Below, one piece after another: positions 1 to 36,354 of a stretch of DNA of 36,354 bases. The stretch spans positions 1 to 36,354 of the forward strand of contig JAGBZM010000055.1 of the NCBI GenBank assembly GCA_017628235.1, given 5' to 3'. Made by a program: the position numbers and the translations under genes. The DNA is from Lentisphaeria bacterium. GTDB lineage: Bacteria > Verrucomicrobiota > Lentisphaeria > Victivallales > Victivallaceae. How positions within the stretch are numbered: position 1 is the first letter of the stretch; every line of letters starts with the position of its first letter. The notes under the pieces were generated by a model, which worked only from the letters and a program-made list of their open reading frames with translations, did not search any database and was not told the DNA's origin.

Positions 1-2
1 CA

Positions 3-130
3 TTTTTTGTGCCAATAAAAAATAACCAAATCCCCCTTCCGGGTGGTTCGACAACGCAAGGTGAGCATGAGCGTAAGCGAGGGCAGCCCAAGTGACGGCT
101 TGTCCGCCGGAGCTTTTGCGAAGGTGGAAG
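3..130. repeat. Possible dispersed intergenic repeat (REP-like)
   Basis: No convincing gene lies before base 200. Bases 61-84 hold four tandem 6-mers of the pattern (A/G)T(G/A)AGC, followed by a GC-rich stretch with short inverted pieces. The plus frame starting at base 3 is open up to a TGA near 95 but resembles no protein family. From memory, text of this kind recurs between genes in Victivallis-like genomes, so a dispersed repeat is my guess. Only one copy occurs in this window, so repeat status cannot be shown here. The rest of 131-200 shows nothing recognisable. Confidence 0.3.
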
Positions 131-200
131 CCCATAATATCTGTGCTGAACGTACCATATCACTCCATATGTTGATTTCACAAAATTTGGGACATTACCA

Positions 201-244
201 AAAAATCAAAAACCACCGGCTGCAGCGGGTGGTTTTTGATTTTT
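201..244. terminator. Bidirectional intrinsic terminator closing the glycan operon
   Basis: A 17-bp stem (201-217 pairing with 228-244) has a 10-base loop that can itself form GC pairs. It is A-rich on one flank and T-rich on the other, so U-tracts follow the stem in both directions. It lies 15 bases past the stop of the DUF4091 gene on the minus strand and is the first clear terminator after the eight-gene run that starts at 10846. Confidence 0.85.
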
Positions 245-259
245 GTAACGGATATTCTG

Positions 260-2434
260 TTATTTGGAAAAATGTAAAATCCGGTCGATTATCCAATTAC
301 GCTGTTTGGCGCAGGAAAGTCTCTTATCTGCCAGCACCCGGTCAAGAGCCTGATATTCAGCGGCTTGCTTTTTCTTCGGCAGCCGGGCGATTTTTTCCCG
401 CAAAGTTTCTGCGAAACGCCAGTCGTTGGCACCGGCGCGGACACCTTCAAAAGCCACCGTCGGCAGATAGTTGCCCTCTTTGTCTTTGTAGCAGTATTTG
501 GTACGGTGATAACCGTTGGCAAAGTCATCGACTTCCAAATCCGGATCAAAGGTATGCGGCAGGTAAAAAACCCATATCATAAAGCCATCCATTTTCAGAT
601 CTGCCGGCAGAAATCCGCAACTGCGGCGGGTCCGGTTGAAATCATCCCACCAGGTTGGCCACTCCATTCCCCAGTAAGGCTGTCCCCACGCGTGGACAGT
701 TTTCCGGAAATTGATCGCCTCATTGCGGGAAATGCGGCTGGATTCGACACAGCCGACATTGATTTCCGGGCGGAGCATATCGATGATGGGCAATTTGTAG
801 GCGGTACAGAAAATTTCCGTTTCCGGAGAAATCTCTTTGGAAAATTGGAACTCCATTTTTGCGTACCATGCCCGGTAATCCCATTTTTTCCGGGTTTCAG
901 CGGTCTGATCGACCTGAAATCCGGGTTCATCCATCAGATGCAGATAGTAATCCGGATAGTTGGCTTCTTTGGCATGATTGATGACCTGTTTCAGAATTTT
1001 CTGATACATCGCTTTGGATTTGGCCGGATATTGTCCCTGCGGAACGATATAGTGCCGTTCATCGTAAGGATAGATGGAACGGAAACCTTTGGTTTCCCCC
1101 GCCAGTTCCAGCGCTCTGCTCGCCAATCCGTCATGGAATGGGTTGTACACCATTTTATGGGTCATGCCGGATTGACGGTAACAATCGATAAGTTTGTCGC
1201 TCATGGAAAAGTCAACGACCGGTTCGCCGTCCTTGAGAGAAGCACGGACATAGGCATCACCGAGGTAAACGGTATTGGCACCGTAGGCCCGCATCCATTT
1301 GAATGCTTCAAGATCAGCCTTGTGATAGTAACAGAACATATACGGCTTACCGGCAGTCAGCTTGAATGGCAGCACTTCGAAGGTCAGCGGGATATCCAGT
1401 TTTTCCCCGTCGGCTTCAATGGTGACACAGCCTTTGTATATGCCGGGAATGGTATTTTCCGGAAGTTTGGAGATCAGGTTGTAAAGTCGCGGACACTCCG
1501 GCGTGATGGAAACGCTTTTCAGCGGAACCTGAACTTTGGGGATCACCCGGTAATATTCGCCCCAGTAGATATTCATCAGTTCTGCGATCTTCGGTTCGAA
1601 AACAGAAGCGGGCAGAACTTTGCCATCGGCACTTTTCAATTCACCGATGGAGACGGAGACTTTTTCCAACGGGCGCAGAGCACCGATGGCGAAAAAGAGT
1701 TCTTCACCCTGTCCGGGAGTGGAACGGATTGAGAGTTGTTCAATTACTTCATTGCGGCGAATCTTTCTGCCCGGAGCAGCTTCGCGAACTTCTGCGGGGC
1801 AGAATGGAACAAATCCCCGTGCTTTTTCAGCGGCCGCCGGGATGAACTTGTGGTCATCAAGAATATCAAAGCGAAAGATCATTTTGCCGTCGCGGGTATA
1901 AGCGTGCAGTCCATCGGTGAAGCTCAAAGAAGTGAACTTAGTTGTCCACCCGGGAGTTTCCACCTCTCTGACCACCGCATCCGAAGCGGGGATCAGCCGC
2001 AGCCCGGCGATGGTCAATTCCCCGGGAGTTCCGGAGATCCACGCCGTCAGCCGCAAATTGCTGATCTTTTCCGGCAAAGTAAAATTTTTGGCATAACGGA
2101 CAAACGGCAGTGTCCGGCTGCCGGCAGTACGCTCCCGGTACAGTACCACACTTTGATTTTTACCGGCGGCATCCCGGTATTGTGCCTGAATCGAAACCAA
2201 TCCGTTTCCGCTTGACGGTTTATAGCAGAATTTGGCATCCATGACCACCGACTGACCGGCAAAAGAAGCGGCATCAAGTTTTTCAACGATTTCCACCCGG
2301 CGGCTGTCGGTGGCGGTAAGTTTCCTCCCCTCACCGAATGCCGTGACCGTTTTGACAACCGCCGGAATCTTTCCGGCAGAAAGCATCCCGCTGCAAACGG
2401 CAGAAAAAAGTATTGCAAAAAGAAGTTTATTCAT
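260..2434 (-). CDS. Secreted DUF4091 / GH123-like glycoside hydrolase
   Basis: Protein of 724 aa with a signal peptide (about residues 1-20, ending SGMLSA), so probably periplasmic or outer-surface. The N-terminal half (about 25-350) looks like beta-sandwich modules. The C-terminal part (about 360-690) matches the DUF4091 type, a TIM-barrel group related to GH123 N-acetyl-beta-galactosaminidases. An Asp-Glu pair at 502-503 (LHLMDEPGF) fits the neighbouring acid pair used by GH123 enzymes in substrate-assisted catalysis. The tryptophan-rich stretch WGMEWPTWWDD follows and could line a sugar site. It is the last gene of the operon, 17 bases after the prepilin-like gene. The substrate is unknown; a hexosamine-containing glycan is an inference from the family. 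Confidence 0.75.
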   Translation of the reverse strand: MNKLLFAILFSAVCSGMLSAGKIPAVVKTVTAFGEGRKLTATDSRRVEIVEKLDAASFAGQSVVMDAKFCYKPSSGNGLVSIQAQYRDAAGKNQSVVLYRERTAGSRTLPFVRYAKNFTLPEKISNLRLTAWISGTPGELTIAGLRLIPASDAVVREVETPGWTTKFTSLSFTDGLHAYTRDGKMIFRFDILDDHKFIPAAAEKARGFVPFCPAEVREAAPGRKIRRNEVIEQLSIRSTPGQGEELFFAIGALRPLEKVSVSIGELKSADGKVLPASVFEPKIAELMNIYWGEYYRVIPKVQVPLKSVSITPECPRLYNLISKLPENTIPGIYKGCVTIEADGEKLDIPLTFEVLPFKLTAGKPYMFCYYHKADLEAFKWMRAYGANTVYLGDAYVRASLKDGEPVVDFSMSDKLIDCYRQSGMTHKMVYNPFHDGLASRALELAGETKGFRSIYPYDERHYIVPQGQYPAKSKAMYQKILKQVINHAKEANYPDYYLHLMDEPGFQVDQTAETRKKWDYRAWYAKMEFQFSKEISPETEIFCTAYKLPIIDMLRPEINVGCVESSRISRNEAINFRKTVHAWGQPYWGMEWPTWWDDFNRTRRSCGFLPADLKMDGFMIWVFYLPHTFDPDLEVDDFANGYHRTKYCYKDKEGNYLPTVAFEGVRAGANDWRFAETLREKIARLPKKKQAAEYQALDRVLADKRLSCAKQRNWIIDRILHFSK

Positions 2435-2451
2435 CCTTTACCATCCCTCCA

Positions 2452-3252
2452 TCAAAGTTCCACAGAAGTAAATTTCACTTGCGCGCCCTCCCACCAGGGG
2501 GAGCAGTAACCATTCTGATCGACATAGATCCCGTCGAGAGCTTCACAGTGGCCGTCCATGAAGAGCTGATTCATATTTTTACCGTGCGCTCCGGCGGCAC
2601 CGTAACTGGCAACATCATTTTTTCCGGTGCCGGAGAGGAAGATATTGGCACTTTTCAAAACAATATTGCGGGGAACAGCATCACCCATAAGCACAGATTT
2701 TTCCGGATTGATTGCTTCACTGCCTTTGATAATGACATTGCGGTTACCGTTTTTGCTGCGGTATTTTTTCTCAATAATGTGAGCATTGTAGGCGTAGTCG
2801 GTAAAGACGAACTGCCGGGACTGCCAGCGCGGAGAAATATGCTTTCTCGCAGAAGGACAGAGCAGATTTACTGAAGAATACATGGTCCTGCCGGCGGTTT
2901 GGGGGTGAGTGACATTGTTTTCCGAACTTTTCATGATCACCCGTGTGCCGAAAAGCGGCATTTTACGGATGATCCCCGAAGCATCATTGCACATCGCCTG
3001 TTCCAGCCAGTCCCTGGTATTGTAAGTGCCGTCTTTACGGCGATCCTGCGTATTGATCGCCGGAAGAAAACAATCGTCATTTTCCGCACGGTAATTGGCA
3101 AGAGCGGCACCGTTGTTTTTAAGGTTGTTCATACAGCTTGCCACCAGTCCGTAGGACTGAGAGGCATTGAGTACCGGAGTGAGCAATGCGGCAAAAACTG
3201 CGATCCCGGCAAAGATCATCACCAGTTCAACCATAGTGAATTGTTTGTTCAT
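2452..3252 (-). CDS. Prepilin-like protein with H-X9-DG motif, divergent N-terminus
   Basis: Protein of 266 aa. The N-terminus (FTMVELVMIFAG) keeps the phenylalanine and the +5 glutamate of type IV prepilins, but the following helix is less canonical than in its neighbour. The body resembles the DUF1559-type proteins common in Lentisphaerota and Planctomycetes. Near the C-terminus is [12 protein letters not shown], the 'processing-associated H-X9-DG' motif. It is clearly a paralogue of the 273-aa protein directly upstream, sharing CMNNLK/CLNNLK, the HISPRW/HIAPKW region and the SPWW tail, so the pair arose by tandem duplication. A Shine-Dalgarno (AAGGGA) precedes the ATG. Role unknown: presumably anchored or exported, and co-expressed with glycan enzymes. 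Confidence 0.8.
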   Translation of the reverse strand: MNKQFTMVELVMIFAGIAVFAALLTPVLNASQSYGLVASCMNNLKNNGAALANYRAENDDCFLPAINTQDRRKDGTYNTRDWLEQAMCNDASGIIRKMPLFGTRVIMKSSENNVTHPQTAGRTMYSSVNLLCPSARKHISPRWQSRQFVFTDYAYNAHIIEKKYRSKNGNRNVIIKGSEAINPEKSVLMGDAVPRNIVLKSANIFLSGTGKNDVASYGAAGAHGKNMNQLFMDGHCEALDGIYVDQNGYCSPWWEGAQVKFTSVEL

Positions 3253-3267
3253 TTCTATTTTCCCTTA

Positions 3268-4089
3268 TCAATATTCTGTAGTATCCAACTTTACCTGTGC
3301 ATCTTTCCACCAGGGCGAAACATAACCGTTTTTGTCGGTGTAAATTCCCGGCAGAGATTCACAATGTCCGTCGATAAAAAGCTGATTCATATTTTTCCCG
3401 TGCTGTCCGTTGGTTCCATAGCTTGCTACATTGCCGCCATTCAGACCAGTTCCATAAAGGAATATATTATGATCACTTACTGCAATATTACGGGCCACAG
3501 CATCTCCCATCCATACTGCGACAGAGGCATTTATCATCTGGGAAGTTTTAGTGATTTTCCTGTCATTATTTCTATTCGGCCAATCCATTTTCCCACAGAG
3601 ATATGCATTGTAGGCATAATCCGTGTAAGCAACGCCGTAGGTGTGCCATTTCGGAGCGATATGCCTGCTGGCAGACGGACAAAGAAGCATTTCTGAAGAA
3701 ACCATTGTATCCCCGATATGGGAATCGTTAGTCAATTGTGCTGCGTCGGGAGTCATTTGTACAAAATTTCCGAAAACAGGGGTACTGCGGACGTGAGATA
3801 AACCGCCTGAGTTATCCTTGAAAAGAGAATGCTCCAACCAACTTCTTGTATTGCCATTGGACTGCAGATTCTGCGCCAACAAAAAACAATCATCATTTTC
3901 ATTGGAATACTGCACCAGTGACATACCATTCTGCTTTAGATTATTCAAACACGAAGCGGAACGGCCGCGTTCCCGTGCCGCATTGAGGGCGGGAAGTAAT
4001 ATCGCCGCAAGTATGGCAATAATCGCGATCACCACGAGCAATTCGATCAGAGTAAAAGACATTGATTTACCAAAAGACTGTTTTTTCAT
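3268..4089 (-). CDS. Prepilin-type cleavage/methylation protein with H-X9-DG motif
   Basis: Protein of 273 aa with a textbook class III signal: short basic leader, then [18 protein letters not shown] (cleavage expected just before F, Glu at +5). A globular domain and [12 protein letters not shown] (H-X9-DG) follow near the C-terminus. This is the DUF1559-like family, which is greatly expanded in Lentisphaerota. By analogy it would be processed by a prepilin peptidase and assembled or anchored through a type II secretion or pilus-like machine, but no such machine lies in this window. SD AAGGAAGAAC precedes the ATG. It sits between the esterase and its shorter paralogue, suggesting a surface role in handling the operon's substrate (inference). 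Confidence 0.85.
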
Positions 4090-4167
4090 AATTGTTCTTC
4101 CTTTTTTTGTAATTGTTTACTCACGTTTTCGAAGCGACATGCAATAAAATTTCTCGTTTGTTCTCCT

Positions 4168-6267
4168 TTATTTTGAATTATTGTCCGCAATCGGTTTATT
4201 TTTGAAAAAATTATCCGCATAATTGATAATTTTCAACTTATTTTTCTGTTGCAGTATCTGATACATCTCCGGCAGATCCGTATAGCGCAAAATCCCCCGC
4301 AGCATCAGAGAATGCGGCCACAAAGTTATCCGGGAACGCGCCATCGAATCAAAAGATTCCGGAGCATCATAAAGAGTGACAAAGTCGATATCATCACTCA
4401 ACATTGCGGCAAAGAGAGCCACCACTGCACCATGCCCGCGCCCGGCGATCCGGATATTTTTCACTCCGCGCGCTTTGGCAAAGGCTACTGCTCCGAGCAG
4501 ATCGCGAACCCGGCCGTTAAGCGATGAGGAGGCAAAAAGTATCTCCGTACTGCAGTAGTGATAATCCATCACATACCCCAGATAATACATCGTATTGAGA
4601 CTGTCTCCGCAATTAAGCGGGAATGCCATCCCACTTCCCCGGACATCCACTCCGGCCACCGGAGAAGAAACTTCCACATGCTGCAACTCATCAGCAGAGG
4701 AGAGATGCGGAACATAGAGAGTCAACGATTCAAAAGCCGGAAAGTGATAAAAATCTCTCTTCTTTTCCGGAGTTTTCAGCAGCAGTGCCGTCAGGATCCC
4801 CGGTTCGGTTTCCAGGGCGAATTTGGAATAAACGAACTCTTTATCCGTTTCAAAATTTTTCACCGATGCCCGCAGTGTCCGACAGTACGGTTCGGGAACT
4901 GCTGCGGGGAAACCATACTTTTCGATCAGCAGTTTCCGGATACCGGCGAGATCTGTTTTTTTCCGGCCGGCGGCGAAGTGATCCAGTTTTTCCACAATCA
5001 GATCATGCACCAGTTTTTTTCCCGGCAAATTGCCGACTTCACCATCCGGAGTACAGAAAAGGTTTTGGGCCGTCACTGTTTGCGGCAAGGCAAATTCTTT
5101 GCCGTCAAACGCTTTGATCCCGGCAAGACGGTGAAAAAATTTATACATGGCAAAGCGGTTTTCAGGCGAGTAAGAGTGAAAAGTCGGACCGATGAACAGT
5201 TGAATATTCTCCTCTTTGCCCAGCAGCCGGTAAACTTTGCGGCACTCCTCAAAAGTCTCTTTGATCCCTTCGGCATCGAAAAAATCATCCTTTTGGCCCA
5301 ACAGCAGTACCGGTCGCGGCGCAAAGCTGAGGATCAGATCGCCCATTTCACACCCGGCTGCCGCCAGTCCGGGCGGCATCTGTTCGGCATCGACCGGCAA
5401 TTCGTTTTCGATATTTCTCTGCCAGCTGGTGACGTAGCAACTGGGTGCTGCCATCGTTATCCGGGGATCAAGTGCATTGACAAAGGCACTCAATGTACCG
5501 CCGCCGGAATTACCGGTCACTCCCACATGGGCCGGATCGACCTCCGGGCGCGACAGCAGATAATCCAGTGCCGACAATGCATCATGCACCCGCCATGAGC
5601 CGAAAAATTCATCTGCGAGCCATAACTGCTTACCCAGCATATTGTGTTCCAGCGTAGTAAAGCCATCCGTGATCCCCGCACCGGGAACATTGCGGAACTG
5701 GTGGCGTTCCCCCTGTCCGATGGGATCGACCGCCAGAACAACAAAGCCGTTTTTCGCCATCGTCAGAGCCAATCCGGAAACTCCCGGATTATTGAGATGC
5801 ACCCCACCGGAACTGTGTCCGCAAAGATAAAGCACCGCCGGCAGCGGTTTGGAAACTTTTTCCGGCAGGTAAAGCAGAGCTGTCACCGGGAAATTTTCCC
5901 GGCTGTCCAAGATGATCTTTTCGATCCGGCAGCCGGAAACATTCAATACCCCGGTGATTTGAACCGGCGGCAGAGTTTTGCGGACAGGCAGATCGAATGA
6001 TCCGGAGATCTTTTTTCTGACCTCCTGGATGTACGCTTCAGCATCAGCACGGTTTTTCAGAGCATCGATCCGCGCGGAACGTTCTTTATTCAGTTTCCGG
6101 ATGCGGGAAACATTGTACTCCTGAAGCAATGTCCCGTAAACATTATTATCCTGACCGCTCTGCGGTTTGCCGGTAAAGGCAATAGCGGGCAGTTTTTCCG
6201 GCAGTGCCTGAAGTGTCAGGCACAATCCTGTCGTCAGGACGGATACTGTCATCAGCAAGTTTTTCAT
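4168..6267 (-). CDS. Secreted acetyl-xylan-esterase-like hydrolase with a second, degenerate hydrolase domain
   Basis: Protein of 699 aa with a signal peptide (about 1-21). The first alpha/beta-hydrolase domain (about 100-385) has the nucleophile elbow GNSGGG with Ser254, a likely acid in KDDFFD (about 327-331) and a likely catalytic His364 (TFHSYS), in acetyl xylan esterase / dienelactone-hydrolase style. The C-terminal part (about 480-660) looks like a second hydrolase fold, but its elbow reads GRGHG (609-613) with glycine where the serine should be, so it is probably inactive. The ATG overlaps the stop of the epimerase gene by 4 bases, indicating translational coupling. Likely removes ester groups from a polysaccharide; the exact substrate cannot be read from sequence. 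Confidence 0.75.
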   Translation of the reverse strand: MKNLLMTVSVLTTGLCLTLQALPEKLPAIAFTGKPQSGQDNNVYGTLLQEYNVSRIRKLNKERSARIDALKNRADAEAYIQEVRKKISGSFDLPVRKTLPPVQITGVLNVSGCRIEKIILDSRENFPVTALLYLPEKVSKPLPAVLYLCGHSSGGVHLNNPGVSGLALTMAKNGFVVLAVDPIGQGERHQFRNVPGAGITDGFTTLEHNMLGKQLWLADEFFGSWRVHDALSALDYLLSRPEVDPAHVGVTGNSGGGTLSAFVNALDPRITMAAPSCYVTSWQRNIENELPVDAEQMPPGLAAAGCEMGDLILSFAPRPVLLLGQKDDFFDAEGIKETFEECRKVYRLLGKEENIQLFIGPTFHSYSPENRFAMYKFFHRLAGIKAFDGKEFALPQTVTAQNLFCTPDGEVGNLPGKKLVHDLIVEKLDHFAAGRKKTDLAGIRKLLIEKYGFPAAVPEPYCRTLRASVKNFETDKEFVYSKFALETEPGILTALLLKTPEKKRDFYHFPAFESLTLYVPHLSSADELQHVEVSSPVAGVDVRGSGMAFPLNCGDSLNTMYYLGYVMDYHYCSTEILFASSSLNGRVRDLLGAVAFAKARGVKNIRIAGRGHGAVVALFAAMLSDDIDFVTLYDAPESFDSMARSRITLWPHSLMLRGILRYTDLPEMYQILQQKNKLKIINYADNFFKNKPIADNNSK

Positions 6268-7187
6268 AACCGCCCCTTTCCGGCGGCTTCCCGGGCCGTT
6301 TCCGCGACTGCCGCCGGCACGGAATATTCCGGTTCCCAGCCCAGTTCATACTCTGCTTTACCGATTTCAAAACACATATGTTCGGCAAGGAAAGTCAGAC
6401 CGCCCCGGATATCTTCACCGTGTTTGGCAATAAGTTCATCAAAGGAGTGGTTCTCAAAGGTCACTTCTTTATCCAGTGCGGCGGCGTTGAGTTCACAATA
6501 TTTGCGTACCGTTACCGCATTTCTGCCGCAGATATTGTAAGCCTGACCGGCTGTTGCCGGATTACCTGCCGCCAGTGCGAAAGCCCGCCCCAGATCCCGG
6601 ACATGAACGATCTGCAGCAGCGCGTTGCCGCCGTCAAGCAGATCCAGAGTTTTGCCCGTCATAATATCGGAAATAAAATCTTCGCGTCTGCCGCCGATAT
6701 TATCCAGCGGCAGTTTGCCCGGCCCGGCAATACAGCTCGGCCGCAAAACCGTTCCCCGCAGGTTTCCTGCTTCAACTGCCGCAAACATCGCCAGATCAGC
6801 GGCGACTTTGCCCTGGAAACCATCGTATTCCGCATGTCCCCAGATGTGTTCTTCATCGGCCGGGATATATTGCAGCGGCGTATACACTCCCACTGAACCG
6901 CATTGGATATAGCGGTCGTACGACGAATTGAATTCCGCCAGAATGGCGATCGCTTCCGGCGAAGGCACGGAATCAATAACGCAGTCATAATTGCCGGATT
7001 TCAACACGTCATACATAAATTCCCGGTCGGTTTTACTGCCGGTGATCCGAGGCAGAAATGCCACTTCGCGGGAAAAACGGGCATCCGGATTGCGGCTCAT
7101 CACCGTCGTATCAAATCCGGCGCGGCTGCACGCCAGAGCGATATTGTGTCCCACCCAACCGGTTCCGCCGATAACTAAAACTTTCAT
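6264..7187 (-). CDS. NAD(P)-dependent epimerase/dehydratase (extended SDR)
   Basis: Protein of 307 aa. An N-terminal Rossmann fold begins with GGTGWVG (about 7-13), and a CGSVGVY strand typical of extended short-chain dehydrogenases follows. The usual YxxxK pair is not clean: the tyrosine in AEYDGFQGK is followed by lysine six residues later, so the catalytic dyad may be altered. LRPSCIAGPG and the QIVHVRDLGRAFALA segment fit nucleotide-sugar or sugar epimerases. No signal peptide, hence cytoplasmic. It lies between the second beta-propeller gene (6-base gap) and the esterase gene (4-base overlap). Substrate unknown; it probably handles the sugar imported by the operon. Confidence 0.75.
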   Translation of the reverse strand: MKVLVIGGTGWVGHNIALACSRAGFDTTVMSRNPDARFSREVAFLPRITGSKTDREFMYDVLKSGNYDCVIDSVPSPEAIAILAEFNSSYDRYIQCGSVGVYTPLQYIPADEEHIWGHAEYDGFQGKVAADLAMFAAVEAGNLRGTVLRPSCIAGPGKLPLDNIGGRREDFISDIMTGKTLDLLDGGNALLQIVHVRDLGRAFALAAGNPATAGQAYNICGRNAVTVRKYCELNAAALDKEVTFENHSFDELIAKHGEDIRGGLTFLAEHMCFEIGKAEYELGWEPEYSVPAAVAETAREAAGKGRL

Positions 7188-7193
7188 AATGAT

Positions 7194-8435
7194 TTACTCC
7201 TCTATTGATGGATAAAAGATAAACAACTGACTGATACGGTCATATTCACCGAGAAACAATTCTCCGTTCCTGCCGGTGGTCATCGCTTCAAAACGGTAGC
7301 CGTTCCAGGGGCGTTCCGAACGGGCCAGCAGACAGCCCAGATCGAGCAGTTCCCGCGTTTCATCATCGTAAGAAGCCAGATGAGCGCAATCATCAGTTTC
7401 ACCGATCACTGCATAGATCTTTTTGCCGGAACGGCTCATCCCGGTAATACGGGTCTGTACACACGGTTTACCGAGCGTGATAATCTTTTCTGCAACTGTA
7501 TCGAAGCGGAAAATCTGTCCGGCATTATTTCCACCGTACAACACCGTACCGCTTTTGTCACTGCACCACGCAGTGACCTGATTGTAAAGTTCCCAGCCTT
7601 TGACAGATGAAGCATTGACATTCAACGCCCGGAACTCCTCCGTTTCCGGAGTATAGCGGAAAATCCTGCCGTACAATCCGGCGCCGTAGAGCCGTCCCTG
7701 ACCATCCAGAGTCAGGCGGGGACTGAAATTACCGTTGGGATCCAGAGTACCGATCTTTTTTACAGCTCCCCCGGCAAGGGTATAAGAGATGATCTCTCCG
7801 CTGCCCGCCGCCAGAATATAGACACTGCCGCCATCCGGAGCGCAAATCAGATCACAGATTTTACCGTTGACCGGAGAATCCAGAACTTCGATCGTTCCCG
7901 ATGAATGACAGGGGTCGATGGTACTGAAAAAGAGTTGGTCCTCAGCAGGGAGATCAAAAATTTCCCGGACTCCCATACCGTCGAAACACTTTTCCCGGAG
8001 CAATACTTCACAGGATTTATAGATAAACAGCAGCGATTTGCCGTCTTCTTTGTTGGCCGCACCGATGAGCGAATCATCGGGAAGCACCGCCAGAGAAACA
8101 ACTTCAACAGCTCCGGGAATAATACCGATATCCGCCGCCGCATCAGCATCCGGAGCAGGATTGTAGAAAAACAAATGCGCCGCCTTGCCGCCGGTCCCGC
8201 CGTAAATGTGACCGGAAGGATGCTTTACCAGAGCAGTGATGCCGCTTTCATCCGGTTCGATCGCTTTGGTGAATTCTTTTGCGCCCAAAGCCCTTACTTC
8301 CAGATGTCCGGCTGTAACAAAAGCGCATTTCTCGTAATCGGCGCGTATCCGCAGAAACTGTTTGAGCTGTTCCTCATTGAGATTTTTCTCTTTCAACGGA
8401 GAAGACGGCCACACTTTATTATCCAGATTTACCAT
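7194..8435 (-). CDS. Cytoplasmic beta-propeller protein (second of a pair)
   Basis: Protein of 413 aa without a signal peptide or membrane segment. After a helical start (about 1-40) it contains repeated blade-like units (for example GGTGGKAAHLFFYNP, DGQGRLYGAGLYGRIFRY, GTVLYGGNNAGQIFRFD, NGELFLGEYDRISQLFIF), each with a hydrophobic strand and a Gly/Asp turn, as in six- or seven-bladed propellers. The SD GGTGAG lies in the stop region of the neighbouring propeller gene, which ends 3 bases earlier, so the two are coupled and may form a complex or act in sequence. Propellers of this size include oligo-uronide lyases and sugar lactonases, but I see no decisive active-site motif. Confidence 0.65.
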   Translation of the reverse strand: MVNLDNKVWPSSPLKEKNLNEEQLKQFLRIRADYEKCAFVTAGHLEVRALGAKEFTKAIEPDESGITALVKHPSGHIYGGTGGKAAHLFFYNPAPDADAAADIGIIPGAVEVVSLAVLPDDSLIGAANKEDGKSLLFIYKSCEVLLREKCFDGMGVREIFDLPAEDQLFFSTIDPCHSSGTIEVLDSPVNGKICDLICAPDGGSVYILAAGSGEIISYTLAGGAVKKIGTLDPNGNFSPRLTLDGQGRLYGAGLYGRIFRYTPETEEFRALNVNASSVKGWELYNQVTAWCSDKSGTVLYGGNNAGQIFRFDTVAEKIITLGKPCVQTRITGMSRSGKKIYAVIGETDDCAHLASYDDETRELLDLGCLLARSERPWNGYRFEAMTTGRNGELFLGEYDRISQLFIFYPSIEE

Positions 8436-8438
8436 TGC

Positions 8439-9605
8439 TCACCCCCAGTAACGATGATTTTTAAATTGCGGTTTGCTTCCGAATCCCAGATCACAGCAAA
8501 AGAGTTTGGTCGGTGTGTTTCCAGCTTCGGAAAAATAAAGACAACCATCTGCCCCCAGAGCCCCTCTGGCAATATGATCCGCCGGAACTCCATTCACTGC
8601 CAGCGCACCAAGATTTTCCCTGTTTCCATTGTCTGGATCAAAACGGATCAAATCCGGATGACTGCCGGTTTCACGCTGCCGGTTGGCAGTAAAATAAAGT
8701 TTCTTATCCGGCCCGAAAACCATTCCGCCGACATGGGTGTGGATAATGTGGCTCCACTGATGTGCTTCTTCCAGTGCCGGCCCGTAATCGGTCAGTTTCA
8801 TGGTGTTGAAATCCAGCGAAAACAATCTCTGTCCCCAGGTCCAGGTGACACCCCACACCTTATTTTCATCGGGGTCACAGACAATGTCATACAGCGTATT
8901 GTGATAGCCGTTTCTCCATGAAACAAAGGGTATCTGCAAACCGGTGTCGTACAGAGAATCTTTGACCGCATCATATTTGATGATCTTACCGAAATCATCG
9001 GTAGTATAGGCATTTTCATCGGCATCGGTAAATACTGCCTGCGGATTGATATTGCCGATACGCCCCAGATCCCGGGTCTCGCGTTTTTCCAGATCATAGA
9101 TAAAGAAATGGTTTTTCGGGTAACTCATCCCATAGATTTTGCGCCGTTTCGGGGCCAGAGCCATACATCTGGCTCCCTCTTTATTGAGAATTATTTTGCT
9201 GTAAATGATCTCCCCGTCCGGTTTCAATGCCACCAGTCCGGCTCCGCTGAAAAATTTGCGCGGATGGTTCCAGCAGCCCCAGGGACGCCACAGCCAATCA
9301 CCATCCGGAGCTCCGGTGCAGTGGGTCGCCGCATAGATCGTGCCGTCATCATCCTGAAGCAGACATTTGTGAACTTTGGAATGGGTGGCTTCTCCGTTAT
9401 CCGCCGGATGACCGACAGCAGAAGCCATTTCCACCAGATAGTCCATTTTTTTCTGCAGCGGATCGTAACCGGCGACATATGCAGATAATCCGCCGGTGAT
9501 CTCTCCGCATACTCCGGTGTAAAGTTTGCCGTCAGTTCCCTCTATAAATGCCCAGCAGGTATCATGCTCCGGCAGTTTATCAAAAACAACGGTCGATACT
9601 TTCAT
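8439..9605 (-). CDS. Cytoplasmic beta-propeller protein (first of a pair)
   Basis: Protein of 388 aa, no signal peptide. Blade-like repeats include DGKLYTGVCGEITG, DDGTIYAATHCTG, ENAYTTDDFGKIIKYD, DKKLYFTANRQ and DGCLYFSEAGN. Many histidines and tryptophans cluster in the loops (HSKVHK, WRPWGCWNHPRKF, WSHIIHTHVGG), suggesting a metal or sugar site such as those in propeller-type polysaccharide lyases (PL22/PL24-like); that link is only a guess. A very strong SD (AAGGAGGAGG) lies before the ATG, 32 bases after the transporter gene. It and the next gene look like distant paralogues (shared FLGEY/FSEAG-style blade ends). Function unassigned. Confidence 0.65.
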   Translation of the reverse strand: MKVSTVVFDKLPEHDTCWAFIEGTDGKLYTGVCGEITGGLSAYVAGYDPLQKKMDYLVEMASAVGHPADNGEATHSKVHKCLLQDDDGTIYAATHCTGAPDGDWLWRPWGCWNHPRKFFSGAGLVALKPDGEIIYSKIILNKEGARCMALAPKRRKIYGMSYPKNHFFIYDLEKRETRDLGRIGNINPQAVFTDADENAYTTDDFGKIIKYDAVKDSLYDTGLQIPFVSWRNGYHNTLYDIVCDPDENKVWGVTWTWGQRLFSLDFNTMKLTDYGPALEEAHQWSHIIHTHVGGMVFGPDKKLYFTANRQRETGSHPDLIRFDPDNGNRENLGALAVNGVPADHIARGALGADGCLYFSEAGNTPTKLFCCDLGFGSKPQFKNHRYWG

Positions 9606-9637
9606 ATTTTACCTCCTCCTTGAATTTTGAAGTTGTT

Positions 9638-10846
9638 TTATGTCAAATCATTACTTTTATTATGATTCCGGTCAAGTCTGATCAGCAGCCGAATCAGCAG
9701 TACGATCAAAAGATTGCAGAAAAACACTATATAAAATCCGGTCCGCAATCCGGCATATTGACCGATCATTCCCAACAGCCACGCACAAAATCCGCAGCCC
9801 GGAATCCCAAACAGCGGCATGACGATATAAAGTGCGGTGGTATTAAACTGCCGCAGCATCGAAGCACAGCAATATTGCAGTCCCGGCCACAACGGACCGG
9901 TTGCGATACCGAGAAGCAGCAGGATCATCTGCAGGAAAAATCCGGATGTTATTTCCGGTATCAACAGCGAAAACAATGCGCATATCGAGGCGCAGCCGGT
10001 GATGATAACTTCCGGTTTCAACTGCCGGAAAAGTCCGCAGGCCAGACGGCCGGCAAACATCCCGGCGGCAAACAGCGCAACCCCCGAACCACAAGCCGCA
10101 CTGCCGCCGTCAAGTTCCAGTTCAATAAAGCTGGGTATCCAGAATGTGAAACAGTGTTCACTGCCTCCAGCCAGAAACAGCATCATCAGAACCAGCAGAA
10201 AACGGCGATCTTTCAACGGCGAAAAAAGTTCCCGGCACTTCAAATGTGAAACCTGACTCTCCCGCAGCCGGCCGGAATGGAAAAACATAACTCCGGGAAG
10301 AATACAGAACAGCGCGAGCACTATCAGCAGTATCCGCCACTTCCCGCCGCTTTCCAGATAGATCCCCGCCCCGGTCACTGTCAACAATACGCCCAGCGGC
10401 CAGAAACTGTGCACAATATTGATATATCGTCCGGGCGATTCCTCGCGATGCAGATCCTGCACCAAACCGGTAACGATGCTTTCAAAGAAACCATTACCGA
10501 TTCCAACCAGGATAATGGCCGGAAGCAGCATCCGGTAATCACCGGCCATACTGCAGACAAACAATCCGCCGGAGATCAGCAGTATGCCGGTTCCGACTGT
10601 TCCGGCTTTGCCGAAACGGGCAGCCAGAAGCCAGGATACTGACATCGCCGCAATCATCACCAGACTGCGCAGCAAATGCAGTAAACCGCCGGAAGTCAGA
10701 CCGAAATGCAATTCTTCTGCCATAAGCAGCAGTATCATCGGAATTATCGCTGAACCTCCGGCATAACCGGCATATCCCATGCAGGATGCATAATCCAGAC
10801 GGCTGAAGTGTAATCCTGTGTTGATATTAAAGCGTTTCATAAGCAT
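9638..10846 (-). CDS. MFS transporter
   Basis: Protein of 402 aa, almost entirely hydrophobic, with about 12 predicted membrane helices and a short charged loop in the middle (around residues 195-210), the usual two-bundle MFS layout. The start chosen is the ATG at 10846, which has AGG eight bases upstream; a second ATG at 10840 is possible. It is the first gene of the glycan operon and directly follows a promoter (10890-10918) and a tandem repeat (10854-10875). It probably imports the sugar or oligosaccharide that the operon degrades and that the upstream AraR-like repressor senses (inference). Confidence 0.8.
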   Translation of the reverse strand: MLMKRFNINTGLHFSRLDYASCMGYAGYAGGSAIIPMILLLMAEELHFGLTSGGLLHLLRSLVMIAAMSVSWLLAARFGKAGTVGTGILLISGGLFVCSMAGDYRMLLPAIILVGIGNGFFESIVTGLVQDLHREESPGRYINIVHSFWPLGVLLTVTGAGIYLESGGKWRILLIVLALFCILPGVMFFHSGRLRESQVSHLKCRELFSPLKDRRFLLVLMMLFLAGGSEHCFTFWIPSFIELELDGGSAACGSGVALFAAGMFAGRLACGLFRQLKPEVIITGCASICALFSLLIPEITSGFFLQMILLLLGIATGPLWPGLQYCCASMLRQFNTTALYIVMPLFGIPGCGFCAWLLGMIGQYAGLRTGFYIVFFCNLLIVLLIRLLIRLDRNHNKSNDLT

Positions 10847-10853
10847 TTATTAA

Positions 10854-10875
10854 ACCTGTATCATACCTGTATCAT
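10854..10875. promoter_or_regulatory. Tandem 11-bp direct repeat, candidate operator
   Basis: Two perfect head-to-tail copies of ACCTGTATCAT (plus strand), spaced one helical turn apart. They lie just downstream of the expected start of transcription for the MFS gene and just upstream of its ATG. That position would let a bound repressor block transcription. The GntR/LacI-type regulator encoded next door is the obvious candidate, but binding is inferred. Confidence 0.5.
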
Positions 10876-10889
10876 TAGGTGCTGTATTT

Positions 10890-10918
10890 AATATAGCAGA
10901 TGAAGAAACAGTTTTCAA
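10890..10918 (-). promoter_or_regulatory. Promoter of the glycan operon
   Basis: On the minus strand, TTGAAA at 10918-10913, a 17-bp spacer and TATATT at 10895-10890, with TGC directly before the -10 (extended -10 type). Transcription would begin near 10883 and run through the MFS gene to the terminator at 201-244. Confidence 0.75.
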
Positions 10919-10920
10919 GC

Positions 10921-11246
10921 TGCTTTCATGATTTTTTTGTTTTTTATGACAGATATGCCATCGAATCAGAAAAACATCTGTTTTCTCAAGTTTTTCAGCG
11001 GAAGAAAATAGAATTTATTATTTTCTCAATTGTTGCGAAAGAATCATACCATAGGCGTCTGACACCGGATGGATAATTTCTAATTGGACTTTTAAATTTA
11101 TCAACAATAACGTCAATGTTTAACTATTTGATTAAAACAAATAATATGATATTTGATAAAGAACGGGTGCAGTACAACCAAGACAGACTGCATGATTTTT
11201 TCACTCCGGCGATGGCCGGAATTCGTGCCGCTGCTGCCGGACAGGA
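10921..11246. other. AT-rich spacer between regulator and operon
   Basis: No gene is supported here. The stretch 10921-11160 is clearly richer in A/T than its surroundings. It contains an inverted repeat with 8-bp arms (AGAAAATA at 11003-11010, TATTTTCT at 11019-11026) and an ATCATACC at about 11042-11049 that repeats part of the operator-like unit at 10854. A short GC hairpin (TCCGGC/GCCGGA, about 11204-11219) follows the regulator stop on the minus strand, but it has no T-run after it. Confidence 0.4.
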
Positions 11247-12383
11247 TCAGGGGAGTTCTCTGGTGGTTTTGCCAATGACCAGAGAGACCGGCAATTTTAC
11301 AATGCGGGGCGTGAAAGGATCGTCTTTTTCCAGAATGGCCTGATGGAGGATATCCATAGCTTTGCGGCCGATCTCCATTTGCGGCTGCCGGATAGTGGTC
11401 AGCGGCTGCTCAAGGTAATTATTGAAGCGCAATTCATCAAATCCGACAACAGAAACATCTCCGGGTATTTGCAAACCTGCTTCGCGGATGGCACGGAGAG
11501 CTCCTAAAGCCTGATAATCGTTTCCGGCGAATACGCCATCGGGTATCTCTTTCTGGGCGAGCAGAAACTTCATATTTTCATAACCGCCCTCCATATCGGG
11601 TTCAAATCTGGTGGCCCGGGAATCTTTTAAATTTTTCAAATCCGAAAAACGGCGGATGAATTTTTCACTTCCCGGAATCCCGTAATCACTCAAAGCCCGG
11701 CGGTAACCATCCAGACGTTCATCGTTGGCACTGCCGTTGGTTCCGTAGAGGTGGGCGATTTTGCGGCATCCGGTTTTAATGAGATGTTCGCAGGCCATGT
11801 AGCCGCCGGAAGCATTGTCCACTCCGATATAATTGGTTTCCAGGTCGACAAACTTCCGGTCAATAAGTACGAATGGGATTCTCATTTCTTTGAGCTTCAG
11901 CAAAGATTCCAGATTGCCGCGTCCGTAATTGGGAAAGACGATGACTCCGGATTCCCGCCGCTGCAGACAGTAACGGATATTCTGGTTTTCCCGGGCGATA
12001 TCGCCGTGTGAAGTTTTGATGATCAGGTCACAATTATATTTACCGGCGGCCTCCTGGATGCCTTCACAGACGGTCAGCAAAAAGGTATCACTCAAGTCCG
12101 GCAGGATCACTGTTGCTGAATAACTGGCAAATCCGGCGCGGCTTCCGGCAGTCAGAGCCGCGACAAAAGTTCCTTTCCCCGGACGGCGGATCAACAGACC
12201 TTTGGCAATGAGGTGTTCGATGGCAGTACGGGCAGAACGGCGGCTGATACCGTAGCGTTCTGCGGCCTCATTTTCGGAGATAATACAGTCGCCCGCTTTG
12301 AGCGAACCGCTGAGGATCTGTTCCTCGGTGTCCATCTCAAAACGTTCATACACATGAACGATTTCTTTTTTGCACGTAATCAT
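11247..12383 (-). CDS. GntR/LacI-type (AraR-like) transcriptional regulator
   Basis: Protein of 378 aa. Residues about 36-72 form a GntR winged helix (SENEAAERYGISRRSARTA, then RRPGKGTFVA). From about 90 on it is a LacI/GalR sugar-binding domain (VILPDLSDTF, FVLIDRKFVD, YIGVDNASGG, DGVFAGNDYQALGALRA, VVGFDELRFN). This fusion is the layout of B. subtilis AraR, a repressor released by a sugar. I chose the ATG at 12383; a TTG at 12389 is in frame. The -10 box lies only 8 bp upstream, so the message may be leaderless. It most likely controls the MFS operon and may control itself. Confidence 0.85.
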   Translation of the reverse strand: MITCKKEIVHVYERFEMDTEEQILSGSLKAGDCIISENEAAERYGISRRSARTAIEHLIAKGLLIRRPGKGTFVAALTAGSRAGFASYSATVILPDLSDTFLLTVCEGIQEAAGKYNCDLIIKTSHGDIARENQNIRYCLQRRESGVIVFPNYGRGNLESLLKLKEMRIPFVLIDRKFVDLETNYIGVDNASGGYMACEHLIKTGCRKIAHLYGTNGSANDERLDGYRRALSDYGIPGSEKFIRRFSDLKNLKDSRATRFEPDMEGGYENMKFLLAQKEIPDGVFAGNDYQALGALRAIREAGLQIPGDVSVVGFDELRFNNYLEQPLTTIRQPQMEIGRKAMDILHQAILEKDDPFTPRIVKLPVSLVIGKTTRELP

Positions 12384-12391
12384 GATCAACT

Positions 12392-12420
12392 GTTATACAC
12401 TTTAAATATTATTTTGTCAA
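12392..12420 (-). promoter_or_regulatory. Promoter of the regulator gene
   Basis: TTGACA (12420-12415), 17-bp spacer, TATAAC (12397-12392) on the minus strand. The expected start point is about 12385-12386, within three bases of the ATG at 12383. Confidence 0.7.
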
Positions 12421-12497
12421 ATATGATTTCACAATGCAGCAGTGGAAAATAAAACTTTTCCAACGCGGCTGCTGGCTTTCGGCGGGGCACTGTTAAA

Positions 12498-12582
12498 TGG
12501 TATCCGGAACGGGACTTGAACCCGTACTCCCGAAGGAAGCAGATTTTAAGTCTGCTGCGTCTGCCGATTCCGCCATCCGGAC
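12498..12582 (-). tRNA. tRNA-Leu (anticodon UAA)
   Basis: Full cloverleaf on the minus strand. The acceptor stem GTCCGGA pairs with TCCGGAT (one G-U), with discriminator A and an encoded CCA. The anticodon stem GCAGA/TCTGC carries loop CTTAAAA (anticodon TAA). The variable arm closes around TTC, as in type II tRNAs, and the T arm is ACGGG-TTCAAGT-CCCGT. Length is 85 bases. It reads UUA/UUG leucine codons. It has its own promoter directly upstream, at the end of murJ. Confidence 0.95.
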
Positions 12583-12592
12583 ATCCTCATAT

Positions 12593-12621
12593 AATATATC
12601 GCACATTCAATATAAAATCAA
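12593..12621 (-). promoter_or_regulatory. Promoter of tRNA-Leu
   Basis: TTGATT (12621-12616), 17-bp spacer, TATATT (12598-12593) on the minus strand. The expected start lies about 4 bases upstream of the mature tRNA 5' end, and the -35 sits 3 bases after the murJ stop. Confidence 0.7.
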
Positions 12622-12624
12622 CAC

Positions 12625-14235
12625 TCAAGCTGAATAATTTTGCTTATGTCTCTTTCTTTTTCCGGAAACGATGGATAAAAGTTCCCGTAATTCCGGCGAA
12701 TGGACCGCAAAAGCAAGGATCAGAAAGAAGCCGCCGAACAGCAAACCGGTGATTCCGAGAACCAATGTATCAGAAATGAGCTGATTGCCGGTGACGGTAT
12801 ATCTCCGGATCACCGGCAGCAAACACCACACCGCCGCCCCGGAAACTGCCGCAATCACTACGGAACGGATCGCAGAAATCACGCTTCGCATTTGAATGGT
12901 CAATCCATCTTTACGCAACAGCATCAGCAGCAGAGAATTATTCACCACTGAAGCAATCACTGTCGCCAGCGCAAGTCCGCCCTGCTGCAGCGGGAACATC
13001 AAAAGCAGATTCAAAATCAGATTCACGCTGATCGCCGCCAGAGAGACATAAAACGGCCGTTTCATATCTTTCCGGGAATAAAAAGCCGGCAGAATCACCT
13101 TGAGCGAACAGAAAAACGGTATCCCGAATCCATAGAATACTGCCACATATTTCGCGGCTTCCAAATCGGCTAAAGTATACTTCCCGCCGAGGCAGAGCAC
13201 CCGGATGATCTCATTGTGAAAAAATATTACCGCTGCCGCCATCGGCGCACCGATAAACCAGACATGACGGATACTGAAATTCAATTCCCGCTGCATAGCT
13301 TCCCAATCGTTGTCCGCTGCCGCGTGGGTCATCGATGCCATCAGCACCGAACCGAAAGATACCGCAAACAACCCGATCGGCAAATCCACGATCCGGTCAA
13401 CGTAGGTCAAAGCCGGTACCGCCTGATCCCCCAGATAAACCGCCATTGACCGGTCAATAAGGAAACTCAATTGCAGCACACCGTAACCGATGATCCCCGG
13501 AGTTGCCAGCTTGATCACTTTACGGGTAATCTCAAATGACCGGAATGCCCGCCGGGAAAAATCAGGAAATCTGCCGCAGCTGCGGAGCATCCACAACATC
13601 AGCAGCAGCTGTACCGCACCGGATGCCGGAGTGAGTATTGCCAGAAACTTCAACAATGTTTGCGACGGCAGTTCCCATATCGCTCCGGCCGACAGCCCGC
13701 CGATCATGCAGATATTGAAAAATAATGCCGTCAGTGCCGGACGGACAAACATTCCGGCATAATTCAATACCGCGCCGATAATTCCGGTCAGACATATAAA
13801 AAATGCGTACGGCATCATCAGCGGCAGCAGTTGACAAACACCCAGAAGCCGTTGACTCTGCCAGAATCCGGAACCGTAAAGCGAAGCATACCTGCCGGTA
13901 AACAGAGCCGTTGCGGAAATCAGTACCACACATCCGGCCAGAACTGCACCGGCCACACTCAAAACCTGCGCCAGCACCAACCGTACCTGCGGTATCCCGG
14001 ATCGCCGTTCCGTTTCCGCGATAACCGGTGTCAGAGCCATTCCCAAAGCCCCCTCCCCCAGCAGACGGCGCAACAGATTCGGGATCATCAGCGTGATAAA
14101 CCAGATGCTGGCAGTTGCTCCACCGCCGAGGGCCATTGCTTCAAGCTTAACCCGCAGCAAACCGAGTATGCGGCTGGCCAGTGTAGCCAGTGATACTCCG
14201 AAACTGTTTTTCAAAAGACTTTTTTCGCTGCTCAT
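12625..14235 (-). CDS. murJ: Lipid II flippase MurJ (MviN family)
   Basis: Protein of 536 aa, a usual length for MurJ. The N-terminus (LKNSFGVSLATLASRILGLLRVKLEAMALG) carries the family's typical start with the conserved arginine. The motif LRRLLGEGALGMALTPVI follows, and about 14 membrane helices run to a basic C-terminus (SGKRKRHKQ). It moves lipid-linked peptidoglycan precursor to the periplasmic side. Its ATG overlaps the stop of the preceding 246-aa gene by 4 bases. It closes the pheST-rib-nusB-ftsY run; the tRNA-Leu promoter begins right after its stop. Confidence 0.92.
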   Translation of the reverse strand: MSSEKSLLKNSFGVSLATLASRILGLLRVKLEAMALGGGATASIWFITLMIPNLLRRLLGEGALGMALTPVIAETERRSGIPQVRLVLAQVLSVAGAVLAGCVVLISATALFTGRYASLYGSGFWQSQRLLGVCQLLPLMMPYAFFICLTGIIGAVLNYAGMFVRPALTALFFNICMIGGLSAGAIWELPSQTLLKFLAILTPASGAVQLLLMLWMLRSCGRFPDFSRRAFRSFEITRKVIKLATPGIIGYGVLQLSFLIDRSMAVYLGDQAVPALTYVDRIVDLPIGLFAVSFGSVLMASMTHAAADNDWEAMQRELNFSIRHVWFIGAPMAAAVIFFHNEIIRVLCLGGKYTLADLEAAKYVAVFYGFGIPFFCSLKVILPAFYSRKDMKRPFYVSLAAISVNLILNLLLMFPLQQGGLALATVIASVVNNSLLLMLLRKDGLTIQMRSVISAIRSVVIAAVSGAAVWCLLPVIRRYTVTGNQLISDTLVLGITGLLFGGFFLILAFAVHSPELRELLSIVSGKRKRHKQNYSA

Positions 14236-14972
14236 GAGCCGGATACCATATTGAATTGTTCATAAGCGGTTTTATCGGCATTTTTTCCCGGATAAAAACA
14301 CAATTCCGGCACTTCGGCACCGCTTTTATGCAAAGATTCCTTTATCCGGTGCAAAAGCTGTTCACTGAGATAATTTCCGCCGGACACATCGACACTTATC
14401 CGGAATTTACTGCTCTCAAACGGCAATTGTCCGGAAAAAACAGCAAGCATATCCAATGCGCCGGGTTCATGAGGATGCAGATCGATCAATGTCCGCACCG
14501 GCAGCAGCAACGAATTACGGAATTTGATAAACTCCATCGCCTGCCCGGCTCCGATGCCGGGTATCCGCACTTCCAGAAGCGCAGTCAATCCGTTTTTTAC
14601 AGCTATTCCGTAACAGGTCCGCAATATATCCCGGAGAGCAGAGGCGTAATCCGGATCGTGAAAAACCGTTTCCCAATCTATTCCCAGAGAGATCTCCCCG
14701 ATCCCGTATCCGGCAAATTTGCGGCATTGCGCGCCGAAAACGCGAAAAAACTCCTGCCGGATGCTCCCACCGGCATCAATCAATGATCCCAATGTCCGCG
14801 CTTCACTGCGTCCGGTCGCCCGGCGAAGACGTTTCTGCCAGAATGACGGCACCGCAAAATCCGGATGTTCCGGCAACGCCGACGCGATCTCCAGAAAGTC
14901 CACTTTCGGCAATGCAGGCAGTTCCTGCAGTTGCTCTACCGTACTGACAGCGACCCCATAACGCAGTTTCAC
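14232..14972 (-). CDS. Uncharacterised protein, probable TIM-barrel (sugar isomerase-like)
   Basis: Protein of 246 aa that I cannot name. Alternating strands and helices (VDFLEIASALPEHP, GIGEISLGIDWETVF, LTALLEVRIPGIGAG, VRTLIDLHPHEPGA, KFRISVDVSGGN, PELCFYPG) suggest a TIM barrel like the xylose-isomerase-like sugar phosphate isomerase/epimerase group. Acidic and histidine residues at strand ends (E in LEVRIP, DLHPHEP, D in SVDVSGG) could bind metal. No signal peptide. It overlaps both neighbours (ribE stop and murJ ATG) by 4 bases each, so its translation is tied to theirs. Role unknown. Confidence 0.7.
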   Translation of the reverse strand: MKLRYGVAVSTVEQLQELPALPKVDFLEIASALPEHPDFAVPSFWQKRLRRATGRSEARTLGSLIDAGGSIRQEFFRVFGAQCRKFAGYGIGEISLGIDWETVFHDPDYASALRDILRTCYGIAVKNGLTALLEVRIPGIGAGQAMEFIKFRNSLLLPVRTLIDLHPHEPGALDMLAVFSGQLPFESSKFRISVDVSGGNYLSEQLLHRIKESLHKSGAEVPELCFYPGKNADKTAYEQFNMVSGS

Positions 14973-15613
14973 AGAAATCCAGCCTCCTGCAGTACGGCCA
15001 TTGTTATTCCCCCGGTCTTTCCGGGGCTGTTCTCACGCAGATCCATCATCCGCAAAATATAACGGCCGATCACATCAAATTCCAGATTGACCATATCCCC
15101 CGGCCGCCGGGAACGCAGCGCAGTCTCCTGCAATGTCACCGGGATCAACCGGACACTGAAGTGATTTTTTCCGGCTTCAGCGACCGTCAGCGACACGCCG
15201 TCAATGGCAACTGATCCTTTTTCCACCACCAGTTGCGCAAACGCTTCGGGCAACTCCACCGAAAATGCGAAATCTCCATCCGCACACCGGGATGAATCCA
15301 AAACTTTTGCCGCTGTATCCACATGCCCCTGCACGATGTGTCCGCCCAAACGGTCTCCCAGACGCAATGCCCGTTCCAAATTGACCGGAGAACCGACCGG
15401 CAGCCAACCGAGATTGGTACGGCGTAAACTCTCTTCCAGGGTGTGAAAGGTAAAAAACCCTCCGGCGGCACTTTCCAGTGTCAAACAACACCCATTCACC
15501 GCAATACTTTCGCCGTAAACAAGTTCCTCAAACGGAACTTCCGGGCGGATAACCAGTTTACCGCCTGAACGGGAAACTATTTTGCCGACCCCCTGAACCA
15601 ATCCGGTAAACAT
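14969..15613 (-). CDS. ribE: Riboflavin synthase alpha chain
   Basis: Protein of 214 aa beginning MFTGLVQGVG, the family signature. Two tandem lumazine-binding barrels are visible: first half with GESIAVNGCCLTLES, second with GSVAIDGVSLTVAE, and GDRLGGHIVQGHVD between them. It converts two molecules of 6,7-dimethyl-8-ribityllumazine to riboflavin. It follows ribD by 3 bases and overlaps the next gene. With ribH and ribD in the same run, three of the riboflavin genes are here; ribA/ribB are not. I see no FMN riboswitch near it. Confidence 0.95.
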   Translation of the reverse strand: MFTGLVQGVGKIVSRSGGKLVIRPEVPFEELVYGESIAVNGCCLTLESAAGGFFTFHTLEESLRRTNLGWLPVGSPVNLERALRLGDRLGGHIVQGHVDTAAKVLDSSRCADGDFAFSVELPEAFAQLVVEKGSVAIDGVSLTVAEAGKNHFSVRLIPVTLQETALRSRRPGDMVNLEFDVIGRYILRMMDLRENSPGKTGGITMAVLQEAGFL

Positions 15614-15616
15614 CTT

Positions 15617-16648
15617 TCACACCTCATGCAGAAATCCGCTGACAATTATATCATCGCCGCAATTAAAACTTTCCACCCGCTGCAGTGCCAGAGCTTCATC
15701 CATCATTTCCGGAGAATCTCCGCCCAGCACCGGAATACTATCCCGGCCGCCCAACAGCTTCGCAGCAATATGAAATTCCACAAAATCCACCGCCTGCGCC
15801 CGAAGCGCAGCGGCAGCCAATTCTCCGCCACCCTCGATCAGCAGCATGGTAATATCGCGCCGGCCAAGCTCCTGCAAGTACTCATCCCAACTGTTTTTGT
15901 CCGGCAGATCCACCGCTTCAGCCCGGCCGTCAGGGAAATACTCATCCAGCGTTTCCTGATCGATCGCCGATGAAACGACGATCCGCAACGGCTGTTTCTC
16001 CCAGTTTTCCGGTTCACGCACTGTCAATTGCGGATGATCCGTCCGCAGAGTATTGCCCCCTACCATAACGGCATCAGCCAACCGCCGCCACTTCTGCACC
16101 CGGCGGCGCGCTTCACTGCCGGTGACCCAGCGTGACTGCCCGTTGGCACACGCGATTTTACCATCCAGAGTCATGGCCATTTTCAACATGACAAAAGGAC
16201 GTTTGGCAGTTATCCAGCGGAAAAAATGTTTATTCAAGTCCCAGCACGCGGCATTCTCCACTCCGCAATCGACCTGGATCCCATTGGCCCGTAAAATCTC
16301 TTCCGCCCGTCCGGCATGCCGGGGATTCGGATCCATCGAACCGATCACCACCCGGGAAATCCCCGCCGCAATGATCGCTTCTGTACACGGCGGCGTACGG
16401 CCATATGTCGAACATGGTTCCAAAGTCACATACAAAGTCGCCCCGCGCACATCATGCCCGTGCCGGACCGCATCACTCAACGCATTTATTTCAGCATGCG
16501 CCTCTCCGGCTTTCCGGTGAAAGCCCCGGCCGAGAACCGTCGAATCTCTGACGATGACCGCACCAACCATCGGATTGGGATTGGTCAATCCCCATCCCAT
16601 TTGCGCCAACGCCAGCGCTTCAAGCATAAATTCCGAATCAGTACTCAT
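15617..16648 (-). CDS. ribD: Riboflavin biosynthesis deaminase/reductase RibD
   Basis: Protein of 343 aa. The N-terminal deaminase domain has the zinc site HAE (His51, Glu53) and the two cysteines of PCSTYGRTPPC (79 and 88). NPMVGAVIV is also typical. From about 145 the reductase domain follows (FVMLKMAMTLDGKIA, SRWVTGSEARR, DAVMVGGNTLRTDHPQL, LLIEGGGELAAAAL). It catalyses steps 2 and 3 of riboflavin synthesis. Its ATG overlaps the ftsY stop by 4 bases. Confidence 0.95.
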   Translation of the reverse strand: MSTDSEFMLEALALAQMGWGLTNPNPMVGAVIVRDSTVLGRGFHRKAGEAHAEINALSDAVRHGHDVRGATLYVTLEPCSTYGRTPPCTEAIIAAGISRVVIGSMDPNPRHAGRAEEILRANGIQVDCGVENAACWDLNKHFFRWITAKRPFVMLKMAMTLDGKIACANGQSRWVTGSEARRRVQKWRRLADAVMVGGNTLRTDHPQLTVREPENWEKQPLRIVVSSAIDQETLDEYFPDGRAEAVDLPDKNSWDEYLQELGRRDITMLLIEGGGELAAAALRAQAVDFVEFHIAAKLLGGRDSIPVLGGDSPEMMDEALALQRVESFNCGDDIIVSGFLHEV

Positions 16649-17571
16649 GCCTTTTCCATTCCAAAAAGAGCTTCGGCATACAATTCCGGATCAAAGTCCT
16701 GCAAATCTTCCGGAGCCTCACCGAAACCGGCAAAGAACGTCGGCAATTCAAACTCTTCATGCAGAGCCACCGCCATCCCGCCGCGCCCGGTACCGTCAAG
16801 TTTAGTCAGCACCAATCCGGTCACACCGGCGATTTTGCCGAATTCCCGCGCCTGACTGATCACATTCGATCCCAGAGAAGCATCCACCGTCAGCCACACT
16901 TCATGAGGTGCGCCCGGCAGAACTTTTCCGATCGACCGGCGGATCTTGCTCAATTCCGCCATCAGATCCTGCTGATTCTGCTGCCGTCCGGCAGTGTCGA
17001 TCAACAGGATGTCCGCCTGACGGGATTTGGCCGCCATCGTAGCATCAAATGCCACACTTGCCGGATCTGCCCCATGTTTGGCGGAAACCACCTGACAACC
17101 GGTGCGTTCACCCCAGAGCTGCAGCTGTTCAACCGCCGCTGCCCGAAAGGTATCACAAGCACCGAGGATCACCTTTTTCCCGGCATTTTTCCAACGGGCG
17201 GCAAGTTTGCCGATCGTCGTGGTTTTGCCGCTGCCATTGACTCCAACCATCAGAATGACCAACGGTTCATTCTCCGGCGGCACAGCTATCGGCCGCGCGC
17301 CACGCTTCAAAATTTCCGCGACTTCGGCCCGGGCGGTATCAATCAGATCCGCATCGGTAGCAATTTTGCCGCGTTCATAACGGTCACGCAGCCGGCCGAC
17401 CACCTTTTTCGCCGCCGGCACACCGAAATCCGCCGCAATCAGCATTGCTTCCAAGTCATCAAAACTTGCCGCATTGTGGATTTTGACACCGCTGAAAACC
17501 GAATTGACCACTCGGGTCAGTTTCGTGGCACTCTTTTCCAGACCGCGTTTGAATATTGAAAATATCGACAT
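16645..17571 (-). CDS. ftsY: Signal recognition particle receptor FtsY
   Basis: Protein of 308 aa consisting of the NG domains only. The acidic A domain of enterobacterial FtsY is absent and only a short basic N-terminus (IFKRGLEK) remains. GTPase motifs: G1 VNGSGKTT (about 111-118), then DTFRAAA, DTAGRQ and TKLDGTGRGG. It docks SRP-ribosome complexes at the inner membrane. It starts one base after the nusB stop and overlaps ribD, so a targeting factor is embedded in a riboflavin gene run. Confidence 0.95.
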   Translation of the reverse strand: MSIFSIFKRGLEKSATKLTRVVNSVFSGVKIHNAASFDDLEAMLIAADFGVPAAKKVVGRLRDRYERGKIATDADLIDTARAEVAEILKRGARPIAVPPENEPLVILMVGVNGSGKTTTIGKLAARWKNAGKKVILGACDTFRAAAVEQLQLWGERTGCQVVSAKHGADPASVAFDATMAAKSRQADILLIDTAGRQQNQQDLMAELSKIRRSIGKVLPGAPHEVWLTVDASLGSNVISQAREFGKIAGVTGLVLTKLDGTGRGGMAVALHEEFELPTFFAGFGEAPEDLQDFDPELYAEALFGMEKA

Positions 17572-17572
17572 C

Positions 17573-18052
17573 TTAATTGCCGTTGTTTCTGATTACGGAA
17601 TCTTTGATCGAATTTAATACACCATTGATGAAATTCCCCGCTTCCACACCGGAAAAATCTCTGGCGATCCCCACCGCTTCATCAATACTTACCACTGCCG
17701 GAACCTCCGGAAACGCGATCATTTCCGCTACCGCCACCCGCATGATATTGCGGTCAACTCCGGAAAGACGGTCGAAATCCCAGTTGCGGCAATGCCTGGA
17801 AATAGCCGCATCGATCTTTTCCTGCTCGCAACCGACCGTCTCATAAAGACGCACGGCATACTCTCTTGCCCGCCGGGTCACCCGATTGTCATCCAGCGCA
17901 AATTCCTCTTTGACGGATTCCAGAAAAAGATCAAATTCTGCAGCTCCGGGCAGCTCCTGCTTGCTTTCACAGGCAAACAGAAATTCCATCGCCAGTTCCC
18001 GGCCCAGACGCTTGGAGTGCGCCGGAGCAGCTTCATTTACCGGATTATGCAT
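17573..18052 (-). CDS. nusB: Transcription antitermination factor NusB
   Basis: Protein of 159 aa from the ATG at 18052; a longer reading from 18109 would lie inside ribH and lacks family support. The fold is all-helical with the typical LGRELAMEFLFACES start, then FDRLSGVDRNIMRVAVAEMI and PAVVSIDEAVGIARDFSG, matching NusB's conserved C-terminal half. It binds boxA RNA with NusE (S10) in rRNA antitermination. The start lies within the last codons of ribH (8-base overlap). The ribH-nusB pairing is common in bacteria. Confidence 0.92.
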   Translation of the reverse strand: MHNPVNEAAPAHSKRLGRELAMEFLFACESKQELPGAAEFDLFLESVKEEFALDDNRVTRRAREYAVRLYETVGCEQEKIDAAISRHCRNWDFDRLSGVDRNIMRVAVAEMIAFPEVPAVVSIDEAVGIARDFSGVEAGNFINGVLNSIKDSVIRNNGN

Positions 18053-18530
18053 TTTTGATCGCCCGTGCCAGATTGACCATTTCAATCGCCGCGATGGCGG
18101 CATCCACACCCTTGTTGCCGGCTTTGACTCCGCTGCGGTTGATCGCCTGCTCCAGATTATCAGCAGTGATCATGCCGTAAGTGACCGGCACACCGGATTC
18201 CAGACCGAGCTGGGCCAAACCTTTGGCCACTTCTGCGTTGATGTAAGAGGCATGGGGAGTATCTCCCTGAATGACCACGCCCAAAGCGACGACCGCATCA
18301 AACTCTTTGCGGTCAAGCATCTTTTTCACTGCAAACGGGATCTCATACGAACCGGGAACATATGCCACTGAAACATTTTCCGCTTCACCGCCATGCCGGA
18401 CTATGGCATCCATCGCTCCGGAAAGCAGACGGGAAACCAGAAAATCATTGAATCTCGCACAGACGATACCGATTTTGATACCGGAAGCATCCAAAGTGCC
18501 CTCGAATATTTTTCCTGCATTCTTATTCAT
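18045..18530 (-). CDS. ribH: 6,7-dimethyl-8-ribityllumazine synthase
   Basis: Protein of 161 aa with the family's features: GIVCARFNDFLVSRLLSGA near the start, AYVPGSYEIPFAVKKM, VVALGVVIQGDTPHASYI (substrate loop and catalytic His of the HxxY region) and PVTYGMITADNLEQA. It joins the ribityl-uracil precursor with butanone phosphate and usually assembles as a 60-mer or pentamer. SD AAGGAA precedes the ATG. It follows pheT by 26 bases and leads the rib/nusB/ftsY part of the run. Confidence 0.95.
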   Translation of the reverse strand: MNKNAGKIFEGTLDASGIKIGIVCARFNDFLVSRLLSGAMDAIVRHGGEAENVSVAYVPGSYEIPFAVKKMLDRKEFDAVVALGVVIQGDTPHASYINAEVAKGLAQLGLESGVPVTYGMITADNLEQAINRSGVKAGNKGVDAAIAAIEMVNLARAIKNA

Positions 18531-18556
18531 AACTTAAATTCCTTTCTATTCAGGAT

Positions 18557-20962
18557 TTATCGCAATTCGACTTTCAGTTCCGCTTCCAGACGTTTACGGA
18601 TTTTCTCCATCGCGGCATTGACTTCATTATCGGTCAATGTACGTTCACGGTTACGGAAACTCAAGCTGTAGGCCATACTCTTTTTGTGCTGTTTTTTCAA
18701 CTCGTCACCGACGAAAATATCAAAAAGCCGCACCGATTCAAAATTCGGAGCTTTACACTTGCGGATGAAGTCGATCACTTCACCGCTGGCAAGATTTTCC
18801 GGAGCGATAAAGGCAATATCCCGCGCGGTACCGGGGAATTGCGCCAACTCCTTGCAGCTCTTTTTGACATGACCGGCAGCCGCGATCAAAGCGGCTGCTT
18901 CCAGCTGGGCAAAAAACACCGGTGCCGAACTGCGCCATGATGCCGCGTGCTGCGGAGATAATTCCCCGAACATACCGGCTGTCTTACCCTCCAGCTGCAG
19001 CTCCAGAGCATACCCGTTGCGGAAGCGTCCATCGGCCTTTTCCGGGATCACAAAACGGAAGTTGGTAATCGCCAGTTTATCCAGTAACGTCTCAACCACG
19101 CCTTTGATATCGTAAAAATCGTACAACTTTTCGCCGTCAGCGGAAAATTGTTCCGGATGGCGTTTGCCGGTCAGCAGGATCAGCAATTCATTGCGTTCTT
19201 CCGGGAATTTTTCCGGATTTTTGCAAAACGCCTTGTCCAATTCAAACAGCCGCAGATCGCGGTTGCCCCGGGCAATATTCCGGCCGACTGTCCCCAACAT
19301 CTCTCCGAGCAGCCCCGGCCGCATCCAACCGTTATCCGGTGAAAGCGGATTGGACAGCTCGATCAGATCATTTTTTTCAAACCGGCTGTCCACCAGTGCC
19401 GAAGCAGAACCAACAATACTGTAATGCACACACTCATCAAAACCCATGCCGATAACCAGATCCCGCAGATTACGCAACGGCGCATAAGCATCTTCACTGT
19501 CCGGATGGCAAACCTTTCCCGCCACCGGGATCATCGGTATCTTATCCAATCCGTCGATCCGGGCGACCTCTTCGGCAAGATCCGCCTCTCTGGTCAGATC
19601 CAGACGGAAAAGCGGTGCCGTAACGACACAGGATTCTGCTGTAATATCAGTTACTTTCAAATGCAGTTTCTGCAGGATATCCACTATTCTTTCGTTGGAA
19701 ACCGTCGTTCCGATCAAAGCCCGTATCCTGGCAAAACGGCACCGGATGACCGGTTCAGCCGGACGGGGAGCGGAAACTTCCATCGCTTTGCTGGCGATCA
19801 CTCCTCCGGCTGTGGCCAGAATCAACTGACACGCCCGGATCGAAGCCAATTCAGCCATATCAAAATCCACACCGCGCTCGTAACGGTAACTGGCATCGGT
19901 GGAGATTCCCAGACGACGGCTCTCACTGCGGATGTGAGAAGATTTGAATACGGCACTTTCCAGCAGGATGTTTACCGTTTTTTCCGTAACTCCGGAATTT
20001 TCTCCGCCCATGATACCGGCCAGAGCCATCGGCTTGACGGCATCAGCGATAACCAGATGTTCCGGCTGCAACTCCACGACTTTACCATCCAGCAGCGTGA
20101 TCGTTTCACCGGCGCGGGCATTTCTGACCACCACCCGTTTCCCGGTCAGAGTATCCCGGTCAAAAGCATGCAGCGGCTGACCGAGTTCCAGCATGACAAA
20201 GTTGGTCACGTCCACCACGTTGTTGATCGACCGCAAACCGACACTTTCCAGACGTTCTTTCAACCAATCCGGCGAAGGACCGATTTTTACATTTTCAATG
20301 ACTCTGCCGATATAACGCGGACAGAGTTCCATATTTTCCACCGTCACCAGATCATCGACCGGGATATCACACTCCGGGATACCGATCTCCGGCAGCTGCG
20401 CCGGAGTGGAGAGCAGACAGGATACATCCCTTGCCACCCCCCACATGGACAGACAATCCGGACGATTCGGCGTGATCTCCAATTCGATCCGGGTATCCCC
20501 CGGATAAAGTGAAACGACTTCCACACCCAGAGCAGTATCAGCCGGAAAGATCATCAAACCGTCATTGTTCTCTGAAATTCCCAACTCTTTTTCACTGCAC
20601 ATCATGCCGAATGATTCCACTCCGCGCAATTTGGAACGTTTGATCTTGAAATCACCCTCATCGGTATGAAAAACCGTTCCGATCTTTGCCAGCGGCACGA
20701 TCATACCGGCATCACAATTCGGCGCACCGCAAACGATCTGCAGTTCCTCTTTACCATCGGTCACCCGGCAGACCGAAAGATGATCGCTCTGGGGATGAAC
20801 CTCGCGAGACAATATTTTCGCCGTAACCACTCCGGCAGGAACAGTGGAGCTCTTTTCAACTTTTTCCACTTCGATCCCCGCCATCGTCAATTTATCACAA
20901 AGACAGGCGTCATCGCAATCCAATTTAACGTAATCGCTCAACCATTTTCTCGAAATATCCAT
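18557..20962 (-). CDS. pheT: Phenylalanyl-tRNA synthetase beta chain
   Basis: Protein of about 801 aa, full family length. The N-terminus MDISRKWLSDYV leads into the tRNA-binding EMAP-II-like domain (about 40-150), then the B3/B4 editing region, B5 (about 405-475), the synthetase-like core (YAPLRNLRDLVIGMGFDECVHYS) and the C-terminal FDX-ACB domain that contacts the tRNA anticodon (FPGTARDIAFIAPE onward). Of two adjacent ATGs I favour 20962, which lies seven bases after the SD core GAGG; 20965 is the alternative. It pairs with PheS as an alpha2-beta2 enzyme. Confidence 0.95.
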   Translation of the reverse strand: MDISRKWLSDYVKLDCDDACLCDKLTMAGIEVEKVEKSSTVPAGVVTAKILSREVHPQSDHLSVCRVTDGKEELQIVCGAPNCDAGMIVPLAKIGTVFHTDEGDFKIKRSKLRGVESFGMMCSEKELGISENNDGLMIFPADTALGVEVVSLYPGDTRIELEITPNRPDCLSMWGVARDVSCLLSTPAQLPEIGIPECDIPVDDLVTVENMELCPRYIGRVIENVKIGPSPDWLKERLESVGLRSINNVVDVTNFVMLELGQPLHAFDRDTLTGKRVVVRNARAGETITLLDGKVVELQPEHLVIADAVKPMALAGIMGGENSGVTEKTVNILLESAVFKSSHIRSESRRLGISTDASYRYERGVDFDMAELASIRACQLILATAGGVIASKAMEVSAPRPAEPVIRCRFARIRALIGTTVSNERIVDILQKLHLKVTDITAESCVVTAPLFRLDLTREADLAEEVARIDGLDKIPMIPVAGKVCHPDSEDAYAPLRNLRDLVIGMGFDECVHYSIVGSASALVDSRFEKNDLIELSNPLSPDNGWMRPGLLGEMLGTVGRNIARGNRDLRLFELDKAFCKNPEKFPEERNELLILLTGKRHPEQFSADGEKLYDFYDIKGVVETLLDKLAITNFRFVIPEKADGRFRNGYALELQLEGKTAGMFGELSPQHAASWRSSAPVFFAQLEAAALIAAAGHVKKSCKELAQFPGTARDIAFIAPENLASGEVIDFIRKCKAPNFESVRLFDIFVGDELKKQHKKSMAYSLSFRNRERTLTDNEVNAAMEKIRKRLEAELKVELR

Positions 20963-20971
20963 CATGACACC

Positions 20972-21991
20972 TCAAAATTGTTCCAGAAAACGGACATCAT
21001 TATCGTACAGGAAACGCAAATCCGGAATCCGGTAACGCAGCATTGCCAGACGTTCCAACCCCAGACCGAAAGCATATCCACTCCAGATTTCCGGATCGTA
21101 ACCGACATTTTTCAACACATTGGGATCGACCATCCCGGCTCCGGCGATTTCAATATATCCGGAATTTTTACAAACATTGCACCCTTTGCCGCCGCAGACC
21201 ACGCAACTGAAGTCATATTCCACACTCGGCTCGGTGAATGGGAAAAAGTGCGGACGCAAACGGATTTTCACATCCTTGCCGAACATTTCCCAGGCAAAAT
21301 TCTGCAGCACACTTTTCAAATCCGCCATCGACACATCCTTGTCGATATACAATCCCTCGATCTGATGGAAATTCATTCCGTGTGTGGCATCCGGAGTGTC
21401 CCGCCGGAATACCCGTCCGGGAGCGACAATCCGCACCGGCGGTTCATGGGTTTCCATCACCCGGATCTGTACCGGACTGGTCTGGGAACGCAGAATCCGG
21501 CCGTCAGGGAAGTAAAAAGTATCTTTCGGATCGCGCGACGGATGATCATCCGGGGTATTCAGCGCATCAAAGTTATGGTAAATATCTTCAATTTCCGGCC
21601 CGTCAACCGCAACAAATCCCATGCGCCGGAATACCGACACACACTCATCGGCCAACTGCGTGATCGGATGCCGGTGTCCGGCCGCCGTCCGCCGTCCTGG
21701 CAGAGTCAGGTCGATCGCCTCTTTATCCGTCTTATCCCCCTGCCCGATGCGCGCATGGGCAGCATCCAGAGCAGCCTGGATTCTGGTTCTCCCGGTATTG
21801 AACGCCGTACCGGTAGCTTTGCGTTCTTCCGGGGGAACGCTCCCCATCTTTTTGGACAATTCCGGAAAGAGTCCATTGCGGCCGAGATATTCGATCCGCA
21901 ATGCCTCCAATGCGGCGGCATCGACTGCAACAGCGGCTTTGCTCTCGGCATCACCGGCCGCGCGGTTTACCGCTTCGATAATTTCATTCAT
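20972..21991 (-). CDS. pheS: Phenylalanyl-tRNA synthetase alpha chain
   Basis: Protein of 339 aa. After an N-terminal coiled coil (about 1-85), class II motifs follow: HPITQLADECVSVFRRMGF, motif 2 (PGRVFRRDTPDATHGMNFHQIEGL) and motif 3 (GYAFGLGLERLAMLRY). CVVCGGKGCNVCKNSG is a four-cysteine cluster seen in the longer bacterial PheS type and may bind zinc. SD GAGGAAAAG lies before the ATG. It is separated from rplT by a strong terminator-like hairpin, which may set its expression. Confidence 0.96.
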   Translation of the reverse strand: MNEIIEAVNRAAGDAESKAAVAVDAAALEALRIEYLGRNGLFPELSKKMGSVPPEERKATGTAFNTGRTRIQAALDAAHARIGQGDKTDKEAIDLTLPGRRTAAGHRHPITQLADECVSVFRRMGFVAVDGPEIEDIYHNFDALNTPDDHPSRDPKDTFYFPDGRILRSQTSPVQIRVMETHEPPVRIVAPGRVFRRDTPDATHGMNFHQIEGLYIDKDVSMADLKSVLQNFAWEMFGKDVKIRLRPHFFPFTEPSVEYDFSCVVCGGKGCNVCKNSGYIEIAGAGMVDPNVLKNVGYDPEIWSGYAFGLGLERLAMLRYRIPDLRFLYDNDVRFLEQF

Positions 21992-22040
21992 AATTCACTT
22001 TTCCTCTGAAATCCCGCCGGATTGGACCATCTTTTCCGGC

Positions 22041-22095
22041 AAAAAAACAAAAAACAGCTTGAAAGTGGTGAAAAAAGTCACCATTTCCAAGCTGT
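22041..22095 (-). terminator. Strong intrinsic terminator or attenuator between rplT and pheS
   Basis: On the minus strand an 18-bp near-perfect stem (22095-22078 with 22071-22054; one G-U and one A-C mismatch) has a 6-base loop and is followed by a T-rich tract (22053-22041). It begins 18 bases past the rplT stop. I found no good promoter between it and pheS, so pheST may depend on read-through. Confidence 0.88.
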
Positions 22096-22112
22096 GATCT
22101 TTTGAACCAACC

Positions 22113-22463
22113 TCAGGCCTGGGTGACTTTCTCCACCAGAGCCTTAAACTCGGCCGGAGCAGTAACCGCGAGATCAGCGAGGATTTTACGGTTCAGGCCG
22201 ATATTGGCTTTCTTCAAACCATTCATAAACGTACTGTAGTTGACGTTCAAAGCACGGCAAGCAGCATTGATACGCACGATCCACAGCTGACGATACTGCT
22301 GCTTCTTCTGCTTGCGGCCCTTGTAGGAGTGGACCAACGCTTTATCGACAGCATCATAAGCAGTACGGATGTTTCTGCTGGCGTTGCCGTAGAAACCTTT
22401 TGCACGGGCAAGCACCATTTTGCGGCGTTTACGTGACGGAACAGCACAAGTAGTTCTGGACAT
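22113..22463 (-). CDS. rplT: 50S ribosomal protein L20
   Basis: Protein of 116 aa, typical length and start ([26 protein letters not shown]). The basic N-terminal arm and the [21 protein letters not shown] core match L20, an early-assembly protein binding 23S rRNA. In several bacteria L20 represses its own operon by binding mRNA that mimics its rRNA site. Here it is third in infC-rpmI-rplT, 25 bases after rpmI, and a terminator follows. Confidence 0.97.
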
Positions 22464-22488
22464 TTTCTGCAGTCTCCTTTTTCAATAA

Positions 22489-22689
22489 TTACAGACCATA
22501 CGGCAACGCAACCTGGATACGGCGGTTCTCTGCGGGAGAAACTGCACCATCCTGACGGAGACGACGACGGCGTTTCGCATTCTTGCTGCTCATAAGGTGA
22601 CGTGCACCCGCCTTGTTGTGGCGGAACTTACCGGTACCGGTCTGCTTCAAACGCTTCGCGGCACACTTTCTGGTTTTGAGTTTCGGCAT
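22489..22689 (-). CDS. rpmI: 50S ribosomal protein L35
   Basis: Protein of 66 aa, usual size. It starts MPKLKTRKCAAKRLKQTGTG and carries the RHNKAGARHLMSSKNAKRRRRLR basic block seen in L35. It lies between infC and rplT as in most bacteria. A leader of 123 bases with two hairpins separates it from infC. Confidence 0.97.
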   Translation of the reverse strand: MPKLKTRKCAAKRLKQTGTGKFRHNKAGARHLMSSKNAKRRRRLRQDGAVSPAENRRIQVALPYGL

Positions 22690-22812
22690 TGTTTACATCC
22701 TTTATTTTTGATGTTGACTTCACCGGACGGGTCAATGCTTCACCCTTTCCCGGTGCGGCATCTGTTTCAGATGCCATACTCCAAATCCCGCAAAATGCAG
22801 GAAACTTTCTTT
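22690..22812 (-). promoter_or_regulatory. Structured infC-rpmI spacer, candidate L20/L35 control element
   Basis: On the minus strand two hairpins stand in a row: an 8-bp perfect stem with a 3-base loop (22775-22757), then a two-part stem (22755-22721; CACCGG/CCGGTG outer, GGGT/ACCC inner). The rpmI SD (AAAGGATG) and ATG follow after a short A-rich stretch. No T-run follows either hairpin, so a terminator is unlikely. L20 or L35 translational feedback is inference from other bacteria. Confidence 0.5.
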
Positions 22813-23325
22813 TTAATTTTTCGGCGCGAAATTAACTGAGATATTTCTTCCCAGCAGTTTCGGCTTGCCATCAGCATCCGCATAGGGGAGCAGAGCCTCA
22901 GTGACCTTGTCCATAAGCTCAAAGGCCATATCCTGATGCGCCATTTCCCGCCCGCGCAGAGCCAGAGTGATCTTCAGGCGGAACTTCTTATCAAGGAAGT
23001 CGATCGCCTTATTCAGTTTCGTCTCATAATCGTGCTGATCGATATTGATATGAAACTTGATCTCTTTGATTTTCTGTGCGGCAGTGTTCTTGCGCTGTGC
23101 TTTGAGGTTTTTCTTCTGCTCATAGCACAGTTTGCCGAAATTCATGATCCTGACCACCGGCGGATTCGATGTATCGGAAACCAATACCAGATCCTCCCCG
23201 GCTTCCAGTGCCAATTCCTTGGCTCTGACATAGGAGACCACCCCCAGCTGACTGCCGTCAGATCCGATCAGACGGACCTGATCGAGCTGTATGCTGCGAT
23301 CATTGGGTTTCAACAACTTGGCGAT
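22813..23325 (-). CDS. infC: Translation initiation factor IF-3, probable AUC start
   Basis: Protein of about 170 aa with the N-domain (NDRSIQLDQVRLIGSDGSQLGVV), lysine-rich linker (YEQKKNLKAQRKN) and C-domain (KEIKFHINIDQHDYETKL, LRGREMAHQDMAF). There is no ATG or GTG start. The strong SD AGGAGG (23339-23334) lies 8 bases before an ATC codon (23325-23323), while the first TTG at 23316 is 17 bases away. infC commonly uses AUU or AUC, which lets IF-3 repress its own translation, so AUC is the best reading. A TTG start at 23316 (167 aa) is the alternative. Promoter lies inside the thrS end. Confidence 0.9.
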   Translation of the reverse strand: MAKLLKPNDRSIQLDQVRLIGSDGSQLGVVSYVRAKELALEAGEDLVLVSDTSNPPVVRIMNFGKLCYEQKKNLKAQRKNTAAQKIKEIKFHINIDQHDYETKLNKAIDFLDKKFRLKITLALRGREMAHQDMAFELMDKVTEALLPYADADGKPKLLGRNISVNFAPKN

Positions 23326-23447
23326 AAGAACACCCTCCTCTCAAACGGAACTTACTTTTTCACCAATCCCAACCGGAATCATCCCCAGACCCCGGTCACT
23401 TTCACACACCGGAACGCCCCCTGTTGACTCAACAGAGGGTGTCCGTC
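23326..23447 (-). promoter_or_regulatory. infC 5' leader with hairpin
   Basis: From the expected transcription start (about 23446) to the AUC codon is about 120 bases. A 10-bp hairpin (23439-23417, one G-U, 3-base loop) stands near its 5' end. No T-run follows, so it is more likely a stabiliser or regulatory fold than a terminator for thrS. Confidence 0.5.
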
Positions 23448-23452
23448 TATAT

Positions 23453-23481
23453 AATATATTACCAAATTACCTTATTGTCAA
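23453..23481 (-). promoter_or_regulatory. Promoter of infC-rpmI-rplT, overlapping the thrS end
   Basis: TTGACA (23481-23476), 17-bp spacer, TATATT (23458-23453) on the minus strand. The -35 and the spacer cover the last codons of thrS; the -10 directly follows its stop. Confidence 0.8.
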
Positions 23482-25186
23482 CTTCTGCGCGCATTTTTTC
23501 TGCAAGATTCCCGATAGTCATCTCGCCGATTTCGCCCTCTTTGCGGTTACGCACAGCAACGGTGCGGTTTTCCGCCTCTCTTTCGCCCAGCACCAGCAGA
23601 TAAGGAACTCTCTCCGAACGCGCCGTCCGGATCTTGGCCCCCAAACCGGCCGCCTGCGTGTCGATCCCCACCCGGAATCCTTTGCTTCTCAACTCGGCAC
23701 AGAACTCTTTTGCCAGATCCAGCTGTTTATCCGACACCGGCAGAATACGCGCCTGCTCCGGAGCCAGCCACATCGGAAACGCTCCGGCATAATGTTCCAC
23801 CAGAATACCGAAAAATCTCTCCAAAGATCCCAGCAATGCCCGGTGAACCATGAACGGCCGGTGCTTTTTACCGTCTTCACCGATATAAGTCATATCAAAT
23901 CTTTCCGGCAGATTGAAGTCAAACTGGATCGTGGTCGTCTGCCATTCACGGCCGATGGCATCCCGCAGTTTCAGGTCGATCTTCGGACCGTAAAATGCAC
24001 CGCCGCCCTCATCCACATCGCAATCCAGATTGCATTTCTCCACCGCCTTACGCAGTGAATCGATCGCCTTTTCCCAACGTTCCGGTTCGCCGACCGCCTT
24101 TTCCGGCCGCGTGGAAAGATACGCTTTGATATCGGTGAATCCGAATGCCCGGTTGATCGCCAGACTGAAACGGAGCACTTCTGCGATCTCGTCCTCGATC
24201 GACTCCGGCGTACAGATAATATGCGAATCGTCCTGAGTAAATCCGCGCACCCGCATCAAACCATGCAATGAACCGGACTTCTCATAGCGGTACACCGTTC
24301 CCAATTCCGCCCAGCGCAGCGGCAATTCCCGGTAGCTGCGGAGTTTTGAACGGTAAACTTCTATATGGAAAGGACAATTCATCGGCTTGACATAGTAATC
24401 CTTTTCATCAATCTCCATCGCCGAGTACATCCCCTCGCGATAGAAATTAAGGTGACCGCTGGTCTCCCACAGATTGCTCTGACCGATATGCGGAGTATAG
24501 AGTAATTCATAACCGTTTTTGTAGTGTTCATCTTTCCAGAAGGTTTCCATCAGATGCCGCACCAGCGCGCCTTTGGGATGCCACAACACCAAACCGGGGC
24601 CCACGCAGTCGGAAAAGCCGAAAAGATCCAGTTCGGTCCCCAATTTCCGGTGGTCACGCTTAGCCGCCTCCTCCAACTGCCGCAAATAACTCTGCAGTTC
24701 CTCCTGAGTGGCAAACGCCGTTCCGTAAATGCGCTGAAGCATCGGATTTTTTTCATCGCCCCGGAAGTAGCTGCCGGCGATACCGGTCAACTTCACCGCA
24801 CCGATATCTCCGGTATTGTCCACATGCGGTCCCCGGCAGAGATCCAGATAATCTCCGGTACGGTAAAAACTTATCGGTGAACCTTCTTCGATATCAGCCA
24901 GACGTTCCAGTTTGTAATTCTGTCCGGCAAGCAATTTTTCCGCCTCCGGTCTGCTGGCCTCAAAACGCTCAAACGGCAGCTTGCGGCCGATGATTTTTTT
25001 CATCACTTTTTCGATCTCTTTGAGATCTTCTGCCACCAGACGGTGTTCCATATCAAAGTCATAATAAAATCCGCTGTCGGTGGCGGGCCCGATGTCAAAA
25101 CGGGCATCAGGATACAACTGTTTGACAGCTGCCGCCATCACATGCGCCGCACTGTGACGGATGGTTTCCAAATCAAAGTTTTTCAT
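23459..25186 (-). CDS. thrS: Threonyl-tRNA synthetase lacking the TGS domain
   Basis: Protein of 575 aa, shorter than the common 640. It begins directly at the editing (N2) domain (IRHSAAHVMAAAVKQLYP). An in-frame TGA 15 codons upstream excludes a longer N-terminal TGS domain. The class II core follows (SNLWETSGHLNFYREGMY, MNCPFHIEVYRSKLRSY with the zinc cysteine, VRGFTQDDSHI), then the anticodon-binding domain (AGAFPMWLAPEQARILPVSDK). SD GGAG precedes the ATG. It is followed by infC, the usual bacterial order, and preceded by a 212-base spacer. Confidence 0.95.
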   Translation of the reverse strand: MKNFDLETIRHSAAHVMAAAVKQLYPDARFDIGPATDSGFYYDFDMEHRLVAEDLKEIEKVMKKIIGRKLPFERFEASRPEAEKLLAGQNYKLERLADIEEGSPISFYRTGDYLDLCRGPHVDNTGDIGAVKLTGIAGSYFRGDEKNPMLQRIYGTAFATQEELQSYLRQLEEAAKRDHRKLGTELDLFGFSDCVGPGLVLWHPKGALVRHLMETFWKDEHYKNGYELLYTPHIGQSNLWETSGHLNFYREGMYSAMEIDEKDYYVKPMNCPFHIEVYRSKLRSYRELPLRWAELGTVYRYEKSGSLHGLMRVRGFTQDDSHIICTPESIEDEIAEVLRFSLAINRAFGFTDIKAYLSTRPEKAVGEPERWEKAIDSLRKAVEKCNLDCDVDEGGGAFYGPKIDLKLRDAIGREWQTTTIQFDFNLPERFDMTYIGEDGKKHRPFMVHRALLGSLERFFGILVEHYAGAFPMWLAPEQARILPVSDKQLDLAKEFCAELRSKGFRVGIDTQAAGLGAKIRTARSERVPYLLVLGEREAENRTVAVRNRKEGEIGEMTIGNLAEKMRAEVDNKVIW

Positions 25187-25398
25187 AATTTTTCTCCAAA
25201 ATATAACAATATGTTGATTTATGAGGCGATTTCAAATTTCTCAACACCTTTTTGAATGACTCTCTGACGATCACCTCAGCTATTATTCTCTAAACAGTTT
25301 TCAAACCGGCATATCATCTGCGTCCGGTGCCACCCGCGCCGGTTGCGCGGGGTATACCTCCTTGACAGAAAATCTGTTTCATAATCTCAATCACCGTA
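25187..25398 (-). promoter_or_regulatory. Structured spacer before thrS, no gene
   Basis: A 212-base gap between rnhB and thrS. On the minus strand it holds, in order, a short hairpin ACAGA/TCTGT, a perfect 8-base SD sequence AAGGAGGT (25363-25356) with no start codon at a useful distance, and a hairpin of seven GC pairs (25351-25333). GGGTGGCACC follows, overlapping the last three bases of that stem; then comes AT-rich sequence up to the thrS SD. I found no good promoter. The GC island in an AT-rich leader suggests a functional RNA fold, identity unknown. Confidence 0.4.
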
Positions 25399-26067
25399 TT
25401 AAAAATCCAATGTTCCCTGCACCGGTGTATCCGGCAGCAATTCATACACCGGACGGAAACTTTTCCGGTGTATCGGCGATGGCCCATATTTCTTCAGAGC
25501 CGCCAGATGCTCTGCTGTTCCGTAGCCTTTATGTCTGGCAAATCCATATTGCGGATACGACTTATCCGCTTCCATCATTATCCGGTCACGGGTAACTTTG
25601 GCCACGATACTGGCAGCCGCGATACTGGCACTGCGGGCATCCCCCTTTACCAGATTACGCGACGGCAGAGTAAACTGCACCGGCAACCCGTCAACCAGAA
25701 CAAAATCTGCTTTTTCCAATCCGGCCACCGCCCGGCGCATCGCCTGATGCGTGGCCCGTAATATATCAAGCCGGTCGATCTCTGCCGCACTTTCCGATAC
25801 GACAGAAATCTGTATTCCCGGCAGCGAGAAAAGTTCCTGATACAACTCTTCCCTCTCCGCTTCTGAAAGCTGCTTGGAGTCAAAAACTCCCGGCAGTGCC
25901 GGAACATCCGGCGGCAACACCACTGCCGCCGCCGTCACCGGACCGGCCAGTGGACCGCGACCGGCCTCATCGACCCCCGCTATCCAATAAAAACCCTCCG
26001 TCCGAAGCTGCTGCTCCGACCGGAGGAGTTCATCGTCCTGTGTCAGGACAGCCCGTTGCTGTGCCAT
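25399..26067 (-). CDS. rnhB: Ribonuclease HII
   Basis: Protein of 222 aa from the ATG at 26067; a GTG at 26079 would add four residues and neither start has a clear SD. The catalytic carboxylates are visible in GVDEAGRGPLAGPV (Asp and Glu) and FVLVDGLPV. KGDARSASIAAASIVAKVTRDRIM and YGFARHKGYGT are signature stretches. It removes ribonucleotides and RNA primers from RNA-DNA hybrids. It lies at the end of rpsP-khpA-trmD-rplS-rnhB, a widespread order. Confidence 0.93.
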   Translation of the reverse strand: MAQQRAVLTQDDELLRSEQQLRTEGFYWIAGVDEAGRGPLAGPVTAAAVVLPPDVPALPGVFDSKQLSEAEREELYQELFSLPGIQISVVSESAAEIDRLDILRATHQAMRRAVAGLEKADFVLVDGLPVQFTLPSRNLVKGDARSASIAAASIVAKVTRDRIMMEADKSYPQYGFARHKGYGTAEHLAALKKYGPSPIHRKSFRPVYELLPDTPVQGTLDF

Positions 26068-26092
26068 AATCCAGGCCACAATCTGAAGTTGA

Positions 26093-26437
26093 TTACTTCA
26101 CGCGCAATTCTTTGACGCGGGCAGCTTTACCAACTTTGTCACGGAGGTAGTAGAGTTTGGCGCGGCGGACCAGTCCGCGACGGACAACCTCAATACCCGC
26201 AATACGGGGACTGTTGATCGGGAACACACGCTCCACGCCCTGACCGGACTGGACCCGGCGAACCGTGAAGGTCTCCTCGATACCGCTGCCGCGACGGGCA
26301 ATAACCGTACCCTGGAAATACTGAATACGCTCGGTGTCACCCTCAATGATCTTGACCGCGATTTTGATCGTGTCACCGATGTTGAACTGGTAATCGGCTT
26401 TCGCCTCTGCTTTACGGATGTTGTCAACTATGTTCAT
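26093..26437 (-). CDS. rplS: 50S ribosomal protein L19
   Basis: Protein of 114 aa with the L19 core: [33 protein letters not shown], then [28 protein letters not shown] and the [19 protein letters not shown] tail. It sits at the 30S-50S interface. Its ATG overlaps the trmD stop by 4 bases, so the two are translationally coupled. Confidence 0.97.
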
Positions 26438-27141
26438 TTTTTTACCTCTCTATTAAGCTCTGAAATCAGATACTTTTCCCATAAATCCGGCCGCCTCTCG
26501 CGGGTAATCCTTTCCGCTTCGCGTTTCCGGAACTCAGCTACTTTGCCGTGATCGCCGCTTAACAGCAGCTCCGGCACCTTCAACCCCCGGAATTCCGGAG
26601 GACGTGTGTATTGCGGATATTCCAGCAGCCCCATCGAATGAGACTCCTCCACCGCCGACTCGCCATCGCCCAGCACCCCCGGCAACAACCGGATCACCGC
26701 ATCGGCGATCGCCATTGCCGCGATATTTCCACTGGACAGAACGAAGTCTCCGATAGATATCTCCCGGTCTACGACCAGGTCGATAAACCGCTGATCCACG
26801 CCTTCATAATGTCCGGCGACGAGGATCAAATGCTCCTCTTTCGCCAGTTCCTGTGCCAGACGCTGATTCATCACCTCACCTCTCGGCGAAGTCAATATCA
26901 CCATGCTTCCGGCACCTCTGACCGACTCGACCGCCCTGGTCAGCACATCGGGAACCATCAACATTCCCGGTCCGCCTCCGTAAGGCTTCTCATCGACTGT
27001 ACCCCGGGCATCCGCCGCGAATCGCCGCACATCAACCGCATTTACCGAAATCACCCCTTTTCTGGCAGCCCGTCCGATGATACTCTCACCCAACGGGCCG
27101 GGAAACAACTCCGGAAAAAGTGTCAATATGTCGATCCGCAT
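26434..27141 (-). CDS. trmD: tRNA (guanine-N1)-methyltransferase TrmD
   Basis: Protein of 235 aa from the ATG at 27141, giving the canonical [13 protein letters not shown] start; a GTG at 27147 is two codons earlier. The trefoil-knot SPOUT region is clear ([29 protein letters not shown]), as is GGGPGMLM. It methylates G37 of tRNAs with G36, preventing frameshifts. In many bacteria rimM lies directly upstream; here only 34 bases separate trmD from khpA and rimM is absent. Confidence 0.96.
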
Positions 27142-27175
27142 AGACACCCGCTATCTCAATCCAATCAACTGTCCG

Positions 27176-27490
27176 TCAATCCATCACATCGACAGACACC
27201 CGTTTACGCTGTCTGCCGGCGGCTCCGCTGACCAATGAACGGATCGCCATGATGGTTTTGCCGCGTTTACCGACGATTTTTCCGATATCTTCCTTGCTGC
27301 AGCGGATCTGAATAGTCGCGCCCTCGCTGCTCTCCACAGTGGAAATTCTGACCTCATCCGGATTATCGACCAGAGATTTGACCACATAATCCACAAATGA
27401 TTCCAAATCCTGCAAAGAACCTCTGCCGCCAGTCGCGGCGGAAACGCTCTTACTGCCGCCGAAAAGGAAGCCGAATAATTTCTTAAACAT
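27176..27490 (-). CDS. khpA: KH-domain RNA-binding protein KhpA-like
   Basis: Protein of 104 aa. Residues about 27-104 form a KH domain with the RNA-gripping loop GKRG (74-77, in IGKIVGKRGKTI) and the RVSVDVMD end. This is the KhpA/YlqC family, normally about 76-80 aa; here there is an extra N-terminus of about 25 residues (MFKKLFGFLFGGSKSVSAA) that is hydrophobic and basic and might touch the membrane. It sits between rpsP and trmD as in many bacteria. KhpA proteins bind many RNAs and affect cell division in streptococci. Confidence 0.9.
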   Translation of the reverse strand: MFKKLFGFLFGGSKSVSAATGGRGSLQDLESFVDYVVKSLVDNPDEVRISTVESSEGATIQIRCSKEDIGKIVGKRGKTIMAIRSLVSGAAGRQRKRVSVDVMD

Positions 27491-27505
27491 CGGAACTTAC
27501 TCCAA

Positions 27506-27856
27506 TCAAGCCTCGGCAGGAGCTTCAGCAGCTTCAGCAGCAGCTTTAGCTTCGGCTTCGGCAGCGGCTTTGGCTTTCGCCTTCTTGGAAATATTCGCCG
27601 GACGGACACGATCTTTCAAAACGACACCGGTACGGGCGCGATCGACGATATCTTTGACCGTCTCGGACAATTCTGCACCGACACCGGCCCAGTAGTCGAT
27701 CCGGGCAAGATCGATCTTCTCTTCCTTGCTGCGCGGATTGTAGAAACCCACTTCTTCGATCGCTTTGCCGTCACGGCTGGAACGCTGATCCATCACCACG
27801 ACCCGGAAACAGACCGCATTGCGGGTTCCGGTACGTTTCAATCTGATTCTGACCAT
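27506..27856 (-). CDS. rpsP: 30S ribosomal protein S16 with Ala/Glu/Lys-rich tail
   Basis: Protein of 116 aa. The first about 85 residues are classic S16 (MVRIRLKRTGTRN, VVMDQRSSRDGKAIEEVGFYNPRSKEEK, YWAGVGAELSETV). The last about 28 residues are a low-complexity Ala/Glu/Lys tail, as occurs in S16 of various phyla. It is the first gene of the rpsP-khpA-trmD-rplS-rnhB run. Its SD (AAGAGGT) lies inside one arm of a 10-bp inverted repeat, so translation is probably controlled by leader folding. Confidence 0.96.
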   Translation of the reverse strand: MVRIRLKRTGTRNAVCFRVVVMDQRSSRDGKAIEEVGFYNPRSKEEKIDLARIDYWAGVGAELSETVKDIVDRARTGVVLKDRVRPANISKKAKAKAAAEAEAKAAAEAAEAPAEA

Positions 27857-28050
27857 AAAACTGTTTACCTCTTGTTAATATTCGTTTCTTCACGTTTCAC
27901 TTTTCCCGTTCGCAACCACTGACAAGAGGTACAGCTACGTTACAGAAATCCCGGTTTTCCGGCGACTTCCCCCTCTTTTCAGGTGCGACGAACCGACAGG
28001 CCCAGAGGATTTCGGCCATAGGTCCATGCATTACGCATCTGCAAAAGTCT
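27857..28050 (-). promoter_or_regulatory. rpsP leader: candidate SD-sequestering RNA switch
   Basis: About 190 bases from the expected start (about 28049) to the rpsP ATG. A perfect 10-bp inverted repeat (27931-27922 with 27875-27866; TACCTCTTGT/ACAAGAGGTA, 46-base loop) buries the SD. Upstream, CCTCT (28008-28004) can pair with AGAGG (27976-27972), and that same AAGAGG can instead pair with the CCTCTT of the first SD-blocking arm. A further 7-bp helix joins 28013-28007 to 27951-27945, and CCGG-AAAA-CCGG forms at 27962-27951. This is a four-segment either/or layout. S16 feedback or another ligand is possible; the trigger is unknown. Confidence 0.6.
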
Positions 28051-28053
28051 TAT

Positions 28054-28082
28054 AATATACTGCTTGTTGAAAGATTATGCAA
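28054..28082 (-). promoter_or_regulatory. Promoter of the rpsP operon
   Basis: TTGCAT (28082-28077), 17-bp spacer, TATATT (28059-28054) on the minus strand, giving the long leader described at 27857-28050. Confidence 0.72.
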
Positions 28083-28171
28083 ATTTTTCAGTAAAAAATC
28101 CCGCTTTTTTTTGCATTTTTCCGCTTTTGCCCCGGATAAATCCGGCAAAAACAGATTTCTCCGTCCGGAGA
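28083..28171 (-). other. waaA downstream spacer with hairpin
   Basis: After the waaA stop the minus strand can form a hairpin (arms TTTTGCC and GGCAAAA at about 28130-28155, with inner GGAT/ATCC pairs). No T-run follows it directly. It may still end the ptsH-ptsI-waaA transcript, but I cannot call it a proven intrinsic terminator. Confidence 0.3.
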
Positions 28172-29470
28172 TCACCCGGCAATGCCGTTTTTGCAGCAGG
28201 TTTGAAGCGCATCGATCGTCCGGTCGGTCGCGCCCCGGTGGATATTGATCGCCGCACTGGCCCGGTCACCGAATTCCCGGCGCAATTCAGCGGAAGATAT
28301 CAGCCGGCGGAGTGTCGGCTGCAATTCTGCATCGCTGCAGCAGAACACCGCTTTATTCTCTTCCAGCACTTTCAGAATGTACCGGAAGTTACGCAATACC
28401 GTCCCGGTGACGATCGGTTTGCTCAGCAACGCCGGTTCGATCAGGTTATGTCCTTCATCATGTCCGGCAAAACTTTTTCCCATGATCACCACGTCAGCTC
28501 CATTCATCAGCTGCAGCATCTCTCCGGTCGTATCTGCCAGCAATATGTCCATCTCTTTTTCCGGCAGACCGGCATCACTGCGCCGGGCAAATTCCACGTC
28601 TTTACCGGCCAGCAATCCGGCAATGTCATCGCCTCTTTCGGCATGCCGGGGGACAATCACCAGCTTCAAAGCCGGAAACTCCTTTTTCAGAGCGATAAAC
28701 TCATCCGTGATCAACTCTTCCTCCCCCGGATGGGTGCTGGCACCGAAAAGAATGATGTTTTCCGGAGCATTGCCCAAATAACCATGCAGAATGTTTTCAT
28801 CCGGCAGTGCCGGGATACGCTGGTCGAACTTCATATTTCCGGTCACCTGCACATTTGCCCGTGGCGAAACGGACAGAAACCGCTGCATATCAGATTCTGA
28901 TTGGGTCAGAATCAACGAAAATTTGCGGAGTAGCGGGGAGAAAAAGAGTTTGCCCAGCCGCCGGTAACCTTTGGCCGAGTGATCCGACATGCGGGCATTC
29001 ACCAGCAGCACCGGAATCTTTTTCGCCGATGCCACTGAAATCAGATTCGGCCATATTTCTGTTTCAAATATCACCAGTCCGGCCGGCCGGAGCAGACGAA
29101 AAACCCGCCTCACCATCCAGGGAAAATCCAGCGGACAGAATATTACCGCCGTATTCTCCGGACAACGGTTGCGCGCCACATCCTGCCCGGTCGTCGTCGT
29201 GGTCGAAATAATGAATTTCTGCTCCGGGAAACGCTGCAGATAACGGCGGATCATCGAAATCGCCACCACCGTTTCCCCGACACTGACCGCGTGAATCCAC
29301 ACCGCATCGCGGAATCCGGATAACTCTTCTTTGCGGGAACCGAAAAAACCGAAACGCTCCCGGTAGGTACTTTTCCAACCGCCGCGACTGCGGTACTTCA
29401 GGATCAATTCCGGCAGAAAAAAGATAAACCCCAGCGGCATCAGCAAATTGTATATGATCAAACCTATCAT
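28172..29470 (-). CDS. waaA: 3-deoxy-D-manno-octulosonic acid (KDO) transferase
   Basis: Protein of 432 aa, family length. An N-terminal membrane anchor (about 5-25) is followed by the GT30 signature VWIHAVSVGE with the proposed catalytic Glu66, then IISTTTTTGQDVA, the LVIFETEIWPNLI stretch and the C-terminal GT-B half (ILLADTTGEMLQLMNGADVVIMGKSF, GGHN-like DEGHNLIEPAL). It adds KDO to lipid A on the cytoplasmic face of the inner membrane, indicating a lipopolysaccharide-bearing outer membrane. It starts 3 bases after the preceding gene's stop. Confidence 0.95.
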   Translation of the reverse strand: MIGLIIYNLLMPLGFIFFLPELILKYRSRGGWKSTYRERFGFFGSRKEELSGFRDAVWIHAVSVGETVVAISMIRRYLQRFPEQKFIISTTTTTGQDVARNRCPENTAVIFCPLDFPWMVRRVFRLLRPAGLVIFETEIWPNLISVASAKKIPVLLVNARMSDHSAKGYRRLGKLFFSPLLRKFSLILTQSESDMQRFLSVSPRANVQVTGNMKFDQRIPALPDENILHGYLGNAPENIILFGASTHPGEEELITDEFIALKKEFPALKLVIVPRHAERGDDIAGLLAGKDVEFARRSDAGLPEKEMDILLADTTGEMLQLMNGADVVIMGKSFAGHDEGHNLIEPALLSKPIVTGTVLRNFRYILKVLEENKAVFCCSDAELQPTLRRLISSAELRREFGDRASAAINIHRGATDRTIDALQTCCKNGIAG

Positions 29471-29473
29471 CTG

Positions 29474-29887
29474 TCAATCCGTAAAATGTGTAAGTATATA
29501 ATTCACTGCGCTCTCCATATCCGGCAGAATCTTGGTACAGTATTTGACCATCCAGGGACTGCATTCCCGGTATTCAAACGGAGAAAACGCCACGATAAAC
29601 TTTCCGAGATCATGGGCAGCATAAAAAACCTCCATACTGGTACCGATGCTCGGCTTACTGTAATTGACCAGAATCAGATCCGCCTCACGGACATCACGCA
29701 GGTCAAATTCCACGATCTCATTGGCACTGTCAACTTCCCGGTCAACGAATTTGCGCCTCATGGGATCAAGCAGCACAAATTTATCACCCAGCATGATTTT
29801 GGCATTGTTCCGCCACTCTCTGGCAACTCCGCCGACCTCATCCATGATCGGACCGGAAAGATATATTTTGCGGTATTCCTCGCTCAT
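29474..29887 (-). CDS. Nucleoside 2-deoxyribosyltransferase-like protein
   Basis: Protein of 137 aa. KIYLSGPIMDE at the start, EFDLRDVREADLILVNY in the middle and SIGTSMEVFYAAHDLGK (Glu86 in the place of the catalytic glutamate) match the nucleoside 2-deoxyribosyltransferase fold, whose members swap or hydrolyse bases on deoxynucleosides. SD AGGTGGAG precedes the ATG. It lies between ptsI and waaA with short gaps, so it is co-transcribed with both. Its true substrate is not readable; salvage or nucleotide clean-up are the usual roles. Confidence 0.75.
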   Translation of the reverse strand: MSEEYRKIYLSGPIMDEVGGVAREWRNNAKIMLGDKFVLLDPMRRKFVDREVDSANEIVEFDLRDVREADLILVNYSKPSIGTSMEVFYAAHDLGKFIVAFSPFEYRECSPWMVKYCTKILPDMESAVNYILTHFTD

Positions 29888-29899
29888 AACTCCACCTTT

Positions 29900-31660
29900 T
29901 CAAATATCGGCCAATTCCGGAACCAGACGGCGGATCATATCAGCAGAGAGCTTCGTGACTTCCGCAGAATCATTGCACTGCAGTGCTTTGTCCACCAATT
30001 CCGCACACTCATGCATGGAAAAGCTGCGAACCAGTTTTTTCACCAGCGGCATCGATCCGGGCGACATACTCAATTCATTGACCCCCAACCCCAGCAGAAA
30101 CGGGACCATTGTCATATCTTCTGCGATCTGTCCGCAAACCGCGACCGGAATATTCTGTTTGACCGCCTCACCGACAGTATATTTTATCAACCGCAGCACT
30201 GCCGGATGAGCCGGACGGTAAAGGTGTCCGACTCTTTCATTGCTCCGGTCGGCAGCGATCGTATACTGGATCAAATCATTGCTTCCGATGCTGAAAAAGT
30301 CAGCTTCGACGGCAAAACGGTCAGCGATCATCGCCGCTGCCGGAGTTTCGATCATCACCCCCAGCGGAATCGAATCGGCAAAAGGTATCTGTTCCGCCAG
30401 CAGCTGCGCTTTTAATCCGGCGATAATCTCTTTGGTTTCCAGAAGTTCATCCATACAGCTGATCATCGGCAGCATGATCTGCATATTTCCGTGTACTCCG
30501 GCGCGCATCAACGCCCGCAGCTGGGTATCGAAAATATCCCGTCTCTCCCGCAAACACAAGCGGATTCCCCGCAAACCGAGAAACGGATTCTGTTCAGCGG
30601 CGCGGAAAATGCCGCTGCTGAGCTTGTCTCCGCCGATATCCAGTGTGCGGATCGTCACCGGATCGTTTCCGGCAGATATCATCAATTTCTTATAAATCTC
30701 GTACTGCTCATCCTCATCCGGCAGATTGTTCTCATCCATAAAAAGAAATTCCGTCCGGAAAAGGCCGATTCCGCCTGCCCCGTTTTTGCGTATCTCCGCG
30801 TAATCCTCGCCATCTTCCACATTGGCAACGATCTCCACCGCAAAGCCGTCAGTTGTTTCCGCCCGCAGATCGCGGTTGCCGGATAACTGCCGGTAAAGCT
30901 TTTCAGCTTCCAGATTTTTCAACCGGTATGCCTCCTCGGTCCCGGCATCGGGATTGATGATGACCTTGCCGCTGAATCCGTCAATAATCAGCTTATCCGC
31001 CACCGTCAGGCTGTCCAGCAATTCCCGGGGAAAACCTACTACCGCCGGCAGCATCATGGAACGTGCCAGAATCGCCGTGTGGCTGGTGGCACTGCCGGTC
31101 TCCACTGCAAACCCCAGCACCTTTTCCCGGTCCAACCCGGCAGTTTCCGACGGAGTCAATGTTGGAGCAATCACTATTCGCGGCTCATCGTAAGCCAGTA
31201 TCCTCTCTCCGGCATCGGCCATATTTCCGGCGATACGGTGTCCCACATCGCGGATGTCGATGGCTCTTTCCTGCAGATAAACATCCTCCACTGCCGAAAA
31301 TGCGGCAGCGAACTTTTCCACTGCCCGGTACACCGCTGATTCGGCATCGTAAAGTTCTTCAGAGATCCCCTTTTCCACCTCGGAGATCATCATTCTATCC
31401 TCGACCAGCAGCAAATGGGCCTCGAAAATATCGGCCTCATTGTCATAAAGTTTTTTCCGCAGCCGGGTCTGCAATTCAGCAAGTTGTTCTTTGGTAACGG
31501 CAAGAGCTGTGTGGAATTTTTCCAATTCAAATGCCACCTGCTCCGGAGTGATCGTTGTATTTTTGCCGTGATCGGCCACACTGTGCAGTATCATAACTCT
31601 GCCGATGGCGATTCCGGGAGCAACCGGAGTAGCCTGAACAGTACAACTGGGAACGCGCAT
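29900..31660 (-). CDS. ptsI: PTS enzyme I (PEP-protein phosphotransferase)
   Basis: Protein of 586 aa from the ATG at 31660, seven bases after the SD GGAGG; the adjacent ATG at 31663 is possible. A longer reading would overlap ptsH and is unlikely. The phospho-histidine lies in GSATSHTAILAR (His194; the usual GGRTSH is slightly altered). The C-terminal PEP-binding barrel shows GGIGLFRTEFLFMD, IRTLDIGGDK, LGLRGIRLCL, GVMIETPAA, FFSIGSNDLIQYT and VCGQIAED. It passes phosphate from PEP to HPr. No EII gene lies nearby. Confidence 0.96.
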   Translation of the reverse strand: MRVPSCTVQATPVAPGIAIGRVMILHSVADHGKNTTITPEQVAFELEKFHTALAVTKEQLAELQTRLRKKLYDNEADIFEAHLLLVEDRMMISEVEKGISEELYDAESAVYRAVEKFAAAFSAVEDVYLQERAIDIRDVGHRIAGNMADAGERILAYDEPRIVIAPTLTPSETAGLDREKVLGFAVETGSATSHTAILARSMMLPAVVGFPRELLDSLTVADKLIIDGFSGKVIINPDAGTEEAYRLKNLEAEKLYRQLSGNRDLRAETTDGFAVEIVANVEDGEDYAEIRKNGAGGIGLFRTEFLFMDENNLPDEDEQYEIYKKLMISAGNDPVTIRTLDIGGDKLSSGIFRAAEQNPFLGLRGIRLCLRERRDIFDTQLRALMRAGVHGNMQIMLPMISCMDELLETKEIIAGLKAQLLAEQIPFADSIPLGVMIETPAAAMIADRFAVEADFFSIGSNDLIQYTIAADRSNERVGHLYRPAHPAVLRLIKYTVGEAVKQNIPVAVCGQIAEDMTMVPFLLGLGVNELSMSPGSMPLVKKLVRSFSMHECAELVDKALQCNDSAEVTKLSADMIRRLVPELADI

Positions 31661-31676
31661 CATTCCGCCTCCGGAG

Positions 31677-31961
31677 TCAGTTTTCGTCAAAATTACGGTT
31701 GAAATATTCCACGAATTGTTCCACTGCCGCGTCGGCATCATCTCCGACGGCGATCAATTCCAATTCGGTATCCTTACAGGCAGCCAGCATCAACATCGCC
31801 AGCACACTGCGGCAATCTGCCGCGCTGCCTTTGCCATCGGTACGGCGGAGTTTCAAATCAGCTTTAAACCGGTTGGCGATATGCACCAGCTGGGCTGCCG
31901 GACGGGCATGAAGTCCCATCGGACTGCCGACAGTAACGGTTCTGATCACTTGAGCTGTCAT
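31677..31961 (-). CDS. ptsH: PTS phosphocarrier protein HPr
   Basis: Protein of 94 aa. MGLHARPAAQ carries the phosphorylated histidine (His18). A serine at 52 (CRSVLAMLML) is in the position of the regulatory Ser46 of Firmicutes HPr, so HPr-kinase control is conceivable. It is first in ptsH-ptsI-ndt-like-waaA. An SD (AAGGAG) precedes the ATG. A leader of about 100 bases contains a small GCCGGA/TCCGGC hairpin (31990-32006). Confidence 0.96.
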   Translation of the reverse strand: MTAQVIRTVTVGSPMGLHARPAAQLVHIANRFKADLKLRRTDGKGSAADCRSVLAMLMLAACKDTELELIAVGDDADAAVEQFVEYFNRNFDEN

Positions 31962-32066
31962 CCCGGAAACTCCTTTTTTTACCGGTTGCGCCGGAAAAAA
32001 TCCGGCTCATTAAAAATCATCCCGGCCACCCCAAAACAAGAGTGCCCGGAAATTTAACACTTCCTT

Positions 32067-32095
32067 AATATATCACCCTAATGGCATTTTTTCAA
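32067..32095 (-). promoter_or_regulatory. Promoter of ptsH-ptsI-waaA run
   Basis: TTGAAA (32095-32090), 17-bp spacer, TATATT (32072-32067) on the minus strand. It is divergent from the promoter at 32106-32133; the two -35 boxes are 10 bases apart. Confidence 0.78.
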
Positions 32096-32105
32096 ACTGT
32101 TCCTG

Positions 32106-32133
32106 TTGAGTTTGAGCGATTTCAGCGTATATT
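32106..32133 (+). promoter_or_regulatory. Promoter of the small membrane-anchored protein gene
   Basis: TTGAGT (32106-32111), 16-bp spacer, TATATT (32128-32133) on the plus strand. The expected start is near 32140. Confidence 0.6.
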
Positions 32134-32201
32134 TATGAATAGAGGAGCTGTTTGCGGAACTTTTACCGCAGAAAAACAACAACCACGAGGAGGAAAAAAA
32201 A

Positions 32202-32513
32202 ATGAAACCGTTTTACCTGTCGATCCTGACCATCGCTGCGCTCATCGCGCTTGTCACCATCCTGCTGCTGCCGTCGGGCAATGCCCAGAGCAGCAACAGT
32301 CAGGAATTCACCCCCAGCCGCTTCGTCATCACCGCCGCCGAGATCAATGTTCTTTCCCCGCAGATGAATGGCAGTCATGCCACCCAGAATGTCCTGGTAA
32401 AAATGGATACTGTCACCGGCAGATCGTGGATACTGCAACTGGAAGTCGCCGGCGGCAATGAACCGCGTGTCCGCACTTCCGCCTGGCGGGAACTGGGGTT
32501 CCGGGCAAAATAA
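32202..32513 (+). CDS. Small membrane-anchored or exported protein, unknown function
   Basis: Protein of 103 aa. Residues about 5-24 are a hydrophobic helix (LSILTIAALIALVTILLLP) followed by a polar SSNSQ linker; this could be a signal peptide or a permanent anchor. The rest (about 36-103) is a small beta-rich domain (RFVITAAEINVLSP, NVLVKMDTVTGRSWILQLEV). A strong SD (GAGGAGG) and a promoter at 32106-32133 support expression. I recognise no family. Confidence 0.75.
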   Translation: MKPFYLSILTIAALIALVTILLLPSGNAQSSNSQEFTPSRFVITAAEINVLSPQMNGSHATQNVLVKMDTVTGRSWILQLEVAGGNEPRVRTSAWRELGFRAK

Positions 32514-32526
32514 CCGCAGCTGCACC

Positions 32527-32555
32527 TTGCATTTCTGTAAAAAAACGTGTATATT
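32527..32555 (+). promoter_or_regulatory. Promoter of marC
   Basis: TTGCAT (32527-32532), 17-bp spacer, TATATT (32550-32555) on the plus strand, just past the stop of the small protein gene. Nothing terminator-like lies between them. Confidence 0.72.
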
Positions 32556-32625
32556 AAACTCCGTTCAATATAAAAACGGGAATTCCCTGATTTTCCGGTA
32601 ACATATTAAAAAAACGGAGTTTATC

Positions 32626-33258
32626 ATGTCATTGTCTTATCTGATCGGTCTTATTGTCCGGCTGTTTTTGCTGCTGACCCCATTTTTTGTACTTTCGGTC
32701 TTTGTCGCCACCTGCGACGAGATGGAATCCGGCGCACGTCACCGGCTGGCAGTCCGGACCGGTTTTGCTGTTATCTGTGCGACCGTAATACTTTATCTTT
32801 TCGGGAAAGTGATATTCGAGTGTCTGGGAATTTCGCTGAACGCCTTTCAGATCGGAGCCGGACTGGTGCTGATGCTCAACGGGATCGACATGGTTCGCAG
32901 TTCCCTGCCGAAAAACCGGCAGCTGGATGATAACGGCGATCCGGCCGTCGTTCCGCTGGCGATCCCCACCACCGTCGGCCCCGGTACTATCGGTACCCTG
33001 CTGGTCATGGGTGCTTCCGCCGCCAGCAGAGCGCATGAACTCGGTTCATCACGCTGGCTGATGCTCCTGGTGGAACTTGCCGCCATCATCATCGCCGGAA
33101 CCGGCGTAGGGCTCATGCTCTACTATTCAGAAAATATCAACCGGCTGCTCAAAGATAAGGGTGTGCGGATATTGAGTAAACTCACCGGCATGTACATCGT
33201 TGCTCTGGCGGCGCAAATCATCTTTGATGGCGTGCGCGGATTTTTGCACATCAGCTGA
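32626..33258 (+). CDS. MarC/YhgN family integral membrane protein
   Basis: Protein of 210 aa with about six membrane helices. MarC-family marks include LFLLLTPFFVLSVFVA near the start, LNAFQIGAGLVLMLNGIDMV, VVPLAIPTTVGPGTIGTLLV (the conserved P-x-x-x-GPG motif) and the C-terminal LSKLTGMYIVALAAQIIFDGVRGFL. The family's transport role is not settled; earlier links to multiple antibiotic resistance were not upheld in E. coli. It has its own promoter and a clear terminator downstream. Confidence 0.88.
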   Translation: MSLSYLIGLIVRLFLLLTPFFVLSVFVATCDEMESGARHRLAVRTGFAVICATVILYLFGKVIFECLGISLNAFQIGAGLVLMLNGIDMVRSSLPKNRQLDDNGDPAVVPLAIPTTVGPGTIGTLLVMGASAASRAHELGSSRWLMLLVELAAIIIAGTGVGLMLYYSENINRLLKDKGVRILSKLTGMYIVALAAQIIFDGVRGFLHIS

Positions 33259-33364
33259 CAAGCTGCCAAACCGCATTCCCGTAAAAATTTTGATGTGCCT
33301 TCTTTCTGCCGCATCCGGCTTCAGGGAAAGCACATCAATTTTATAACAGACGGCATTTCTGCAT

Positions 33365-33391
33365 ATCCGGAATCATCCGGATTTTTATTTT
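33365..33391 (+). terminator. Intrinsic terminator of marC
   Basis: Perfect 7-bp stem ATCCGGA/TCCGGAT with a 4-base loop, followed by TTTTATTTT on the plus strand. Upstream at 33290-33338 a 9-bp stem (TTGATGTGC/GCACATCAA) also ends in TTTT and may act as a first, weaker stop. Confidence 0.75.
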
Positions 33392-33609
33392 ACATCTGCG
33401 TGATAATACGGCATATCCGGCCAGTTTCCCTCCAATATTTTATCAAGTTCGCTGCGGCTCAGAGATTTGACATTGCCGCCGCCGTTCAGCACATTGGCCC
33501 CTCCAGTATGCCGTTCAGCCGCATCATCGGCAAAGTTGCTGCCCAAAACATGAGAATCAGAAGGACTTTTCACACTGCCGTACAAACGGTGAAGTGCATC
33601 TGTAAACAT
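33385..33609 (-). pseudogene. C-terminal fragment of a prepilin-type (H-X9-DG) protein
   Basis: The 74-codon reading frame matches only the end of DUF1559-like prepilin-type proteins: SVKSPSDSHVLG, then AAERHTGGANVLNGGGNVKSLS. That last part is the H-X9-DG motif with Asp changed to Gly. No prepilin leader or membrane helix is present, and only about 45 bases lie between its first ATG and the upstream terminator, so the N-terminal 150-200 residues are missing. No SD or promoter is evident. It is most likely the remnant of a deleted gene; a tiny real protein is a less likely alternative. Confidence 0.55.
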
Positions 33610-33652
33610 CAGCTTTTGTCAAGGGATAATTGCAATGACCGCTTCCGGAACA

Positions 33653-33699
33653 GAAAAAAGAAAGACCGTTGCGATCCCGGCGGATTTTGCAACGGTCTT
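33653..33699 (-). terminator. Intrinsic terminator of the oxidoreductase gene
   Basis: 11-bp perfect stem AAGACCGTTGC/GCAACGGTCTT (33699-33689 with 33672-33662), 16-base loop, then TCTTTTTT on the minus strand, 17 bases past the stop of the Gfo/Idh/MocA gene. Confidence 0.9.
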
Positions 33700-33715
33700 C
33701 CGAATATATTCGCGC

Positions 33716-34897
33716 TTACTGCTGATTGTTGGCGAAATATTCCAGCAGTTCCGGTTCCAGCTGCGGAACTTCCTGCGGCATATTGCCTTTGCGCATTGAG
33801 TAGTGAGCCAGCACTCCGGCAGCAACCGCATCACGCGCGGCAACCGGGTTGGCATTGGTTTTCGCGCCATTGACCACGAAGTCGAGGAAGTTGTCCACGA
33901 TCGGGCCATCAGCACCACCATGCGAACCGGTGGCAGGTTTGAGATGATAGACCAGATCCGGAGTTTCCCGGGGGCCGCGTGCAGTCCAGACATGGATCTC
34001 ACACTTGCCGGAATCACCGATATTCTCCACCCGGCCTTTGGTACCGATAAAAGTATAATTGCGTTCAGCATCCGGAGAGTAATGACACTGCATATAGGTC
34101 GCCTGTGCGCCGTTGGCCAGCTGCATCAGAATCATATTGTGATCTTCCACATCGATCACCGGAGAAAATCCGGTCTGTTCCAGCGGCGGATAATGTTCAT
34201 TGCTCCAGGAGGCATTGCCTTCGGTATCCGCACTCCGGCGGGCGCATTTATCATAAACACTCAGCATTCCCATACCGACCACCCGGCGGGTGCTTGATCC
34301 CATCAGCCAATGCATCACGTCGATATCATGCGCGCCCTTCTGCAGCAGCAGACCGCAGGTGTTTTTCTGTTCGGAGTGCCAGTCGCGGAAGTAGGCATCG
34401 CCGCCGTAGTTGATAAAGTGACGGCACCAGCCGCACTGGATCTCACCGATCATGCCGGAATCAATAACCTCTTTCATCTTGAGTACAGAGGGGAAATAAC
34501 GCATGTTATGGCCGAGGAAAAGCTTGCTCTTGGTCCGGTATGCCGTACGGAGGATCCGGTCACAACCCTCAAGGGTGATGGCCATCGGTTTTTCCAGATA
34601 AACCGCTTTACCGGCTTCCAATGCGGCGACGGCCTGCTCCTCGTGACAATAGTCCGGGCTGGTGATGAATACGATGTCGATATCCTTATTGGCCAAAACT
34701 TCCCGGTAATCTTTCACCAGAGTGGCATTGGGAAACTCCTCGCAGAAACTTTTATGCCCATACTCTCTGTCGCGCAACGGCATATCAAATGGGTCCGCCC
34801 CCATGACGATCTCAAATCCTTTATCAACCCGATGGGCCTGCCATGCATGTCTGCCGCGTCCGTGAGCCCCGATAACGCCGATTTTGTAAGTTTTCAT
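33716..34897 (-). CDS. Gfo/Idh/MocA family oxidoreductase
   Basis: Protein of 393 aa. A Rossmann start (GVIGAHGRGRHAW), the family's EKP motif (102-104, YLEKPMA) and the catalytic-site stretch KGAHDIDVMHW (about 187-197) identify the family, which oxidises or reduces sugars and inositols with NAD(P). The C-terminal alpha/beta domain forms the substrate pocket. No signal or Tat peptide, so cytoplasmic. It stands alone with its own promoter (34949-34976) and terminator. Lentisphaerota carry many such proteins, usually for sugar catabolism; the substrate is unknown. Confidence 0.88.
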   Translation of the reverse strand: MKTYKIGVIGAHGRGRHAWQAHRVDKGFEIVMGADPFDMPLRDREYGHKSFCEEFPNATLVKDYREVLANKDIDIVFITSPDYCHEEQAVAALEAGKAVYLEKPMAITLEGCDRILRTAYRTKSKLFLGHNMRYFPSVLKMKEVIDSGMIGEIQCGWCRHFINYGGDAYFRDWHSEQKNTCGLLLQKGAHDIDVMHWLMGSSTRRVVGMGMLSVYDKCARRSADTEGNASWSNEHYPPLEQTGFSPVIDVEDHNMILMQLANGAQATYMQCHYSPDAERNYTFIGTKGRVENIGDSGKCEIHVWTARGPRETPDLVYHLKPATGSHGGADGPIVDNFLDFVVNGAKTNANPVAARDAVAAGVLAHYSMRKGNMPQEVPQLEPELLEYFANNQQ

Positions 34898-34918
34898 AAT
34901 CCACCTTTTTGTTTGCTT

Positions 34919-34936
34919 ACGGCCATTCCCGGCCGT
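34919..34936. promoter_or_regulatory. Palindrome in the oxidoreductase 5' leader
   Basis: ACGGCC/GGCCGT arms around a 6-base centre, between the promoter and the ATG of the Gfo/Idh/MocA gene. It could be an operator or a short mRNA hairpin; the sequence alone does not decide. Confidence 0.35.
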
Positions 34937-34948
34937 GTTTGACGATAT

Positions 34949-34976
34949 AAGATAACCCCGTCTGCAACTTTTTCAA
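34949..34976 (-). promoter_or_regulatory. Promoter of the oxidoreductase gene
   Basis: TTGAAA (34976-34971), 16-bp spacer, TATCTT (34954-34949) on the minus strand. The expected start is near 34942, leaving a leader of about 45 bases. Confidence 0.55.
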
Positions 34977-35042
34977 GCGTAATGTAAAAAAAGATATATT
35001 TTTTGCAGAATTTAAATATACCTTCAGCCCGGCCGCCGCCTC

Positions 35043-35771
35043 TCACCCCAATATTCCGACAGCACAGAAAAGCGGAGTTTTATCCTCTTTCTCCCCCGAA
35101 ACAGTGAATTTGCCGTCACTTCCGGTTGCCGCTTTCAGAAAAACACTTTCCCCGAATTGCCCGGAGGAAAGATAATTGAACTGGACTTCCCTGACCTGCG
35201 GAGAGACCTCCTGCAGCACATCACCCAATACATCGACCGTCCAGCGGGCGTAAACCGCATTATTCAGGTGACGGTTCAAATCGACATCACCGGCCCCGAT
35301 CCGTCTTTCGGCACAAATATCTGTCTCCGGCAGCTCCAGATTGTCCATATCCGGAAAAAACTTCTCCACCTCCGGCAGTTCCAGTATCTCCGGCGGCAAT
35401 ACCTTCCTGGCATTCACCGGCCGGCCGGAAAGCATATTCACCGGCAGCCAGAAACTGCCGGCGTATCCGGCCCGTCTGCCGCCGGAAAGTAGTTCATAAC
35501 AGCGATGGGCAAAGATCCGCTGAACTCCGGACGGATAGGTCCGCACATCCAGCATATCGCCCAATTTCAAGGGATGATCAAGCCGGATCTTCAACCGGCT
35601 CAACACCCAAATGAGCTTCATCTCCGCCAGTTCACTCATTCCGACATTGAGAAATTGGGCGTGTTCAGCTGCTGCATCCTGCAGGCGGTCAAGCAGACAA
35701 TTCAATTTCAAACCGCCGTCAGCATCGCACTCATGATGCCGGATGTTTCCGGAAATATGATGTTGATACAT
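35043..35771 (-). CDS. Acyl-ACP thioesterase (double hotdog)
   Basis: Protein of 242 aa from the ATG at 35771, which has SD GGAGAG and lies downstream of a good promoter; a longer frame from 35879 would begin upstream of that promoter and is rejected. Two hotdog units are visible: the first begins IRHHECDADGGLKLNCLLDRLQDAA and the second holds DVDLNRHLNNAVYARW, with the Asn and His of the FatA-type active site (166, 168). It releases fatty acids from acyl carrier protein. In bacteria the physiological role is less clear than in plants. Confidence 0.85.
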   Translation of the reverse strand: MYQHHISGNIRHHECDADGGLKLNCLLDRLQDAAAEHAQFLNVGMSELAEMKLIWVLSRLKIRLDHPLKLGDMLDVRTYPSGVQRIFAHRCYELLSGGRRAGYAGSFWLPVNMLSGRPVNARKVLPPEILELPEVEKFFPDMDNLELPETDICAERRIGAGDVDLNRHLNNAVYARWTVDVLGDVLQEVSPQVREVQFNYLSSGQFGESVFLKAATGSDGKFTVSGEKEDKTPLFCAVGILG

Positions 35772-35805
35772 AAAAACTCTCCGCAAATTCAGATGATATC
35801 GTAAT

Positions 35806-35833
35806 AATATAGCACTTCCCCGCCCGAAAACAA
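35806..35833 (-). promoter_or_regulatory. Promoter of the thioesterase gene
   Basis: TTGTTT (35833-35828), 16-bp spacer, TATATT (35811-35806) on the minus strand, with TGC directly before the -10 (extended -10). Back-to-back with the fba promoter; the -35 boxes are 11 bases apart. Confidence 0.65.
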
Positions 35834-35844
35834 GCAGCTGCAAC

Positions 35845-35873
35845 TTGAAATTGCTCCTCTTTGGCGTTATATT
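35845..35873 (+). promoter_or_regulatory. Promoter of fba
   Basis: TTGAAA (35845-35850), 17-bp spacer, TATATT (35868-35873) on the plus strand. The expected start is near 35880, with SD AAGGAG at 35915-35920 before the ATG. Confidence 0.78.
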
Positions 35874-35927
35874 AATCATATTGTCATTGTTGCGGAATTA
35901 ACCGTTGTCAAAACAAGGAGTACAAAA

Positions 35928-36354
35928 ATGGTTGACTACAAAACCCTCGGTCTGGTGAATACGCGTGAGCTTTTCGCCAAAGCGGTCAAAGGCGGATATG
36001 CCATCCCCGCCTACAACTTCAACAATATGGAACAGCTGCAGGCTATCGTCCAGGCTTGCGTCGAAACCGAATCCCCGCTGATCCTCCAGGTCTCCAAAGG
36101 CGCGCGTGAATACGCCAACCAGACACTGCTGCGCTACATGGCGCAGGGTGCGGTGGAATATGCAAAAGAGATCAATAACGGCAAAGCCATTCCGATCGTG
36201 CTGCACCTCGATCACGGTCCGGATTTTGAAACCTGCAAAAGCTGTATCGACTACGGTTTTTCCAGCGTGATGATCGACGGCAGCCACCTCTCCTATGAGG
36301 AAAATATCGCTCTGACCAAAAAAGTCGTTGAATACGCCCACGCTCACGATGTCA
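35928..36354 (+). CDS. fba: Class II fructose-bisphosphate aldolase, 5' part (cut by window end)
   Basis: 142 codons are present and the frame runs off the window. MVDYKTLGLVNTRELFAKAV, then GGYAIPAYNFNNMEQLQAI and VLHLDHGPDFETC (catalytic Asp95 and zinc ligand His96), followed by FSSVMIDGSHLSYEENI, are all class II (zinc) aldolase signatures. It cleaves fructose-1,6-bisphosphate to DHAP and glyceraldehyde-3-phosphate. SD AAGGAG lies 7 bases before the ATG. It is divergent from the thioesterase gene. A tagatose-bisphosphate aldolase cannot be fully excluded from the N-terminal part. Confidence 0.93.
   Translation, partial: MVDYKTLGLVNTRELFAKAVKGGYAIPAYNFNNMEQLQAIVQACVETESPLILQVSKGAREYANQTLLRYMAQGAVEYAKEINNGKAIPIVLHLDHGPDFETCKSCIDYGFSSVMIDGSHLSYEENIALTKKVVEYAHAHDV

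Follow-up and report, generated by a model that had tools for sequence, protein, structure and literature searches.

A conserved two-hairpin RNA upstream of rpsP in Lentisphaeria, probably a new S16-type ribosomal-protein leader

The rpsP operon and its leader

We analysed a stretch of 36,354 nucleotides from a Lentisphaeria bacterium (contig JAGBZM010000055.1, positions 1 to 36,354; hereafter the window). The genes at its rpsP locus lie on the minus strand, and Pfam identified the members of an operon rpsP-khpA-trmD-rplS-rnhB, with thrS as the next gene of the same run after rnhB:

29470-28172, minus strand: Kdo-transferase gene, upstream of rpsP
28054..28082, minus strand: promoter with -35 box TTGCAT (28082-28077), 17-nt spacer and -10 box TATATT (28059-28054), from a consensus scan and homologous leaders
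27506..27856, minus strand: rpsP, ribosomal protein bS16 (PF00886, E 2e-19), directly downstream of the RNA described here
27490-27176, minus strand: khpA, operon member
27147-26434, minus strand: trmD, operon member
26437-26093, minus strand: rplS, operon member
26079-25399, minus strand: rnhB, operon member

In this operon khpA occupies the position that rimM has in E. coli. The gene order rpsP-khpA-trmD-rplS recurs in RNA-carrying loci of the genera g1 and g34.

The initial annotation had proposed this promoter together with a leader of about 190 bases, and both were borne out. The arrangement TTGCAT-17-TATATT of the window recurs as TTGNNN-16/17-TATATT in about 41 of 43 homologous leaders, where its spacing from hairpin 1 (see below) is similar; the interval from the end of the -10 box to the P1 region is 21-34 nt in nearly all of them. 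Transcription would start at about 28047, which gives a leader of ~190 nt. Between the RNA and rpsP, the window showed no terminator. Given this absence and the conserved promoter located with the RNA, we conclude that the RNA belongs to the rpsP mRNA. Folding of the plus strand was uninformative, the genes being on the minus strand.

Two hairpins conserved ahead of rpsP

Homologous loci were fetched with the rpsP protein from genomes of the same genus and its relatives. All 33 testable leaders of the genus shared a core: UAUGG, then AUCCUC enclosed by the two halves of a short variable stem, then CCUR and, further downstream, ACGURGCUGU. In the window, this core forms part of two hairpins:

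27988..28027, minus strand: hairpin 1, from covariation in 33 and 43 leaders
28027-28021 with 27994-27988, minus strand: stem P1 of hairpin 1, 7 bp
between P1 and the inner stem: internal loop UAU/UGUC in the window, UAU/UGUN across the family
28017-28014 with 28002-27999, minus strand: inner stem of hairpin 1, GGCC in the window, starting GG/CC in the family
28010-28005, minus strand: loop motif AUCCUC of hairpin 1, invariant in 43/43 leaders
27924..27977, minus strand: hairpin 2, from covariation of P2 and its position after GCUGU
27977-27972 (AAGAGG) with 27929-27924 (CCUCUU), minus strand: stem P2, closing the loop of hairpin 2
27969-27945, minus strand: optional stem P3 in the loop of hairpin 2
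27942-27931, minus strand: conserved UAACGUAGCUGU in the loop of hairpin 2

For hairpin 1, covariation was counted in a plain MAFFT alignment of the 33 leaders, with shuffled and slid controls. Paired cells amounted to 90.4%, compared with 67.7% after shuffling, and 91 cells carried double changes (shuffled: 32.1, sd 4.8; slid controls: 14-33). RNAalifold, unaided, recovered the same helices from these leaders. Since kinship may inflate counts of double changes, we also simulated 300 alignments along the rpsP tree. Across 43 leaders the covariation score was 0.708, whereas the simulations had a mean of 0.147 and a maximum of 0.303; double changes numbered 117, compared with 37 in the simulations (maximum 68). 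The seven column pairs with the highest covariation scores were all predicted pairs. Taken singly, three pairs reached an E-value below 0.05 in the tree simulation and the others were weak; we therefore claim significance at the level of the whole structure. The many G-U pairs, which would be A-C mismatches on the other strand, suggest that the functional RNA is the rpsP-sense strand.

In hairpin 2, the 3' side of the loop reads UAACGURGCUGU across the family and is almost invariant. P2 starts 0-3 nt past GCUGU in 41 of the 43 leaders, with mostly differing sequences. In the 43-leader count, the 5' strand of P2 was picked by folding, which biases that count toward pairing. Summed over the 33 leaders, P2 stood 7 sd above shuffles. 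In fixed columns of the nine closest leaders, 98.1% of its pairs were kept, and 15 cells carried double changes, compared with 4.8 (sd 1.6) after shuffling. Some subclades carry the additional hairpin P3 in the 5' part of the loop.

Two further observations concern the region between hairpin 2 and the Shine-Dalgarno (SD) sequence. One subclade (L011, L013, L015, L018, L115, L118) has more conserved stretches there, in several leaders CCCGGTCGTGTATTGTAAAC ... ATGAACCGAAGA, suggesting an additional structural element. In the window (27902-27882) and its closest relatives (L003-L008, L112, L113), the invariant and unexplained stretch AACGTGAAGAAACGAA lies right before the SD.

We built a model, R2, from the conserved core. 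Of the 34 genus genomes, 33 each gave exactly one strong match, and the remaining one, G043, yielded an rpsP fragment only. Matches were also obtained in ten genomes of two further genera of the same family. The RNA thus occurs as a single copy per genome in a total of 43 genomes, which belong to three genera of one family. Among named records, R2 matched SUWG01000003.1 (Lentisphaerae bacterium SIG92) and JAFSTC010000112.1 (Lentisphaeria bacterium RGIG3449, goat rumen). The RNA lies directly upstream of rpsP in all 43 loci, with block B 60-178 nt from the rpsP ATG. At E 0.001, a search of 198 genomes of the class gave no match outside the three genera, and R2 likewise matched none of the other rpsP loci searched, which came from many phyla. 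Scanning viral contigs turned up no relative. A weak match in G062, from another family (E 0.007), was rejected, as it had no hairpin 1. Within Lentisphaeria, R2 did not match L034 (JAFVUZ010000009.1), whose rpsP is 71% identical, which implies loss, divergence or gain of the RNA within the wider group.

Relation to known leaders and the probable ligand

Rfam was searched with the window at the gathering score and at a relaxed E-value, and nothing relevant was found; none of the Rfam riboswitch models matched. No rpsP leader in Lentisphaerota was found in the open literature (subscription papers and supplements were outside this scope). Matching no Rfam family, the two-hairpin rpsP leader appears to be an undescribed RNA family of a known kind, in line with the initial annotation, which had suggested that the layout may be new among S16 leaders.

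The S16-Flavobacteria leader (RF03138) was proposed as an S16 leader on the same argument (Eckert and Weinberg 2020; PMC7247131). Like that RNA, the present one is a structured RNA directly before rpsP with an internal loop in a hairpin, and S16 as the presumed ligand. However, RF03138 is one 35-nt hairpin (AUUAAUAACCGAGGUCGAGAACCUCAAAAAUUAAU), whereas the present RNA spans ~100 nt with two hairpins and other conserved loops. At the gathering score, the RF03138 covariance model did not match the window, L002 or L142, and the same library found RF03138 in L110; conversely, R2 did not match the RF03138-bearing locus L110. Leaders for L19 have been named in Firmicutes and Flavobacteria (PMC7247131). 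The present RNA resembles these in sitting in a ribosomal-protein operon that contains rplS, but it precedes rpsP rather than directly rplS, and no Rfam L19 leader matched the window.

What we found, a covarying RNA structure in the 5' UTR of a ribosomal-protein operon, is what characterizes ribosomal-protein leaders, and a structured RNA confined to the start of one such operon fits this class. We consider it probable that the RNA is a new S16-type leader that controls rpsP-khpA-trmD-rplS by S16 feedback. S16 is the most likely ligand because rpsP is the first gene and because S16 leaders have precedent. As we infer the regulation, S16 in excess over free 16S rRNA would bind the leader, and the bound leader would lower translation of rpsP and, via the operon mRNA, of khpA-trmD-rplS. 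The SD may be blocked by steric occlusion, or its GAGG core may pair with the AUCCUC loop.

We examined the second of these candidates across the family. The SD core is GAGG in 38 of the 43 leaders and AAGG in five (L020, L021, L023, L024, L119). Pairing between CCUC of the loop and GAGG is accordingly available in 38 leaders, which is suggestive, but mostly without significance in per-leader shuffles. In the five AAGG leaders AUCCUC is unchanged. As the loop is invariant despite these SDs, its conservation is not accounted for by SD pairing; more likely, the loop itself takes part in binding directly.

Ribosomal-protein leaders frequently, though not obligatorily, mimic the binding site on the rRNA. 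The AUGG..CCUG part of the RNA resembles helix 15 (h15) of E. coli 16S rRNA, its sole match there, and a match of this kind arises somewhere in 33% of shuffles. Helix 15 contributes to the site where S16 binds 16S rRNA (PMC5591316). We rejected h15 mimicry, as AUGG..CCUG is absent from the 16S rRNA of the RNA-carrying genome G134 in a sequence-level comparison. A search for 16S rRNA in the genus genomes with RF00177 found none.

S16 is not the sole candidate ligand, since L19, KhpA and TrmD are also encoded in the operon. The same RNA might be a cis-regulator for L19, KhpA or a small molecule such as SAM, the cofactor of TrmD, and hence an orphan riboswitch. We regard this as possible, albeit clearly less probable than S16 feedback. 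The presence of rplS, khpA and trmD in the operon speaks for it, as does the unsupported 16S mimicry, and the almost invariant loops AUCCUC and UAACGURGCUGU would suit an aptamer as well as a protein site. However, it is common for a metabolite riboswitch to recur ahead of several operons, whereas the RNA always has rpsP as its first gene and occurs nowhere else in the genomes; the missing match to Rfam riboswitches also argues against another ligand. A narrower version appears doubtful: an aptamer for a new, non-S16 cue (a metabolite or an assembly-factor signal) that would couple the output of S16, TrmD and L19 to it. In this version the invariant AUCCUC, with its resemblance to the anti-SD core CCUCC, would serve as an internal anti-SD, exposed or hidden by the ligand.

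The Shine-Dalgarno helix and further alternatives

The initial annotation had read this leader as an attenuator- or riboswitch-like switch in which a perfect repeat hides the rpsP SD (segments 3 and 4) and upstream copies of CCTCT (segment 1) and AAGAGG (segment 2) allow two exclusive folds, 1:2 with 3:4, or 2:3. The upstream copies are both present, at 28008-28004 (inside AUCCUCU) and 27977-27972, and so is the repeat:

27922..27931, minus strand: segment 3, TACCTCTTGT, contains the 3' strand of P2 and complements the SD in this species alone
27866..27875, minus strand: segment 4, ACAAGAGGTA, the rpsP SD region, with GAGG at 27871-27868

The 10-bp match between 27931-27922 and 27875-27866 was reached in none of 200 mononucleotide shuffles of the SD region. 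RNAfold of the full window leader gave the SD helix, with a probability of 1.0 for pairing between the SD and the 3' strand of P2, and without ligand this helix was favoured over the P2 fold by ~7.6 kcal/mol in the complete leader. The nascent window RNA without the SD folded into P2. Compared with shuffles, the whole window leader was only moderately more stable (z = -2.06).

In the homologous leaders the two folds fared differently. Pairing 2:3 is the conserved and covarying helix P2. In contrast, the window has the only complete 1:2 pairing and the only perfect 3:4 helix; elsewhere 3:4 has 6-8 of the 10 pairs. Ensemble folds of the other 42 leaders gave probabilities of at most 0.03 for pairing of the SD with the 3' strand of P2. 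Among the nine closest leaders, 82.1% of the 3:4 cells were paired, with one double-change cell, which is the level of shuffles; its outer UAC/GUA is common to close relatives, in which each strand is conserved. By a refutation criterion that the initial annotation had set, homologous leaders lacking the paired segments, the SD switch is refuted as a conserved device. These comparisons indicate that the SD helix arises because the P2 strand of this species happens to resemble the SD complement. As the nascent leader would form P2 first and the full leader without ligand prefers the SD helix, a species-specific switch is possible, without comparative support.

As an account of the RNA itself, an attenuator-like switch with the SD buried by 3:4 and freed by 2:3 is quite unlikely. 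In the window, a perfect SD helix dominates thermodynamically, with P2 as its competitor, so that the sequence can bury its SD in an alternative helix as in SD-sequestering translational riboswitches and attenuators. Unlike these, however, it has no Rfam aptamer match and its SD helix is neither conserved nor formed in the 42 homologous leaders. Moreover, if a protein stabilised P2, the SD helix would give activation and not feedback repression.

A separate trans-acting small RNA merely sharing its promoter with rpsP is very unlikely; the promoter of its own, the conserved fold and the one copy per genome would suit this, but the constant position of the RNA directly before rpsP and the lack of a terminator in the window do not. 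The idea that a leader peptide spans the region and that protein is conserved can practically be dismissed, since, despite an AUG within UAUGG in 42 of 43 leaders and the existence of short ORFs, no frame is conserved, the length of the inner hairpin ranges over 12-16 nt and not in steps of three, and the changes follow base pairing.

Under S16 feedback, the reading we favour, pairing of the SD with the 3' strand of P2 would be a second off state in the species of the window alone, opposed by formation of P2.

According to a 2024 review, nothing is known of how the E. coli rpsP-rimM-trmD-rplS operon is regulated. A second rpsP leader, structurally unrelated to the first and from a distant phylum, would support independent origins of S16 feedback. 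The alignment, the models and two well-defined loops are now available to probe for the site of the protein or ligand.
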